This document shows, piece by piece, positions 1-64,000 of a stretch of 64,000 nucleotides of DNA. Positions within the stretch are counted from its first letter, which is position 1, and each line of letters opens with the position of its first letter. A program made the translations under genes and the position numbers. The stretch covers positions 124,001 through 188,000 of the forward strand of contig NZ_JOKH01000009.1 of NCBI RefSeq assembly GCF_000722635.1. Direction: 5' to 3'. This DNA is from Endozoicomonas numazuensis (GTDB lineage: Bacteria; Pseudomonadota; Gammaproteobacteria; Pseudomonadales; Endozoicomonadaceae). Below the pieces are notes generated by a model, which saw nothing but the letters and a program-made list of their open reading frames with translations, had not been told where the DNA came from and did not search any database.

Positions 1-1312
1 ACTGGATATTGAGACCATTGTATTCAATTGCAACCGTCAAATCAGACTGTAACTGCTCAGTATCCACAAACATATTAATCAACTGGGGCAAAAAATCTTC
101 CTGCTGCCCGCTTTCATGATGAGTGTGCCAGCCATTGCAAATGGCCTCCCCCAAAGAGAGTGGCCCTTCCTGAAGCCGGTCACGAATAGGTTGCCCAAAA
201 AGATTAAGAAATCGTTGCAGCAACAGGGATTCTGCACTCTCTTCTTCAGAGTCTTCATACACCAGACTTCTTGGGCTGTTGTCGGCTCGCTGGTTATCCA
301 GCATGCCCTGAAAATCACCGGGTGCAGGAAGGTTAACCGCCAGACCAAAAGGCGCTGTCTGAGCGAAAACAGAGGTTAGCAAATCCATGGACGGAGGGGT
401 CCAGGCCAGGTTCAGCGCAGCCTTATGAAAGTCTATAACGCCCATACTCTGGATACGGCCTTCAGCAATATCTCTGAGCAGATCCGTCAGCCGCCGATTG
501 AGGTTCTCCAATGCATTGAGAATTCGACTGAAGGACTGGTTAATCATGGACAAATCCCAATCCAGTTCCTGCTGTGCCGCCCACTGATAAAAACGTTCGT
601 GAATTTCCGGACGCAAAAACTGATTCTGGCAGTCCATAATGGTCGCTTGAATATTTCGAGCCGCCATTTCATAGTGCTTGCGATTATTTCGAAAAGATTC
701 CAGCTTACCTTCCAGAGCTGGGTTCTCCCGAATTCGACGAACCTCCTGGGTTAAGCCTCGAATGGAGAGCAGGATGGAATCGCAGATCCCGGGAATTCGA
801 TCAAAGTCACTGCGGGCAATAGCAGAAACTATTTTGGCGGCGTCATGCTCGCTGTAGAGAATATCATCGACTTGCCTCGATAAGATGACACTCTGCCGAC
901 CAGCCTGAGACAGTCGTATATGTCCAATCTGGGACTGTTTCTCCAGCAGAGCCGTCCCTTTGGTACTGGCCGTCACAGCACCTTCCTGCTCACTTCGCTT
1001 ACGAAAGTAAAGTTCGCTGGGGGTACTGAGCACATTGGCAATGTAAGCCAGATCTTCGGCTGTCAACTCTGGAATCTGTGGCTGTAGATGATTCAAACAG
1101 CGTACCTGAGGAATGTACTGGCCGTTAGTACGGTAGTCTTCCTCAAGTAGAAACTCCAATAGCAAGCAAGCGATATCCAGCCAGTATCCATCACCCAGTC
1201 CAGGCCGGCTCTCTACAGAGACATTGATATTTTCTGAATGCCTTTCGTGATTACTGTCGTGTAGATCCAATAAGCGCAAAGTGGATGACAGTAGGTGAAC
1301 CCATGGGGTCAT
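1..1312 (-). CDS. Unknown protein, 3' part missing (possible condensin/kleisin-like N-terminal part)
   Basis: An uninterrupted minus-strand frame runs from an ATG at 1312 to the window edge, about 437 codons, so the C-terminus is outside. The protein begins MTPWVHLLSSTLRLLDLHDS. It is soluble and acidic, with no signal peptide or membrane segment. Residues about 45-140 are helical with a beta hairpin resembling a winged-helix fold. Residues about 140-300 are long amphipathic helices rich in Arg, Glu and Gln. The motif DFDRIPGICDSILLSIRGLT is followed by a charged coil. Winged helix followed by helical bundles is how MukF/MksF-type kleisins and Wadjet JetA proteins begin, but I recognised no diagnostic motif. 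If this is right, MksE/MksB-like partners should lie to the left, outside the window. Reading frame sure; function speculative. Confidence 0.6.
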   Translation of the reverse strand, partial: MTPWVHLLSSTLRLLDLHDSNHERHSENINVSVESRPGLGDGYWLDIACLLLEFLLEEDYRTNGQYIPQVRCLNHLQPQIPELTAEDLAYIANVLSTPSELYFRKRSEQEGAVTASTKGTALLEKQSQIGHIRLSQAGRQSVILSRQVDDILYSEHDAAKIVSAIARSDFDRIPGICDSILLSIRGLTQEVRRIRENPALEGKLESFRNNRKHYEMAARNIQATIMDCQNQFLRPEIHERFYQWAAQQELDWDLSMINQSFSRILNALENLNRRLTDLLRDIAEGRIQSMGVIDFHKAALNLAWTPPSMDLLTSVFAQTAPFGLAVNLPAPGDFQGMLDNQRADNSPRSLVYEDSEEESAESLLLQRFLNLFGQPIRDRLQEGPLSLGEAICNGWHTHHESGQQEDFLPQLINMFVDTEQLQSDLTVAIEYNGLNIQ

Positions 1313-1456
1313 GCATTCTCCGGATTAGCTAAAAGTTTTTAATTATAACGGGAAATTATAATGCAGATATAGATTGATGAGGGGAAGAAAATAGGCAAAA
1401 AAACGTTGGAGGCCAAGGACAAGCGACCTGCCTGAAAAGGCAGGCCGGAGTGTCAA

Positions 1457-2758
1457 CTAGACAATCATGGGAGCTAGAACGAAAGCAAAAGCCACACAAA
1501 GAGCAATACAAATAGTACCAGGCAGGAAGAATGGGTGGTTGAAGACCAGCTTACCGATACGGGTTGAGCCCGTTTCATCCATTTCCACTGCCGCCAACAG
1601 TGTGGGATAAGTCGGTAATACAAACAGTGCAGATACGGCTGCAAAGGAAGCAATGGCTGTCACAGGGTCAACCAGTGCCAGAGCCGCTGGCATCAGAGCT
1701 CTTGTGGTAGCAGCCTGAGAGTAAAGCAACATGGAAGCAAAGAACAAGGTAACCGCCAGCAACCATGGGTAGCTGTTCAGGACATCACCCGCCAGCGCTT
1801 GAATAGAGTCAATGTGTGCGCCCACAAAAGTGTTACCCAGCCACGCTACACCCAGTACGCAGACGCAGGCACTCATACCTGACTTGAAGGTCTGGGCATT
1901 AAGAATGTTAGCGGAATCAATCTTGCAGAATATAGTAATCAGGCCTGCCGCAATCATCATGAACACCATAATGGCAGAGTCCCGTGGCAAAACAGGGTTT
2001 TCAATTAAACCCACGTTACCACTAATGGCCGTAGCATAAAGGACAACGGCCAGAATGCTCAGGGCAAAAATAGCCACTGACAGACCTGCACCTTTCTTGC
2101 GTTCTCTGCGAGCCTTGTTTTCTCTCAGAGTAATCTGACCGGCTTTCAGCCTTTCCTGATAAATAGAATCTTTATCAAGATCCACACCCAGGAAGTTACA
2201 AATAACCGCTGTTACCATGACGGCAGCAAAGGAAGTCGGAATACAAATGGCCAGGAGATTCAGATAACCGATGCCATAAGGCTCAAGAAAACCACTGAAT
2301 ACCACGACGGCTGCAGAGACCGGAGATGCTGTAATCGCTATCTGCGAAGCAATCACGGCAATGCTGAGAGGGCGGGATGGTCGAATGCCATTTTCTTTCG
2401 CGACTTCAGCAATAACAGGCAATGTAGAGTAAGCGGTATGACCGGTACCCGCCAGAAGCGTCATAACGTAAGTGACAGTAGGTGCCAGAAAAGTAATGTA
2501 TTTGGGTTTACTGCGAAGAATTTTTTCTGCCAGTTCAACCAGATAATCCAGACCACCCGCAACCTGCATGGCAGCCACCGCACCGATCACTGACATGATG
2601 ATCAGAATAACATCGACAGGAATCGCGCCAGGTTCCATTCCCAGGCCCAGGGTAAGCACCAGCACCCCCATACCACCGGCAAAACCTACGCCGATACTAC
2701 CCAGCCGGGCCCCAAGAAAAATGGCCCCAAGTACGACAGCTAACTGAACCCAAAGCAT
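1457..2758 (-). CDS. dcuA: Anaerobic C4-dicarboxylate transporter, DcuA/DcuB family (closest to DcuA)
   Basis: A 433-residue inner-membrane carrier, the length of E. coli DcuA. The N-terminus (IFLGARLGSIGVGFAGGMGV), the MQVAGGLDYLV segment, KYITFLAPTVTYVMTLLAGT, LPVIAEVAKENGIRPSRPLS and ASQIAITASPVSAAVV match the DcuA pattern. The GTGH instead of GTGN is shared with DcuB. About ten hydrophobic segments surround a charged cytoplasmic loop near residues 200-225. Family members exchange or take up aspartate, fumarate, malate and succinate. The neighbour across a 176-bp repeat element is an aspartate 4-decarboxylase gene in the same orientation, which suggests that aspartate or a C4 acid is the physiological substrate here. 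Family assignment secure; substrate preference inferred. Confidence 0.93.
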   Translation of the reverse strand: MLWVQLAVVLGAIFLGARLGSIGVGFAGGMGVLVLTLGLGMEPGAIPVDVILIIMSVIGAVAAMQVAGGLDYLVELAEKILRSKPKYITFLAPTVTYVMTLLAGTGHTAYSTLPVIAEVAKENGIRPSRPLSIAVIASQIAITASPVSAAVVVFSGFLEPYGIGYLNLLAICIPTSFAAVMVTAVICNFLGVDLDKDSIYQERLKAGQITLRENKARRERKKGAGLSVAIFALSILAVVLYATAISGNVGLIENPVLPRDSAIMVFMMIAAGLITIFCKIDSANILNAQTFKSGMSACVCVLGVAWLGNTFVGAHIDSIQALAGDVLNSYPWLLAVTLFFASMLLYSQAATTRALMPAALALVDPVTAIASFAAVSALFVLPTYPTLLAAVEMDETGSTRIGKLVFNHPFFLPGTICIALCVAFAFVLAPMIV

Positions 2759-2908
2759 GAGTGCTTCCTCTTTATACTAATACTGCTTCCGACAGGTCAT
2801 GACGAGCACTCCCTGACACGAAAAAATTAAGTATTAATATGTTAACCAATAATCAACAAAGAAATAATTGGTTTCTATACTAAGTATTTGCGGCTTACCG
2901 AAGACTTA

Positions 2909-3084
2909 TACCAATCGCACTTTCAAAATCCCCTGCTGTGCAGCCATTTGAGTCCAATATTCTGCGTTGGGGATCGTCCCCATAGCTACGGCTATGACTC
3001 CTCACCCCGCCTTTATGCCCTGTGGGTATTGCCTATTGGACTCAAATGGCTTGCTCATAACGGGGTTTGAAAGTTTGATTGGTA
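2909..3084. mobile_element. Small inverted-repeat element (MITE-like), copy A
   Basis: This 176-bp element has imperfect terminal inverted repeats of about 50 bp. The left end begins TACCAATCGCACTTTCAAAA and the right end is GGGGTTTGAAAGTTTGATTGGTA read inward. Both arms carry GCCATTTGAGTCCAATA further in. A second, almost identical copy lies in the opposite orientation at 16926-17110. It has no transposase and the frames across it are short, so it is likely mobilised in trans. It sits between dcuA (upstream region) and aspD (downstream region). A possible TA duplication flanks copy B but is not clear here. Confidence 0.85.
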
Positions 3085-3377
3085 GTACTCGTAAAAGGGT
3101 ATACACAACTGATTGGCGGTCGAATAAAGACCACCCCATTGAGCGAACACTGAACAGTCTGAGTCAGTTTTCAGAGAGAGAAAACCCTGAAAATCCGGGC
3201 AATAACTTCTGCCGAATTCGCACGGTAAAAGACAGACAACTGGCACGAGCACTACTTCAGATATTCGGGGAAACAATGGATCAGAACGACCCACCCTCGA
3301 AGAAGTAGTGAAGAGGCTGCAAGCATTGACACCATGAATTCAGTGAAATAATTGAACGCAAAGCCCCCGACTTTCCA
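3085..3377. other. Intergenic stretch after the repeat element
   Basis: No gene with convincing coding character was found. A plus-strand open frame continues out of the repeat element to 3308 (ending in QNDDPPSKK-like residues), and a minus-strand frame overlaps it. Neither resembles a known family and neither has a start outside the repeat. It may be the residue of a gene interrupted by the element. Confidence 0.35.
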
Positions 3378-4982
3378 TCAGGCTGAATCCTCATCAAGAT
3401 ACTGCTGATAAAATTCATCCAGAAATCTTTTAACCGACTGACCGATCAGTTTGTATTGATACATAGTCAAGTTTGCCAGGGATACCCGGGCTGAAGGGTG
3501 TTCAATTTCAAAGCCTTTACCGGGCAACAGCACCACTCCAGTCTCTTCAGCCAGTCGGTATAGCAGCCTTGGCTTATCATCCAGCTTTCGGACCCAGTCT
3601 TCAAAAGGACTGCCATGTACCTCAAAAGCAATTTCATACAGATCCAGCACTGTGTAGTATTCAGCATTCCCCGCTAATTCCGGTGCCTTTATCCCCATGC
3701 TCCTGTAGAGCATTTCGAATCGGTCATGAATCAGTTGCCTTGCTGATTGCTTGTAGGTATCTGCTTTATCGAGGAGACTGGACAGGGCAAACAATGTCAT
3801 TTGAACCTGCTGTGGCGTTGAAAGCCCAGCGGTATGGTTAAGAGCAACATCCCGACTGTCAGCAACGAGACGATCGATAAATCCGAGCGCTTCTGGCTCT
3901 TTGGTCAGCGATGAGTAGCGTCGATTGATCACCTCTTTCTCTTCTTCCGGCAACGCTTTCAGCTTCTGATCAAATACATTGTCCCCGTTAAGACAGATTG
4001 TCCCCAACCGCCAACCTGTCGCCCCATAATATTTTGAAAAAGAGTAAACACAGACCGTGTTTCTGGGACAAACCGTGAACAAGGAGCGAAACGCTTCGGT
4101 GAAAGTCCCATAAACATCATCGGTAAGAATCATCAGATCGGGCCTCTTATGCTCAACAAGATCAGCCAGTGCTGAAAGCGTAAGATGATTCATACAAACA
4201 GAGGTTGGGTTGGCAGGATTCACTACACACAATAATTTGATCGCAGGATTTTCCAGCTTATGGAGTGCTTCTTCAGTGAGTTGCCAGTCATTGTCGGGGC
4301 TCGATTCAATTTCAACGACATTGAACTGGTATTCCGGCAACTCAGGAATTTCCAGATAGGGAGAAAAGATAGGAGTTGCTAGTGCAATGGTATCGCCTTT
4401 ATTCAGCAGGCCGTTGCTGAAAAGACTACGAAACAGGTAGGTCATGGCAGCCGTTCCACCTTCCGTTGCAAACAGCTCAAAGTCACTCTGACTCCGATTC
4501 CCTTTGTTAATTTCCTGAATGATAAACTCGCGAACAATAGCCTCTGCACAGGGAAGCATTCGGGGTGGACTCGGGTACGAACACCCCAAAGTCGCTTCCA
4601 CCAGCTCACTCAAAAACACTTCTGCCTGAATCCCCAGATGACTATTGGCATAAGAAGCGGCTGCCTGAAGGAAGTGAACGCCCTGCTCTTCCGGATTCGC
4701 CCGAACAAACTGATCAAATCGATTGACTACCCCAGAGTGATCAGGCCTTCCTCCAAAACCGCCATGGAGATGGCTAAAAGATCTTTCAGCCTCTGACAGA
4801 GAAAACTCATAGAGCTTAAGAAAGGCATAACGAGGTAAAGTGGCAATAAAATCCGGATTCCCTCTTCCGGCATTCAACATCATGCTTTCATGTTTGCTCC
4901 TGGCCAGTTCAATCAACCGATCTTTTATTTCGAAAGGACTGAGATCATCGGACATTTCATCGATCGACTGCATACTCACCAC
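3378..4982 (-). CDS. aspD: Aspartate 4-decarboxylase / aspartate aminotransferase (PLP fold type I)
   Basis: The 534-residue product matches the roughly 530-residue L-aspartate beta-decarboxylase family, longer than ordinary aspartate aminotransferases because of an N-terminal extension. Seen: NAGRGNPDF near residue 38, FELFATEGGTAAMTYLF near 168, NPANPTSVCM near 255, TDDVYGTF near 287, and the PLP lysine in SFSKYYGATGWRLG (K317). The enzyme converts L-aspartate to L-alanine and CO2 in the cytoplasm and has a side transaminase activity. In bacteria where it pairs with an aspartate:alanine antiporter, decarboxylation consumes a proton and conserves energy. No antiporter gene is here, but the DcuA-type carrier lies downstream in the same orientation, past the repeat element. 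Family assignment is firm. Confidence 0.93.
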   Translation of the reverse strand: MVSMQSIDEMSDDLSPFEIKDRLIELARSKHESMMLNAGRGNPDFIATLPRYAFLKLYEFSLSEAERSFSHLHGGFGGRPDHSGVVNRFDQFVRANPEEQGVHFLQAAASYANSHLGIQAEVFLSELVEATLGCSYPSPPRMLPCAEAIVREFIIQEINKGNRSQSDFELFATEGGTAAMTYLFRSLFSNGLLNKGDTIALATPIFSPYLEIPELPEYQFNVVEIESSPDNDWQLTEEALHKLENPAIKLLCVVNPANPTSVCMNHLTLSALADLVEHKRPDLMILTDDVYGTFTEAFRSLFTVCPRNTVCVYSFSKYYGATGWRLGTICLNGDNVFDQKLKALPEEEKEVINRRYSSLTKEPEALGFIDRLVADSRDVALNHTAGLSTPQQVQMTLFALSSLLDKADTYKQSARQLIHDRFEMLYRSMGIKAPELAGNAEYYTVLDLYEIAFEVHGSPFEDWVRKLDDKPRLLYRLAEETGVVLLPGKGFEIEHPSARVSLANLTMYQYKLIGQSVKRFLDEFYQQYLDEDSA

Positions 4983-5169
4983 CCGGTTTCAGACTTATTC
5001 AGCCAGAATTTAAAAACAGATTTCTGGAGATTAGGCCAATATTCACATCCTCCCAAATGTTGAATCCCATTTGGGTTAAATCAGAATTAGCGGTGGTGAT
5101 TAGACAGGAACTTACTACAGCTCATGGCTCAGGCTCATACAACTGGCGGAATGCACCTACATTCTCCGC

Positions 5170-5194
5170 TCATCCTGAGCCTGTCGAAGGATAC
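5170..5194 (+). repeat. REP-like half-site
   Basis: The sequence TCATCCTGAGCCTGTCGAAGG is one arm of the REP-like palindrome seen complete at 42902-43032 and as another half at 30854. It lies in the 5' region of the gene at 5275. The rest of 4983-5274 shows nothing recognisable. Confidence 0.6.
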
Positions 5195-5274
5195 TGGCAA
5201 TACGCTTCTTTGAACTTTCCAACAACAGGTGTGTCTAACTGCCTTGTTCTTATAGACAAGGAATGTAAAACACT

Positions 5275-6357
5275 ATGAACAGCCTGAGCCCCAACCCCTC
5301 TCCTGACGTCACCAGCGATGCAGCCGTTTATGATCAATGTCATAAGCCTGATGGTATCTCTGTGACAGAAGCAAGACAGGAACCCGGTCTCAGAAGCCCC
5401 GATGTCCAGCCAGAGCATAAAGCAAAAATAACCAGAGATATCACTTTACCCGCAACTCATCCATCAAAAGCATTCAACGTCACTTTCAATTGGGCTCAAG
5501 TACCCGTAGATAACTTTGGCAAACATATTGAGCTGATTCTGGGCATATTCATGGATCTCGGGCTTTCAAAACCGGAACAAGCTGGCGTGGAGTATACTCT
5601 TCAAGCGTACAATGACAATGTTATTGCACTTCAGACCAACACCCTGCCCGATCACAGTGTCCTATCGGAGTTTGTTTATGGTGACTTAGCCAAAGAAACC
5701 AAACATTTTCCCAAGAGCCTTCAAAATGAACTCAACATGCTCAGCCTGCACTTTCGTATCCTTCAGGCTTCCGAGTTTTATAACTTTGCTTTGCTGGATA
5801 AAGAACTAATGGCTGACCTAAAAGCGTTTATCCAGGAACAGAAAGATCCCAGAGTTGAAGAGTTGATGGCCGGTTCAGGCTGGCTCAATAAGTCACTGAC
5901 AGAGCTGGGAGTCGATGTTGTCTCCAGTGATAACTTCTCACTGAGAGGAATCAGAACCGCTTTTCCAGAAGGCCTGGCCAAAGCGTTTGGAATACAGGAG
6001 CACTACCACCTTATGAGACCTGTTCCTGGAGCAACGGTAAGACAGATCAATGCCATTAATGCATTGCAGGAAAGCGATAGAAACATCGTTCTGATGTGCT
6101 ATCCAAACCCCAACCCGACCTACCTCCGCAAATTACTGGATGAAAGCAAGCGCACGGGCAAAGTGGTTATTCACATAGCTCCTGATGGGGAAAGCTTTGA
6201 CAAGCTCATTCCTTCAGAAAAATCGGGAAGTACTTTTGAAGTCCTCAAGAATGCTCCCGTTTCAAAAATCAAAACCCAGATTCTCGAGATAGGTTACTGG
6301 AAAGATCTTCCCAAGCCCTGGCAACCTGTGACTCCTAGAGCTGAACTTCCACAGTAA
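5275..6357 (+). CDS. Uncharacterised protein with a methyltransferase-like segment
   Basis: This 360-residue soluble protein matches no family I can name. The first 60 residues are polar, Pro-rich and probably disordered. Residues 65-190 look helical. Residues 193-222 (VEELMAGSGWLNKSLTELGV followed by DVVSSDNF) have the shape of a Rossmann methyltransferase motif I: a hydrophobic strand, a G-x-G-like turn (AGSGWL), a helix, then an acidic residue after the second strand. Residues about 268-282 (NIVLMCYPNPNP) resemble motif IV. A methyltransferase of unusual substrate is therefore plausible. No signal peptide or TM segment is present. It overlaps the 3' end of the opposite-strand pbpC fragment by 23 nt. 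It lies in an accessory stretch and could be a transferred or effector-type gene; that is inference. Confidence 0.75.
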   Translation: MNSLSPNPSPDVTSDAAVYDQCHKPDGISVTEARQEPGLRSPDVQPEHKAKITRDITLPATHPSKAFNVTFNWAQVPVDNFGKHIELILGIFMDLGLSKPEQAGVEYTLQAYNDNVIALQTNTLPDHSVLSEFVYGDLAKETKHFPKSLQNELNMLSLHFRILQASEFYNFALLDKELMADLKAFIQEQKDPRVEELMAGSGWLNKSLTELGVDVVSSDNFSLRGIRTAFPEGLAKAFGIQEHYHLMRPVPGATVRQINAINALQESDRNIVLMCYPNPNPTYLRKLLDESKRTGKVVIHIAPDGESFDKLIPSEKSGSTFEVLKNAPVSKIKTQILEIGYWKDLPKPWQPVTPRAELPQ

Positions 6358-6613
6358 AAGAAACCTGATCACTCTGCCCGCCCTGATCCGTCACTGAGAG
6401 CTGATAAGTTCCCGGCTCAGGCATAGCCATTGTTAATCGGGATGACCTTTCATCCAACAACTCCCCATTCAGGAACCAGTACCAGTCCGGCTGCCCGCCA
6501 ATAGCCTCAATCTGTAATTGTGCCTGTATTGCCGTTGTATCGTGAGCCATAAAACTACTGCCGTCGGTTAAACCATGAATGCGAACTCCACTGACAGGTA
6601 AAAGCTGGGACAA
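6335..6613 (-). pseudogene. Penicillin-binding protein 1C, C-terminal domain fragment
   Basis: The 92-residue frame (TTG start at 6613) reads VSGVRIHGLTDGSSFMAHDT, WYWFLNGELLDE and PEPGTYQLSVTDQGGQSDQVSFTVEV. This is the beta-sandwich C-terminal domain found at the end of penicillin-binding protein 1C (the BiPBP_C type). A full PBP1C is about 770 residues, and the transglycosylase and transpeptidase domains are absent upstream, where a methyltransferase remnant begins instead. It is therefore most likely a gene end left after a deletion or rearrangement, not a functional gene. A stand-alone small domain protein is a weaker alternative. Confidence 0.65.
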
Positions 6614-6813
6614 ATCCTAAGTTGTTCAATGCCCCATCGTAGGCCACTACCCAGTGCAATAGTCCAGAAGTCTCCAGGAGAACATAGGGACTGTTCACCA
6701 GGTTCACTTAAAACATCAACTGAAGAAATACCTGCATCAGTGAATAATTTTTCGACAGCAGCTGATGTCGTGATTCTATCCCATGGGTTGAATTCTGAAT
6801 AATGCGGGGTTGA
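6568..6813 (-). pseudogene. Class I methyltransferase, C-terminal remnant
   Basis: A second minus-strand frame, open from 6813 down to a stop at 6568, reads YSEFNPWDRITTSAAVEKLF, TDAGISSVDVLSEPGEQSL and SPGDFWTIALGSGLRWGIEQL. The AAVEKLFTDAG and DFWTIALGSG patterns are typical of the last third of SAM-dependent methyltransferases of the UbiE/BioC style. The motif I half is missing: an in-frame stop lies at 6814-6816 and nothing similar lies further up to 6970. Its 3' end overlaps the PBP1C fragment in another frame, so two unrelated gene ends are joined here. Confidence 0.5.
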
Positions 6814-6970
6814 TCACGAATCAATCAGGCTGCTGCGGGCTCGGGTCATGGAGACTCCTGTTCGATAGGGTAAAAATCAGGAACAGGAGGAAAATAGTTC
6901 AACCGCTCGGTTGATCAAATGTATAGATGTCTCTTATATCCTCAGTTATACCTTAACGCTTACCTGTTAA

Positions 6971-7447
6971 TTATTTCAGTAGCAGAGACTCGTTAATTGG
7001 AATGAATTTACTTGAAGCGTCAATTAACGCAGTAGACGTTAAACTTGGCACACCATACACTTCCACATTCTTGCCCCGGTCAATTCTAAGCTTTTTGGCA
7101 AGAAGGTCGAAGTCGCCATCTCCCGAAACCAAGACAATGGTATCTGCAAGATTGGCATATTCAATTGCATCTATAGTTATGCCCACATCCCAATCACCTT
7201 TGGCAGAACCATCAGACCTTTGTATGAAGGGCTTCAGTTTTACTTCAAAACCAATGGCTCTCAAGATATTTTGGAACTCACGCTGCTTTTTATCACCACG
7301 ATCAATGGCATAAGCAATAGCCTTTACTACTTCTCTACCACCTGTAGCAGCCATCCAAAATTTATTGTAATCAAAGTTACGCCTATAGGTTTGCCTGGAT
7401 GTGTAATAAACGTTTTGTACATCAACAAAAAGCGCTACTTTTTCCAT
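6971..7447 (-). CDS. NYN/LabA-like PIN-fold protein (DUF88 family)
   Basis: I place the start at the ATG at 7447, giving 158 residues beginning MEKVALFVDVQNVYY. The open frame continues to 7558, but that part lies in the end of the adjacent insertion sequence. Seen: the first acidic residue in LFVDVQN (D9), WDVGITIDAI, and the core VLVSGDGDFDLLAKKLR, followed by VEVYGVPSLTSTALIDASSKF. These are the conserved acidic positions of the NYN family, PIN-like metal-dependent ribonucleases. It would act in the cytoplasm; the RNA target is unknown. An insertion sequence has landed just upstream, so its native promoter may be displaced. Domain assignment is strong. Confidence 0.85.
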   Translation of the reverse strand: MEKVALFVDVQNVYYTSRQTYRRNFDYNKFWMAATGGREVVKAIAYAIDRGDKKQREFQNILRAIGFEVKLKPFIQRSDGSAKGDWDVGITIDAIEYANLADTIVLVSGDGDFDLLAKKLRIDRGKNVEVYGVPSLTSTALIDASSKFIPINESLLLK

Positions 7448-7514
7448 GATTGGATTCCGGTATTTTTGATAGTCGTGACTGCTCCTCGCCCTATCGGGCA
7501 AGGCTTCTGACTTC

Positions 7515-8675
7515 TTAGGCAGCAACCGGCAGTGTGCCGGACTTACGCTGGCCTTCATCAGCAGAGACGGACAGCCCTTCCGCCTTTAACTTCAAAATGC
7601 CTTGCCGCTTTATGTTGATGGCGGCGTTAATGTCCCGATCATGGACAGCTCCACAATCACACGTCCATGACCGGACATTGAGCGGCATTTCCTCTTGCTT
7701 TCGATCACAGCAGGAACAGGTTTTTGACGAGGCAAACCACTGGTCAATTTTCACTAGATGTTTACCGGCCTGTTTCGCTTTGTAGTCGAGCTTGATGACG
7801 AAGGAATGCCAGCCTGCGTCGGCAATGGATCGGGCAAGGCAATGGTTCTTGACCTTCAGCGTCTCCACAACCACCGCTTGGTTTTCGTCAACGAGTTGTC
7901 TGGACAGTTTGTGCTGGAAGTCATTACGGGCAAAGGCGACACGCTCATGCGCCTTTGCAACAAGTAGTCTGGCCTTGGCTCTGCCTTTGGAGCCTTTCTT
8001 GCAACGGGACAGCACTTTCTGCTTGCGCTTCAGGTTTCTCTGGGCGTTCTTCAGGAATCGTGGATTACTGGTCTTCAGCCCATTGCTGGTAATGGCGATA
8101 TCGGTCAAACCGGCATCTATGCCCACAACCTTGCTGGCTTGCAGGGCAGCAACCGGTTTACTTTCTGACTGGCCATCTTCGGCAAGAATGGAAGCGTAAT
8201 ACTTGTCGCTGGCCGTTCTGGTCAAGGTGATAGACTTAACCTTCCCGGCTATCTCCCGGTGAACTCTGGCCTTGATGGGTTGGCATTCAGGTACCTTGAT
8301 CCAGTCATTGCCCACGGAAACGGAGGTGCAGTGGTAGCTACTTTGCTTACCATGCTTTGACTTGAATCGGGGAAACCGGGCTTGCAGTTTAGGGTTAAAG
8401 AAGTTCTGGAAAGCCTTGTCCAGATTGATAATGGACTGTTGCAGTGCAATCGAATCAGTCTCTTTCAGCCATGAGTACTTGCGGCTTTTCTTGGCAGTCG
8501 CCAGCAATGGCTTCAGGTCTTTTTTCGGGGAGAGGTTCTGTTCCCGTACCCTGTAGTAATGGGTCTTGATAGCCAATACCTTGTTCCACACAAAGCGCAC
8601 AGAACCGAACTGGCGATTGAGAAAATCCGCCTGTTTCGGTGTCGGGTAGATGCGTACTTTGGTGGCTTTCAGCAT
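7515..8675 (-). CDS. tnpB: RNA-guided endonuclease TnpB, IS200/IS605 family OrfB
   Basis: The 386-residue protein has the TnpB layout: an N-terminal helical domain starting KVRIYPTPKQADFLNRQFG (residues 6-24), a beta-barrel region, and a split RuvC-like nuclease with D187 (VGIDAGLTD), E271 (VVVETLKVKN) and D348 (HDRDINAA). The zinc-binding cysteines are C320/C323 and C339/C341. All catalytic residues are present, so it looks active. TnpB uses a guide RNA made from the element end overlapping the 3' end of its own gene, here about 7450-7560, to cut donor or target sites. It is transcribed away from tnpA. Confidence 0.95.
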   Translation of the reverse strand: MLKATKVRIYPTPKQADFLNRQFGSVRFVWNKVLAIKTHYYRVREQNLSPKKDLKPLLATAKKSRKYSWLKETDSIALQQSIINLDKAFQNFFNPKLQARFPRFKSKHGKQSSYHCTSVSVGNDWIKVPECQPIKARVHREIAGKVKSITLTRTASDKYYASILAEDGQSESKPVAALQASKVVGIDAGLTDIAITSNGLKTSNPRFLKNAQRNLKRKQKVLSRCKKGSKGRAKARLLVAKAHERVAFARNDFQHKLSRQLVDENQAVVVETLKVKNHCLARSIADAGWHSFVIKLDYKAKQAGKHLVKIDQWFASSKTCSCCDRKQEEMPLNVRSWTCDCGAVHDRDINAAINIKRQGILKLKAEGLSVSADEGQRKSGTLPVAA

Positions 8676-8743
8676 AGCTATTTACAAGTGAGCGTTCATT
8701 ACTACAATGCTTGAAATAATATACTTATTACGGGTTATTTCAA

Positions 8744-9184
8744 GTGAGTGTACACGATAAGGATTTACTGCATGACTACCTTCGCAGACGGCATAGTGTT
8801 ACGAAATTAGTGGTTCATCTGGTATTCACCACGAAGTACAGAAGAAAGTTGTTTGATGGCTACATGATCCAACAATTGAAGGAAGCATTTGAAAGCTCCT
8901 GCCAAAAACTGGAGTGCGATTTGCTTGAAGTGAACGGTGAACAGGATCATGTGCATCTACTCATTGCTTACCCCCCAAAGCTGGCGATCAGTGTCATGGT
9001 AAATAACTTGAAATCAGTATCGTCCAGACGGTTAAGAATGCTGAATACACACCTTATGACGCAGAGCAAATCTGGAAGGTTGTGGTCACGATCTTATTTT
9101 GCCTGTAGCGCTGGAGGTGCAACTATTGAGACATTGAATGAGACATTGAAAGAGTACGTGAACAGTCAGAGTACACCCGAATGA
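8744..9184 (+). CDS. tnpA: IS200/IS605 family Y1 transposase TnpA with a 4-residue duplication
   Basis: The 146-residue GTG-initiated protein has the single-strand transposase fold: LVFTTKYRRKLFDG, the HUH motif in QDHVHLL, and LWSRSYFACSAGGATIETL. The catalytic tyrosine lies in the last helix (KEYVNSQ). The DNA there contains a direct 12-nt duplication (gagacattgaat, gagacattgaaa), giving ETLN-ETLK where relatives normally have one copy before the Tyr. This moves the nucleophile about one helical turn from the HUH site, so activity is doubtful. The shared spacer with tnpB probably holds both promoters. Confidence 0.9.
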   Translation: MSVHDKDLLHDYLRRRHSVTKLVVHLVFTTKYRRKLFDGYMIQQLKEAFESSCQKLECDLLEVNGEQDHVHLLIAYPPKLAISVMVNNLKSVSSRRLRMLNTHLMTQSKSGRLWSRSYFACSAGGATIETLNETLKEYVNSQSTPE

Positions 9185-9256
9185 TTGAACCAACTTGCAG
9201 GCGGAACGCTCTGCGCGTTCCCGTCTTATATCCCCGCCCGCATTGGGCGAGGGTTT

Positions 9257-9797
9257 ACGACGATTTTGCTAAAGACGTCTTTTCGTTGGAGGCATCGTTT
9301 TCTTCAGGTGATCGAGCAAGATCAGGCAGAAGAGCTTTCTGGTATTGTCGAGTTAGATGAAACTCTGTTTCGGGAATCATTCAAAGGCCAGCAATCTCGC
9401 ATGCCCAGGACGTCCCGCAAACGGAGTAACGATAAAAAGCCCTTGCCGAAAATTTCCTGTAATGGTGGCTCGCGATCGTCAGTCTCAAACAGTTGATGGC
9501 CTACTGGAAACGACCAATGGTGATCAGCTCTGCAATATCTAGCATCTCTATAGAAGCTGTGATTAGAAGCTGTGATGTGTGCTGATGCACATCTTGCTCA
9601 TGAGAAACTGGCCAGAAAACCGGGGTTTACTTTCAAAGAACTGGTCAATTCAGAGGGTCAAAGAGTGCTGGATGACATTTTTCATATACAGCATGTGAAT
9701 GCTTACCACAGCCATCTCAAAAACTGGGTATCAGCAGTCTTTCACAGCGTTGCCACGAAATATCTTCATCGTTTCCAGGCTGGAGGCGACGATTGAC
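9257..9797 (+). pseudogene. IS1595-family (ISXO2-like) transposase, truncated and frameshifted
   Basis: Successive frames read TSFRWRHRFLQVIEQDQ, LSGIVELDETLFRESFKGQQ, then in a second frame VMVARDRQSQTVDGLL, and in a third CADAHLAHEKLA, VLDDIFHIQHVNAYHSHLKNW and VFHSVATKYLHRF. Together these form the DDE-type catalytic core of ISXO2-like IS1595 transposases (first Asp in ELDET, last Asn in NAYHS). The N-terminal zinc ribbon is absent, cut off at the end of the IS605-type element. At least two frameshifts and internal stops (near 9496 and 9542) break it. The following bases (to about 9880) may contain its outer end. 9880-10024 shows nothing else. Confidence 0.8.
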
Positions 9798-10024
9798 AGA
9801 GGCTCGGAAGCTGTCTGTAAAGAAATTAACTGAAGCTATTGTGGATCATTGGGTCAACCAACCCTTAAAGGTAACTTAGCCCGTGTGCACAATGACAGCA
9901 AGGAGGCAGGATCAGCAAAAAATGATTTAAAACTCTTAAGTCAGGAGCAATTTAATTCGACACCAAGCAAATTACATCTATATTCCTAATTCGGATCTCG
10001 GGAGAAAGACGTTAATAATTAATC

Positions 10025-11836
10025 ATGAGAATCACTTTTATACTTCGAATAATTATCCTTCTTTCGTCGTTTTCTTTGTCAGCCGATGTAATTCATCCGG
10101 TAAAAGATGACTCAAGAACCACGCAAAACAGTTATTTTTTCGATGTATCCGAATGCGGAACATCATTTGAAATTTATAACAAAATTATCCACTTTGAGAG
10201 TGTTACTCAATCTGACTGGGATACACTATGGCAGTCTTTTGCCTATTCAGGCGTTATTGTTCCCTTAACCATTGCTTCGTCTATAAGATCGGGCATTTAT
10301 TTTTATAGGTATTTTGGTCAGTCGACTAAGCATTGGCTTTCTTATGCCGCACTTATTGCAGCGGGATATTTTTATATTGATGCTGTATTGTCAAGGCTTC
10401 TGACAATACAGAACTTGATTCTAGGGCTCTTAGAGCTAGAGCGACCTGCCCCCCTGATTGCAACAGGGGTTGCCTTACTATCAATTGCGTCAATAGAAAA
10501 AGGTGACTACCTGGGAACATTTTTCAACTCAAAGTTATATATTCTTATGCCATTAGCCGTCGTAATGGTTCGCCTTGCTGGCTTGAACTCCGATCAGGAT
10601 GACCAGCCGTATGAAATAAGACATCTTGCATTATCAGGCAACGCAGCCAGACACTTTGTGATCACAGCTGCATTCGAGCGAATCCAGAATAATCAGCACC
10701 TTTCGCAAGAGATGCCGGAAATGGCCACCTATGGACTTGACCGCATTCATTTAGACTCTGATTATGGAGAAGGTGGTGAAAATGATCCAGATAGCTATAG
10801 CCGTTTGGCACATGTAATGGACGACCTGAACCTTGTAAGCCTGATTTTAGATAGGCAAGTCAGCGAAAACCAAGAGATCGCCGTTCTTGGTGAGCGAGCC
10901 TCTGATAGAAAGCTTGTTATGTCAGGTAATATAATTCTGGAAAATAATCAGGCGTCGAAGTGGTTCAATCCACATATGACTGATGAGGATACGCGATTAA
11001 GAAGTGTTGACCGGTTCATGCTATCCCCCGATGTTATTGGTGCAATTGCAGATTATATGGAATCGAAAAGAACTTTGATTTATGCATATACAAAGCCCAA
11101 ACCACCCTCTTCTTCAGATGATTTTATTAGAAAAATGGAGGATTATGTAAAAGCGAAAGTCGGTAAAACCGGCACATATGAATATTACAACTACGACATT
11201 TTTACTTTTTCGGAGGATTTTACCAAAGAAAATCTCGGAGTCACCTTGGGTATAGATTATTCCGAAAATGATAACATCACAACATTTTTACTACCCGGCG
11301 CCCAAAAAGAGCTTGCAGCAAAACTCAGGTTTGATTTAAACAACTGGAACATAGCGTTACATATTGGTCATGAGGGTCAGGAGGATAATGTTGAGCAGTA
11401 CATTTCTCCTCTGTGGTTTAACCGTATTGTATTCACGTGCCTGAAATCTATCGGACCAAAGTATATTTATTCCTGGGTTTCAGAAGCTATTGACTACTGG
11501 CTCCCTCTTTCTAACGTCATCTATCTGAATCAGATGACCGAGTATGAAGAGGAAAACACAAATGAAGATACAAAATGCAGTACATGCTATGCCGTCATTA
11601 AAGGAAGCGTAGCCGCAAAGAAAGCCATGGAAAAAACGCCGAAAAATCATGAGCAACACCTATCGCCCGACACGCTCACCGAAGTCGATACATTACTCAA
11701 AACACACTGCGGGCACATTTTTTGCCCTTCATGTATTGACAAAATCCGGCAGACTAAAATCTCCAGAGCCAGTGATTCATGGAATTTGATTAATTTTCAT
11801 ATCAATTGTCCATACTGCCGAAATTCGATTCATTGA
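10025..11836 (+). CDS. Exported/membrane protein with C-terminal RING-type zinc-finger motif
   Basis: This 603-residue product begins with a signal-like segment (MRITFILRIIILLSSFSLSA). Three or more hydrophobic segments follow between residues about 75 and 185, then a polar region of about 330 residues of no family I recognise. The C-terminus has a cysteine/histidine pattern in RING order: C518-x2-C521, then C562-x-H564-x2-C567-x2-C570 (THCGHIFCPSCI), then C595-x2-C598 (CPYC). The loop between the first and second pairs is 40 residues, at the long end for a RING. RING folds bind two zinc ions and in eukaryotes recruit ubiquitin-conjugating enzymes. A bacterial protein with one may act on a host, or the motif may be purely structural. 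The gene is AT-rich compared with the surrounding core genes, lies beside transposase debris and is followed by a similar membrane-protein gene. Motif seen; role unknown. Confidence 0.85.
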   Translation: MRITFILRIIILLSSFSLSADVIHPVKDDSRTTQNSYFFDVSECGTSFEIYNKIIHFESVTQSDWDTLWQSFAYSGVIVPLTIASSIRSGIYFYRYFGQSTKHWLSYAALIAAGYFYIDAVLSRLLTIQNLILGLLELERPAPLIATGVALLSIASIEKGDYLGTFFNSKLYILMPLAVVMVRLAGLNSDQDDQPYEIRHLALSGNAARHFVITAAFERIQNNQHLSQEMPEMATYGLDRIHLDSDYGEGGENDPDSYSRLAHVMDDLNLVSLILDRQVSENQEIAVLGERASDRKLVMSGNIILENNQASKWFNPHMTDEDTRLRSVDRFMLSPDVIGAIADYMESKRTLIYAYTKPKPPSSSDDFIRKMEDYVKAKVGKTGTYEYYNYDIFTFSEDFTKENLGVTLGIDYSENDNITTFLLPGAQKELAAKLRFDLNNWNIALHIGHEGQEDNVEQYISPLWFNRIVFTCLKSIGPKYIYSWVSEAIDYWLPLSNVIYLNQMTEYEEENTNEDTKCSTCYAVIKGSVAAKKAMEKTPKNHEQHLSPDTLTEVDTLLKTHCGHIFCPSCIDKIRQTKISRASDSWNLINFHINCPYCRNSIH

Positions 11837-11859
11837 TATCGTGGTACACGGGTTTTCTC

Positions 11860-13272
11860 ATGAAAGTTTATTTCTTGTGTGATGCTACCTCACCGTTTTT
11901 TCGACGAAATACTCTATATGTATTTATCGCTCTGCTGACTCTGCTTGCAACCAGCTCAGGCTGGGCACACACTGCCCCATCATTACAAAACCAGCCAGAC
12001 ACTGACGAGGTTTCAGAAAACGCAACGATTTGTTTTTCAGAACTCCAACAACTACTGGGATCAGAACAGGCCGGTCTGTCAGATGACAATGAGCCAGTAA
12101 CGGCAGAAAAGCTTAACCTCCTGATTTCAGCCATAGAAGACCAGATTCAGAACATCTCTGCCTGCACTACCTTTATGCAAGAGTATGAAAGTCTTTTAGT
12201 TCAGGAAGAAGAATATTTTGATAAGGAAGAATTACTAAAATACATCCCACATCTTTCACCATCCCCATCAACACAGATGGACTGGCTGGAGTGGGGCCAA
12301 GGGATAGCTTATAACTCTGCTCACTCAGTTATGAGTCAATATTGGCAAAACAGCCCCGGGATTAGCATTCTCAGCAGCATTGCCAGCAAGCTCAGAAGCA
12401 ATATTAACTATTATTATAAATCGTACAGAGCAAAACAGAAACCTAAGAAAGCACCTTATAGCGGTTATTTTACGAACTGTTTTCTGAAAAAAAATCTCGA
12501 CGTCTGTTTTTACAGCTCGTGGGTGGTTCACTCTTTAACATTAATGGCTTCGGCTACCGTTGCTTATACGAGCTATCGTCTTATGGACTACGGCGGAGGA
12601 TATATTCCTTCCAATGCTTTTATGGTAATGGCAGTGGTTGCAAACAGTCTGAGTTTTTCCTGGTGGCCAGACCTTTTTAGCTTTGGATTTATTGGTAGCC
12701 TTACGGCTCAGACCTATTTTATGCTCGCTGACAAGCATCGGTTGATGATAAATTCGAAAAAAATGTTGCAGATGTATTCGGCGTCTTTTTTCCTTAATGA
12801 CGCAATATTAGTATTCCTGAGAAGCCTTTATACAGGCTTCTGGCACAGTGCTCTGCTCGACTCACCCATTCAGCTGACTATTACCAGCTTTATCGCATTG
12901 CGCTCGTTAATCTCTTATGTAAGAAATATTGATAGCAGGGAGGCCATTTTTTTACCAATAGCTGATGGAAAAACAACCTCGTATACGATCATGGCTGCCG
13001 CCGCTTTATTTTATCATATCCAAACGCCTTTCATGCACTGGCACCTGGCTTACATGTACGGCGGGTTGATCTTTAATTCATTGGTCACCAGTAGTAATTT
13101 AAACACCGTTATACCGGTGCTGACTCATTCTCTTATGTTCACATTTCACTTCGCTAACAACTTAAGAGTACATGCTGTTGACGTTATAGAGGAATTCGAC
13201 AAAATCTCTTATTTTATCTACAACATTATCCTCCCTCCTGCCATAATTTTTGGTTTGCTTGACCGCCGATAA
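11860..13272 (+). CDS. Exported polytopic membrane protein, unknown
   Basis: I choose the ATG at 11860 (470 residues), 23 nt after the preceding stop. The frame opens at 11806, but that would overlap the RING gene and add a non-signal leader. The N-terminus is MKVYFLCDATSPFFRRNTLY followed by VFIALLTLLATSSGWAHTA, a signal peptide or anchor. Residues about 40-220 are acidic then Tyr/Ser-rich. From about residue 235 onward there are at least six hydrophobic segments (SLTLMASATVAYTSYRL, AFMVMAVVANSLSF, and others). No family recognised. Its size, signal, AT-rich coding and tandem position suggest it is co-transcribed and works with the RING-motif protein. Confidence 0.8.
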   Translation: MKVYFLCDATSPFFRRNTLYVFIALLTLLATSSGWAHTAPSLQNQPDTDEVSENATICFSELQQLLGSEQAGLSDDNEPVTAEKLNLLISAIEDQIQNISACTTFMQEYESLLVQEEEYFDKEELLKYIPHLSPSPSTQMDWLEWGQGIAYNSAHSVMSQYWQNSPGISILSSIASKLRSNINYYYKSYRAKQKPKKAPYSGYFTNCFLKKNLDVCFYSSWVVHSLTLMASATVAYTSYRLMDYGGGYIPSNAFMVMAVVANSLSFSWWPDLFSFGFIGSLTAQTYFMLADKHRLMINSKKMLQMYSASFFLNDAILVFLRSLYTGFWHSALLDSPIQLTITSFIALRSLISYVRNIDSREAIFLPIADGKTTSYTIMAAAALFYHIQTPFMHWHLAYMYGGLIFNSLVTSSNLNTVIPVLTHSLMFTFHFANNLRVHAVDVIEEFDKISYFIYNIILPPAIIFGLLDRR

Positions 13273-13445
13273 AATTATTTTCTGAAGAGGGCTGCCGTGC
13301 TGCGAAGGGTAGTGCTGTGTCCCTTGACAGAGGGGAGGCTCATATGTGTTATCTGCGCTTTCTAATTTGTTGGCAATTCTAACGAACTATTTGACTGTTT
13401 TAAGATCAAAAATTAATAAAGTGATAACATATTAGGATGTCGACT

Positions 13446-13790
13446 ATGAATTTTTTGACAATCAGTTCTTTGACCCAAGTTGCAGCTACTGTTTGTAAGA
13501 ATACTTTCGGTTGCTCTGGTAATGTTATGAAGGTCTATGAAAAGGAGCGTGATCTACTTTCTAAGCCATTAACGCCAGATAATGTTAATAAATTAATAAA
13601 GTGTGAAAATCATGCGGCTATATATGGATCAGGAAAATCTATTCAAGACAGAATGGCCATAGCATTTGTGCCTATCAGATACTTTATTGCTCATAGTGCA
13701 GCATATTTGTTAGTGACTTCACATGAAGGTTTTTTTAGTGACAACAGATATTCCAAAGAAAGTTTTCTTCACTTAATCGAAAACTTCTAG
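13446..13790 (+). CDS. Small unknown protein
   Basis: This 114-residue frame starts at the ATG at 13446, preceded by AGGA about 8 nt upstream; an in-frame ATG at 13437 has no such site. The protein contains CKNTFGCSGNVMKVYEKERD, a polar middle and a moderately hydrophobic stretch (MAIAFVPIRYFIAHSAAYLL) near residues 70-90. No family recognised. It lies alone between the membrane-protein pair and the long repeat protein and has the same AT-rich style, so it may belong to the same island. Confidence 0.5.
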   Translation: MNFLTISSLTQVAATVCKNTFGCSGNVMKVYEKERDLLSKPLTPDNVNKLIKCENHAAIYGSGKSIQDRMAIAFVPIRYFIAHSAAYLLVTSHEGFFSDNRYSKESFLHLIENF

Positions 13791-13969
13791 CCGATAGAAT
13801 TAGCAGTTAGTTGGAGCACATAACGAATCTGTAGAAAAAGAAGATAACAATATCAGCTTCCTTTCCAAGAGATAAAAAGGGCAGAGATAAAATACCACAC
13901 AACCAGAAAGCAACATGAATTCCATTTCAGCCCAAACCTTTCTGAACAGCTCATAGTTTCCTTATTGGT

Positions 13970-14101
13970 ATGACCGTAAAGAAGACAAATCAAGGAGAAA
14001 ACGCTGAAATCACTTTTTACAAGAATAGAGAACCTATCTCACCAAAAGATTTCAGCTATGATTCGACGCATGAAACTGAAGAATTGAATCAGCCAGACTG
14101 A
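13970..14101 (+). CDS. Possible 43-residue polar peptide
   Basis: An ATG at 13970 opens a 43-codon frame (MTVKKTNQGENAEITFYKNR then EPISPKDFSYDSTHETEELN). It is hydrophilic and acidic at the end. There is no good ribosome-binding site and an in-frame stop lies shortly upstream. It could be the tail of a decayed gene. The rest of 13791-14128 shows nothing. Confidence 0.2.
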   Translation: MTVKKTNQGENAEITFYKNREPISPKDFSYDSTHETEELNQPD

Positions 14102-14128
14102 AATAAACGACTACAGTTATGCAACCCC

Positions 14129-16720
14129 CTATTGAATTGAAATCACCCACAATGGTTTGTTGGCTTTTTTTGATGCAGTGATAAGAAACGAAAGAGGAGC
14201 AGTCTGGGTTTTACTTGGCTCAAGGTCCAGTATGTCTAAAACCGCTTCTGAGGGGGTCGGCTTATAAGTTGATGTGTAGGGTTGCTTTGGCTCAATGGCT
14301 AATACCAGTCTGCGAACAAGGCTGTCATCAACTGGCCGCGTCAATATCTTTGCAAGAACATATTTCCCTGCTTTTCGAAGCGACATTCCCGACCAGGCAA
14401 CCGGATTAAAGACAGTTCCTGCAAGCCCCTTCTGGTATTCAAACCAGAAACTTGCATGCCAGGCCATGGCAGCCTGAGTTCTCTTCCAGTCCCGGGTCAG
14501 ATCAATCCCTTCAGGCAGATCGAGAATAAATGCTACAAACCACTGAGTGAAAGCTCGATCCGTCAGTGTGTTAAAAAAGCCTCTGGTATCTGGCTTAATC
14601 AGCATTCTTGCCTTGTGCCTTTCGCTCGTTGTGAGCGACTGGTTGTGATGTGAGCCTGCAATCGTCCAACGGGACTCAGGTTGATCCTGATCATCTATTA
14701 AAAAAGTACTGAAATGGTAAAAGCTCATAGGCTGAGACAATTTAAGGGTCTCTAATAGCAATAAGCCTTCAGCATACTTTTCGGCAGATAGACCCGCTTC
14801 AGCATACAACTGCGCTACAGCCTCCCAGCGACCATAAGACTTTGGTTGAGTATCTTCAGAATCAGAAAGTTCAGGCAAGGAAAGTAACCGGGGAATCACA
14901 TAAGCAGCACAGGCAATAAATACACCCCCAATAGCCAGGTATGATACGCGGTTTTTGAAAATTCTGGGGAGCTGGAACGGGTTATTTTGTTGAGCGACTT
15001 TTGCTGCAGCAACTGTCCCGGTTTTGAGAAGGTCAGTGCCGCTTTCAGTGCTTAAGCTTGAACGTTGATCAAGGTGTTCACCTGTGTTCCCGACAGGCAT
15101 GAGGGGTTCCTGATCTTTCAGTGGCTGACCATTAAAGCTGTCAGAAATGATATCGTTCGTTAGTAGCTCATTCAAAATCACTTTGCTCAACAGCTCAGTC
15201 TCACTTTCAACCTTTTCGCTCTCTTGTGTTGAGGTCGTTTGTCGTTCTTTATTTTCACTATCCTCACCACTTTCAATCACTGGATCAATCACTGGATCAA
15301 TCGCAGCCTGAACAAACTCACCTGCAGTTATGTCGTCATCGCCCCCCACTAAGTCAGTCTCAGTACTTGTAGACGTAAGGCTATATCCAGTACCTGTATT
15401 ATCGAGGGTTTTTTTCTCTGAACTGTTTGTAAACAAACGATCGGGGGACTCTAGTGGTTTATCTTCATTATATAAACTGCTTGCTGTCGAAACTGTCGCT
15501 GGAGGAATAGGCGGTACAGATGTAGCTGTATTATGACTAGCGGGCGAGTCGCTGATCCCAAGTGCTCTTTTATACGCTTCCATTGCGACGGGATCATCGG
15601 GGTCCGGAAAATCATCTATTGGCATAAAATCAGTTTCTGCATAATCCGTTACAGGATTGCTGAAAACATTAGTCCTCTTGAGTTGACTGTTTTTCGTTTT
15701 TTTAGGTGTCTCTTTATCCTTTACAGGCTTATCCTTTACAGGCTTATCCTTTACAGGCTTACCCTTTACAGGCTTACCCTTTACAGGCTTATCCTTTACA
15801 GGCTTATCCTTTGGAGGAGGATCATCCTGTAATATTGGTTCAGAGGGTGGATTTGACGATTTTTTTTCTTCCACGATCTCTTCTTTTGGTGACGGGTTTT
15901 CTTCCAGAGCTTTATCTTCAGGAGGTTTCTGGTCATCGTTTTGAGGCTGTGAAACAGGCTCATTCGGTTGAGGTTGAGGTTGAGGCTGAGGTTGAGGCTG
16001 AGGCTGAGGCTGAGGCTGAGGTTGAGGTTGAGGTTGAGGCTGAGGTTGAGACTGAGGTTGAGACTGAGGCTGAGGTTGAGTCTGAGGTTGAGGTTGAGTC
16101 TGAGGTTGAGGTTGAGACTGAGGTTGAGGCTGAGGCTGAGGCTGAGGCTGAGGCTGAGGCTGAGGTTGAGATTGAGGTAGAGGTAGAGGTAGAGGTAGAG
16201 GTAGAGGTAGAGGTAGAGGTAGAGGTAGAGGTAGAGGTTGAGGTTGAGGTTGAGGTTGAGGTTGAGGTTGAGGTTGAGGTTGAGGTTGAGGTAGAGGTTG
16301 AGGCTGAGCTAGAGCTAGAGCTAGAGGTAGAGGTAGAGGTTGAGGCTGAAGCCAGCTCTGGGTAACTCCATTCAGAGTGCCACTTTCTGTCAGATGGAGC
16401 TGATAAAGAAAACCATTCTGCAAACTCGTTAAGAGGCTAAACGCCGGATTAGCAGCAACTTCAGGTGAGGTACGTATGCTGTCTAAGAGAGTCGGTGTAT
16501 CTGGATGTGGGCAGAAAAGGTAAATATGTCCAGGTATTAAAAAGGCCATGAACAAATGTACAGAATCAGTTCTGCATTTCTCAGCTACGTGTTTCGCTAA
16601 TGACTGTAACGGCAAGGGGACCTTATTAATATCGTCAAAATATATAACTCCGCCAGAGTTAACCGAATTACTTATTAGTAGTAATGCCAGTGACAGGAGC
16701 AAGCAGCGCCATCTCAACAT
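14129..16720 (-). CDS. Exported protein with long Gln-Pro/Leu-Pro and Lys-Pro-Val-Lys repeats
   Basis: I start at the ATG at 16720 (863 residues), giving the signal sequence MLRWRCLLLSLALLLISNSV. The frame extends to 16834, but that adds an unlikely Tyr/Phe-rich leader. Order: a short N-terminal domain with two Cys (residues about 22-120); a low-complexity tract of QP, LP, SQP and TQP dipeptides (about 123-252); an acidic Pro/Lys region; six KPVK(D/G) repeats (about 305-335); an acidic Ser/Thr-rich spacer; one hydrophobic segment YLAIGGVFIACAAYVIP near 590; and a folded C-terminal domain of about 250 residues with many Trp and Phe. A proline-rich rigid spacer between an N-terminal domain and a membrane-anchored domain resembles cell-envelope-spanning or adhesin-type proteins. 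No family recognised. The hexameric DNA repeats allow in-frame length change. Confidence 0.8.
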   Translation of the reverse strand: MLRWRCLLLSLALLLISNSVNSGGVIYFDDINKVPLPLQSLAKHVAEKCRTDSVHLFMAFLIPGHIYLFCPHPDTPTLLDSIRTSPEVAANPAFSLLTSLQNGFLYQLHLTESGTLNGVTQSWLQPQPLPLPLALALAQPQPLPQPQPQPQPQPQPQPQPQPLPLPLPLPLPLPLPLPLPLPQSQPQPQPQPQPQPQPQPQSQPQPQTQPQPQTQPQPQSQPQSQPQPQPQPQPQPQPQPQPQPQPQPQPQPNEPVSQPQNDDQKPPEDKALEENPSPKEEIVEEKKSSNPPSEPILQDDPPPKDKPVKDKPVKGKPVKGKPVKDKPVKDKPVKDKETPKKTKNSQLKRTNVFSNPVTDYAETDFMPIDDFPDPDDPVAMEAYKRALGISDSPASHNTATSVPPIPPATVSTASSLYNEDKPLESPDRLFTNSSEKKTLDNTGTGYSLTSTSTETDLVGGDDDITAGEFVQAAIDPVIDPVIESGEDSENKERQTTSTQESEKVESETELLSKVILNELLTNDIISDSFNGQPLKDQEPLMPVGNTGEHLDQRSSLSTESGTDLLKTGTVAAAKVAQQNNPFQLPRIFKNRVSYLAIGGVFIACAAYVIPRLLSLPELSDSEDTQPKSYGRWEAVAQLYAEAGLSAEKYAEGLLLLETLKLSQPMSFYHFSTFLIDDQDQPESRWTIAGSHHNQSLTTSERHKARMLIKPDTRGFFNTLTDRAFTQWFVAFILDLPEGIDLTRDWKRTQAAMAWHASFWFEYQKGLAGTVFNPVAWSGMSLRKAGKYVLAKILTRPVDDSLVRRLVLAIEPKQPYTSTYKPTPSEAVLDILDLEPSKTQTAPLSFLITASKKANKPLWVISIQ
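15716..15805 (-). repeat. Six 15-bp tandem repeats inside the repeat-protein gene
   Basis: Six consecutive 15-bp units (ATCCTTTACAGGCTT, two of them beginning ACCC) encode KPVKD/KPVKG on the minus strand. Units are nearly identical at the DNA level, which suggests recent expansion. Five-codon units keep the frame when copy number changes. Confidence 0.9.
15968..16349 (-). repeat. Hexanucleotide tandem-repeat tract (about 60 units)
   Basis: The plus strand shows runs of GGTTGA, GGCTGA and GGTAGA, read on the minus strand as TCAACC/TCAGCC/TCTACC and encoding Gln-Pro and Leu-Pro dipeptides. Variant hexamers are clustered in blocks (a homogeneous GGTAGA block at about 16175-16235 and a GGTTGA block at about 16236-16290), the pattern expected from slippage or unequal exchange. 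Being multiples of 3, copy changes alter spacer length without breaking the frame. Confidence 0.92.
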
Positions 16721-16851
16721 AGCGACCCTCAAATAAAAATAAAAATAAAAATTAATGTTCATTTTTAAATGATTCATTGTAGCTTGATTGAGCATTACTG
16801 CCTGTGCAGGGGTTTCTAAATGATAAAATTGCAAGGTAGGTAAGTTTGTAA

Positions 16852-17198
16852 TACCAATCGTGCTTTCTAACTACCGTAATGAGCATGGCAAGCTGGATGA
16901 CAGAACAAGGCGGAACGACGAGTAATACCAATCAAACTTTCAAACCCCGTTATGAGCAAGCCATTTGAGTCCAATAGGCAATACCCACAGGGCATAAAGG
17001 CGGGGTGAGGAGTCATAGCCGTAGCTATGGCGACGATCCCCAACGCAGAATATTGGACTCAAATGGCTGCACAATAGGGGATTTAGGGGATTTTGAAAGT
17101 GCGATTGGTATAATAGCCAGGCTATTGCGAGGAGTTCCAACGCAGGGCTGGCGTTCAGATTACCAGCGCAATAGCGTAGTTAGAAAATAGGATTGGTA
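16852..17198. mobile_element. Outer inverted-repeat element interrupted by a second one
   Basis: The left end TACCAATCGTGCTTTCTAACT (16852) and the right end, read inward as TACCAATCCTATTTTCTAAC (from 17198), form terminal inverted repeats. Both then continue with partly matching sequence (GGCGGAACGACG-like on one side, GCGTTGGAACTCCTCG on the other). Without the insert the element would be about 160 bp. It shares the 8-bp tip TACCAATC with the inner element, so they belong to related families. Confidence 0.7.
16926..17110. mobile_element. Small inverted-repeat element (MITE-like), copy B, nested
   Basis: This is a 185-bp reverse-orientation copy of the element at 2909-3084. It differs by about 9 extra bases near the right end (a local repeat of GGGATTTAG) and a few substitutions. 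It begins TACCAATCAAACTTTCAAAC and ends GAAAGTGCGATTGGTA. The next bases (TA) may duplicate a TA target. It lies inside the outer element, so it arrived later. Confidence 0.88.
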
Positions 17199-17245
17199 TA
17201 ATGCCCGGCATTGCAAACAGCGTGAGGCACATCAAATGAGTAAAA

Positions 17246-17290
17246 CAAAAAAACCGGTGTACTCCTGAGAGTATCACCGGTTTTTTGTCA
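17246..17290 (-). terminator. Intrinsic terminator downstream of nqrF
   Basis: The stem AAAACCGGTG(T)A...TATCACCGGTTTT surrounds a loop of about a dozen bases. It is flanked by A-runs on the left and T-runs on the right, so it could work in both directions. On the minus strand it ends the nqr operon about 50 nt after the nqrF stop. Confidence 0.85.
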
Positions 17291-17334
17291 GGGATGCCTG
17301 AGCCCCCCAAGCAACACCGCTTTAGACCGATGGA

Positions 17335-18561
17335 TTAACCACCAAAGTCGTCCAGCAGGATGTTTTCAGGCTCAACGCCCTGATCTTCAAGCATCTTGAT
17401 GACCGCAGCGTTCATCATGGGAGGTCCGCACATATAGAACTCACAGTCTTCAGGCGCAACGTGCTCCTTCAGGTAGTTGTCGAACAGTACCTGGTGGATA
17501 AAGCCGGTTTTGCCTTCCCAGTTATCTTCTGGCTGAGGATCAGACAGAGCAAGATGCCAGGTAAAGTTAGGGTTCTCTTCAGCCAGCTTGTCAAACTCTT
17601 CTACGTAGAAGGCTTCACGCAAAGAACGTGCACCGTACCAGAAAGAGATTTTACGAGTCGAAGACAAACGCTTCAGCTGGTCAAAAATATGAGAACGCAT
17701 AGGCGCCATACCTGCACCACCGCCTACGAAGACCATTTCGTTGTCGGTTTCTTTCGCGAAGAATTCTCCGAATGGTCCGTAAACGGTCATCTTGTCACCT
17801 GGTTTCAGGTTAAAGACGTATGAAGACATTTTGCCTGGCTCAAAGTCAGTACCCGGAGGCGGTGAAGCGATACGGATATTGAACTTCAGGATACCTTCTT
17901 CTTCAGGGTAGTTAGCCATGGAGTAGGCACGAATGGTCTCTTCGTTCACCTTGGAAATGTACTTCCACTGGTCAAACTTGTCCCAGTCCCCCCGGTACTC
18001 GTCCTGAATCTCAAAGTTCTTGTACTCAACAGTGTGAGCAGGCGCTTCAAGCTGAACATAACCACCGGCTCGGAAGTTTACGTTTTCACCTTCAGGCAGT
18101 TTCAGAACCAGCTCTTTGATGAAAGTAGCAACGTTGTCGTTAGAAACAACTTCACATTCCCACTTTTTAACACCGAAGAGTTCTTCTTCAACTTCGATTT
18201 CCATGTCCTGCTTAACGTTCACCTGACAGGACAGGCGCCAGCCTTCCTTTTCTTCACGTTTGGTGAAGTGGGAACGCTCGGTAGGCAGCATTTCACCGCC
18301 ACCGTCCAGTACTTTACACTTGCACTGTGCACAGGTACCACCACCGCCACAGGCAGATGGCAGGAAGACGCCCGCGCCTGACAAGGTTGTCAGTAGCTTG
18401 CCACCGGCAGCAGTGGTGACTGCTTTTTCGGCGTCTTCATTAATATTAATGGTCACATTACCGGTGCTGACCAGTCGTGAGCGAGCTGCCAGAATTACCG
18501 CTACGAGCGTCAGCACGATAACGGTAAACATGACTACGCCCAATACGATTGTAGAATCCAT
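17335..18561 (-). CDS. nqrF: Na+-translocating NADH:quinone reductase subunit F
   Basis: The 408-residue subunit is the electron entry point of the Na+-NQR complex: it oxidises NADH via FAD and a [2Fe-2S] centre. One N-terminal TM segment (about 5-26) precedes a ferredoxin domain with C71, C77, C80 and C112 in [12 protein letters not shown] and LSCQ. An FAD motif RAYSMANYP at 211-219 and NADH-binding [17 protein letters not shown] follow. The C-terminal [16 protein letters not shown] is typical. Last gene of the operon, 15 nt after nqrE. All cofactor ligands are present. Confidence 0.98.
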
Positions 18562-18576
18562 ATTTACGCGATCTCC

Positions 18577-19173
18577 TTACAGCTGTACGCCGGAGAATGA
18601 CAGGAAGCCCAGCGACATCAAACCTACAGTAATGAAGGTGATGCCCAGACCCTGCAGGCCCGGAGGTACGTCACTGTACTTCAACTTTTCACGGATACCG
18701 GCCAGGGCGGCAATTGCCAGAGCCCAGCCAACACCAGCACCCAATCCATATACCGCAGACTCACCCAGGCTGTAGTCACGCTCAACCATGAACAGGGAAG
18801 CACCCATGATGGCGCAGTTCACAGTAATCAGCGGCAGAAATACACCCAGCGCGTTGTAGAGAGACGGTACAAACTTGTCCAGGAACATTTCCAGAATCTG
18901 AACCAGGGCTGCGATAACACCGATGTAGGTGATCAAACCCAAAAAGCTCAGATCGATACCGGCTGCCAGCGCGCTATCTTTCAGGATGTTCTGATAGATC
19001 AGGTTGTTGATGGGCACAGTAATGGCCAGTACCGCTACTACTGCAACACCCAGACCCAGAGCTGTTTTTACCTGCTTGGACACTGCCAGAAAGGTACACA
19101 TGCCCAGGAAGAAAGCCAATGCCATGTTTTCCACGAACACTGCTTTCACAAAAAGTGAGATGAAATGTTCCAT
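18577..19173 (-). CDS. nqrE: Na+-translocating NADH:quinone reductase subunit E
   Basis: The 198-residue protein has six predicted TM segments and is homologous to NqrD/RnfA. It begins [20 protein letters not shown] and includes [14 protein letters not shown] and [18 protein letters not shown]. The paired cysteines (one in GMCTFL, one in TVNCAIMG) are those that bind the intramembrane iron centre between NqrD and NqrE. It forms part of the Na+ path in the inner membrane. It starts 3 nt after nqrD. Length matches the family (about 200). Confidence 0.98.
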
Positions 19174-19176
19174 GGC

Positions 19177-19842
19177 TTAGTGGGCCTCGCTGAACTGGGT
19201 GTTGGGAGCCATCTTGAACTCGTTGTCTTCAACCTGATCCGGCTTGCGACTGCGAATGACCCAGATCAGCAGACCAATCAGGAAGAACGCACTGGGAGCC
19301 AGCAGCATCAGACCATTAGGCTGATACCAGCCACCGTTGTTGACGGTCTTCAGAATTTCAATACCGAACAGATTTCCGGCACCAAACAATTCACGGAAGA
19401 AAGCAACAATCAGTAGAACCGCGCCGTAACCCAGGCCATTACCAATACCGTCCAGGAAAGACAGTTTGGGACCGTTCTTCATAGCGAAGGCTTCGGCACG
19501 ACCCATTACGATACAGTTGGTGATAATCAGACCTACGAATACTGACAGCTGTTTGGAGATGTCATAAGCGTAAGCTTTCAAAATCTGATCCACCACGATT
19601 ACCAGAGAAGCAATAACGGTCATCTGACAGATGATTCGAATGCTGTTAGGTATGTAGTTACGAATCAGGGATACGGCCAGGTTGGAACAGGCTGTTACGC
19701 CAATTACCGCCAAAGCCATAACCAGGCTGACCTGCATGCTGGTGGTCACCGCCAGCGCCGAGCAGATACCAAGAATCTGCAGGGTAATGGGGTTGTTGTT
19801 AACGACCGGTTCCAGCAGGATATCTTTAGTCTTCTCAGACAT
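19177..19842 (-). CDS. nqrD: Na+-translocating NADH:quinone reductase subunit D
   Basis: The 221-residue, six-TM subunit is homologous to Nqr[21 protein letters not shown] near residue 25 and [18 protein letters not shown] near 108 carry the iron-ligand cysteines. A polar C-terminal tail ([19 protein letters not shown]) follows the last helix. Its start overlaps the nqrC stop by one base, which implies translational coupling. Confidence 0.98.
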
Positions 19843-20630
19843 TATGCATCCCCCGCTTTCAGGTTAGTAAGGAACGGTTTGAAGCCTTCGCTGCCCATCC
19901 AGAAATGAATCAGGTTGGTCACACCGTTACTGGTCAATGTTGCACCGGACAATGCATCTACCTTGTAAGGGGACTTCGGATCTGCTCCGCCCTTAACAAG
20001 GCCTGCTTCTACTACACCTTTGTTGTCGTAGATTTTTTTGCCAGGCCACTTTGCTTTCCAGATCGGGTTATCAACTTCACCACCCAGTCCCGGAGTTTCC
20101 TTCTGGTCATAGAAACCAAAACCCTTAACGGTGTTCAGGTCACTGTCCAGTGCCATAAAGCCATACATGGTTGACCACAGTCCATAACCGTGAACCGGCA
20201 GAATGATGGTCTCCAGTTTGCCATTTTTCTCAATGACATACACTTTGGCGATATCAGCCTGACGCTTGATACTGGCGATGTCTTCAGCACCTTTCAGGGC
20301 ACGGGACTCATCAGCAACTTTGGCGGCTACACGCTGGTCGTAGTTGACTGCAGTCTGACCTTCCGGTGTTTTCTCAACGAATTTACCCGTCTTGAGATCG
20401 ACCAGGCGAGGCTGAATCTGCTTGTAAAGCTCAGCGACTTCACTGTTGCTCAGAGCCTTGGCGTCTTTAGCCAGACCAGAGATACTCAGAATGTTGCGCT
20501 GAACGTCGAGCTGGGCGTTTTCTGTCTGCTGTGGCTTCAGGAATACTGCGGCTGCAGAAACCACTACAGAACACACCAGAGAGAGAAGAATCGTTACAAA
20601 TAACGTCTTCTTAATACTATCGTTACCCAT
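19842..20630 (-). CDS. nqrC: Na+-translocating NADH:quinone reductase subunit C
   Basis: The 262-residue subunit has one N-terminal TM segment (about 9-31) and a periplasmic FMN-binding domain. The covalent FMN site is S228-G-A-T231 in [16 protein letters not shown] attachment needs the flavin transferase ApbE, which is not encoded nearby. [17 protein letters not shown] and [10 protein letters not shown] are characteristic. Overlaps by one base at both ends with nqrB and nqrD. Confidence 0.98.
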
Positions 20631-21829
20631 CAGGCACGAGCCTCCCTACGCTTGATGTTGGCTTCAACCACGAAGTGGTCAATCAGCGGCGCAAACAGGT
20701 TGGCAAACAGGATAGCCAGCATCATACCTTCCGGGTAAGCCGGGTTTACAGTACGAATCAGAACTACCATGATGCCGATCAGGGCACCAAAGAACCACTT
20801 ACCAGTGTTCGTCATGGAAGCTGACACCGGATCAGTGGCCATGAAAATCATACCGAAGGCAAAACCACCCAGAACCATGTGCCAGTACCAGGGCAGACCA
20901 AACATCATATTGGTGTCAGAGCCGATACCGTTGAACAGGGTAGAGGTAGCCACCATACCCAGCATCACGCCCAGCACGATTCTCCAGGAAGCAATACGGG
21001 TTGCCAGCAACACAGCACCACCAATGAAAATGGCCAGTGTTGAAGTTTCACCCACAGAACCCTGAATAGTACCCAGGAATGCGTCGAACCAGGTGATACC
21101 GTTGGAAACTATCTGATCAATCCCACCCTGTTGAGCCAGACTCAGCGCAGTGGCACCGGAGAAACCGTCAACAGCGGTCCACACCAGGTCACCGGAAATC
21201 TGGGCTGGATAAGCAAAGAACAGGAAGGCACGACCTGTCAGAGCCGGGTTCAGGAAGTTCTTGCCTGTACCACCAAATACTTCCTTACCGATGACCACAC
21301 CGAAGGAAATACCCAGAGCCACCTGCCACAAAGGAATGCTAGGTGGAACAATCAGGGCGAACAGCACAGAAGTCACAAAGAAACCTTCGTTGACCTCGTG
21401 ACCACGAACAACGGCAAACAGCACTTCCCAGAAGCCGCCGACAAAGAATGTCACAGCGTAAATAGGCAGGAAGAAGACCGCACCATAAATGAAGTTATCC
21501 CACAGACTTGCAGGATCGTGACCCGCCAACAGGCTGATCAGTGCGCCATGCCAGTCAGCAGGTGCAGCCAGACCACCGGCAATCGCAGTGTTAGCCTGAA
21601 AACCAACATTCCACATACCAAAGAACATGGCTGGGAAGGTGCAAAGCCAGACAAGGCCCATCATACGCTTCAGGTCGATCGCATCGCGAACGTGAGCAGT
21701 ATTGTGCGTCTTGTTGGGTGGGGTATAAAGCAAAGTATCCACTGCTTCAAACAGTGCATACCACTTCTCGTGCTTGCCACCTTTGATAAAGTGGGGCTCG
21801 AGCGTGTCGAGGAGTTTTCTCAAAGCCAT
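20630..21829 (-). CDS. nqrB: Na+-translocating NADH:quinone reductase subunit B
   Basis: The 399-residue, ten-TM subunit forms the Na+ channel core and carries covalent FMN on T227 of GFSGATALS. Other family signatures are [40 protein letters not shown] and [15 protein letters not shown]. It begins 6 nt after nqrA. The conserved N-terminal helix region ([20 protein letters not shown]) is intact. Confidence 0.98.
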
Positions 21830-21835
21830 GATCTG

Positions 21836-23185
21836 TTAGCCCTCCAGCTCGATACGGGTGAGGTTGTCGCGCAGGATGGGACCGTATTCATACTTACCGG
21901 CACACACGTAAGTGCACAATGCCAGGTCGTCCTCTTCCAGTTCCAGAGCACCCAGTTTCTGGGCCATTTCTGTATCACCCACTACAATCGAACGCAGCAA
22001 CTGAGTCGCCAGGATATCCAGAGGCATGACTGTTTCATACTGACCGACTGGCACCATTGCACGCTCGCCACCGTTGGTGGTGGTAGTGAAGTTGAACAGT
22101 TTGCTTCTGCTCAGACCCGAAGTCAGTACGTTCAAGACGGAATGACGGTTCACGGTCGGGTTGACCCAACCCATAAACAGACGTTCATTGCCTTCTTCCA
22201 GAACGGAAACCTGTGTGTGATAACGCCCCAGAAATGCGAAGGAGCCTTTTGAAGTACGACCACCAAACACAGAACCAGAGATAATACGGTTATCACCTTC
22301 TTTCAGTTCACCTGCCGTCAGCTCTTCGATGTTGGCACCCACACGGGTACGAACCAGACGCGGCTTCTCAACCTGAGGGCCCGCCAGAGAAACAACCCGA
22401 TCGGTGAACAGTTTACCGGTAGTAAACAATTTACCGACAGCGATGACATCCTGATAGTTGATCTGCCAAACGGTTTTTTCGGCATTCACTGGATCCAGGA
22501 AGTGGATATGGGTGCTGGGCTGTCCTGCAGGATGAGGACCGTCAAACTCTTCTGCCGTCGCGATGCCAGCAGGAATACGAGCACCCGGTGCTTTACACAG
22601 GAAGATCTTGCCGCCGCTGAGTTTACCCAGGATATTAATACCCTGTTCAAACGCTTCAGCATGTTCACTGACGATCACTTCAGGATCAGCTGCCAGAGGG
22701 TTGGTATCAATGGCTGTCACAAAAATAGAATTTGGACGTGAGCCAAGGGCAGGCACTTTACTGAACGGACGGGTGCGCAGGGCAGTCCAAAGTCCAGAGT
22801 CGTTCAACTGCTCTTCTACCTGCTCGGCAGTCAAGCCAGACAGTGCTTCAGGCTTGTGCTCAGGGAAAGCCACTTCTTCGCTACCCCTTTTGTCGCTCTC
22901 GGCAACATCAATGACAACTGACTGAAGAATACGCTTCTCGCCACGATTAATCGCAGCAACAACACCGGCAGCAGGCGCAGTGTAGCGCACGCCCGGTGTT
23001 TTCTTGTCGGTAAAGAGCTCTTGCCCCTTCTTAACTCGATCTCCGACAGCAACCGCCATAGTAGGTTTCATACCTACGTAATCAAAGCCTATCACAGCGA
23101 CAGAGCGAACCGCTCGGCCCTCCGATATGCTTTGTTCAGGCGCTCCTGTAATCGGAAGATCCAGCCCCTGTTTGATTTTGATCAT
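21836..23185 (-). CDS. nqrA: Na+-translocating NADH:quinone reductase subunit A
   Basis: The 449-residue peripheral cytoplasmic subunit is implicated in quinone binding. Signatures: [20 protein letters not shown] at the start, [20 protein letters not shown], and a C-terminal domain with [19 protein letters not shown]. First gene of the operon, with about 760 nt of upstream sequence before tatD. The N-terminal Rnf/Nqr beta domain, the central domain and the C-terminal domain are all present. Length matches the family. Confidence 0.98.
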
Positions 23186-23512
23186 ACCTTTCGCCTAATC
23201 AATCAATTTTCAGGTCCGGAAAAACCCGCCTCTCCGGTGATAACCGACAACTGACCAATATAACCCTGAATATCCAGCCTTCATTCAACATGAAGTCAGA
23301 ACAAAAGCTCTGATTTCTGCCTCAATCGAATACACAGCAAAAAAGACTTCACTCCAATGGAATGAGTCCTGATTGTGTATATTCTGATTCAGGCAAACTG
23401 ACGATAAACTGGCCTCAAGTCTCGTGCTGCATAGCTGAGACTCAAGTGCAATCGCACATCAACTCATCGTTATGTGGCCGTAACGGCTCACCATAGAAAA
23501 AATGGTGGCGCA

Positions 23513-23541
23513 ATTATAAAGACAGTCTCTTGGATATGCTA
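23513..23541 (-). promoter_or_regulatory. Candidate nqr promoter -10 region
   Basis: Reading the minus strand, TATAAT occurs at 23518-23513, about 330 nt upstream of nqrA. The -35 region at normal spacing (TAGCAT) is poor, so this is only a candidate. It would give a long leader. 23186-23512 holds no gene that I can support. Confidence 0.25.
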
Positions 23542-23629
23542 TAGCCGAATGACCGTGGAATTCCTTAATGTTTAAAGCAGTTACCATTATACGTTCAACC
23601 AAAAATGAGTAATGTATCGCTATCGCGAA

Positions 23630-23900
23630 TCATAAAAACTGATCAAACGGTTGAATACCTGAATTTTCAGCCATAACTCGACGAATAAAGGTATCGGTTT
23701 CAGGCACGTCCTGACCGAAGCATTCATCAGACCCGAACACCAGACAAGCCCGGAAATTGGTTCTTCCCCGTTCTAAGTATCAAGCTTTTCGTACACATCA
23801 GAAAACGAACATCCCAGTGTTTCAGCAGTCATTTTCTTGGTCAGAGCGGCTTTGTGAATTTTCCGGGCTAATTTTCCGGGCTAAAGTGCACGATGAATAA
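23630..23900 (-). pseudogene. Unidentified gene remnant
   Basis: Two minus-strand frames have coding character but are not joined. The first (about 23890-23780) reads KIHKAALTKKMTAETLGCSF then SDVYEKLDT and a stop. The second, ending at a TGA at 23630, reads RACLVFGSDECFGQDVPETD then TFIRRVMAENSGIQPFDQFL. A frameshift between them would explain both. There is no start codon with a ribosome site and no family I recognise. The sequence TTTTCCGGGCTAA is directly repeated at about 23857-23884. Confidence 0.3.
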
Positions 23901-23948
23901 ATATGAAAGACATGACCCATCGAAAAGATGAGCCATTGGGAGTGGTTT

Positions 23949-24731
23949 TTAGCAGGATGCGGCTTTGGGGAAAAGTCGAAAAAAGTTTTCAGATGTCACT
24001 TCGGCCAGCTCTTCTCCAGAAATGCCTTTTAACTCTGCCACACATTTAGCTACGTCGGGCAAGTAGCGAGGTTCGTTTGATTTACCACGATGAGGTACCG
24101 GCGCAAGGTAAGGAGAATCTGTCTCAATCAAAAGACGGTCCAGAGGGACTTTCTTAACCACCTCCCTTAACTCAGCGGCATTTCGAAAGGTGACAATACC
24201 GGAAATGGAAATGAAGTAATTCAGCTCCATCGCCTCTCTCGCCATTTCCCAGCTTTCGGTAAAGCAGTGCAATACACCCGCTCTATCCAGGTTACCGTGC
24301 TGACGTATGAGATCCAGCGTATCTTTTCTGGCATCTCTGGTGTGAACAATAATAGGTAGCTGTGATTGCGCTGCCGCCTGAAGATGAATTTTAAATCGCT
24401 CCTGCTGTACCGCTTTATTATCTGCCGAGTAGTAATAATCAAGACCACTCTCACCAATGGCGATCACCTTTGTATGACGGGCATAGTCTAATAAGGTCTG
24501 CAGGTCCGGCTCCGCTGCGTCTTTCTCCAGGGGGTGTATACCAACTGAGGCATAAACATCCTGATAGGTTTCAGCCAGATGAATCACAGCATCGGCATGC
24601 TCAAGATCAATACCGACACAGAGCATCCTCTCAACACCAACCTGACGGGCTGCGTTAAGTGCTTTTTCCAGGTCACCGCCATAACAATCAAGCTTGAGGC
24701 GGTCGAGATGGCAATGGGAATCAATCAGCAT
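23949..24731 (-). CDS. TatD-family metal-dependent hydrolase (YcfH type)
   Basis: The 260-residue TIM-barrel hydrolase has metal ligands DSHCHLD (residues 4-10), IGESGLDYYY near 92, PIIVHTRDA near 125, VLHCFTESW near 152 and ETDSPYLAPVPHRGKSNEP near 205. TatD family members are Mg2+-dependent DNases or exonucleases; some act in DNA repair. In Pseudomonas-like genomes this gene directly follows pilZ; here a symporter gene and an inverted-repeat element separate them. Family sure; substrate not. Confidence 0.93.
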   Translation of the reverse strand: MLIDSHCHLDRLKLDCYGGDLEKALNAARQVGVERMLCVGIDLEHADAVIHLAETYQDVYASVGIHPLEKDAAEPDLQTLLDYARHTKVIAIGESGLDYYYSADNKAVQQERFKIHLQAAAQSQLPIIVHTRDARKDTLDLIRQHGNLDRAGVLHCFTESWEMAREAMELNYFISISGIVTFRNAAELREVVKKVPLDRLLIETDSPYLAPVPHRGKSNEPRYLPDVAKCVAELKGISGEELAEVTSENFFRLFPKAASC

Positions 24732-24951
24732 GATAGGTCGTATTTAATTCAGCAATATTAAAAGAGGTCATTCTTTATCATACCTCATTCATTACCCCCT
24801 TTCCTCAGGGAAGCTATAAGCGCCCTCCTGCCCTGACAATCACCCAATTAAGCTACCCACATTACTCAGTATTTATGCGACTATCTTTTTAAACGACGCA
24901 AAGCTAGCATCCAATTCCTAGAATAGAACAGATCAACCCAGAATCAGAAAA

Positions 24952-26184
24952 ATGCAGTCTCAATCTGTCAGCATCTCCCGCTTGAATGTCCAGTGGCCAA
25001 ATTATTTCATGGCTTTACTGCTCGGCGCTGTGACCGGAATTTTAATACCCGAACTTTCTGATTTTCTGGCCCCTCTGGGTGTCATCTTCATCAAGGTCAT
25101 CAAGATGCTGGTCATACCGATGATCTTTTTCTCCATTGCCAATGGCATTTTGCAACTCAGCAAAGTCGATTCAATGAAACGAATTGCTTTGAAGACCCTG
25201 GTCATATTTCTTGGCAGTATGGCACTGACCTCGATCATTACACTGATCATCAGCCAGCTGCTCAATAACAGCTGGGGTTATTACTCCGTTCTACCGAATT
25301 ACTTCCAACCTACCGCACAACTGCCTCAACTGTCTGACCTGGCTGATAAAATCATTCCGGAAAACCCCATTGCAGCGATGATGCATGGAGAAGTAATGGC
25401 TACTGTTTTCTTCTCCTGCCTGCTGACTGCCGGTATTCGTTCGAGCGGTGAAAAAGGAAAACCATTAATTGATTTTCTGGAAACATCAGCGATGGTGGTC
25501 AATCAAATGATCAAGCTGATCATGAAGCTGGCCCCACTGGGCATCTTCGCTCTGGCTGCCGACAACTTTGCTAATAGCAATCTGGTGTTGATCAGCGAAC
25601 TGACCACTCTGGTGGGTATCACCTGGGGATTAACGGCCCTCATCATGGTGGCAGGTTTCAGCACTGTCCTGATGTGTATGAAGCTGTCTCCGGGAACCTT
25701 CTTTCGCAAAATGATAGCGCCGCAGATCATGGCCTTCACAGCAGGCTCCAGTTCAGCCACACTGCCCGTAAACATGTCAGTGACCGAGAATCAATTGGGT
25801 GTCAGTAAACCCATTAGCCGATTTGTGCTCTCTCTGGGTTCCGTCATTAATATGAACGGGCTGGCGATCAACCTGACGATGATCGCAGTCTTTGCTTCCC
25901 AGATTTTCAACCTTCACCTTACCTTCGATGACTATCTGCTGATTATTGCCATCAGCACCGTATCAGCCATTGGTGCTGCAGGAATCCCGGGCGCCTTTCT
26001 GCTGTCTTTAACGTTGCTACTCGAAAGCCTTGGCATCCCACTGATGGTTCTGGCCATCATAGCGGCAGTGGCCCAACTGTTTGAAATGAGCGGTACAACA
26101 CTCAATATTACCGGTGACAGCCTGGCGGCTGTAATAGTAGCGAAGTGGGAAGGTAGCCTGGATGAGGAAACGTATAATAGATAG
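24952..26184 (+). CDS. Dicarboxylate/amino acid:cation symporter (DAACS/GltP family)
   Basis: The 410-residue glutamate-transporter homologue has family hallmarks: KMLVIPMIFFSIANGI in TM3, the hairpin-1 serine motif TAGSSSATLPVNMSV near residue 263, NMNGLAINLT in TM7, and GAAGIPGAFL in hairpin 2. It would use a proton or sodium gradient to import glutamate, aspartate or C4-dicarboxylates. It lies on the opposite strand to the conserved tatD-to-maf cluster that it interrupts, so it is probably a later insertion. The ribosome site is weak. Subfamily (GltP, SstT or DctA) not resolved. Confidence 0.9.
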   Translation: MQSQSVSISRLNVQWPNYFMALLLGAVTGILIPELSDFLAPLGVIFIKVIKMLVIPMIFFSIANGILQLSKVDSMKRIALKTLVIFLGSMALTSIITLIISQLLNNSWGYYSVLPNYFQPTAQLPQLSDLADKIIPENPIAAMMHGEVMATVFFSCLLTAGIRSSGEKGKPLIDFLETSAMVVNQMIKLIMKLAPLGIFALAADNFANSNLVLISELTTLVGITWGLTALIMVAGFSTVLMCMKLSPGTFFRKMIAPQIMAFTAGSSSATLPVNMSVTENQLGVSKPISRFVLSLGSVINMNGLAINLTMIAVFASQIFNLHLTFDDYLLIIAISTVSAIGAAGIPGAFLLSLTLLLESLGIPLMVLAIIAAVAQLFEMSGTTLNITGDSLAAVIVAKWEGSLDEETYNR

Positions 26185-26267
26185 TCATCGCCACAGATCA
26201 CTCTATTTTTGTCAGATTCCCAGGCGTCCTTGTTAAAGTCACTCCATCAATTCAGAGCAGCCACCAC

Positions 26268-26371
26268 TAGGAGCCTGACCGAGAATAGACAGCCCGGCCT
26301 AAAACCCAGAAAGAACGGCCATCTTTTCCACTGAATTTTATGCTCGGACGCTATTCTCGGTCAGCCTCCTA
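26268..26371. repeat. Inverted-repeat element or large hairpin downstream of the symporter gene
   Basis: A 21-bp arm TAGGAGCCTGACCGAGAATAG at 26268-26288 is matched by its near-perfect complement at 26351-26371, about 62 bp apart. One arm recurs at 32628-32645 (TAGGAGGCTGACCGAGAT), so this is a dispersed repeat, not a simple terminator. It overlaps the 3' end of the small gene that follows on the minus strand. Confidence 0.7.
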
Positions 26372-26681
26372 GAACAAAAGCAAGAACCATTCCAATCACA
26401 TTACTAACCAGACCAGCAGCTCCGCTATTTGGGCCCACCGACTCTGACTGCGTATCCGGATTTACTGCAATCACAGGATCTGTGGCAGGCTCTATCGGTG
26501 TTTGAGTATTAGCAAACTGACTGCCCGGAGGACAGGAAGCTCTGCCTGCAAAGCCAACAGCGCCTTCAGCGCCATCCAACAGGCAACCCAGGCACAGTTC
26601 ACCGGCAGATATATCTTCCCGGTTACCCATATTCCGAACACCCTGAACTTTCTGGTGATAATCACAGAAATTCAGTACCAC
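26361..26681 (-). CDS. Small unknown protein with C-terminal hydrophobic segment
   Basis: The 106-residue frame (an internal ATG at the MGNREDISAGE segment may be the true start) contains GELCLGCLLDGAEGAVG and a second cysteine-containing stretch (RASCPPGSQF). An acidic Pro/Thr linker follows, then a C-terminal hydrophobic tail GLVSNVIGMVLAFVLGG. The stop lies inside the inverted-repeat element, so the C-terminus may be repeat-derived. It occupies the place where tatD would normally follow pilZ. No family recognised; it may not be expressed. Confidence 0.35.
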   Translation of the reverse strand: MVLNFCDYHQKVQGVRNMGNREDISAGELCLGCLLDGAEGAVGFAGRASCPPGSQFANTQTPIEPATDPVIAVNPDTQSESVGPNSGAAGLVSNVIGMVLAFVLGG

Positions 26682-26812
26682 ATACCAGAGAATCAGGTTC
26701 GGTATTAGACTAAAGAATCAAGATTAATCTTACATAACTGTACGACCACTTAGTCATATAGTTGTTTTTTAACGTCCGTGCAGATGATCTTTTAATCATC
26801 ATCACTCAACCA

Positions 26813-27157
26813 TTACATGGTACTGGTTTCGCGATCAGACTGAAGTGCACCTGCCAGATAAGTTTCTATTTTTGTTCTCACCGCATCCGTGGGATCGGTA
26901 AACTGAACCCCGATACCGGCCATGCGGGACGAACCCTGGGGAGTAATCCAGACAACCTTGCCCGGAACCGGTAATTTATCTACCTCATCCATCAGAGTCA
27001 GACGAATAAAGACCTCATCCCCCAATGAATAACGCTTTGAAGTCGGGATAAACAACCCGCCACCGGTTATAAACGGCATATAGGATGAGTAGAGAGAAGA
27101 AGAGTCTTTGATTGTCAGAGACAAGATGCCTGACATACCACCCTTTCCACGATTCAT
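26813..27157 (-). CDS. pilZ: Type IV pilus assembly PilZ-domain protein
   Basis: I start at the ATG at 27157 (114 residues), preceded by AGGAG at good spacing; the frame extends to 27226 without support. The sequence GILSLTIKDSSSLYSSYMPF then ITGGGLFIPT, and VPGKVVWITPQGS and GIGVQF match P. aeruginosa PilZ. Like that protein, it lacks the RxxxR and D/NxSxxG residues that bind c-di-GMP, so it probably works by protein contact in type IV pilus biogenesis. It follows holB in the conserved order. Confidence 0.93.
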   Translation of the reverse strand: MNRGKGGMSGILSLTIKDSSSLYSSYMPFITGGGLFIPTSKRYSLGDEVFIRLTLMDEVDKLPVPGKVVWITPQGSSRMAGIGVQFTDPTDAVRTKIETYLAGALQSDRETSTM

Positions 27158-27321
27158 TATTCTTCTCCTGCATCTATTTATTATTGATCGTGAAGAACCT
27201 ATCTTACTGACAGTAAGGTTAAGCAATGACCCCTGCCAGCTAAAGATAAATATTCTTTACTCTTGTTTGTTTTACAACACTGTATCTGAGTTTAACCCGT
27301 CCAGCATCGGGTTGATAGAAC

Positions 27322-28317
27322 TCACGCCAAAACCAGATCAAGGCTTCGACAGAACGTGCCTTCCATCAACATTTGAGGATTCAGATTCCCTCCTTCCAAC
27401 AGAGACTGTCTTTGCGACATCAGCCAATCTCTCTCTTGCAGAAGTGCTCTGGCATCACTTTTTCTGGATATATATTCCAGCATTTTCAGCTGGTCTCGAT
27501 TTCTGAGCACGGAAGCGTCTGCATTTAAACCCAGTTTAACCGCATCATCCAACCAGCCAATGATCCAGCTCAAGGTCAGAGCCAGATCCGATGACTGCCA
27601 GTTTTTTGCCAGCTCGACCGGTGTCACTTTTCCTTTAAAAAGCCCTTTCAGACCATCAGCCAATGCTTCTCTCTTTTCCAGTAAACCCTGATCCGCAAAA
27701 CGCTTGGCTTCCAGGGGAGAATTAACGGTCAGATCCAACAACTGATTAACCATTGCCGGATCATCCAGCTGAGTGGATAACCATTGCTCCGCGACTTCTC
27801 GCACAGGTGTAGAAAAGTTCAGTTGCTGACAACGACTGCGGATCGTGGGCAACATATCACCGGAACGGGCACTGACCAGCAGAAAAATGGTATCGTCTCC
27901 CGGCTCCTCAAGGCATTTAAGCAGAGCGTTGGCAGCATTGACGTTCATGGCTTCTGCCGGACTCAGGATAATCACCCTTCGCCCTCCCTGCTGAGCCGTT
28001 TTATGGGCAAAGTCATTCAGTTTTCTAATACTGTCGATTCGAATGGGTCGGCCCGGATCATCCGGCTCCAGCAGGGTAAAGTCCGGATGAGTCCCCGCCT
28101 TGAGCAACTCACACTCTTTGCAATGGCCACATGCGCCAGAACCCCGAGGATTCAGGCATAACAAATAAGCAGCCAGCGCTTTAGCAAACTGAAGCTTTCC
28201 TGTTCCCGGCACCCCCTTCAGAAGGTAGGCATGAGCCAGATTATCCGACTGCTGACAGTGGACCATTTGCTCCCACTGAGTATTTTGCCAGGGCAATATG
28301 CTCCAGTCTTTCATCAA
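27322..28317 (-). CDS. holB: DNA polymerase III subunit delta'
   Basis: The 331-residue clamp-loader subunit has a degenerate P-loop region (LLKGVPGTGKLQFAKALA), a zinc module C54, C63, C66, C69 (CLNPRGSGACGHCKEC), HPDFTLLEPD, and the conserved EAMNVNAANALLKCLEEPGDDTIFLLVS with TIRSRCQQL. Delta' helps load the beta clamp at replication forks. It overlaps tmk by 4 nt, so it is coupled. Confidence 0.96.
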   Translation of the reverse strand: MMKDWSILPWQNTQWEQMVHCQQSDNLAHAYLLKGVPGTGKLQFAKALAAYLLCLNPRGSGACGHCKECELLKAGTHPDFTLLEPDDPGRPIRIDSIRKLNDFAHKTAQQGGRRVIILSPAEAMNVNAANALLKCLEEPGDDTIFLLVSARSGDMLPTIRSRCQQLNFSTPVREVAEQWLSTQLDDPAMVNQLLDLTVNSPLEAKRFADQGLLEKREALADGLKGLFKGKVTPVELAKNWQSSDLALTLSWIIGWLDDAVKLGLNADASVLRNRDQLKMLEYISRKSDARALLQERDWLMSQRQSLLEGGNLNPQMLMEGTFCRSLDLVLA

Positions 28318-28955
28318 CGTGCCCCCAGTCTTCTTTCGAGCACATCCAACAACTGTTTCTGAACACCTTCCAGAGACTGCCCCGCATCAATCACTTCGAA
28401 CTGTTCCGGAAACTGCCTCGCTCTCTCCAGATAGGCATTACGCACCCGGATAAAAAAGTCCATTTTTTCCTGTTCAATACGATCCAGCTCACCACTTCGC
28501 CCTTTAGCTCTGGCCATTCCGATTTCAGGATCCACATCCAGAAGAATCGTCATATCCGGACGCAAAGCCCCCTGCACCAGATTTTCCAGCGTCTCAACCG
28601 GCTGTGTATTCAGGCCACGCCCTCCACCCTGATACGCATATGTGGCGTCGGTAAAGCGATCACAGAGAACTATCTCCCCTGCTTCAAGCCCGGGCAAAAT
28701 ATTATGAAACAGATTCTGCGATCGAGCTGCAAACATCATCAACAGCTCGGTTATATCAGACAAAGGCTCACCATGATGCCCAAGCAAAAGCGCCCGCAGC
28801 TCTTCCGCAACCTGGGTACCGCCGGGCTCACGGGTTTCAGTAAATGCCAGTTGACGGTCACTCATCCAATGCTTGATGAAATCGACCGCTGTCGTTTTAC
28901 CCGCGCCTTCTCCACCTTCAATCGTCAGGAAAAAACCGGATGGGGCATTAGCCAT
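28314..28955 (-). CDS. tmk: Thymidylate kinase
   Basis: The 213-residue dTMP kinase has the P-loop IEGGEGAGKTTA (residues 12-23), the DR(F/Y) motif LCDRFTDATYAYQGGGRG and the lid region ARAKGRSGELDRIE. It phosphorylates dTMP to dTDP for DNA synthesis. One base overlaps with mltG, and 4 nt with holB. It follows the usual bacterial type II pattern with a basic lid. Confidence 0.97.
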   Translation of the reverse strand: MANAPSGFFLTIEGGEGAGKTTAVDFIKHWMSDRQLAFTETREPGGTQVAEELRALLLGHHGEPLSDITELLMMFAARSQNLFHNILPGLEAGEIVLCDRFTDATYAYQGGGRGLNTQPVETLENLVQGALRPDMTILLDVDPEIGMARAKGRSGELDRIEQEKMDFFIRVRNAYLERARQFPEQFEVIDAGQSLEGVQKQLLDVLERRLGAR

Positions 28956-30001
28956 TATTGAGTCTCCACAGTCGAGCGGTAATCTTCCCGACGCTGTTCA
29001 ATCTGATACTTTCTGACAGCTCGGTTATGCTCTACCAGTGTTTTCGAAAAATAGTGAGTGCCATCGCCCTTGGCGACAAAATAGAGTGACTTGCCGTCTT
29101 TGGGATGCAAAGCAGCATGAATCGCTTCCCGCCCAGCCAGTGCAATAGGTGAAGGTGGCAGCCCACTTATTACATAGGTGTTATAGGGCGTAGGCTCCCT
29201 GAGCATACGACGACTGATATTCCCTTTATAGCGCTCACCCAGACCATAAATCACTGTAGGATCGGTTTGCAGCCGCATCCCCTTTCGCAAACGTCTGACA
29301 AAAACACCTGCAATTTCTCCTCGCTCATAGGCTACCCCGGTCTCTTTTTCGACCAGAGACGCCATAATCAGCGCCTCGTAGGCACTCTTATAAGGAAGTC
29401 CTTCAGATCGTTTTTGCCACTCTTCAGATAATACGCTACTCATTCGTTTGTAAGCACGCCTGAGTATGGATTCAACACTCGCATCCGCCTGAAAGAAATA
29501 GGTATCGGGATAAAAACGCCCCTCAGGATTCCCTTCTATCTCAAGGCTTTTATAAAGCGTCTGCATAGCCTGATCATCCAACGGCGAAGATAGCTTTTCG
29601 TGCTTATTAAGTACTGCTACCACCTCTTTCAAAGTATGACCTTCGACCAGCGTCACATTGTAGTAACGCACCTGACCGGAAGTGAAAATGTTCAGCAATT
29701 CCCGATGCGTAACCCCGGCCGGAATCAGATAATCCCCGGCATGAATCCCTCCAGCCACTTTCTCGACTCTGGCTAAAATCACCAATACTTGCGGATGTTG
29801 AAGCCAGCCTAGTTCGGCCAGACTATCAGCCACCCGAGTCATGGACTCACCCTGAGAAATGGTAAATTCCAGACTATCGACACTGTCAGGAGCTACTACT
29901 GGCTGATCCCCATACCAGTCCAGCGCCTTCCATAAAATAACGACGGCCAGTAACCCGGTGAGCAGCAGACCCACCAATGCAAATAAGAATTTTTTAAGCA
30001 T
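28955..30001 (-). CDS. mltG: Endolytic murein transglycosylase MltG (YceG)
   Basis: The 348-residue enzyme has one N-terminal TM segment (about 5-25), a LysM-like subdomain (about 40-120, EFTISQGESMTRVADSLAEL) and the catalytic domain. The catalytic glutamate is E218 in MASLVEKETG, at the E. coli position. GRFYPDTYFF and TPYNTYVISGLPPSPIA are family signatures. It cleaves nascent glycan strands in the periplasm and limits their length. It overlaps pabC by 8 nt. Confidence 0.96.
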   Translation of the reverse strand: MLKKFLFALVGLLLTGLLAVVILWKALDWYGDQPVVAPDSVDSLEFTISQGESMTRVADSLAELGWLQHPQVLVILARVEKVAGGIHAGDYLIPAGVTHRELLNIFTSGQVRYYNVTLVEGHTLKEVVAVLNKHEKLSSPLDDQAMQTLYKSLEIEGNPEGRFYPDTYFFQADASVESILRRAYKRMSSVLSEEWQKRSEGLPYKSAYEALIMASLVEKETGVAYERGEIAGVFVRRLRKGMRLQTDPTVIYGLGERYKGNISRRMLREPTPYNTYVISGLPPSPIALAGREAIHAALHPKDGKSLYFVAKGDGTHYFSKTLVEHNRAVRKYQIEQRREDYRSTVETQ

Positions 30002-30842
30002 TCAAAACTTCCTGAACTCTATCCCTGACTGTACAGGTCACGCTGCCTACTGACCAGTTCAGATCACCACAGGCAATCACCGGCCATATCCCGTTAACAC
30101 TGTTACAGACAAAAACCTCTTCAGCTCCGGCAAGGTCCTCAAGGGAGTAATCACCCGTTTCCACTTTTAACCCCCAACCCTGAGCATGCTCCTGAATAAA
30201 CTCCCTGCACACCCCATTGACCCCTGCTCTGCCAAGATCGGGAGTCAACAGCGTGCTACCCGACACCATAAAGAGATTACTCATCGTCCCTTCAACAAGC
30301 CGGTCATCCAAACCCAGTAACAGCCCCTCCAGACAATCACTCCCCTGCCATTCCGAACGCGCCATGACATTCTCAAGACGATTGAGATGCTTTAATCCGG
30401 CAAAAGCATGATCACCCATTCTGGTTTTACATTCATGCAGCCTGATACCACTGAGACCAGGCGAACCCTTATAAGCCGGCAAAGGATGAAAGGATAAAAT
30501 ACGACGGGGGTTTTCACATCCGACAGGATTGTATCCACGACCACCAGAGCCGCGTGTCACAATGGCTTTGAGCACGCCTTCCGGCAGTTTCTGCGCTTGC
30601 AAAAACTCACCAACTTCACGTTTGAAGCCTTCAAGATCAAAAGGAATTCTGAGTACAGCAGCCCCGGAACACAGTCTTTTACAATGGAGATCGAAAAGGG
30701 TGGGCATACCCGCCTGAACTCGAATCGTTTCAAAAAGGCCATCCCCATAAGCCAGCCCTCTGTCATTGATTGACACCAAAGACGCTGGCTCCCCGTTGAC
30801 CCAGCTGACAGGATTACAATTATCCAAAACGTTCCTACTCAT
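29994..30842 (-). CDS. pabC: Aminodeoxychorismate lyase
   Basis: I choose the ATG at 30842 (282 residues) because GGAG lies 5 nt upstream; an in-frame ATG at 30857 lacks a site. This PLP fold type IV lyase converts 4-amino-4-deoxychorismate to p-aminobenzoate and pyruvate for folate. Seen: SINDRGLAYGDGLFETIRV near residue 25, the PLP lysine K151 in LKHLNRLENVMAR, and DDRLVEGTMSNLFMV. It sits between fabF and mltG as usual. Confidence 0.95.
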   Translation of the reverse strand: MSRNVLDNCNPVSWVNGEPASLVSINDRGLAYGDGLFETIRVQAGMPTLFDLHCKRLCSGAAVLRIPFDLEGFKREVGEFLQAQKLPEGVLKAIVTRGSGGRGYNPVGCENPRRILSFHPLPAYKGSPGLSGIRLHECKTRMGDHAFAGLKHLNRLENVMARSEWQGSDCLEGLLLGLDDRLVEGTMSNLFMVSGSTLLTPDLGRAGVNGVCREFIQEHAQGWGLKVETGDYSLEDLAGAEEVFVCNSVNGIWPVIACGDLNWSVGSVTCTVRDRVQEVLNA

Positions 30843-30853
30843 ACATACTCCAT

Positions 30854-30911
30854 TCATCCTGAGTTTGTCGAAGGGTGCTGGTCATGCACCTCACAGGCTC
30901 AGTGCGAACGG
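30854..30911 (+). repeat. REP-like palindromic half-sites upstream of pabC
   Basis: TCATCCTGAGTTTGTCGAAGGG at 30854-30875 and CAGGCTCAGTGCGAACGG at 30894-30911 are degenerate arms of the REP-like unit at 42902-43032, in opposite orientation. They lie in the 243-nt gap between pabC and fabF. Downstream, at 30989-31010, CAGGAGCCTGTCGGACTT resembles another dispersed repeat, also seen in part near 33395. Confidence 0.5.
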
Positions 30912-31085
30912 TATAAAGCAAAAGGCGGCTGTACTAGCGCAGCAAAAAAGACGACAAACGCATCGATAGACCTAAATAAACCAGACGCCAGGAGCCTGTC
31001 GGACTTAAGCTTTCGAGCACCTGATCTAAAGTGCACCCTCACAAAACCGTCAAACTCCGACGTTCTATCTGGGCGCAGCTTAGCC

Positions 31086-32339
31086 CTAATCAAGCTTCGA
31101 GAAAGCCAGGGTAACATTCGTCCCACCAAATCCGAACGAATTAGTCAGCACATGTTCCATCTCAATATTTCTGGCCTTACCCGGTACATAATCAAGGTCA
31201 CAGCCCTCATCGGGATTATCCAGATTAATCGTGGGAGGAGCCTGATTATCCAAAAGAGATTTTACTGCAAAAACCGCCTCAAGCGACCCTGCCGCGCCTA
31301 ACAAATGGCCGGTCATAGACTTTGTAGAACTCACAGCCACATGCCTGGCCGATTGGCCAAAGACCGTATGAATCGCCCGGGTTTCAGCAATATCACCAGC
31401 AGCAGTGGATGTACCATGAGCGTTAATATATGAAACCTGCTCCGCTTTAAGACCTGCGTCATCCAAGGCTGATTGCATTGCCCTGGCAGCCCCTCGACCA
31501 TCTTCAGGTGGAGACGTCATGTGATAAGCGTCACCACTCATACCCACACCACTGAGCTCTGCATAAATAGTAGCGCCACGTCGTACAGCATGTTCGTACT
31601 CTTCCAGCACCATAACACCCGCACCATCACCCAGAACAAAACCATCCCGGTCCTTATCCCAGGGTCGACTGGCGGCTTCAGGCTGATCATTTCGGGTAGA
31701 TAAGGCTCTTGCAGCAGCAAAACCTGTCATACCCAGTGCAGAAGAAGCCTTTTCAGCGCCCCCCGCCACCATAACATCGGCGTCACCGTATGCAATCGTT
31801 CTGGCAGCAAGGGCCAATGCATGACTGCCCGTTGCACAAGCTGTAGAGGTCGCAAAGTTTGGCCCCTGGAGGTTGTAATGCATGGACAACCACCCTGCGG
31901 CCATATTGATGATGGCAGCCGGTATAAAGAAGGGAGATATACGACGTGGACCAGACTTATGAAGCGTGTCATGACTCTGTTCAATAGAAGTAATGCCACC
32001 AATACCGGAACCGATTACAACACCGTAGCGACCGACATTATCACCTTTGAGCAAATCACTTCCATCCAGCCCTGCATCTTTCATGGCCTCAATGGAAGCA
32101 GCCAACGCATACTGGATAAAAACATCCATTTTTCGAGCATCTTTAGGATTGAAATAATCACCCGCCTCAAACCCTTTTACGGTACCGCAGATACTGACGC
32201 TGAACTTCTCTGTATCCAGATGATCTATCGTATGAATACCACTACGACCTGCCAATACAGACTGCCAGCTCTGCTCAACCCCCAGACCTACCGGAGATAA
32301 CGCACCCAGCCCTGTTACTACTACCCTTCTATGCGACAA
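31086..32339 (-). CDS. fabF: 3-oxoacyl-ACP synthase II (KASII)
   Basis: The 417-residue condensing enzyme elongates acyl-ACP with malonyl-ACP. The thiolase fold shows the nucleophile C168 in [17 protein letters not shown], and the histidines in [11 protein letters not shown] and [29 protein letters not shown] near the end is the Gly-rich loop. Normally it follows acpP closely; here 620 nt of repeats and a terminator lie between them, so it probably has its own promoter. Confidence 0.97.
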
Positions 32340-32396
32340 AACAATTCACTCCTGCATCAGATTCACTGATTTTCTTCTTGTACCGAAGCCCACACT

Positions 32397-32510
32397 CAGC
32401 CCTGAGCCATTAACAGCCCTGAGCCATTAACAGCCATGAGCCATTAACAGCCATGAGCCATTAACAGCCATGAGCCATTAACAGCCATGAGCCATTAACA
32501 GCCATGAGTC
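32397..32510. repeat. 17-bp tandem repeat upstream of fabF
   Basis: Six direct copies of CAGCCMTGAGCCATTAA (the first two with C, the rest with A at the sixth base) start at 32397, and a seventh is degenerate after 32499. On the fabF coding strand the unit reads TTAATGGCTCATGGCTG, 58-170 nt before the fabF ATG. Between it and the terminator at 32892 I see no gene, only one repeat arm at 32628-32645. Confidence 0.9.
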
Positions 32511-32891
32511 CCATTCGAATACATGACGGCTTACGACTGCTGGTTTACAAAAAATCATGCTTTCTGATCATGTAAAAATGATGACATTATCCTTGTGTGT
32601 GAGTGTGTAATATCCCAATCAGGCTCATAGGAGGCTGACCGAGATATACGATAACGTTTCGTGTTTGCAGTCATCACTCAAACGAGCCGACACACACTGT
32701 TATTTTTCACTGAGAAACGATGCCCGCTGCACTGAACAGTAGTCTCTTTCTTTCGTCCTCAGTTGCCTTAACGACACCCAAACATACCTATGCCCAAGAG
32801 CCTGACCAACAGAAGAAAGCACAGCGCTTTAAACCACCTGACACTTCCCACATCAAGACAAGATTTCTAATATTTCTCAAAGTAAAAACAC

Positions 32892-32926
32892 AAAAGCCGC
32901 ACGCATTTTACTGCGTACGGCTTTTT
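32892..32926 (-). terminator. Intrinsic terminator after acpP
   Basis: On the minus strand, AAAAGCCGTACGCA, a 6-nt loop and TGCGTGCGGCTTTT form a strong stem with a T-rich tail, about 35 nt after the acpP stop. It should separate acpP transcription from fabF. Confidence 0.85.
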
Positions 32927-32961
32927 CAGGATACAGCTATTAGCCTGCAGCCTGGACAGAA

Positions 32962-33195
32962 TCAGGAATGAGCAACAACGTAGTCGATTGCTTCCTGAAC
33001 GGTGGTGATTTTTTCAGCTTCTTCGTCTGGAATCTCAGTTTCAAACTCTTCTTCCAGAGCCATCACCAGCTCAACAGTGTCCAGAGAGTCCGCGCCGAGA
33101 TCCTCTACGAAAGACGCACTGTTGGTGACTTCCTCTGCTTTTACGCCAAGCTGTTCGCAAACGATCTTTTTGACGCGCTCTTCAATGGTACTCAT
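32962..33195 (-). CDS. acpP: Acyl carrier protein
   Basis: I start at the ATG at 33195 (77 residues), with AGGAG upstream; the longer frame to 33264 is unsupported. [20 protein letters not shown] then the phosphopantetheine site [18 protein letters not shown] (S37) are canonical. The protein is highly acidic. It carries growing acyl chains for fatty-acid and lipid A synthesis. It sits between fabG and fabF, but 246 nt from fabG and 620 nt from fabF, wider than usual. Confidence 0.98.
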
Positions 33196-33441
33196 ACCTG
33201 TTTGTGCTCCTATCGATATTCGGGTGCAGAAGGGCGATTTGAAACCCGCCCTTACTGCGGTCAATTACTATATATAAACGCTTGCAGTAATTTCAAGGAC
33301 AGGCCCGCGATATTACCGCAATTTTCATCTTTTTCAGAGAGGTTTTGACACCAATCAAGTGCAAATAACCCTGCACACCCTCTGATCACGAGGCCTGAAG
33401 CCTGTCAGACTCATGTTTTCGAGCATGAATCCGGCAGAATC

Positions 33442-34188
33442 CTAGCCCATGTACATTCCACCATTCACATGAATGGTTTCTCCGGTAATGTAACCTGCTA
33501 CATCACTAGCCAGGAAAGCCACAACACCGGAAATTTCTTCAGGTTGCCCCAGACGACCCATTGGCACCTGGGACTGCAAAAAGGTTCTGTGTTCTTCTGG
33601 CAGATCACGGGTCATGTCTGTATCAATGAAACCGGGAGCTACTGTATTCACAGAAATCTGACGAGAGCCAATCTCCCGGGCCAGAGAACGACTAAAGCCC
33701 TCTACCCCAGCCTTGGCTGCTGCATAATTCGACTGCCCCTGATTGCCCATGGAACCGACAACGGAGCTGATGTTAATAATACGCCCCCAGCGAGCTTTGG
33801 TCATGCCCCTCAATACCGCTTTACTCATTCTGTAAATAGAGCTCAGATTGGTATTGACCACATCATCCCACTCATCATCCTTCATTCGCATCAGGATATT
33901 ATCACGAGTAATACCCGCATTATTAACCAGAATCTGGGGTGCGCCAAATTCGGATGTTACTGCTTTTACCACTTCAGTACAGCTATCTGACACAGAAACG
34001 TTCAGCACCATACCGCAGCCTTTGATATCCTCAGCCTGCAGCATCTCGGTAATTCTTGCAGCGCCAGGCTCTGAGGTAGCCGTGCCAACCACAATAGCTC
34101 CCTGCTTGCCCAGATCAATGGCAATTGCTTTGCCAATTCCACGACTGGCGCCAGTAACCAGAGCAACCTTGCCTTCAAGGTTCGACAT
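33442..34188 (-). CDS. fabG: 3-oxoacyl-ACP reductase
   Basis: The 248-residue short-chain dehydrogenase has the NADPH motif VTGASRGIGKAIA (residues 11-23), NNAGITRDN, and the catalytic S142, Y155 and K159 in INISSVVGSMGNQGQSNYAA then AKAG. It reduces 3-oxoacyl-ACP to 3-hydroxyacyl-ACP. The C-terminal VAFLASDVAGYITGETIHVN is typical of FabG. It lies between fabD and acpP. Confidence 0.97.
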   Translation of the reverse strand: MSNLEGKVALVTGASRGIGKAIAIDLGKQGAIVVGTATSEPGAARITEMLQAEDIKGCGMVLNVSVSDSCTEVVKAVTSEFGAPQILVNNAGITRDNILMRMKDDEWDDVVNTNLSSIYRMSKAVLRGMTKARWGRIINISSVVGSMGNQGQSNYAAAKAGVEGFSRSLAREIGSRQISVNTVAPGFIDTDMTRDLPEEHRTFLQSQVPMGRLGQPEEISGVVAFLASDVAGYITGETIHVNGGMYMG

Positions 34189-34361
34189 AGTTCTATCCTG
34201 TTGTTCTACCGCGAAGTAACCTTCAACTTTTACAGATGAAAAGCTGTCTCATCGCTTATGGCAATTGATCAAAAAAGCGCTTTACTCACTGAGCCCCGGG
34301 ATTTTAACGAAACCCAGATTCAGGAACACTTTCCGACTCAGCATGGCTGAAAAATCAAGCA

Positions 34362-35294
34362 TTAAGCCTGCCCAAGCAGATCTTCAAATGAGGACGCAAG
34401 CTCAAGCGTTGCTACAGGCGATCTGCGCACTATCCGCTTGTTAAGACCTGCCAGCACTTTACCTGCACCACACTCTGCAAACTGAGTAACACCCGCTTCA
34501 TGCAAGTGCTGAACTGTCTCTACCCAGCGAACAGGACTATAAAGCTGCTTAACAAGATTTTCACGAATCTTTTCTGGTTCTGAGCAGGGTTCTGCAGTGA
34601 CATTCTGAATCACTGTGATAGCAGGCTGACTCAATTCTATGGAAGCAAGCTCTACTGCCAGTTTCTCTGCTGCAGGCTTCATGAGCGCACAATGCGAAGG
34701 AACACTCACCGGTAATGGCATTGCCTTGCGCGCACCCGCTTCTTTAGCGAGCTCAACAGCACGGGCAACCGCCTCTTTTTCACCTGCAATAACCACCTGC
34801 CCCGGAGAGTTGAAATTAACCGCTTCAACCACACCACCTTGAGCGGCATCATGGCAGACTGAAATCACCTGCTGATCTTCAAGACCCAGAATGGCTGCCA
34901 TGGCTCCGGTTCCAGCTGGTACAGCCTCTTGCATAAAGAGACCACGCTGGCGCACAACCCGGACAGCATCGGCAAACTTCATCGCACCAGAACACACCAG
35001 TGCCGAGTACTCACCCAGACTGTGGCCCGCCATATAAGAAGGCTTAACGCCCCCTTTCTCCAGCCAGAGCCGCCAAAGCGCCACACTGACTGTCAGCAGA
35101 GCAGGCTGAGTATTTTCAGTCTTGTTGAGCTCTTCAGCAGACCCTTCACTGATCAACTTCAGAAGGTCAAACCCGAGCACTTCGGCGGCTTCAGTAAATG
35201 TCTGTACGACAACAGGGTGATCAATATGGTCTGCAAGCATGCCTACCGACTGGGATCCCTGCCCCGGAAAAACAAACGCAAGTAAATCCGTCAT
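34362..35294 (-). CDS. fabD: Malonyl-CoA:ACP transacylase
   Basis: I start at the ATG at 35294 (310 residues), giving MTDLLAFVFPGQGSQSVGML, the conserved FabD N-terminus; the open frame to 35342 adds an unlikely leader. The nucleophile is S92 in AGHSLGEYSALV, with R in VVRQRGLFMQEAVP and His in VPSHCALM. It makes malonyl-ACP. fabH, which in E. coli sits between plsX and fabD, is absent here, as in Pseudomonas. Confidence 0.97.
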   Translation of the reverse strand: MTDLLAFVFPGQGSQSVGMLADHIDHPVVVQTFTEAAEVLGFDLLKLISEGSAEELNKTENTQPALLTVSVALWRLWLEKGGVKPSYMAGHSLGEYSALVCSGAMKFADAVRVVRQRGLFMQEAVPAGTGAMAAILGLEDQQVISVCHDAAQGGVVEAVNFNSPGQVVIAGEKEAVARAVELAKEAGARKAMPLPVSVPSHCALMKPAAEKLAVELASIELSQPAITVIQNVTAEPCSEPEKIRENLVKQLYSPVRWVETVQHLHEAGVTQFAECGAGKVLAGLNKRIVRRSPVATLELASSFEDLLGQA

Positions 35295-35494
35295 TGCTTT
35301 GGGTCTAGTCCTGAAATAGCTAAATCGTTGAAAGAAGCGCACCTTTTTCCGGCTCTTCGCTTCTTCCGAGAAAAAAACTCAGGCAATTATAGAAAAAGTC
35401 GAACCCAAGGTGGGTAATTTTATGTTTCTAACTGAAAACAAATCTCACCAACAGATTCAATTTCTATACGCAGACGATCTATAGCAGCCAACGA

Positions 35495-36541
35495 CTACAA
35501 CAATCGCTCTTCAACCTCACGGGCAATCCTGACCGGAACTTCATATTCCGCCTCTTTCACCGCCTGACATATCGCACGATAGAAGCCTTTTTCATCAGCC
35601 CCACCGTGACTCTTTATAACGATTCCCTGCAACCCCAACAAACTGGCGCCATTATGCAAAACAGGATCAATCTTGCGATTAAACTCTCTCAATAGGGGGG
35701 AAATCAAAAAATAAAGAAAGCGATTCAGTAGCGAACGCTGAAAAATAGACTTCAGGCCGTCTCGTATCAGGCTTGCAACACCCTCTCCGGTTTTCAGCGC
35801 AACATTCCCGACAAAACCGTCGCAAACAATCACATCTGCACTACCGCTGAAAATATCATGACCTTCAATAAAGCCAATATATTCCAACCCCTGCTGTGCT
35901 CCAAGCTTTTCCTGAAGGAGGTGATGAGCCAACCTTACCTGCTCATTCCCCTTCATCTCTTCAGTACCAATATTCAGCAAACCCACCCTGGGTGACTCCA
36001 CACCATAAACAGATGAAGCCAATTGCGCGCCCATAATGGCAAACTGATAGAGATGCATGGAGGTACAGTCGACATTAGCCCCCATATCCATCAGCAGGGC
36101 GCTACCGGTCGAGGTAGGAACACTGGCAGCTATGGCTGGCCGATCTATACCTGCAAAGGTTTTAAGCACATAACGACCCATAGCCATAAGCGCACCCGTA
36201 TTACCTGCGCTGACACAGGCTTGCGCCTCGTTCTTGGCAACCAGCTCAAGCACTTTCCACATAGAGGAATCTTTTTTTCCCCTGAGCGCCAGAGAAGGCT
36301 TGTCATGCATGGTAACCGTCTTATTTGCATGAATCAGGGAAATACGAGATCGATCGGTACACTCCATATCGGAGAGGTAATCTTCGATGAGCGGTTGATC
36401 GCCGACAAGTTGGAGATGAAGAGAATTGAAGCGATCGAGCGCTCTGACGGCAGCCCGGATACGAGAACGGGGACTATCGTCCCCGCTCATAACATCAAGA
36501 GCAACCGTCATCATTGAGTCTGCGTTTGCACCCGATGTCAT
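35495..36541 (-). CDS. plsX: Phosphate acyltransferase PlsX
   Basis: The 348-residue enzyme makes acyl-phosphate from acyl-ACP, the acyl donor for glycerol-3-phosphate acylation. Signatures: ALDVMSGDDSPRSRIRAAVR near the start, QACVSAGNTGALMAMGRYVL, LLMDMGANVDC, NIGTEEMKGNEQVR, VCDGFVGNVALKTGEGV and GIVIKSHGGADEKGFYRAI. It begins 72 nt after rpmF in the usual order. The frame allows an alternative start nine codons downstream (MMTVALDVM). Confidence 0.96.
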   Translation of the reverse strand: MTSGANADSMMTVALDVMSGDDSPRSRIRAAVRALDRFNSLHLQLVGDQPLIEDYLSDMECTDRSRISLIHANKTVTMHDKPSLALRGKKDSSMWKVLELVAKNEAQACVSAGNTGALMAMGRYVLKTFAGIDRPAIAASVPTSTGSALLMDMGANVDCTSMHLYQFAIMGAQLASSVYGVESPRVGLLNIGTEEMKGNEQVRLAHHLLQEKLGAQQGLEYIGFIEGHDIFSGSADVIVCDGFVGNVALKTGEGVASLIRDGLKSIFQRSLLNRFLYFLISPLLREFNRKIDPVLHNGASLLGLQGIVIKSHGGADEKGFYRAICQAVKEAEYEVPVRIAREVEERLL

Positions 36542-36613
36542 TTTATTCCTTGTCCCTGGAAGCCAGCTTTTGAATCACTGAACTCATTCCTTTAGTCAAA
36601 CCGACCGAAGCAC

Positions 36614-36793
36614 TTAGTCTTCGCTGGTTTCAACTACTTTCTTGCCACGGTAGAAACCTTCAGCAGAAACGTGGTGACGACGATGAGTTTCGCCGGAAGC
36701 TGCTTCTACAGACAGCTGAGCAGAAGTCAGACTGTCGTGGGAACGGCGCATGTTACGCTTAGAACGGGTTTTACGGTTTTGCTGAACAGCCAT
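36614..36793 (-). CDS. rpmF: 50S ribosomal protein L32
   Basis: The 59-residue basic protein, read directly on the minus strand, begins [20 protein letters not shown], continues with [19 protein letters not shown] and ends in a TAA at 36614. It is a structural protein of the large subunit. Its start is 3 nt after the yceD stop, and plsX follows, the conserved yceD-rpmF-plsX order. It lacks the zinc-binding Cys found in some L32 paralogues. Confidence 0.97.
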
Positions 36794-36796
36794 GTG

Positions 36797-37360
36797 TCAA
36801 CTCTCCTGGATCGTAGTATCTGTTTTCAATTTGGCCAGAACGCTGAAAGGGTTACTGTTCTTGCGCTCTTTTTCTGCCTCGACGGCAGCCGCCTGAGCCT
36901 CATCTTCAGACTCAGTGGTATAGTATCGCTGAGCTGAACAGTCTTCAGGCGGATGATAGGCCACCAGCGGAAGTGCCAGAATCAGCTCTTCCTCGAGAAT
37001 AGGCAATAATTCTACCGGCTCATCACCGAACATTAACGGTTCGAAATTTTCCGGCAAGGCTTTGGCCTGCTCATCAGTCAGCACCCCCATCAAATGGAGA
37101 TCAGCTCGCACCGGTAGCTTGGCCACCTCCAGACAGCGCTGGCAGATCATGCTCAGTTCCGCCTCAACATGCCCTTCCAGCACAACCCGGTTATCTTCGC
37201 TCAATGAAAAGCTCAGATCGACCTGGACCTCGCCTTTGTCATCGACCAGACTGCCTACCAGTCGGTCAAACTGACTCAGCACCAGCGAACCTTGATACTG
37301 CCTGCCTTGACGCGCGAGTTTACGCGGATCAAAGGTTTTGGGTAATTGTCCGATAGCCAT
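36797..37360 (-). CDS. yceD: 23S rRNA accumulation protein YceD (DUF177)
   Basis: The 187-residue acidic protein matches YceD/DUF177: GSLVLSQFDRLVGSLVDDKG, a VEAELSMICQRCLEVAKLPV motif whose two Cys are typical, PLMFGDEPVELLPILEEELI and a C-terminal NPFSVLAKLK. In E. coli YceD is needed for normal 23S rRNA accumulation. It heads the rpmF operon and is divergent from maf; the intervening 276 nt likely holds both promoters. Confidence 0.94.
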   Translation of the reverse strand: MAIGQLPKTFDPRKLARQGRQYQGSLVLSQFDRLVGSLVDDKGEVQVDLSFSLSEDNRVVLEGHVEAELSMICQRCLEVAKLPVRADLHLMGVLTDEQAKALPENFEPLMFGDEPVELLPILEEELILALPLVAYHPPEDCSAQRYYTTESEDEAQAAAVEAEKERKNSNPFSVLAKLKTDTTIQES

Positions 37361-37636
37361 AAGCTCACGGGTTGGTTGTCATAAGCGCGCCATAATAGGG
37401 GCAAGAAAACTCCCTGTCAAAGGGTTTAAGCGCTTTAAACGGCTTAACTTTCAGTCATTTTGCCAGCAACCTTGAAGGCCGCAATAACAATATGTAATTT
37501 CCACCCTGGCGACATACGCTATCGAATCTTATTTCAAACAGAGCTATAAATCAGAACAGATTTCCCTTAGCTCTTGATATCACAGCCAAAAAGCTCTATT
37601 CAAGAAGAACCGATCACCCTTCCAGAACCAGAATTT

Positions 37637-38221
37637 ATGAAAATCATCCTGGCTTCCAGTTCTCCTTATCGAAAGTCGCTATTAAAAAGGATCGACCTTC
37701 CCTTTGAATGTCACTCACCTGATATTGATGAGACTCCTCACTCTGGAGAGTCCGCTCAAGCTTTGACCATGCGCCTCTCCAGGCAAAAAGCCGAAAGACT
37801 CAAACAAGCGTACCCAGAACACCTGATCATTGCTTCGGACCAATCCGCACAGCTCAGTAAAACACTGCTCGGCAAGCCAGGATCAGAACAAAAAGCGATT
37901 GAACAGCTCATGAGTTGCAGCGGTCAATCAGTGACCTTTTATACCGGCCTCTGTCTTTTGAACACTCAAACGAATAACTGCCAGGTAGATACCGTCACTT
38001 ACACCGTACACTTCCGACACTTAAGCCAACAGGAGATTGAAAACTATATAAGGAAGGAAAAGCCGCTGGACTGTGCAGGCAGCTTCAAGTGTGAAGGACT
38101 GGGCATAAGCCTGTTTTCCAAAATGGAAGGCGACGATCCTAACAGCCTGATCGGCTTACCTTTGATAAAGCTCACCAATATGCTGATTAAAGAAGGCATC
38201 AACCCCCTGCTCACGAACTAG
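37637..38221 (+). CDS. Maf/YceF-family nucleotide pyrophosphatase
   Basis: I start at the ATG at 37637 (194 residues, MKIILASSSPYRKSLLKRID), the conserved Maf N-terminus; the frame opens at 37574. HSPDIDETP, AEDL-type HLIIASDQSAQL, GKPGSEQKAIEQLMSCSGQS and DCAGSFKCEGLGISLFSKME are Maf motifs. The family hydrolyses the phosphoanhydride of noncanonical or modified nucleotides (YceF type: 7-methyl-GTP). Position beside yceD/rpmF supports the YceF subfamily. Confidence 0.93.
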   Translation: MKIILASSSPYRKSLLKRIDLPFECHSPDIDETPHSGESAQALTMRLSRQKAERLKQAYPEHLIIASDQSAQLSKTLLGKPGSEQKAIEQLMSCSGQSVTFYTGLCLLNTQTNNCQVDTVTYTVHFRHLSQQEIENYIRKEKPLDCAGSFKCEGLGISLFSKMEGDDPNSLIGLPLIKLTNMLIKEGINPLLTN

Positions 38222-38321
38222 TTAAGATTTTAATCAATCGCTCAAACATTGACTCAGATCAACACCACACCCCTTGCACAACCCTATCCTGAGGAAAACA
38301 AACACTCAGGAAAGCCATAAT

Positions 38322-38438
38322 ATGTACATGGACACAGTCGTAATCGCAGGATTACTGGCCGTCGCAAGCACCATTATCTTTGGTTGTGCAGTGGTCGGCT
38401 TCATCATTAATGACAACCGCAAAAACCAGGGCAAATAA
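38322..38438 (+). CDS. Small single-pass membrane peptide
   Basis: A 38-residue frame with GGAAAG 9 nt upstream of the ATG: MYMDTVVIAGLLAVASTIIF then GCAVVGFIINDNRKNQGK. One hydrophobic helix of about 22 residues is followed by a basic cytoplasmic tail. This is the size class of accessory subunits such as CydX, NapE or transporter small subunits, but no partner gene is adjacent. The bases around its stop can form CCAGGGC-aaataa-GCCCTGG (38426-38446), possibly a terminator although no T-run follows. Confidence 0.5.
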   Translation: MYMDTVVIAGLLAVASTIIFGCAVVGFIINDNRKNQGK

Positions 38439-38461
38439 GCCCTGGCTCTCCTGCGACATTA

Positions 38462-39382
38462 CTATTCGCCCTTCTCGAAAAACGACTGCAACCGACTTAA
38501 CAGAAACCCCCTCATCCACTGATGTGCCTGATTGAACTGCCAGTGCTCTGGCCAGACCAACTCAAATTTGAGAGGCGGAGAGTCGGCTAAGGTAGGCAAT
38601 AGAACATAATCACCAAATAGATCCATAGCCAGATATTCCACATTGGTCACAATGGTAAAGGCATCATTGGAACGAATGGCCTTCAAAGCAGCCTGCAGAC
38701 TTGGCAATTTGAGCCAGGGGTTTCTTAAAAACTCATACTGCTCTCGAAGACCATTTATATAAGGACTGGCAGCAATAACCGCTTGAGTGATCACAAAGGG
38801 ATACTTTTCCATTTCGGTCAGGTCGAGGGTTTCACAACCACTCATCGGATGAGTTTTGTGCATCAGAACATTAAACGACGCTGCTGCCACTACCTCTTTA
38901 CAGAGACTCTCGGTCGTATCAGGTAAGGTAACTATGACACCCAGGTCGAGCTCACCCGATTCCATGGAGGAAATCATATTTTCACAGGGCAGTGACACAG
39001 AACTGGTCACACCCGGAGCAACCTGCTTAAGCTCGATCAACGCCTGAATCAGAAAATTCTCAAGAATGACCGACCCCGTACCAATCCGAAAATGATGCTC
39101 ACTGGTTGCAGGATCAAAATACTGATTTTCAAACAGCGTTTCAGAATCTGCCATTAACTTTGAAACCAATGGTTGAACTTGACGCGCTTTTTCAGATAGA
39201 AAAATATGATTCCCCTCCCTTATCAGGATTGGATCATTTAACGTCTCTCGCAACTGCGACAAAGTCCTGCTCATTGTGGACTGAGTGACATGCATCTGAT
39301 CTGCTGCACGGGTTACACTGCCGGTATCCAGAATAGCCTGCAAAGCCGGCAGCAAACTCATTTTCAGTCGATTACTGGCCAT
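38462..39382 (-). CDS. LysR-family transcriptional regulator
   Basis: The 306-residue regulator has an N-terminal winged helix-turn-helix (GSVTRAADQMHVTQSTMSRTLSQLRETL, about residues 21-48; DPILIREG) and a PBP2-like effector domain. Many LysR proteins control a divergent or neighbouring gene; here the nearest plus-strand gene is the first porin at 39883, 500 nt away. A copy of the AAATGCCCATAGC motif lies about 30 nt upstream of its start. Effector unknown. Confidence 0.92.
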   Translation of the reverse strand: MASNRLKMSLLPALQAILDTGSVTRAADQMHVTQSTMSRTLSQLRETLNDPILIREGNHIFLSEKARQVQPLVSKLMADSETLFENQYFDPATSEHHFRIGTGSVILENFLIQALIELKQVAPGVTSSVSLPCENMISSMESGELDLGVIVTLPDTTESLCKEVVAAASFNVLMHKTHPMSGCETLDLTEMEKYPFVITQAVIAASPYINGLREQYEFLRNPWLKLPSLQAALKAIRSNDAFTIVTNVEYLAMDLFGDYVLLPTLADSPPLKFELVWPEHWQFNQAHQWMRGFLLSRLQSFFEKGE

Positions 39383-39575
39383 GAGTACAACTCTCTCTAT
39401 TAGACATTAGAAATGCCCATAGCTGAAAACGGGTGGCCCAGATTACTCGTTACAAGCTCTGAAACAAACTGTTTTCGCTCTATGAAAGCACTTTGTTTTA
39501 GCCTCTTTTTGATGAAGAGGTGAAGACAAAACCCTTTCACACATTCTGATAACCCGGAGAAACCACAATACTGAC

Positions 39576-39614
39576 AAAAAAAAACCGGCATCAATGACTC
39601 TGAGCCGATGCCGG
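39576..39614 (-). terminator. Intrinsic terminator on the minus strand without an upstream gene
   Basis: CCGGCATC at 39585-39592 pairs with GATGCCGG at 39607-39614, and nine A residues precede it on the plus strand. Reading the minus strand this is an 8-bp GC-rich stem followed by a T run. No minus-strand gene lies between it and the porin start at 39883, so it may end a small RNA or antisense transcript of the porin leader. A 20-codon minus frame (MNHLLRFMCCVCLPASAQSH) also overlaps it. Confidence 0.7.
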
Positions 39615-39735
39615 CAAACACACACAACACATGAATCGGAGTAAGTGATTCATAGCGAAAAGATTACGCAGTTCGCCTCACCTGAGCCAGTGAAAGAAAT
39701 CACTCAGCCCATTGAACTGACCGATAAGCACTTTA

Positions 39736-39760
39736 CCCCCCTCCCCTCCCCCCCCTCCTC
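39736..39760. promoter_or_regulatory. Poly-C/polypyrimidine tract upstream of porin gene
   Basis: Runs of six (39736-39741), four and eight (39748-39755) C residues lie about 125-145 nt before the first porin start. Homopolymer tracts like this change length by slippage and can alter promoter spacing, but the promoter is not located, so the role is inference. Confidence 0.3.
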
Positions 39761-39882
39761 ACCACTTAACACATTCACGATTTCGATCTTGTCATTGGAG
39801 CTTTCAACGTGACCCCCTGGCACCAATTACATAACAATCTCGGCTCAACATTTAACACACAGTCAGTTGGGATATAGAAATC

Positions 39883-40965
39883 GTGTACAAGAAGATTCTG
39901 GCCGTAGCCGTAGCCACAGCAGTGGCAGGTCCAGCAATGGCATTGGACGTTTTTGATGATGGTACTAACAGCCTGAGCATCGGTGGTCGTATTGGAGTCG
40001 TCGCCAAGAGCAAAGATGGCGACAACACATTAAATAACGACAGCGCTCGTATTAACTTCAAGTTTGCTCATAAATTTGAAAGCGGATGGACGGGTGTCGG
40101 TGTCGCTGAATGGGGATTTCGCGCCAAAGACGAATACACTGATATAAAAAATTCAGTCGGTAAAGTCATTGGCTCTGAAAAGAAAGATACTTTCTTTAAC
40201 CGCCTGGGGTACGTTGGCCTGAATCATGATGAGATCGGTGCATTTACAGCAGGTAAAAACTGGAGTGTGACATACGACGTTTCGGGCTGGACCGACATGT
40301 ACGCAATCGGCGGCGGTAATGCCATGGGTATTTACGAAGGCCGTAATGGCGGCGACTTCGATGGTTCTGCCCGAGCCGATGATACCATCCAATATCGCAA
40401 TAGCTTTGGCGGCCTGAACGTTGGCGTTCAATATCAGATGCAGGATCATTCAGTCACCGACGCAAGACGTGACTCTGGTTATGGCCTCTCTGCCAGCTAT
40501 GATCTGGCCATAGGACTCTCTGTGGGTGCAACTTACTCTGAGACCCGATACGAAGAAACAACCCAGTATGCAGGCCAGGACAAATCCAAGTCCACTACCG
40601 CCGGCCTTAAGTTCGAGAACGAAAACCTATACCTGGCCGCCATGTACGGCGAATTCAGAAATAAAACCGAACTGGGTGACAAGCTGAACGCAAAATCCAA
40701 AGGCGTTGAATTATACGGTCGACTGGCCATGGATAATATCCTGCAAGGCTTCTCTCTGCAGGCAGGTTACAACGAGCTAAAAGACGACAGCAAGACAACC
40801 GCCGACCAAACCAAGGCTACCTTCAAGGAAACCATGATGGGTGCCATTTATGAGACCGGCCCAATGCAGTTTGCCGTCGAATACGCTAAAGATGACAGCA
40901 AAAACATGGATGGCAAGAAAGAAGCTGACAACACGCTATCCCTGCAGGCTCGTTACTACTTCTAA
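39883..40965 (+). CDS. Outer-membrane general porin (Gram-negative porin family), copy 1
   Basis: The 360-residue protein starts with GTG (MYKKILAVAVATAVAGPAMA, signal peptide, cleaved before LDVFDDG). It is rich in alternating beta-strand patterns and ends in ARYYF, the C-terminal aromatic signature for outer-membrane insertion. The loop containing SVTYDVSGWTDMYAIGGGNA likely folds into the pore. It forms a trimeric channel for small solutes. It is followed by a clear terminator, so it is monocistronic. The second porin downstream is a close paralogue. Confidence 0.95.
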   Translation: MYKKILAVAVATAVAGPAMALDVFDDGTNSLSIGGRIGVVAKSKDGDNTLNNDSARINFKFAHKFESGWTGVGVAEWGFRAKDEYTDIKNSVGKVIGSEKKDTFFNRLGYVGLNHDEIGAFTAGKNWSVTYDVSGWTDMYAIGGGNAMGIYEGRNGGDFDGSARADDTIQYRNSFGGLNVGVQYQMQDHSVTDARRDSGYGLSASYDLAIGLSVGATYSETRYEETTQYAGQDKSKSTTAGLKFENENLYLAAMYGEFRNKTELGDKLNAKSKGVELYGRLAMDNILQGFSLQAGYNELKDDSKTTADQTKATFKETMMGAIYETGPMQFAVEYAKDDSKNMDGKKEADNTLSLQARYYF

Positions 40966-40980
40966 ACCCACCAAAGCAAT

Positions 40981-41010
40981 AAAAAGACCGGTAATCACGC
41001 CGGTCTTTTT
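40981..41010 (+). terminator. Terminator of the first porin gene
   Basis: AAAAAGACCGG-taatcacg-CCGGTCTTTTT forms a strong stem with a T run, 16 nt after the porin stop. It is symmetrical enough to work on both strands. Confidence 0.92.
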
Positions 41011-41012
41011 AT

Positions 41013-41726
41013 AAATAGAATAAATATTTTCATAGCTCCCCCCACACAATTCCCCAACCTGACTTCCAATACTTTGACATCAAGAAATAAAAAAACAAAA
41101 GCTATGATTAAGGGAAACAAATAGATTTAAAGTTCGAAAAATACCAGAATTGAAATATATAGATTTTGTATAGTTATCTATACAAAAGGTAAAGACAGGG
41201 ATTAAAAATAGAAAATAAAATCAGAGAAAACAACCCATACACAACACTTATGAGTATAATAAATAATCTCAATATCATTAAATAACACACATAGAAAAAG
41301 CCTAACAATTTCTGAAAAAGCCATAAAAACTTAACAACCAAGCGTCCTCAAAAAAGACTTAAACCAACTTCTCACCTCACTATTCACCTCACTATTCACC
41401 TCACTATTTACTGCACAAAAAACCAATCAACCAACACACCAAAAAGCCACACACAGCAAGACTTACAAGCCTTAAAATCAGAAATAACTTTAAGCGAAAC
41501 AATCAATCAATTGTGCAAAAAAAAATGCTTAAAAATTAATAAAGCTACCGACTTAAATAGCACTTTAAAGAACAATAAACAAAAACAGTTAATCATCATA
41601 AAAAACAATCAAAAATCCTTTATTTAAAGAAAACCAAACAAAATCCACTATTGATTTAACCCTTTTAATTAAATAAAAATTCAAACCGCAACACTAAAAC
41701 TATACACATGAGTGAGAGTCTAAATC
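41013..41726. other. AT-rich 714-bp gap between the two porins
   Basis: No gene is visible: all frames are short and the sequence is conspicuously A-rich on the plus strand, with many AAAAA runs. It contains a 12-bp tandem repeat at 41372-41407. It presumably holds the promoter of the second porin and could bind nucleoid proteins such as H-NS-like silencers; that is inference. Confidence 0.6.
41372..41407. repeat. Three perfect 12-bp tandem repeats
   Basis: TCACCTCACTAT occurs three times in a row with no mismatch, then decays (TTACTGC). About 320 nt upstream of the second porin gene, inside the AT-rich gap. Confidence 0.9.
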
Positions 41727-42812
41727 GTGCATAAGAAAATACTGGCCGTAGCAGTAGCCGCTACCGTGGCAGGTCCAGCAATGGCACTTGAGGTATACGA
41801 TGATGGTACTGACAGTTTAAGCATTGGCGGAAAAATTGGCTTTTATGTCCAGAACAAAGACCATGATGAAGAACTGAACAACGACTGCAACCGAATTAAC
41901 TTTGAATATGCTCACAAGTTCGCCAGTGGCTGGACAGGACAGGGGGTGATGGAATGGCGTATTCGTACTGTTGACGAGTACGAATCAGACGGTGAAAAGA
42001 AAGACTTTATTTCCAACCGTTTGGGCTTTGTCGGACTTAGTCACGATGACTACGGCTCTTTCATTGCCGGTAAGAACTGGAGCGTCACTTACGACGTTTC
42101 TGGCTGGACTGACAGTTATGCCATTCTTGGGGGTAACGCAATGGGAGTATACGAAGGCCGAAATGGCGGTGATTACGATGGCACCGCCCGCGCTGATGAC
42201 GCACTCCAGTATCGCAACAGCTTTGGTGGCTTAAACATCGGTTTGCAGTACCAGCTGCAAAGTGACCCGGCAACCCAAAACGATACGAACAACCTTACCG
42301 ACGATAACGTACAGCGTGATCACGGCTACGGCATTGCTTTGAGCTATGAATTACCCATGGGTCTGTCCGTGGGCGCAACCTATAACGAAACGCAGTATGA
42401 AGACATTGCCAAATACGCTGGCCAGGATAAGTCGAAGTCTGCAACCGCCGGTCTGAAGTATGAGAATGAAGGCCTTTATCTGGCAGCCGTGTATGGCGAG
42501 TTTCACAACAAAACAGAACTGGGAGACAAGCTGAACGCCAAATCTAACGGTCTTGAGCTGTATGGCAGACTGGCTCTTAACAACGTATTGCAGGGCTTTT
42601 CAGTAGAAGCCGGATACAACGACCTGAAAGACGACAGCAAGGCAGAAGCAGACCAGACTGAAGCCACCTTTAAGGAAGCCATGGTCGGTGCTATTTACGA
42701 GACCGGACCTATGCAGTTCGCTGTTGAATACGCCAAAAACGACAGCAAGAACGAAATAGGTAAAAAGGACGCAGATAACACTTTATCTCTGCAGGCCCGC
42801 TACTACTTCTGA
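41727..42812 (+). CDS. Outer-membrane general porin (Gram-negative porin family), copy 2
   Basis: The 361-residue GTG-initiated porin (MHKKILAVAVAATVAGPAMA signal, mature LEVYDDG) is a paralogue of the first. The signal peptide, the SVTYDVSGWTDSYAILGGNA loop and the last 100 residues (ending LQARYYF) are nearly the same. Differences cluster in predicted surface loops around residues 25-60, 90-105 and 185-200. Tandem duplication followed by loop divergence is the simple reading, useful for phage or host-immune evasion or solute choice. Confidence 0.95.
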   Translation: MHKKILAVAVAATVAGPAMALEVYDDGTDSLSIGGKIGFYVQNKDHDEELNNDCNRINFEYAHKFASGWTGQGVMEWRIRTVDEYESDGEKKDFISNRLGFVGLSHDDYGSFIAGKNWSVTYDVSGWTDSYAILGGNAMGVYEGRNGGDYDGTARADDALQYRNSFGGLNIGLQYQLQSDPATQNDTNNLTDDNVQRDHGYGIALSYELPMGLSVGATYNETQYEDIAKYAGQDKSKSATAGLKYENEGLYLAAVYGEFHNKTELGDKLNAKSNGLELYGRLALNNVLQGFSVEAGYNDLKDDSKAEADQTEATFKEAMVGAIYETGPMQFAVEYAKNDSKNEIGKKDADNTLSLQARYYF

Positions 42813-42823
42813 TTTCAGCCAGC

Positions 42824-42871
42824 CCAGAAGCAAAAAAGGTCAGCGACTATGCTGACCTTTTTTGCTTCTGG
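42824..42871. terminator. Long terminator after the second porin gene
   Basis: CCAGAAGCAAAAAAGGTCAG and its reverse complement are separated by a short loop, giving a stem of about 20 bp with internal T/A runs. It starts 12 nt after the porin stop and can act on both strands. Confidence 0.92.
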
Positions 42872-42901
42872 AAGAATTATACACTTCGGCTAAGGATTTA
42901 C

Positions 42902-43032
42902 CCCAAAATAACTTCCCGATTTTCACCCGGATTCCGTTCGCCCTGAGCTTGTCGAAGGGTTATGGCATTGGGCTTCGACAAGCTCAGCCCGAACGGATTT
43001 TGAGCAGATTTGAATAAGGAAGTTATTTTGGG
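42902..43032. repeat. REP-like palindromic unit within longer inverted repeats
   Basis: Outer arms CCCAAAATAACTTCC (42902-42916) and GGAAGTTATTTTGGG (43018-43032) are perfect complements. Inside, CCGTTCGCCCTGAGCTTGTC (from 42934) pairs with GACAAGCTCAGCCCGAACGG (ending 42997). The CTGAGCTTGTCGAAGG core is widespread as a REP-type repeat in proteobacteria. Single arms recur at 5170 and 30854. The outer arms make this a 131-bp MITE-like unit. A further perfect 11-bp stem (GCTCCGAATAG) lies at 43070-43102 and may end sppA transcription. Confidence 0.88.
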
Positions 43033-43124
43033 TCCTAAGCCAAGTAAAACAATGAAAAAGCTCAGAGCGGCTCCGAATAGCCTCAAACTACCTATTCGGA
43101 GCGTTAACCATGGCTACTGCATGG

Positions 43125-44111
43125 CTACTGAAGGGACAATGAATTCAACCCAAGCACTTTAACGGCGGTGGAGGCAACGCCCGCACCAAAGTCCCGAGCA
43201 AAACGCTCAAAGGGTGTCAAACGGAGTGAAAAGTCGACAATTTCTTCTTCGCCAATCACTTCACGGGCAACATAGCCTGCACTACCCAGCCCATCCAGCA
43301 AACCCAGCTTTACAGCCTGCTCGCCAGTCCAGACCATTCCGGAAAAGATATCCTTATCATCTACCAGACGATCGCCACGCCCCTGTTTTACGACATTGAT
43401 AAATTGATTATGAATCGTATCCAGAGATTGCTGCCAGCGCTCTGTAGCTGCCGCATCCTGAGGCTGAAAAGGATCATTAAACGCTTTAAACTCACCTGCA
43501 GTGTATGTACGACGACTCACACCGAGTTTTTTCATGGCCTCAACAAATCCAAAGCCTGAAGAAATCACCCCGATTGAACCTACCAGACTGGCCTTATCTG
43601 CGTATATTTTATCCGCCGCAGCCGCCACGTAGTAACCACCTGATGCTCCAATATCCATGACAACCGCATAGAGAGGAATCTCTGGATAAAGATCTTTAAG
43701 GCGCCTGATTTCGTCGTAAATATAACCCGACTGAACAGGGCTGCCACCCGGACTGTTAATACGAAGGATAACGCCTTTTGTTCCCTTATCTTCAAAAGCC
43801 GCACGCAACCCCGTGACAACAGTGTCTGCATTCACATCATCTGTACCAATAACACCATCCAGTTCAACCAGTGCAGTATGAGAAGCACTGGTGGGTGCAT
43901 TCACGGTATCTACCTGCATGGTGTTGTAGATGACGCCAATGGAGACAAATAACCAGGTAAAAGTCAGCAGCTTGAAGAATATCCCCCAGCGACGCGCACG
44001 ACGCTGCTCTTTCAACGCCCCCTGAGCCAGACCTTCAACCAGCGTCCAGGCACGCCCTTCCCTATCATCAGACTGTTCATAGTCATCACTCTCATTCCAT
44101 GAACTTCTCAC
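43125..44111 (-). CDS. sppA: Signal peptide peptidase SppA, short (36K-type) form
   Basis: The 328-residue S49 protease has a cytoplasmic N-terminal tail, one TM segment (about 44-62) and the protease domain. The serine is S157 in MDIGASGGYYVAAAADKIYA and the lysine base is K209 in TAGEFKAFNDPF, 52 residues apart as in B. subtilis SppA. NSPGGSPVQSGYIYDEI is also typical. It degrades cleaved signal peptides in the membrane. It follows the HAD phosphatase gene and rluC in the Pseudomonas-type order. Confidence 0.95.
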   Translation of the reverse strand: MRSSWNESDDYEQSDDREGRAWTLVEGLAQGALKEQRRARRWGIFFKLLTFTWLFVSIGVIYNTMQVDTVNAPTSASHTALVELDGVIGTDDVNADTVVTGLRAAFEDKGTKGVILRINSPGGSPVQSGYIYDEIRRLKDLYPEIPLYAVVMDIGASGGYYVAAAADKIYADKASLVGSIGVISSGFGFVEAMKKLGVSRRTYTAGEFKAFNDPFQPQDAAATERWQQSLDTIHNQFINVVKQGRGDRLVDDKDIFSGMVWTGEQAVKLGLLDGLGSAGYVAREVIGEEEIVDFSLRLTPFERFARDFGAGVASTAVKVLGLNSLSLQ

Positions 44112-44198
44112 TCAACTCACTCCTGTTATTTTCAACAAGCCTTTCTGTCCCCATCGAGCCCGACAAGAGAACAAAATAACGTTTTTCATTTCTGACAG

Positions 44199-44861
44199 TC
44201 AGTGTCTGCCCAACCAATCAATTAACTCATCAAAGGAATCCACAGTGTGTACCGGCTGATACTCTTTCAGATTGCTTTTATTTTGAGCACCATACGTCAC
44301 TCCCACACTGTCTATCCCTGCATTAGCAGCCATAGCCAGGTCAAACCCGGAATCTCCAACCATCAAAGTCTGGTCAGCAGTAACATGAAACTCATCCAGC
44401 AACTGTTCAAGCATCATTGGATGAGGCTTTGAGTGCGCATCATCCGCCGTTCGGCTCGCTTCAAAAAAGGACTGATAGTCATTAGCAGTCATTGAACGAT
44501 TAAGACCCGCTCTTCTTTTACCGGTCGCCACTGCCATTTTAATTCCGGTATTTTTCAAAAACTCCAACCCCTGAGTAACACCGGGATAAGGCCGTGAAGG
44601 CTGCTGTTCAAGCTCAAGATGAAAATCCCGATAGGCCTCACGATAAGCGACCAGACGGTCTTCATCCAGATCAGGGTAAAGCGTTGTAATAGCCTCCCCC
44701 AGACTCAAACCGATGATACCTTTATAAACCTCATCTGCCAGAACTGGCAACCCCAAGCTCTCAGCGGCCTTTGCCAGAGCAGTAACAATATTTGGCACAG
44801 AATCAATCAAGGTTCCATCCCAGTCAAATACAACCAGCGAATACTCTTTTCTTTCCATCAT
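44199..44861 (-). CDS. HAD-superfamily phosphatase (phosphoglycolate phosphatase-like)
   Basis: I start at the ATG at 44861 (220 residues, MMERKEYSLVVFDWDGTLID); the frame also allows TTG at 44867. Motif I DWDGT holds the nucleophilic Asp, motif II is MAVATGKRR, and motif III/IV is KPHPMMLEQLL with TLMVGDSGFDLAMAANAGID. The cap insertion at about 20-90 is helical (subclass IA). The substrate is not fixed by sequence; the family includes phosphoglycolate phosphatase (Gph). It lies downstream of rluC, and seven 18-bp repeats occupy its leader. Confidence 0.88.
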   Translation of the reverse strand: MMERKEYSLVVFDWDGTLIDSVPNIVTALAKAAESLGLPVLADEVYKGIIGLSLGEAITTLYPDLDEDRLVAYREAYRDFHLELEQQPSRPYPGVTQGLEFLKNTGIKMAVATGKRRAGLNRSMTANDYQSFFEASRTADDAHSKPHPMMLEQLLDEFHVTADQTLMVGDSGFDLAMAANAGIDSVGVTYGAQNKSNLKEYQPVHTVDSFDELIDWLGRH

Positions 44862-44886
44862 ACCCAATCAAATCACTACTTCTTAA

Positions 44887-45012
44887 ATGCCCATAGCACG
44901 TAAAATGCCCATAGCACGTAAAATGCCCATAGCGCGTAAAATGCCCATAGCGCGTAAAATGCCCATAGCGCGTAAAATGCCCATAGCGCGTAAAATACCC
45001 ATAGCACGAGAA
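44887..45012. repeat. Seven 18-bp tandem repeats between rluC and the HAD gene
   Basis: Seven consecutive units ATGCCCATAGCRCGTAAA, the last one degenerate, occupy the gap between rluC (stop 45041) and the HAD gene (start 44861). On the plus strand they spell a (MPIARK)n frame and on the minus strand (FTRYGH)n, both probably incidental. The 13-mer AAATGCCCATAGC also occurs singly at 39411 and 50608. Confidence 0.95.
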
Positions 45013-45040
45013 AAAAACCAAGAGCAACTTCACAAAACGC

Positions 45041-46024
45041 TCAATGACTCAGCGTTTCAAGCACACCATCAAGATCTTCTGGCAAAGCTGCATCAATCGC
45101 TAACGCCTGACCTTCAGGCAACACCAACTCCAGTCTGGCAGCATGGAGAAACAGTCTTTTCAGACCAAACTCCCTGAACCGTCTATTGTCTTCATCCGAC
45201 GTATATTTATCATCCCCGAGAATGGGATACCCGGCATGGAGACAATGCACCCTGATCTGATGAGTCCTGCCGGTAACCGGGCTAGCCTCCACCAGTGTGG
45301 CCGTTTCATTGGCATGACTATACCGTTCAAGAACTTTATAGAGTGTTTTTGAACGCTTTCCTTCCAAATCTACAGTAACCACCCTCTCTCCTGAACGCAG
45401 AGTATTTTTCAGCAGAGGCGCATTAACCAAAACCTTCCTGCTTGGCCAACGACCCAAAACAAGAGCGTTATAGATTTTATTGATCTTACCTTCTTTCAAC
45501 TGGGCGTGAAGATAACGAAGCATGCTTCGCTTCTTGGCAATCATCAGGCATCCTGAAGTGTCGCGATCGAGGCGATGCACCAATTCCAGACTCCGCTCTT
45601 GCGGACGAATATTGCGCAACGTTTCAATCACACCATAAGAAATACCACTGCCACCATGAACCGCAATACCAGCTGGCTTATTGATAATGATCAGAGATTT
45701 ATCTTCATACAGAATGGCGCCTTCCAACTTATGAATGATGGCCGCACTGGGACTGGCTCTGGAAGTTTTTTCTGCAACTCTGACGGGTGGAACTCTTAAC
45801 AAATCACCGTCCTGCAGGCGGTAATCTGCTGTCACACGCTTTTTGTTTACACGTACTTCACCTTTACGAATAATTCTGTATACCCGTGTTTTAGGTACAC
45901 CTTTGAGAATCCGCACTAGATAATTATCGACCCGCTGCCCGGCATCTTCGCTATCAATATTGATCATTCTTACCGCTGGGCGGGATTCCCCGGCTTGCCG
46001 GGAGTCGTTCTGATGTCTATCCAT
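45041..46024 (-). CDS. rluC: 23S rRNA pseudouridine(955/2504/2580) synthase
   Basis: The 327-residue enzyme has an N-terminal S4 RNA-binding domain (AGQRVDNYLVRILKGVPKTR, about 28-85) and the RluA-type catalytic domain. The catalytic Asp is D155 in VHRLDRDTSGCLMIAKKRS. GIAVHGGSGISYGVIETLR and SPVTGRTHQIRVHCLHAGYP are RluC/D signatures. Divergent from rne, as in Pseudomonas and enterics, which supports RluC over RluD. Confidence 0.95.
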   Translation of the reverse strand: MDRHQNDSRQAGESRPAVRMINIDSEDAGQRVDNYLVRILKGVPKTRVYRIIRKGEVRVNKKRVTADYRLQDGDLLRVPPVRVAEKTSRASPSAAIIHKLEGAILYEDKSLIIINKPAGIAVHGGSGISYGVIETLRNIRPQERSLELVHRLDRDTSGCLMIAKKRSMLRYLHAQLKEGKINKIYNALVLGRWPSRKVLVNAPLLKNTLRSGERVVTVDLEGKRSKTLYKVLERYSHANETATLVEASPVTGRTHQIRVHCLHAGYPILGDDKYTSDEDNRRFREFGLKRLFLHAARLELVLPEGQALAIDAALPEDLDGVLETLSH

Positions 46025-46593
46025 CGCGCTATAGTATCAGCTTTCCCTCATTTGAAGCACTTACTGATTACTGATATAGTTGTGGCACTGCCTTGTGCAT
46101 ATACGAAAAGGCAGTTCGATTTACGAAACCTGAGAGCGGCCGGCAGCGGGAAAGGCAAATATGAAAGAGCCATAAAGCCCCCTGAACCGAAGCCGATGAC
46201 ACTCAGGACTATTGAAACACCATCACGGCTCTGCCGTGTAAGATAAACAGCGCTACTCTCTGTCAAGCTGTGCACCCCCGGATTCCGGGCGTGAGGAAAA
46301 TTCCGGGAAATTAGACACTATTATCGGCCTATTTTTTTATCGAGCCTTTAGATATCGATAAGCGCCGAAAGATCCCGGCAGAACCGAATTCCCCGCCCAA
46401 GGTGGCCCGTCTGAATCAAGGCCTGGTCACCAGTTTGATGCTATATCGTTACAAAGCAGGTTAAAGAAGTACTGGGAAGTAAGTCTGATAGCACAGATTA
46501 TAAACCGGCAGTTCCGCATCAGTGACGGACCGGAAGACAAGAAAACGGGCAGTGCCGGCTTGAGAGGCTAGCCTCTGAATGTATCGGTACTCT
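46025..46593 (+). promoter_or_regulatory. rluC-rne divergent intergenic region and rne leader
   Basis: No gene is supported in these 569 nt; frames here are short. It must hold the promoters of rluC and rne. A perfect 14-bp palindrome AGAGGCTAGCCTCT at 46563-46576 sits 17 nt before the chosen rne start, and CCCCGGATTCCGGGCG at about 46276 forms another small stem. In E. coli the rne leader mediates feedback control by RNase E itself; whether this leader folds that way cannot be judged by eye. Confidence 0.45.
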
Positions 46594-49578
46594 ATGAAGA
46601 GAATGTTAATCAACGCAACTCAGTCTGAAGAGTTGCGCGTTGCGCTGGTTGATGGCCAGCGTCTTTACGACCTGGACATCGAGTCTGGCGCTCGTGAACA
46701 GAAAAAAGCCAACATCTACAAAGGGAAAATAACCCGGGTTGAACCCAGCCTGGAAGCCGCCTTTGTGGACTTTGGTGCTGAGCGACACGGATTCCTTCCT
46801 CTGAAGGAAATATCTCGTGAATATTTTTCCTCTCCACACCATGGTGGACGCCCGAATATAAAGGACGTTATCAAGGAAGGACAGGAAGTCATTGTTCAGG
46901 TAGATAAAGAAGAGCGTGGCAATAAAGGTGCAGCCCTGACTACGTTGGTCAGTCTGGCTGGTCGCTATCTCGTACTCATGCCCAACAACCCTAGAGCAGG
47001 CGGTATTTCCCGTCGGATCGAGGGTGATGAGCGTGCAGAATTGCGCGAAATCCTGAGCAATCTCAATATCCCTTCAGAAATGGGCGTCATTGTTCGTACT
47101 GCAGGCCTGGGTCGCTCCAAGGAAGAGTTGCAGTGGGATCTCGATTATCTGCTTCAACTGTGGAGCTCCATTAAAGATGCTGCACACAAGCCTGCCCCTC
47201 TTCTGATTTATCAGGAAAGCAACGTCATTATCCGGGCTATCCGCGATTACTTGCGTCAGGACATTAGTGAAGTGCTGATCGACAAAAACAGTGTTTTTGA
47301 CGAAGCTCTGGATTTCATCAAACAGGTCATGCCTCAGTACCAGCACAAAATCAAGCTGTATAAAGATGGCATCCCCCTGTTCAACCGCTTCCAGATTGAA
47401 TCCCAGATCGAAACAGCTTTCCAGCGTGAAGTTAAGTTACCATCAGGCGGCTCTATTGTTATCGACCCGACTGAAGCACTGGTTTCCATCGATATCAACT
47501 CTGCCCGCGCAACCCGTGGTGGTGATATTGAAGAAACAGCCCTGAACACCAACCTGGAAGCGGCCGATGAAATCGCTCGTCAGCTCAGACTCCGTGATAT
47601 CGGCGGTCTGATCGTGATTGACTTCATCGACATGAGCCACAATCGCAACCAGCGTGAAGTCGAAAACCGTATCCGTCAGGCTTTATCCATGGATCGCGCG
47701 CGCGTTCAGACAGGACGCATTTCTCGCTTCGGTCTGCTGGAAATGTCACGTCAGCGCCTGCGTCCGTCTCTGGGTGAAACCAGTGGTGTTGTCTGCCCAA
47801 GATGTTCAGGTCAGGGCACCATTCGTGACATAGAGTCTCTGGCCCTGTCCATTCTTCGCCTGATGGAAGAGGAAGCTCTGAAAGATAAAACTTCAGAGAT
47901 CCGTGCCCAGGTACCGGTAACTGTTGCTGCATTCCTGCTGAATGAAAAGCGTCAGACTATCGCCAAGATTGAGAAACGACACAAGGTTCGCATTGTTGCT
48001 GTTCCCAATCCAAACCTGGAAACACCTCACTACGACGTCCAGCGCCTGAGAGATGATCACGTAGTAGAAGGCTCAGAGAGCAGCTACGAAATCATCACTA
48101 CAGAAGAGCCTCAGGAAGAAGAAGCACCGGTTTCACAGACCAAAGCAACTCCCCGTCCGGAAGCTGCCGTCAAGAACGTTGCACCCGCTAAACCTGCGCC
48201 TGCTCAGCCTGAAAAACAGGGCATGCTGAAGTCTTTTGTCAAAGCTATTGGCGGCCTCTTTGCAGCCGAAGAAACGACAGAACAGCCTGCTCAGCCAGAA
48301 ACGCGCAAGCCTGCACGCCAGCAACGCCAGCAACGCCAGCCAAGAGACCGCGACAATCAGCAGCGGGATAATCGTGGACAGCGCCAGCAGCGTAACAAGC
48401 CCCAGCAACGCAAAGAGCAGCCTGAAGATCGGCCGGCTCGTAACAACGAGCGCCGCCGTGGCAATAGCCCTCGACAACAGGACGATAGAAAGGAAAGCAC
48501 ACCTCGTCAGGAAAGACAGGAGCGCAGTCCTCGCCAACAGGAAGAGCGCAGCCCTCGCCGCCAACAGCAGGAAAGACGAGAGCGTCGCGAACCGGTAGCT
48601 GAGCCGAAGCAACAGGAGCAAGCAGCTTCCGTTACTGAGCAGCAAGAAGATAACCGTCGCCGTCGTCGTCCCGGCTCTGCTCAGCGCAGAAGAAACAACC
48701 GCCCCTCTCAGAGAGACCGTAGCCAGCAGGAGCAACCTGTTCTGCCTTCTCTGTCTCAACCTGAAGAGAGCAAAGCAGAAGCACCAGCACAACCTGCTAC
48801 TGCCAAAGCGCCTGCAGAACAGACTGCTCAGAAACAGAGCCCTAAGCCTGTAACTCAGCAAGAAGTTAAAGCGCGACAGGAAGCACCCACTGAGAAGGCA
48901 GTATCCAGACAGCCTGAACAAAAAGCAGCCAGCCAACCTGAAAAGGTCGAAGCGGTTGTGGAAGCTCCTGTAACCAAGCCCACTGAGGAAGTGACTCAGC
49001 AACCAGCTCCAACGGCCAGTCAGAAGCCTCAGGCTGAAGACACACCGGAAAAGGTAATCAGCGAGCCGGCTGAAGCGCCTAAAGCGGCAACGCCTCGAAT
49101 GACTGAAATGGCCAAGGCAGTAGCTGCCAGCAGCCATAGAGAAGCCGCACCTATACAGCAGCCCAGCACTCCTGTTCAACCCAGTGTTGAGCCCGTCACT
49201 GAAAAAGCAGAAGAGCCCGCTAAACCTGCAGCTCCAACTGTAGAGACGGTCAAAAAGGAAGCTGCTCCTGTACAGCAAGAAGCACCTGCTGCTCCGGCCA
49301 CGGCGACACCACCTCAGAAACAAGAAGCACCAAAAGCTGCCAAACCTAAAGCAGCAGCCGAACCTGCTTCAAATGTTGTTGATGTAAACAATAATGAGGA
49401 AGCCGCCCAGCAAGCACCTGCATCACGCCGCAGACGCAGTAGAGCTCATAACGACCCTCGAATGAAGCGTCGCCAAGAGCAAGCTGCTGCCGCTGCCGCA
49501 GCTGAGTCCGCAAAGACCACCGAAGACAAGCCTGCGGATGATCAACCATCCACGGCTTCTGCATCCCAGGAAAATTAA
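46594..49578 (+). CDS. rne: Ribonuclease E
   Basis: I start at the ATG at 46594 (994 residues, [20 protein letters not shown]), the E. coli start; an in-frame ATG at 46579 is less likely. The catalytic half has an S1 domain (about 35-125), the RNase H-like and DNase I-like parts with metal ligands D300 and D343, and the zinc link C401-PRC404. The C-terminal half from about residue 520 is a disordered scaffold: an Arg/Gln-rich RNA-binding tract (about 570-710), a Gln/Ala/Pro/Glu-rich stretch and the terminal [20 protein letters not shown] motif. RNase E starts mRNA decay and processes rRNA and tRNA. Confidence 0.97.
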
Positions 49579-49584
49579 TGATCA

Positions 49585-49612
49585 GCCCGGTGATTATTCA
49601 CCGGGCATTTAT
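49585..49612 (+). terminator. Terminator of rne
   Basis: GCCCGGTGA-ttat-TCACCGGGC is followed by ATTTATTTT, 6 nt after the rne stop. Confidence 0.9.
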
Positions 49613-49667
49613 TTTCCAGTGGTCAAGCCACCTGATTTCATTCATTCCAGACTGAAATCAGGAGCTC

Positions 49668-49702
49668 AAAAAAAAGGAGAGGCAATACCTCTCCTTTTTT
49701 AT
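49668..49702 (-). terminator. Terminator downstream of glpR (bidirectional)
   Basis: AAAAAAAGGAGAGG-caata-CCTCTCCTTTTTT has A and T runs on both sides, so it can stop glpR from the right and backs up the rne terminator from the left. Confidence 0.9.
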
Positions 49703-49712
49703 TCACAAGAAT

Positions 49713-50507
49713 CTAGCCACAAATCACAACTTCAATGGCTGAGTCTGCCATAACCTCTTTGAGCAGCTCCGGTGGTTCAACATCGGTAAACAATGAATCA
49801 ATCTGTTCAAGATGCCCTAACCTGACCATAGCGCTTCGGCCGAATTTACTATGATCTGCGGCCAGCAGTGACTGCTTGGCATTTCCTATCATTGCCTGTG
49901 CAACCCTGACCTCATGATAATCAAAGTCCATGAGAGAGCCATCCATATCGATACCACTGATACCCATAATTGCATAGTCGACTCTAAACTGTTCGATAAA
50001 ATCCCGGGTAGCCTGACCCACTATACCGCCATCGCGATTTCGAACCTCACCACCTGCTATCACAACGGTAAAGTCCTCACGCTGCAACAATATTGAAGCC
50101 ACATGAAGATTATTGGTAACTACTCTCAAGGCCTTATGATTCAACAGAGCTCTGGCTACCGCTTCTGTCGAGGTACCAATGTTGATAAAAAGTGATGAAC
50201 CGTCGGGAATTCTTTTGACCAGCTCAGCAGCGATCTGGTCTTTTTCTTTGCTAAGACTCATTTTCCGCTCAGAATAAGCGGTATTAACGGTACTGCTTGA
50301 GGGCATTCCTGCCCCACCATGATGTCGTGAGATCAGGTTCTGTTTATCGAGCTCATTCAGATCTCTACGGATTGTTTGGGGAGTCACTTTAAAGTGCTGC
50401 ACCAGCTCATCCGTCGTTACAAAGCCATGCTGACGAATCAGCTCTACAATCAATTCCTGGCGATGGGTTTGGGGTATAGAAGATACAGCGGCTGTCTTGG
50501 CAGTCAT
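49713..50507 (-). CDS. glpR: DeoR-family repressor of glycerol-3-phosphate metabolism
   Basis: The 264-residue protein is a close match to GlpR: HGFVTTDELVQHFKVTPQTI then RRDLNELDKQNLISRHHGGA (DNA-binding domain, about 30-75), LRVVTNNLHVASILL, GGEVRNRDGGIVGQATRDFI, GISGIDMDGSLMDFDYHEVR and DHSKFGRSAMV. It would repress glp genes until glycerol-3-phosphate binds. No glp gene is next to it here, so it acts in trans. One AAATGCCCATAGC motif lies about 100 nt upstream. Confidence 0.93.
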   Translation of the reverse strand: MTAKTAAVSSIPQTHRQELIVELIRQHGFVTTDELVQHFKVTPQTIRRDLNELDKQNLISRHHGGAGMPSSSTVNTAYSERKMSLSKEKDQIAAELVKRIPDGSSLFINIGTSTEAVARALLNHKALRVVTNNLHVASILLQREDFTVVIAGGEVRNRDGGIVGQATRDFIEQFRVDYAIMGISGIDMDGSLMDFDYHEVRVAQAMIGNAKQSLLAADHSKFGRSAMVRLGHLEQIDSLFTDVEPPELLKEVMADSAIEVVICG

Positions 50508-50661
50508 CCGAAAACTCTTGTCAGCGAGATCACTCAGTCATTCAAAGCAGACTGAGCGTTCAATCTATGGAGATTTTCTAATCAATTCCGTCAGGATACC
50601 AACTTCAAATGCCCATAGCTAAAAAAATCGAAGCACTTACAGCGAAGATTCTGTACATCCC

Positions 50662-52122
50662 TTACAACTTGGCTAGCAGTGCATCATCCAACTTGTAAAC
50701 ATCCTGTCGAAAGCGTATCCGCCCATTACTGTCAGGCCAGGCAGTAAAGTAAACAAAGTAAAGAGGAACTGATTTCCTGAGCTTCAATTTACCCGTCTCA
50801 CTGGTTGACCCCAAAGATCTTGCCTCATGCCCCATACCCTGACTTTTCAAAATATTGCCAATTAAATGCTCAATATTTTCAACACGAGTACACCCGGAAC
50901 TGAAGGTTCTTACTGAGCGCTTAAACAACTCTGGCTTATCAGTGTCATGCAAATAGATACTATAAGCATTAGGGGAGTCCAGCTTGTATTTTCCCAGACG
51001 ATTCACTTTTCCCGGTTTTTGCTCCAGCCGATACGGAAACGATCTACGACTGTACTTCTTCCAATTGATTGAATCAGGGTCGAGCTTTCTTGCGCCTGCT
51101 TTCCAGCTGGCATAGACCGAAAAGCCCTCCTTCTTAAGAAACCCCGGATCTTTCTTGGCTTTTTGCAGTAATGAGGTCGACGATATAGAGCTGGGCACCC
51201 GCCAAAAAGGATTTACAGTGATACTTTCTATACTCTCCTGAAAAACCGGTGTTTGTTTGGAGGGCTTCCCTACAATAGCCCGATAATTTTTCTGCCTTCC
51301 TTCACTTGTTACCCAGGCAACATTAAAGCCAGCTATATCAACTAATACATGAGGGTAAGGCAGTGATCTGGGCATCCACCGCATTCGCTCCATATTAACC
51401 TTTAACACTTTGATCCTTTCCAGCGTCAAGGCAACCAACGCCTGGCGAGTGCGTTGACCAAAAAAACCATCGGAGCGAATTCGATACTGTTTCTGCAGTT
51501 TTTTGATCACCGACATATGCGATCGACTGTATTGCCCTGCTGGTAAACGATCAGCCAGATCCAGATCAATCAACCATTGATTTAGAATTAATATCGAAGG
51601 ATGACGATCCCCCTCTTCCAGAACCATATCAACCGGAAAGTGATCACCCGACGTCTCTAGCCGGTTATAAAATCGTTGCAGCGTTTTTTTGAACAACCCG
51701 TATTGAGGCAGCTTGGGCTCTATGAGATCCAGCGAATTTGAATCCATGTGCTCCTGCAGAACAGGTAACGCAGGACTGTCTGCAATCTTCCAACCAGGCT
51801 GATAAACCCTCCTGTCCAAGCGCCCGGTGTCCAGATAGGCAGCAAACTCAGAAGCCACTTTTCGAACATTTTGCTCAGAAGGGTCAGTAGCTAATTGCAG
51901 CCACTGACTTTGGGGAATATCAATACCATGCTGAGAAGCCGTTGACATCCAACTGATCAACTGTTGACTGGAAGCCGCTTCAGAGTGCCCTTCACTTTTA
52001 ATTTGAACACTCGGTTCAGAAGGAACAGAAAGCCACTCTTCAGCAGATACAGCTGCAGTAAAAAGACCTGATGACAGGTATGACAAAATAGTCATGAGCG
52101 AGGAAAACAAGGAACTGCGCAT
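50662..52122 (-). CDS. L,D-transpeptidase, YcbB/LdtD-like
   Basis: The 486-residue exported enzyme begins with a signal sequence (SLFSSLMTILSYLSSGLFTA). A helical domain follows, then a peptidoglycan-binding segment near residues 190-235 (SVIKKLQKQYRIRSDGFFGQ then RTRQAL). The YkuD catalytic domain runs from about 265 on, with His in SIYLHDTDKPELF and the nucleophilic Cys in FSSGCTRVENIEHLI. The family forms 3-3 crosslinks in peptidoglycan and is not inhibited by most beta-lactams except carbapenems. The order matches YcbB, though it is shorter than the 615-residue E. coli protein. Confidence 0.9.
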   Translation of the reverse strand: MRSSLFSSLMTILSYLSSGLFTAAVSAEEWLSVPSEPSVQIKSEGHSEAASSQQLISWMSTASQHGIDIPQSQWLQLATDPSEQNVRKVASEFAAYLDTGRLDRRVYQPGWKIADSPALPVLQEHMDSNSLDLIEPKLPQYGLFKKTLQRFYNRLETSGDHFPVDMVLEEGDRHPSILILNQWLIDLDLADRLPAGQYSRSHMSVIKKLQKQYRIRSDGFFGQRTRQALVALTLERIKVLKVNMERMRWMPRSLPYPHVLVDIAGFNVAWVTSEGRQKNYRAIVGKPSKQTPVFQESIESITVNPFWRVPSSISSTSLLQKAKKDPGFLKKEGFSVYASWKAGARKLDPDSINWKKYSRRSFPYRLEQKPGKVNRLGKYKLDSPNAYSIYLHDTDKPELFKRSVRTFSSGCTRVENIEHLIGNILKSQGMGHEARSLGSTSETGKLKLRKSVPLYFVYFTAWPDSNGRIRFRQDVYKLDDALLAKL

Positions 52123-52299
52123 GAAAACTCCGTTTTACAGTACAAGCCTTACTGCATTACAGGCTTTCATCGAACAGGAAACATCTCGTACTTTCTTAAG
52201 AGTAGACAGCCTGTAAACGGGGTTTTTCTTTACAATCAGAAGGGAAACGAAATGCCAAAAAACTGGCACTCCGCCATCATTAGAAGAAGGAAAAGGAAG

Positions 52300-53313
52300 T
52301 CAGTAGACCCTGGGCTCCATTTCCAGCTCGACACCAAACCGGTCACGGACTACATCCTGAATATATTGAGCAAGCCCCAATAAATCTTCAGGTACAGCAC
52401 CCCCATGATTAACCAATACCAGGGCCTGATTATTAAATGTGCCAACAGCACCCTGACGAAAACCTTTAAGACCTGCCCGATCAATCAACCAGCCTGCCGC
52501 CAGCTTCCATCGACCCTCAAAGGGAAAAGCCACAATATCAGGATAATCAGCCTGCAGTTTCTTTAACAGGCTTTCGCCTACCACCGGGTTTTTAAAAAAA
52601 CTCCCGGCATTACCCAGCACCCGAGGGTCTGGCAGTTTTTCCATGCGAATATCACAAACAGCTTCACTGATCACAAAAGCATCAGGACTTCCTTCAGAGC
52701 GCTGCTCTACTTCCTCCTGCAATCGACCATATGCAAGCCTTGGGGATAATTTGGCATCCAGAGCAAACTCAACAAAGGTGATAATAAAACGGTCACGGGC
52801 TGAATGTTTGAAGATTGAATCACGATAGCCAAACTGACAATCTGCGAGAGAGAAAGTTTTCAGTTCTCCCGACTTCATATCCAACGCGTCGAGACTATGC
52901 AAGAAGTCCTTGATCTCAACCCCATAAGCACCAATATTCTGAATCGGTGCAGCCCCGACATTACCCGGGATCAGGGAAAGGTTCTCAAGACCAAATGCCC
53001 GCTCACCCAAAGTCCAGCGGACAAACTCATGCCAGTTCTCACCGGCTCCAGCTGTTACACGAACAAGCTCATCACCTCTGGATACAACCTCTTTGTCGCA
53101 GATATTAACGTGGACAAACAGGGCCTCCTGATCACCACTCAGTATCAGATTACTTCCCCCCCCTAACGGAACAACAGGAAGATTCTTTTGACAGGCAAAA
53201 TGAACGGCCTCACGAAGATCTTCAACTGAACTTGCTTCTGCAAAATAGCGGGCATTGACCCTGAAACCAAAAGTGTTCAGGGCCTCGAGGGAATAATTTT
53301 CAAGAATTCTCAT
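52300..53313 (-). CDS. murB: UDP-N-acetylenolpyruvoylglucosamine reductase
   Basis: The 337-residue FAD enzyme reduces UDP-GlcNAc-enolpyruvate to UDP-MurNAc. Seen: YSLEALNTFGFRVNARYFAE, VVPLGGGSNLILSGD (FAD), LSLIPGNVGAAPIQNIGAYG, FGYRDSIFK and the catalytic Ser in LGNAGSFFKNPVV. The C-terminal WLIDRAGLKGFRQGAVGTFN then NQALVLVN is of the E. coli type I form. It follows the phosphatase gene by 13 nt. Confidence 0.96.
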   Translation of the reverse strand: MRILENYSLEALNTFGFRVNARYFAEASSVEDLREAVHFACQKNLPVVPLGGGSNLILSGDQEALFVHVNICDKEVVSRGDELVRVTAGAGENWHEFVRWTLGERAFGLENLSLIPGNVGAAPIQNIGAYGVEIKDFLHSLDALDMKSGELKTFSLADCQFGYRDSIFKHSARDRFIITFVEFALDAKLSPRLAYGRLQEEVEQRSEGSPDAFVISEAVCDIRMEKLPDPRVLGNAGSFFKNPVVGESLLKKLQADYPDIVAFPFEGRWKLAAGWLIDRAGLKGFRQGAVGTFNNQALVLVNHGGAVPEDLLGLAQYIQDVVRDRFGVELEMEPRVY

Positions 53314-53326
53314 TAACTACCGCGAT

Positions 53327-53800
53327 TCACTCTGAGCATGATTTTTGAATGCGCTCCAACAGTGACTGCCCACCCCGTTCAACCAGGGAGAGCACATCTG
53401 AAAAACCTTGTGCTCCCCCATAGTAGGGATCGGGTACTTCACTCTCAGGAGCATCACTGAATGACAGGAAAAGCTGAACTTTATGGCTGTACTCTGGCGG
53501 ACACATAGCCAACAGATCACTGAGATTACTCTCATCCATTGCCAACACATAATCAAATTCTTTGAAATCTGAAGCACAGACCTGTCGGGAACGAATAAAA
53601 GACAAATCATAACCCAGACGAGCAGCTTCCTTGATGGATCGCCCATCTGGTTCTGCCCCATTATGCCAGCCGCTGGTACCTGCTGAATCCACCTTAATCT
53701 GACCTGATAAACCAGCCTTTTCCACTTGATGTGCAAAAACACCATGAGCGGTGGGAGAGCGACAAATATTCCCCAGACAGACAAAGAGTACTTTCATCAT
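53327..53800 (-). CDS. Low-molecular-weight protein-tyrosine phosphatase
   Basis: The 157-residue protein has the P-loop CLGNICRS (C8, R14) near the start and the general acid Asp in VPDPYYGG. SAGTSGWHNGAEPDGRSI and DYVLAMDESN are family motifs. Bacterial LMW-PTPs often control exopolysaccharide kinases; here it lies in the murB/kdsB envelope cluster without a tyrosine kinase nearby, the same place it has in Pseudomonas. Function in envelope control is inference. Confidence 0.93.
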   Translation of the reverse strand: MMKVLFVCLGNICRSPTAHGVFAHQVEKAGLSGQIKVDSAGTSGWHNGAEPDGRSIKEAARLGYDLSFIRSRQVCASDFKEFDYVLAMDESNLSDLLAMCPPEYSHKVQLFLSFSDAPESEVPDPYYGGAQGFSDVLSLVERGGQSLLERIQKSCSE

Positions 53801-53827
53801 CCTTTTTTACCCTTGCTTAACAGGCAC

Positions 53828-54619
53828 TCAGGAAATATCAGCCAGCCTGCTTTTCATGAGAGCCCTGACAGCGTTGAGATCCTCTTCCGTATCAACCCCA
53901 TGTGGAGGCGCTTCCATGGCATCAGCCACATGAATACGATGCCCGTTCCAGAGCAGTCTTAACTGCTCAAGCGACTCTATAGATTCAACAGGGCTTTGCT
54001 CCCATTGCACATATTGATTAAGCAGACTGACACGATAGGCATAAATTCCAATGTGACGCCTGAAAATATCCACTGCTGGCAGAGAGTCCCCACTATTGGA
54101 AAACTCATTTCTGGCCCAGGGCATGGGAGCACGACTGAAGTACAAGGCAAAGCCTTCACGATCAGTCACCACCTTCACCACATTAGGATTAAACAAATCT
54201 TCTCGATTGCGAACAGGCTCAGAGAGTGTTGCCGCCCCTGCCGATGTTGCCTGTATCAGATTACCGGCAACCTGATCAATCACTTTGGCCGGGATCAGCG
54301 GCTCATCACCCTGAACATTAACAATAACTTCGTTGTCACTCATCTCATGCAGACGCGTAACTTCCTGAAGGCGATCCGTTCCGGAAGGATGACCCGCCAG
54401 GGTCATACAAGCCTCAGCACCAAAACTTTCAGCCACTTTGATGATACGTTCATTATCTGTAGCAATAATGACGCGAGTCGCCCGACTTTCACAGGCTCGC
54501 TCATAGACATGCTGAATCATGGGCTTGCCACAAATATCAGCCAAAGGCTTGCCGGGTAAACGGCTGGAGTTGAATCGAGCAGGTATCACTACAGTAAACG
54601 GGGCAGTGGAAGCACTCAT
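53828..54619 (-). CDS. kdsB: 3-deoxy-manno-octulosonate cytidylyltransferase
   Basis: The 263-residue enzyme activates Kdo as CMP-Kdo for lipopolysaccharide core. Seen: VVIPARFNSSRLPGKPLADI then CGKPMIQHVYERA near the start, VIIATDNERI, EACMTLAGHPSGTDRLQE, VNVQGDEPLIP, and HIGIYAYRV in the second half. Its ATG overlaps the upstream Trm112-like gene stop (TGATG), so the two are coupled. Confidence 0.97.
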   Translation of the reverse strand: MSASTAPFTVVIPARFNSSRLPGKPLADICGKPMIQHVYERACESRATRVIIATDNERIIKVAESFGAEACMTLAGHPSGTDRLQEVTRLHEMSDNEVIVNVQGDEPLIPAKVIDQVAGNLIQATSAGAATLSEPVRNREDLFNPNVVKVVTDREGFALYFSRAPMPWARNEFSNSGDSLPAVDIFRRHIGIYAYRVSLLNQYVQWEQSPVESIESLEQLRLLWNGHRIHVADAMEAPPHGVDTEEDLNAVRALMKSRLADIS

Positions 54620-54840
54620 CAGGCAGAAGTATCCTCTTGAGAAGGTGCCGCCTCGCCACCCTCCAGTCGCTCATCGACCGTCAGGGTGCGGGCTTCGTTT
54701 TCCAGCATGACAGGAATACCATCACGAATTGGATAGGCCATACCACAGGGACGACAGATCAGCTCAGCCGCTGACTTATCGAACTTCAGATCGCCCTTAC
54801 AGTGGGGACAGGCCAGAATCTCAAACAGCTTCTTGTCCAT
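54619..54840 (-). CDS. Trm112-like small zinc-ribbon protein (YcaR family)
   Basis: I start at the ATG at 54840 (73 residues, [20 protein letters not shown]); the open frame to 54882 overlaps lpxK more. CPHC near 11 and CRPC near 32 are the two zinc-knuckle pairs, and [14 protein letters not shown] is the conserved middle. This DUF343/Trm112 family is usually encoded between lpxK and kdsB; in eukaryotes Trm112 activates methyltransferases, but the bacterial role is unclear. It overlaps lpxK by 20 nt. Confidence 0.92.
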
Positions 54841-55888
54841 GGGTATCCTTATCTGACCGACTCTGCGGCCCTTTAGTTTCAATCAGTTTCAGAATTCGTT
54901 CAAATACCGGTTCAGGCACTCTGGCCTGAACCGGCAGAAACCAGAAACGGGATTCTGCGAAAGCAGAGCATTTTACTGCATCCTTGGCCGTCATGATAAC
55001 GGGTAGATCATCCCGAAACTGAAAATCCTCTTTTCCAAACAGGTAATGATCAGGAAAAGGGTGAGGAATGACCTCATAACCAAGCCCTTCCAGCGTTTTG
55101 AAAAAGCGCTCCGGATTACCTATACCTGCCACGGCATGTACTTTTCCAGGGGCAGGAGGCTGGGCCTCATTTTGCCTGATAACAGGCTTGAGCCCATCTG
55201 GCTCGAGAAAAAAGCTCACAGCGTCGCAGTCGCAACTCAGAGGCCTTGAAGGCTCACCATTAATGAGTACCTGATCCGCTTCCCTGAGCCTTTCAGGAGA
55301 CTCCCTTAAAGGGCCAGCTGGCAGAATCAAACCATTACCCAGCATTCTCTGGCCATCAATCACCACTAACTCGATGTGGCGATCCAGATTATAATGCTGA
55401 AGGCCATCATCAGCGATCACGAGATCACAGCCTTTCTGTTCGATCAGTGTCTGAGCTGCAGAAACCCGATCGGGATCCACCATAATAGGGATATTCAACT
55501 GTTGAGCCAACATTACGGGTTCATCACCCACCAGTGCCGGATCCGAGTCAGGAAAGACCTCTGCAGGCACATCAATACCTTTCCCTGCCCCAAACCCTCG
55601 ACTGGCAATACCCGGACTAAACCCCTGGTGCTGCAGTCGCGCTACCAGGCTGGCAACAAAAGGGGTCTTGCCTGTCCCCCCAACCGTAATGTTGCCAACA
55701 ATAATAACCGGCACTGAAGACTGCCAGCGCTCAGAACGCTCCAGCTTCATCCGGCGGTGTCGGGCAATGCGAGTATACAGAAAGGATAAAGGGAGCAGAA
55801 TACGGGTCCAGAACCCGCTGCCATACCATGAGTTGAGAACCGAGTCGCTGAAGACTGCCTGCCAACGACGAGATTCCTTGCTTTCCAT
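54821..55888 (-). CDS. lpxK: Tetraacyldisaccharide 4'-kinase
   Basis: The 355-residue enzyme phosphorylates the lipid A precursor at the 4' position. A membrane-associating helix near residues 20-45 precedes the Walker A-like P-loop [18 protein letters not shown] (about 62-79). [18 protein letters not shown] and the Walker B-like [20 protein letters not shown] are typical. msbA, its common partner in enterics, is absent and exbDB lies upstream instead, as in Pseudomonas. Confidence 0.96.
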
Positions 55889-55983
55889 GAGGGATAAATC
55901 ACTCTGTCAGTAATAAAATGTCAAACGCAGCCAAACAGGCTGCGCTTTTCTTAAAAATAAGTAGCCAATAAGCTAGCTTACCA

Positions 55984-56415
55984 TTACTGTTCTGATTCTA
56001 CAGGTTTTCGGGTGGTCATACTGAGATTTGCAAAGCCCAGCTGACCGGCAGCGTCCATGGCGGTCACTACAGATTGATAAGGCGTCTTGGCATCTGCCGT
56101 GATAATCAGGGGAAGAGCCGAGTCTCCCTCACTGACTTTTGCCAAAGCATTCTTCAAAGTATCCAGGCTACTGTTCACCAGAGACTTGCCATTCACCGCA
56201 AAATCACCTTCCCGACTGATGGTAATTTCTACCTGAGTTTTCTCTACTGACTCTCGCTGCTCACCACTGGCTTCTGGTAAATCAATGGCCAGCTGGGTTT
56301 CCTTGGTAAAGGTAGTGGAAACCATAAAGAAGATCAGCAATAGAAAGACCACATCAATCAGCGGCGTCAGGTTCAGCGAGACCTCTTCCCGGGACTGGCG
56401 ACGAAACTTCATCAC
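55984..56415 (-). CDS. exbD: Biopolymer transport protein ExbD/TolR family
   Basis: The 143-residue protein has a short cytoplasmic N-terminus, one TM helix (LTPLIDVVFLLLIFFMVSTT, about residues 16-35) containing the conserved Asp, and a periplasmic domain. With ExbB it forms the proton-driven motor that energises TonB-dependent uptake or related envelope functions. It overlaps exbB by 4 nt. No tonB gene is adjacent, so the partner is uncertain. Confidence 0.94.
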   Translation of the reverse strand: MMKFRRQSREEVSLNLTPLIDVVFLLLIFFMVSTTFTKETQLAIDLPEASGEQRESVEKTQVEITISREGDFAVNGKSLVNSSLDTLKNALAKVSEGDSALPLIITADAKTPYQSVVTAMDAAGQLGFANLSMTTRKPVESEQ

Positions 56416-57041
56416 TTACCCTCGCGGTCTTTCAGCTTTCGCTCTCCCTGAAGCACTTCCACCAGCTTGGTGGCTTCTTGCTCCATGGTCACTACCAGCT
56501 CATCCACACGACGGGTAAAGTAACGGTGAAAGATCAGAGTCGGGATCGCAACAGTCAGACCCGCTGCAGTAGTAATGAGCGCCTTGGAGATACCGCCTGC
56601 AAGAACTCCGGCATTACCCGTACCTTCCAGCATAATAACCGTGAAGACATCGATCATACCGATGACCGTACCCAACAACCCCATCAAGGGAGCAATTGCA
56701 GCAACGGTTCCCAGAGTATTGAGATAACGTTCCAGCTCATGAATCACTCTGCCGGCCTGCTCCTCAATACTTTCTTTCATAATATCGCGGCCATAGCGGG
56801 CATTACTGATACCAGCTGCAAGGATTTCACCCAGAGGGGAGCCCTCTCTCAGACCACTGACTTTCTTGCTATCCAGATCATTATTTTTGATCCACTTCCA
56901 GACCTGAGACAAGGTATTTCTGGGAGCAATACGTGACGGCCTGAGTGTCCAGAGACGCTCAAAAATAATCGCCATGGCAATAACAGAACTAAGCAGGATT
57001 GGCAGCATCAGCCAACCACCGGATTTCACCAACTCGAACAC
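56412..57041 (-). CDS. exbB: Biopolymer transport protein ExbB/TolQ/MotA family
   Basis: The 209-residue protein has three TM segments: about 10-28, 105-130 and 145-170 (LGTVAAIAPLMGLLGTVIGM and ISKALITTAAGLTVAIPTLI). The GLLGTVIGMI and conserved Thr/Ala pattern mark the family. First gene of the exbBD-lpxK-kdsB run, which continues on the same strand, so it may be co-transcribed. It is divided from comEC by about 160 nt without a recognised gene. Confidence 0.94.
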   Translation of the reverse strand: MFELVKSGGWLMLPILLSSVIAMAIIFERLWTLRPSRIAPRNTLSQVWKWIKNNDLDSKKVSGLREGSPLGEILAAGISNARYGRDIMKESIEEQAGRVIHELERYLNTLGTVAAIAPLMGLLGTVIGMIDVFTVIMLEGTGNAGVLAGGISKALITTAAGLTVAIPTLIFHRYFTRRVDELVVTMEQEATKLVEVLQGERKLKDREGK

Positions 57042-57199
57042 AGCACATTCCCTTCCAAGTTTCTAAGGCTGTTTAATAAAAAGACTCTATCATGAGCACT
57101 GGGTTAAGACCACGAGCACATGCGTATCAACCGCAATATTGCTGACAACAATACAAAAAAAAGAAGGACAGGTATAAATAATGAGCTTTTAATCACAAG

Positions 57200-59653
57200 T
57201 CAGCGCCACCAATATCGTGCCTTTTGTTTTTTATAGCTTTCCACACGAGTAATGGCTGTACCCATTTTAAAGCTGAGTGTCCCCAATGCTGCCGTGTTAT
57301 AAAGACTGGCCCCCATCTGCTCAACACGACCCACCGTTTCTTTAGCAGGATGTCCAAACGGGTTTCGATACCCGGTCGAAACAAGCACCTGCGAAGGATT
57401 AACCTGTGCCAGAAAGCGTTCAGAGCCAGAAAACCGGCTGCCATGATGAGGTAAAAGAAGGTAATCAGCCTTAAGGTTTTCGAACTGATTGAGTAAATAC
57501 GTTTCCGTTTTTTTCCCAATATCACCAGTCAAGAGTAGCGACTGATCACCTGCAGAGACCCTCAACACACAAGAGCGCTCATTGTCAGAAACGGCATACC
57601 GGCTACCGGATAACACAGCAAACTCAACACCATCCCACTCCCATTGCATACCTGGAAGACAGGGGCTCAGATGTCCTTCAAACCCTGAGATACCAGAACC
57701 TGTCAATACTTCGGTATCGGGGTAATGTTGATGAATCACTTCAAGCCCACCTGAATGATCATTGTCCCCATGAGAAATCATGACACGATCCACATGATGA
57801 ACACCTGACCGGTTCAGATAGGGCACAATGACGCTGTTGGCAGAGTTGAAACGGCCTCTCGAAGCCATTCCGGTATCATACAACAAGGTATTTTTACGCG
57901 TTGTTAAAAGAACTGAAATCCCTTGACCAACATCCAGTACCGATACTTTTACTTCTCCCTCCTCAGGACCAAGGTTAACCGGGAAAAACAGGGGCAATAT
58001 CAAAAAAGGGACAAGTGCTCTCAACCCCAGCGCTCCGGGTGCAGCCAGAACCAGTACCGCCAAGGCAACCAGAAGCAGCTGCATCAGCCCTATGCTGACC
58101 ACAGGCAAATAAACAGGAACGGATGCTACCGAAGCTAACAGCAGGTTCCATAGCCTGAAAGCACCATCCAGTAAATACAGAAGTCCTTCCGAAGCGGGAC
58201 TGTATAAAGGCTGCAACACCAGGGCGAGAAATGCAGCAGGCACAACCAGCAACCCCATCAGTGGAATAGCTACGAGGTTAATCAGTGGGGAGAACAGGGA
58301 GACCGACTGCTGATTGAATAGCAACATCGGAGACAACATCAAAAAAACCAGCCACTGCGGTCTGAACCAGAGCCTTTGCACCTTGCCTACCCAAAGCTCG
58401 TCTCCGGCTTTCATGAAAACCCGGCCACAACAACCATAAAGCAAAATACCAACAGCCGAAAAGGAGTACCAGAATCCGGCTCCAGTAATGGCCAAAGGTT
58501 CAATGGTAAGCACCACGCAAATAGCCAGCAAAAACAGTGTCAGAGGTCTTGCTCTAAACCCTAAAAAAGGTCCTGATAATGCCAAACCGGTCATCACCAG
58601 TGCTCTTTGTACAGGTACAGTAAAACCTGCCAGAAAGGCATAACCCAGAGCAAGCAGTAAACCAAACCCTGCCGCATATCGAGGGAGCGTGATCAATCTC
58701 AGGGGCATAAACCCGTAGCGCCCCAGGAGCATCAACAACCAATAACCCAATGCAGCCATAAGACCTATATGCAGACCCGAAATAACCATAAGATGAGTAG
58801 TGCCTGACTGGTTCAGCCATTGCCATTGCTGAGACGAAATGCCTGACTTATCACCGATTAACAGAGCCGATAACAAGCCGGCAGAGTCCTCGCTGCAATG
58901 ATCATACAGCCATTGCCGCACCGAGCCCCGAAGGCGGTTCCTTAAATAGCTAACCCCTTCAGCTCCTGCTATTTTTTCGCCGGTTTTGACATAACCAATG
59001 GCTTGTATTTGCTCCCGTGCAGCCCACGCTTCTTTGTCGAACGCACCCGGGCTTCGATTCCCTTGAGGGTGTTTGATACGGACCTGCAATTGCCAAAGCT
59101 CCCCCTCCTTAATGTCAGGTGCCTGATACCAACTCAATCGAATCTTATTAAGATGCTCAGAGGCCTCTCCCTGCATCGTTTTTACTTTGAAATCAAAGCG
59201 AGTAATCCCATGCTGATAACCAGGAAGGTCAGTAACAAACCCCGTGACAGAAAGCGTTCTGCTTTCAAAGACTTTATCGATCCAACTCTTCTGCAGCCCT
59301 TCAGCATGTAAAAGTCCTGTAAAGATTCCAGTCACACCCAGCCCCAGATAGAACAGGATGACCAGGGAAAAACGACACTGACCATGACCTTTACCGAACA
59401 CAGTCAGGTGCTCACCACATCGGGTAAACAGCCCCGAAGAACGACCCAACCGTTTTAATGCATCTGATAGAGTGACTTGGCAAGCCCCAGCCTTTATTAT
59501 GAGCGGCAACAACCCTGTCATGATCAACAGCACACCCAAAACGCCGATAACCCTGATAGACATTTCGCCTGGTATTACCGGAAGCAGCACAGTCAGCACT
59601 ACCCCTAGCAAATAGCTACAGTACCCTGTGGGAAGATGGATAGTGTGTTTCAT
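57200..59653 (-). CDS. comEC: DNA uptake channel protein ComEC/Rec2
   Basis: The 817-residue polytopic protein has an N-terminal region with an OB-like DUF4131 part (about 60-240), the Competence domain with many TM helices (about 260-560, including GTTHLMVISGLHIGLMAALG), and a C-terminal metallo-beta-lactamase domain (about 585-790). That domain carries SHGDNDHSGG and LLLPHHGSRFSGSERFL. It conducts single-stranded DNA across the inner membrane in natural transformation; the MBL domain may be the nuclease. All segments look intact, so competence is plausible if the pilus and ComEA are present elsewhere. Confidence 0.95.
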   Translation of the reverse strand: MKHTIHLPTGYCSYLLGVVLTVLLPVIPGEMSIRVIGVLGVLLIMTGLLPLIIKAGACQVTLSDALKRLGRSSGLFTRCGEHLTVFGKGHGQCRFSLVILFYLGLGVTGIFTGLLHAEGLQKSWIDKVFESRTLSVTGFVTDLPGYQHGITRFDFKVKTMQGEASEHLNKIRLSWYQAPDIKEGELWQLQVRIKHPQGNRSPGAFDKEAWAAREQIQAIGYVKTGEKIAGAEGVSYLRNRLRGSVRQWLYDHCSEDSAGLLSALLIGDKSGISSQQWQWLNQSGTTHLMVISGLHIGLMAALGYWLLMLLGRYGFMPLRLITLPRYAAGFGLLLALGYAFLAGFTVPVQRALVMTGLALSGPFLGFRARPLTLFLLAICVVLTIEPLAITGAGFWYSFSAVGILLYGCCGRVFMKAGDELWVGKVQRLWFRPQWLVFLMLSPMLLFNQQSVSLFSPLINLVAIPLMGLLVVPAAFLALVLQPLYSPASEGLLYLLDGAFRLWNLLLASVASVPVYLPVVSIGLMQLLLVALAVLVLAAPGALGLRALVPFLILPLFFPVNLGPEEGEVKVSVLDVGQGISVLLTTRKNTLLYDTGMASRGRFNSANSVIVPYLNRSGVHHVDRVMISHGDNDHSGGLEVIHQHYPDTEVLTGSGISGFEGHLSPCLPGMQWEWDGVEFAVLSGSRYAVSDNERSCVLRVSAGDQSLLLTGDIGKKTETYLLNQFENLKADYLLLPHHGSRFSGSERFLAQVNPSQVLVSTGYRNPFGHPAKETVGRVEQMGASLYNTAALGTLSFKMGTAITRVESYKKQKARYWWR

Positions 59654-60082
59654 TTAATAAGTGCATAATGTCGAGCGAAATAAACCAGACTCATCTGAGC
59701 CTGACACTCAGGACCGATTCACAGCATAGTCATCAAGATGGGATTATGCTGACAGGTGTTGCTGATTTGATGTTCAGTTAACAACTGACTCTGTTCAAGC
59801 CGTTACCAGTCTGGGCATCTGTGACAGGCTGGGTGATTTGTGAAATGAGAATTACAATCTACACTGTTCTCACGTAGCCATGAACAAAACATGCTGTCTG
59901 GCAGCAATGGGAAACTGGCAGCGTTTTATAATAAGTGCCACAAGACTGCCTGATCAAAACAACCGGAGAAGACCCTTTTTGCGGACATGAACCCTTACAT
60001 CGGGCTCATTGCTGGTAAAGCGACTTCTCCAAACTGCAGACTGAAATCAGTCTCAGATCAGAAAAGAGTACAGTTAAGGGAC
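59654..60082. other. comEC/DUF2062 divergent intergenic region
   Basis: No supported gene. The divergent promoters of comEC and the DUF2062 gene should be here. A frame upstream of the DUF2062 start opens at 59987 but begins poorly. Confidence 0.4.
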
Positions 60083-60610
60083 ATGGCGAGGAAACTAATA
60101 CAACGCTACCTGCCGGATCCGGGAACCATCAAGGGCAACCGTCACCTGCGGTTTCTGGGCAGTGCCATTCATGATGCCAACCTATGGCACTTGAATCGAC
60201 GTTCAGCAGCCAGCGCTTTTTTTGTGGGCGTATTCTGTGCGTTCATCCCCATACCATTTCAAATGGTGGTGGCTGCTGTACTGGCGGTTATATTTCGCTG
60301 CAACCTGCCGTTATCCGTAGCTCTGGTCTGGATTACCAATCCCGTTACCATGCCAGCCATCTTCTATTTCACCTACAAGGTAGGGTGCCATATTCTGGAT
60401 GTGCCCGTCAGCGAAACGTCCTTCGAGCTGACTGTCCACGGTGTCGGCGTTGAACTGGCAAGGATATGGAAACCCCTCTATCTGGGGTCATTGATTACGG
60501 GTGTTATAGGGGGACTTGTAGGCTACCTGCTAATCAGACTTTACTGGCGCTGGAACGTTATTCATCACTGGCGACAGCGTCACAAGCGATCAGCCTGCAA
60601 AAAGCCATAG
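60083..60610 (+). CDS. DUF2062 family membrane protein
   Basis: I start at the ATG at 60083 (175 residues, MARKLIQRYLPDPGTIKGNR), preceded by AAGGG at 5-6 nt; the frame opens at 59987. RRSAASAFFVGVFCAFIPIP and FQMVVAAVLAVIFRCNLPLS then VALVWITNPVTMPAIFYFTY are the DUF2062 core, with three TM segments including a last one near 135-160 and a basic tail. Function unknown; it neighbours comEC in Pseudomonas as well. Confidence 0.93.
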   Translation: MARKLIQRYLPDPGTIKGNRHLRFLGSAIHDANLWHLNRRSAASAFFVGVFCAFIPIPFQMVVAAVLAVIFRCNLPLSVALVWITNPVTMPAIFYFTYKVGCHILDVPVSETSFELTVHGVGVELARIWKPLYLGSLITGVIGGLVGYLLIRLYWRWNVIHHWRQRHKRSACKKP

Positions 60611-60926
60611 ATGCACATTGAACCGCTCTATGCCGATAATTGCATGGCAAAATTCAAGCTCCCGAAAAAATGAGCCGACACTCCATTAAACGATTTCCCA
60701 AACGACATTTTCAGGAAAACTCGCCTCAGTGACTTGCATTCAGACTTCAGACTCAGCGAAAGAAACCGGTTTAACCCATTGAATGACTGATTTTCACTCA
60801 AAATGCGACATTTTCATTCTATCACTATGGACAGGAGGCGCCCGTCTTCCTATAGTGGACAACATGAGTTAAAGCGCTCACCTTTCGAAAAACTCTTTTT
60901 GACTCCTCGGTAATCCAAATACTGCC
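60611..60926. other. Intergenic region with no recognised feature
   Basis: 316 nt without a supported gene or repeat. A minus-strand frame at 60825-61043 overlaps the next gene and has no coding support. Confidence 0.4.
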
Positions 60927-61217
60927 ATGCAAAGAAGCTTCCAAAAGCGCAAGCCAAAGCTGGAAGGTCGCGGTGTGCTTGAGAACATCAGCACCGAAGG
61001 CCCACACAGTGACTGGTTGGGTATGCCCGATTATTACATTCATACACTGACTGTATCTGGCGATGAATTCAAGTACCTCTCAGCTGACAAGACTCTTGAT
61101 GTCAGCAAGGGCGATACTGTCGTCTTCCGCTACAAAGAACAGGGTAAAGAAAAGCGTATTGATAAGCGCTCGCTGGGGATCTATATTGACCCTAGCCAGT
61201 ATATGAACGACGCTTGA
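60927..61217 (+). CDS. Small unknown basic protein
   Basis: The 96-residue protein begins MQRSFQKRKPKLEGRGVLEN with a basic N-terminus. A segment rich in strands follows (YYIHTLTVSGDEFKYLSADK, LDVSKGDTVVFRYKEQGKEK), reminiscent of an OB or beta-barrel fold. No signal or TM. No ribosome-binding site is clear. Codon use looks regular and coding-like. It stands alone upstream of the IS1634 element. No family recognised. Confidence 0.6.
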   Translation: MQRSFQKRKPKLEGRGVLENISTEGPHSDWLGMPDYYIHTLTVSGDEFKYLSADKTLDVSKGDTVVFRYKEQGKEKRIDKRSLGIYIDPSQYMNDA

Positions 61218-61365
61218 TTCATACTTACAGGACTGCACTTCTATGGGGGTGCAGTTTCTGCAAGCCCTCTCTTCCCGCCATTTAGTACATAAAGCTCACA
61301 CCTCTTCTACAGGAAAAAAGGAAAGCTTTGAAAGCACTGCTATATTAATGAATTCTTATATTTAG

Positions 61366-63097
61366 CCGACATTCACCACCCCGAATTAGGAATAAATTTC
61401 TTGGTACGTTGACCCCAAGACAAGGACTATTGTCGTCATACTCTCCGAGAGACCGATTACATGTTTCTCCGTCCCGTTGACCGTTAACACATGGACACCC
61501 GAAAAACAGAAGAAAACCCACCTGCCTGTAGGGTTCTGGGCTGGCTTTTTCTTCATGTCAGGAAACGTCCGACTTTGCCTTTTCAGCTCATGACGAATCC
61601 GGTGCTGGATAGCAGCATAGACCATCAGGCAAAGCGTCATCACCATTAATAAAGCCTCAATGCGTTCCGGCTTCTTCAGATACAAAGACGACACCAGAAA
61701 GTCCGGGCTTTTCAGAAAACGGAAGCCCCTTTCAACCTGTTGCTGAGATTTGTAAGTCCTGAGCAGTTCTGCGGTGGTCAGTCTGCCTGTATCAGTGTCG
61801 TTCGTAGCGAGAACAAAGCAACCCAGCGATGCCTCAGCATCCCGTCGGGTTTGCACAGTGACCGAGCAACACCCTGTCACGAAGTACTCCAGATGATCCG
61901 GCTCTGCCCCGTGAGCGGGACGACCTTTGGTCTTGTAACAGGGCTTTGAAATAATCTGTGGCTCAGCCTGACAGAGTTCAGATTGCTTTTGCCACTGCTT
62001 GAAGGCTTCAAGGGCGTCCTTCTCGCACCGGAACGCTTTTTTGCCCAGTTTTTCCAGTTTCTTGCACTCTGCCAGAGATTTTTTCTGCATACGTCTTGTC
62101 AGTGTCTTCTGTTCAGTTTTCCGGCTTTGCTTGTTGCGGAATAAAACCCAGCGTTGTTCTACGCCAGCATAATCAGACGACACCTTTATGGCTTCGTAAT
62201 GCTCAAAACCTTCCACAGCCTTCATAGTGCGTGTTGGCGCACTCTGCACCAGCTCTTTGGCGGCGGCGATATTGAGGGGAACACGGGAAATGAACCACTG
62301 CCCTTGTTGATCCAGTTTTTGAAGCGTTTCTGCTACATACAACGCAGCATCAGCAACGAAGTAACGGGCTTCCAGTGCGGCCTTGAAACTCTTCAGGTGC
62401 TGGGATACGACCCACTGAAAACTCGTCTTGTCGGTCACATTGCCGCTGGCAGCGGCCATAAACATGGGAATGCCCGCTTTGTTTTCGGTCATCAGAAGCA
62501 AAATGGCCTGGTTCAGGTCTGGCCGATGGTCACGGCTGTAGCCTTTGCAAATCCTGATGCAATTAAGGTCTTCGTCGCTCTCCTCGCTGTCGCTATTATA
62601 ACGACCATCGACGTGTAGGCTTGTACCGTCAAGGTTTAACGCCTCGCATGGCAGCTTGAGGCTCTTTGCTACCTTGATAGCCAGCTCGAAATAGACTTTA
62701 CTGACATCCAGGTTGAACATCTCATCCAGTGCTCTTCCGAGCACTTTGTCGTTTAAGTGCTCAGGTTCGACTCCCTCCCTGATCAGCTTGTCGAGGGGTT
62801 TGTTGTCGAAAAACTGCGGAAACATATGGAGAGATTGCCCAACGAACCCCAAGCCATTGAGAATCATGGCGAGAATGCACTCACCATGAGAAACCTTCCA
62901 CTCGTCGGACTGCTTTGGGGCACGCTGGTCAATGTGTTCGACGATCCCAAGCTCTTTGCACATTCCTGCGACTAAGCCGAGGTGATCCATGACCTGAGTG
63001 CGGTACTGAACAGGAGGCATAAGACGGTTTCCTGATATTTGCTTATCTGATAAATAGCAGACTTCAGGAAAATGTCAGGTTAGGTGGTGAATGTCGG
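61366..63097. mobile_element. IS1634-family insertion sequence, apparently intact
   Basis: Inverted terminal repeats CCGACATTCACCACC (61366-61380) and GGTGGTGAATGTCGG (63083-63097) are perfect complements. Outside, ATTTAG lies directly next to both ends (61360-61365 and 63098-63103), a 6-bp target duplication. One full-length transposase gene lies inside. Perfect ends, duplication and intact gene suggest a recent insertion. Confidence 0.95.
61386..63020 (-). CDS. IS1634-family transposase (IS4 superfamily, DUF4277 N-terminus)
   Basis: The 544-residue protein has an N-terminal DUF4277 segment (LGLVAGMCKELGIVEHIDQR then ECILAMILNGLGFVGQSLHM) and an IS4-type DDE catalytic domain. It includes ALNLDGTSLHVDGRY, FVADAALYVAETLQKLDQQG and the C-terminal TYKSQQQVERGFRFLKSPDF motif with the last Glu. 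Length agrees with complete IS1634 transposases. The start is 77 nt inside the right end of the element. Confidence 0.95.
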   Translation of the reverse strand: MPPVQYRTQVMDHLGLVAGMCKELGIVEHIDQRAPKQSDEWKVSHGECILAMILNGLGFVGQSLHMFPQFFDNKPLDKLIREGVEPEHLNDKVLGRALDEMFNLDVSKVYFELAIKVAKSLKLPCEALNLDGTSLHVDGRYNSDSEESDEDLNCIRICKGYSRDHRPDLNQAILLLMTENKAGIPMFMAAASGNVTDKTSFQWVVSQHLKSFKAALEARYFVADAALYVAETLQKLDQQGQWFISRVPLNIAAAKELVQSAPTRTMKAVEGFEHYEAIKVSSDYAGVEQRWVLFRNKQSRKTEQKTLTRRMQKKSLAECKKLEKLGKKAFRCEKDALEAFKQWQKQSELCQAEPQIISKPCYKTKGRPAHGAEPDHLEYFVTGCCSVTVQTRRDAEASLGCFVLATNDTDTGRLTTAELLRTYKSQQQVERGFRFLKSPDFLVSSLYLKKPERIEALLMVMTLCLMVYAAIQHRIRHELKRQSRTFPDMKKKPAQNPTGRWVFFCFSGVHVLTVNGTEKHVIGLSESMTTIVLVLGSTYQEIYS

Positions 63098-63105
63098 ATT
63101 TAGAT

Positions 63106-64000
63106 ATGGCAAAATGCAGTATGAGATTATACGGAACCCGGTCTCTTATCTTTTTTCTGTTTTGCCTGCCTTTTGTTTCATCGTGTTTCGCCACCCCTTC
63201 TTTCCTTGAAAGGTCTTTTGAAACCCAGCACTATCAATGCACTCAAACTGGACCTCTAATTACTCATTCACAAGACCACTACCTTGATCATCACAACGCT
63301 CCTCTAAAGGTTTATCTGGGTCAAACCCTTTTTTTGCTTCTGGATTTCGTCTCTAAAAACAGTTTGATCTGCTTTAAGTCATCCCCTTTGTCACAACCAT
63401 CTGACTTATACGAGAATACTAATTCTTTTAGAGTGAGTCGAAAGCCTGTCAGCCCTGACTTCCCCCCCCTTCCGAAACGACCAAAGCCGTTTACATCGCA
63501 CAAAAAGAGTGCCGATGACATCCCTACCCAAAAAAACATTAAGCCTTCTGTATGGAAGCATCTGATCAATACTCAGCACTATCAATTGCCTGACAAGCTC
63601 TTGGATGGACTCAATCCACGTTCAAACTTCTTGTTACTCATAGCAGATTTCCTTGCAGTCATCCTCCCCCCATTGCTGAATAATCTTTACCAACAAGAGC
63701 AGACGGAAGAAGCAAACGAGCCTTTGATCACCCATGCCAGTCTTCATATTTATTACACTCAACAGGAAGGTCAAGCCGCTCATTTTTTTCTCGCTGAAAC
63801 CTCAATACATGATCAGCTTCATATCAGCAATCTCACTCAATCCATGCTCGAAGATCCCTGGCTACAGGAACAACTGAATCAGCAAGCAGATTCTCATACC
63901 TTGCCAACTAAAGCAGAAAGAGATGCAGAGCTGATGCAATTACAATTCATGGCAGCCAATGCATCAGGAAGCTACCGAAGAATACTTCTCGATTTGATAA
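63106..64000 (+). CDS. Exported unknown protein, 3' part outside the window
   Basis: An ATG at 63106 opens a frame with no stop to the window edge (298 codons). It begins with a basic stretch and a signal peptide (SMRLYGTRSLIFFLFCLPFV then SSCFATP), followed by a Pro/Ser/Lys-rich segment (about 105-150), a hydrophobic stretch NFLLLIADFLAVILPPLLNN near 178-197, and then helical polar sequence. The layout (signal, short Cys-containing domain, Pro-rich linker, hydrophobic anchor, polar C-terminal domain) resembles the repeat protein at 14129-16720, but I see no convincing identity. The start lies 8 bp after the IS1634 element, so the native promoter is now 1.7 kb away. Confidence 0.75.
   Translation, partial: MAKCSMRLYGTRSLIFFLFCLPFVSSCFATPSFLERSFETQHYQCTQTGPLITHSQDHYLDHHNAPLKVYLGQTLFLLLDFVSKNSLICFKSSPLSQPSDLYENTNSFRVSRKPVSPDFPPLPKRPKPFTSHKKSADDIPTQKNIKPSVWKHLINTQHYQLPDKLLDGLNPRSNFLLLIADFLAVILPPLLNNLYQQEQTEEANEPLITHASLHIYYTQQEGQAAHFFLAETSIHDQLHISNLTQSMLEDPWLQEQLNQQADSHTLPTKAERDAELMQLQFMAANASGSYRRILLDLI

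Follow-up and report, generated by a model that had tools for sequence, protein, structure and literature searches.

Genes A and B, which lie side by side in a 64,000-nucleotide stretch of the Endozoicomonas numazuensis genome (the window), may belong together as a conserved pair in Endozoicomonas, a genus familiar from corals. In this cassette A, together with B, would be an exported, membrane-associated RING-E3-like effector aimed at host ubiquitin. The probability of this joint reading is put at about even. The odds of the effector reading rest on the conservation of the zinc ligands of A and on the family context of its RING finger.

Gene A (10025..11836, forward strand) is an intact ORF with orthologues and divergent homologues, and encodes an exported-looking RING-finger protein of 603 aa. 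Gene B (11860..13272, forward strand) adjoins it and encodes a partner protein of 470 aa with a signal-peptide-like start and several marginally hydrophobic segments. The ATG of gene B at 11860 is separated from the gene A stop by a gap of 23 nt, confirming the order and coordinates of the pair in the initial annotation. Its statement that both genes are AT-rich also holds (GC 0.406 for A and 0.418 for B versus 0.479 in the remaining window). The transposase debris that it placed beside them is represented upstream of A by IS200 TnpA (8744-9184) and IS605 TnpB (7515-8675), but the ORF at 9185-9496 matches nothing in Pfam, which leaves debris at that place unconfirmed. Within the A-B gap lies a weak terminator-like site of 5 pairs; terminator-like sites exceed those in shuffled sequences (7 vs 2.9, sd 1.7), and promoter-like sites show no such excess (8 vs 10.0). 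Despite this site, A and B are likely, though not assured, to be carried on one transcript because of their spacing and linkage. Gene B matched nothing in four profile collections: Pfam at E ≤ 1, NCBIfam at E ≤ 0.001, and PADLOC and PHROGs each at E ≤ 0.1.

The RING finger of A occupies residues 518-598 (11576..11818, forward strand), as defined by ligand pattern and conservation. Its eight ligands, C518, C521, C562, H564, C567, C570, C595 and C598, follow the C3HC4 order, and all eight lie at the positions originally claimed. A loose RING pattern, which tolerated a gap of up to 45 residues between the second and third ligand cysteines, appeared in none of the 200,000 sequences obtained by shuffling A; when only the last 104 residues were shuffled, it arose once in 200,000. 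Among the 329 window ORFs of at least 60 aa, the only match was A itself. This gap spans 9-39 residues in classical RING fingers. At 40 residues, that of the window protein is just beyond this range.

Profile searches, proposed earlier as a check with RING-family HMMs, gave a divided result. The window copy falls below every Pfam cut-off, its best Pfam match being the XB3/XBAT31 RING, and among the Prok-RING models only PF14447 was listed for it, at 10.6 bits against a cut-off of 27. The orthologue in genome G020 of the same genus, in contrast, clears the Pfam zf-C3HC4 cut-off (23.0 vs 21), and a homologue from a second genus (L037) clears those of PF13445 and PF00097. Three other second-genus homologues (L035, L038 and L039) have no match at E ≤ 0.01. 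Against the PDB, the best match of the window RING was TRAF6 (E 0.022). The G020 RING matched RNF4 at E 2.1e-6 over a chain holding two RNF4 RINGs, its best single stretch against that chain reaching E 0.05, and RNF126 at E 0.007. In PDB profile searches, neither of the queries A1 and A2 had a convincing match (best E 0.056 for A1, 0.17 for A2), the A1 list including at E 0.10 what we take to be a RING-bearing TFIIH subunit.

Structure prediction was similarly mixed. The model of A residues 496-603 is of low confidence and has the first cysteine pair in a helical stretch. Nearly all the neighbours that Foldseek and VIA-align assign to this model are nevertheless RING domains, with weak scores. 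Of the best 50 of 62 Foldseek matches, 47 are RING or RING-bearing chains by title; the RBX1 chain in some cullin-complex matches is our presumption. An AlphaFold model of full-length A built from 4 sequences was uninformative (pLDDT 40.8, pTM 0.30).

The conservation of the ligands is clearer. The orthologues share only 23-27% identity with window A, and the eight RING ligands are invariant in all four A proteins of the genus, as the RING assignment had called for. In the closest pair, the A proteins of genomes G026 and G027, 3 changes fall among the 79 RING residues and 101 among the 496 residues elsewhere (Fisher p 1.1e-4). Only one of 497 segments of 79 residues is so conserved, namely the RING itself. 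The dN/dS is 0.16 for the RING and 0.57 for whole A, compared with 0.10 for each of two flanking genes. The five divergent A homologues of the second genus (L035-L039) are less uniform. L037 keeps a complete ligand set, but even after trimming and realignment the cysteines of its first pair (C-x4-C) do not both fall into the expected columns. L038 has lost the ligand histidine, L035 has a partial RING, L036 is truncated and lacks the RING, and L039, itself weakly related (E 5e-5), has none. The central region of A, at about residues 201-512 (10625..11560, forward strand), is partly common to these homologues.

The A-B pair is patchily distributed. Side-by-side A and B were found in 4 of the 38 family genomes, those of the window (G000), G020, G026 and G027, all within Endozoicomonas, and at each of the four A loci in the genus the neighbouring gene is B. 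The B profile had no match in the second-genus genomes with A homologues. In the genome of the window, no convincing paralogue of whole A was detected (second match E 0.43). Matches in G001 and G006 cover only the RING end of the A profile and were left out of the count of A homologues. In a draw of 293 genomes from the order, A was found in 3, all of the genus Endozoicomonas; the carriers G020 and, in the second genus, G032, G035 and G036 are missing among these matches and were presumably not drawn. A scan of genome contigs outside the family set with window A gave 12 pattern matches, none confirmed, and a search with the A alignment recovered one relative, Endozoicomonas sp. ISHI1, which carries the A-B pair and whose gene A has the same score as that of G027. 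No relatives of A were found on plasmids, and none of the 105 pattern matches on viral contigs was confirmed as one.

Both proteins have signal-like N-termini, in agreement with the signal peptides first annotated. By a home-made rule (charged n-region, hydrophobic core, small-residue c-region) applied to hand-chosen start codons, every one of the 9 A proteins tested and of the 5 B proteins (the four B proteins and one G020 paralogue) begins with a signal-peptide-like stretch, compared with 47 of 202 background ORFs. In window A, the rule places the signal peptide at about residues 1-22 (10025..10090, forward strand). The membrane part is less evident. Residues 118-136, 142-160 and 171-189 of A (10376..10591, forward strand) are marginally hydrophobic, with Kyte-Doolittle values of 1.54, 1.27 and 1.65. 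Besides the signal, A and B each contain one 19-residue segment at Kyte-Doolittle ≥ 1.6, whereas three Na+-NQR-like ORFs in the same window, which we take to be NqrB/D/E-like from their sequences, contain six each. An approximate insertion-energy scan, a blunt tool, listed no segment below zero except the signal peptide in the 9 A and 5 B proteins, compared with 1, 2 and 4 listed segments below zero and 4, 5 and 5 below 1 in the Nqr-like controls; some A and B signal peptides also scored above zero. The several transmembrane segments and polytopic topology initially assigned to the two proteins are therefore not well supported, and of the RING domain attached to a membrane protein, the RING is present while the membrane attachment is weakly indicated.

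Cysteine pairs bear on the location of these proteins. A C-x5-C pair is found in the A proteins of G020, G026 and G027, both cysteines being absent from the window copy. In B, C207 and C216 (12478..12507, forward strand), a possible disulfide, are invariant in all four B proteins, and the same C-x8-C is found in both G020 paralogues. These pairs would fit disulfides in soluble parts outside the cytoplasm, and an extracytoplasmic site of A and B is suggested because of this fit.

In RING E3 enzymes, a hydrophobic E2-contact residue sits between the first two cysteines, and the proline of the last CPxC is accompanied by a basic linchpin after the last cysteine. The E2-contact position is occupied by Thr520, which is not hydrophobic, in the window protein and by Val in G020, G026 and G027. 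The last CPxC and the following residue read CPYCR in the window protein, and CPMCR in G020; G026 and G027 have CPTCN and lack the Arg. Val and Arg are thus combined only in G020, the window protein having Thr and Arg and the G026 and G027 proteins Val and Asn. Because these residues differ, RING ligase activity may vary among the A copies. Window A resembles eukaryotic C3HC4 RING E3s such as RNF4, TRAF6 and the XB3/XBAT31 type in its eight-ligand order, its CPxC and the Arg after the last cysteine, but differs from them in its 40-residue gap and in the Thr at the E2-contact position. Unlike theirs, moreover, the RING of A ends a bacterial, exported-looking protein whose ligase activity is putative.

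RING domains are abundant in the family. At E ≤ 0.01, 36 of the 38 family genomes contain PF13639 domains, and 35 of them have matches that exceed the Pfam cut-off; up to 111 matches were counted in one genome, the counts for G011, G020, G027 and G028 being lower bounds as not all candidates were scored. None of 14 control genomes had a match at this threshold; relaxing it to E ≤ 1 gave matches in 5 of the 14, all of them under the cut-off. The premise that RING motifs are rare in bacteria consequently agrees with the controls but fails within this family. The 6.34-Mb genome of the window has 3 RING matches at E ≤ 0.01, A included, and an ORF of 2612 aa with BIR and RING domains both above cut-off and, by eye, a signal-like start. 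A tandem array of G026 holds 33 RING ORFs with an uncut 5' side, and 29 of these satisfy the signal rule. Two of the RING ORFs were scanned for further domains. One (L083:3593) combines a RING-H2 with WD40 repeats. The other (L088:15657) combines a RING with a CHY match that, at 28.1 bits, is slightly under its cut-off of 31.3, and it does not satisfy the signal rule, although its start appears hydrophobic. Of 40 further hand-picked regions, 34 contain RING ORFs, 38 in total; 5 pass the signal rule, and of the 33 that fail it, 27 have the RING in their first 100 residues. Predicted export of RING proteins is a recurring feature in the family, not the rule. The host-directed ubiquitin ligase of the initial annotation is favoured by this RING expansion and by exported-looking RING proteins with WD40, CHY or BIR domains, its activity and delivery being putative.

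Other readings of A and B were weighed against the effector reading. In the main rival, which we consider rather unlikely, the two proteins make up a complex of the bacterium itself, in the inner membrane or the periplasm, in which the RING fold is a structural zinc scaffold docking B or another partner, with no ligase activity. The signal-like starts of both proteins, their co-occurrence in four of four loci, paired cysteines suited to an oxidising compartment, the Thr at the E2 position of the window copy and the Asn in place of Arg in G026 and G027 are all consistent with such an envelope complex. The patchy distribution (4 of 38 family genomes hold the strict pair, and the order draw gave 3 of 293), low GC and a whole-protein dN/dS of 0.57, against 0.10 in two flanking genes, are nevertheless unlike a housekeeping complex, and the family-wide expansion of RING proteins with host-type WD40, CHY and BIR domains points hostward. 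Alternatively, a type III system or another injection machine may deliver A into host cells, the N-terminal stretch being a membrane segment and not a Sec signal, and the weak helices of A being typical of membrane-inserting effectors. We regard this as distinctly improbable. The genome of the window encodes three type II GspD secretins, one PilQ and one type III SctC, the last of which favours injection, as do SopB/IpgD-like type III effector genes near two A homologues (L035 and L038). The GspD and SctC genes and these effector genes also count in favour of the effector reading. The transmembrane segments of type III and type IV effectors also lie mostly just under the hydrophobicity that targets proteins to the inner membrane, according to the available sections of PMC6110835. 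On the other side, all nine A and all five B proteins share the three-part start of a charged n-region, a hydrophobic core and a c-region of small residues, and the paired cysteines suggest periplasmic passage.

A RING fold facing the bacterial cytoplasm, as a protein-interaction or defence module of, for example, a bacterial ubiquitin-like system, is very improbable. An odd number of spans would put the C-terminus inside, but A, B and two neighbouring ORFs have no PADLOC match at E ≤ 0.1, the three proteins given to PHROGs have no match there, and the paired cysteines argue against a cytoplasmic location. The probability that the cysteines are arranged by chance is negligible, even though the window copy scores under the Pfam cut-offs, since a chance motif is ruled out by the 200,000 shuffles without a match and by ligands invariant in four of four proteins.

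According to the effector reading, A and B would each carry a Sec-type signal peptide and be exported from the cytoplasm, and the weak hydrophobicity of its helices would let A cross the inner membrane and join another membrane later. The RING of A would be located outside the bacterial cytoplasm, most probably on an animal host-cell membrane, and would bind host E2~ubiquitin. A would modify proteins of the host or of the symbiont surface, and B would be its partner in the membrane. The analysis shows the RING motif and its conservation, the signal-like N-termini, the A-B linkage, the RING expansion of the family, further exported-looking RING proteins, and type II and type III secretin genes in the genome of the window. 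From these we infer the export, outer-membrane passage and host delivery, as well as the binding of an E2, the ligase activity and the part played by B.

Cardinium hertigii belongs to a different bacterial group from Endozoicomonas. Its RING protein CAHE_p0026 is a symbiont candidate effector suggested to act on host ubiquitination; like A it is a symbiont RING protein, but it has ankyrin repeats and, in the available text, no reported signal peptide (PMC5698495). Type III and type IV effectors analysed by Krampen et al. (2018) carry weakly hydrophobic segments destined for another membrane, as in A, but use the signals of these secretion systems, whereas A and B have Sec-like signal peptides (PMC6110835, in the sections available). 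In Endozoicomonas itself, RING-type zinc fingers were reported by Ide et al. (2022) as the sole eukaryotic-like domain that clades A1 and B share; clade B, to which strain ISHI1 belongs, also has a RING+CHY gene (PMC9743535, available passages). These domains are from the same genus as the A-B pair, which strain ISHI1 carries. The available passages of that article name no membrane-associated RING family or A-B pair, and its main text contains neither "signal peptide" nor "transmembrane". Consecutive WD40 genes have been described in 'Ca. E. penghunesis' 4G (PMC9426584, available text). Within the literature found, which does not extend to preprints, supplements or most subscription papers, no account of the A-B pair or of signal peptides on family RING proteins was encountered. 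RING-type domains in Endozoicomonas are accordingly already in print, and the A-B pair, as a bacterial RING-E3-like kind, is undescribed in that literature.

More tentatively, and with a probability well short of even, Endozoicomonadaceae may deliver a Sec-dependent arsenal of RING ligases through the periplasm and not by injection, of which A-B would be the membrane-docking member. The arsenal would comprise RING+WD40 arrays, CHY+RING and BIR+RING proteins, tiny proteins of a signal peptide and a RING, and the A-B pair, and its export beyond the periplasm would perhaps be by a type II system or vesicles. To our knowledge, the known bacterial ubiquitin-ligase effectors are all injected by type III or type IV systems. 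If the proposal is true, common symbionts of marine animals would reach host ubiquitin by a non-injection route. The exported-looking RING family would then be one in which the zinc finger is conserved and the remainder evolves fast, and A offers a concrete, testable molecule for the life of Endozoicomonas in animal tissue.

Around the pair in the window, a 901-aa ORF on the minus strand (14129-16834) is convergent to genes A and B, and Pfam searches gave no convincing match for it and no match for the ORFs of 360 aa (5275-6357) and 117 aa (13437-13790) that flank the pair's region. The 901-aa ORF carries a long Gln-Pro repeat and, by eye, an inner signal-like start. In a second genus of the family, SopB/IpgD-like inositol phosphatase genes lie near gene A homologues (L035:2952-5075 and L038:9526-11529), matching NF011905 with E values of 3e-74 and 2e-91, respectively, both under its equivalog cut-off.

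RING domains are also present in other ORFs. In the own genome, a 2612-aa ORF (L101:7582-15420, contig C5) with a signal-like start, as judged by eye, has both a BIR and a RING domain at its C-terminus, a combination resembling that of inhibitors of apoptosis. Two small ORFs of 158 and 170 aa (L129 and L136) appear to carry a signal peptide with a RING-H2 finger directly after it. In G026, a genome of the same genus as the window, large ORFs that combine a signal-like start with a RING-H2 finger, most of them roughly 800-1200 aa long, are arranged in tandem (C1:4730001-4850000, L083-L088), and 29 of the 33 uncut RING ORFs passed our home-made signal rule. WD40 repeats were confirmed by Pfam scan in the sole array member scanned for these (L083:3593). 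ORFs with CHY+RING-like ends lie at both ends of the stretch analysed; the one scanned had a CHY match just under the cut-off.

Two gene B paralogues, one of them short, are present in G020 of the same genus (L040:5912-7162 and 10053-10610), and profile searches found no adjoining gene A for either. Between G026 (L011:5838-9102) and G027 (L012:6700-10018), dS is about 0.15 for the A-B pair versus about 0.55 for two flanking genes, suggesting that the A-B cassette was recently exchanged between lineages.
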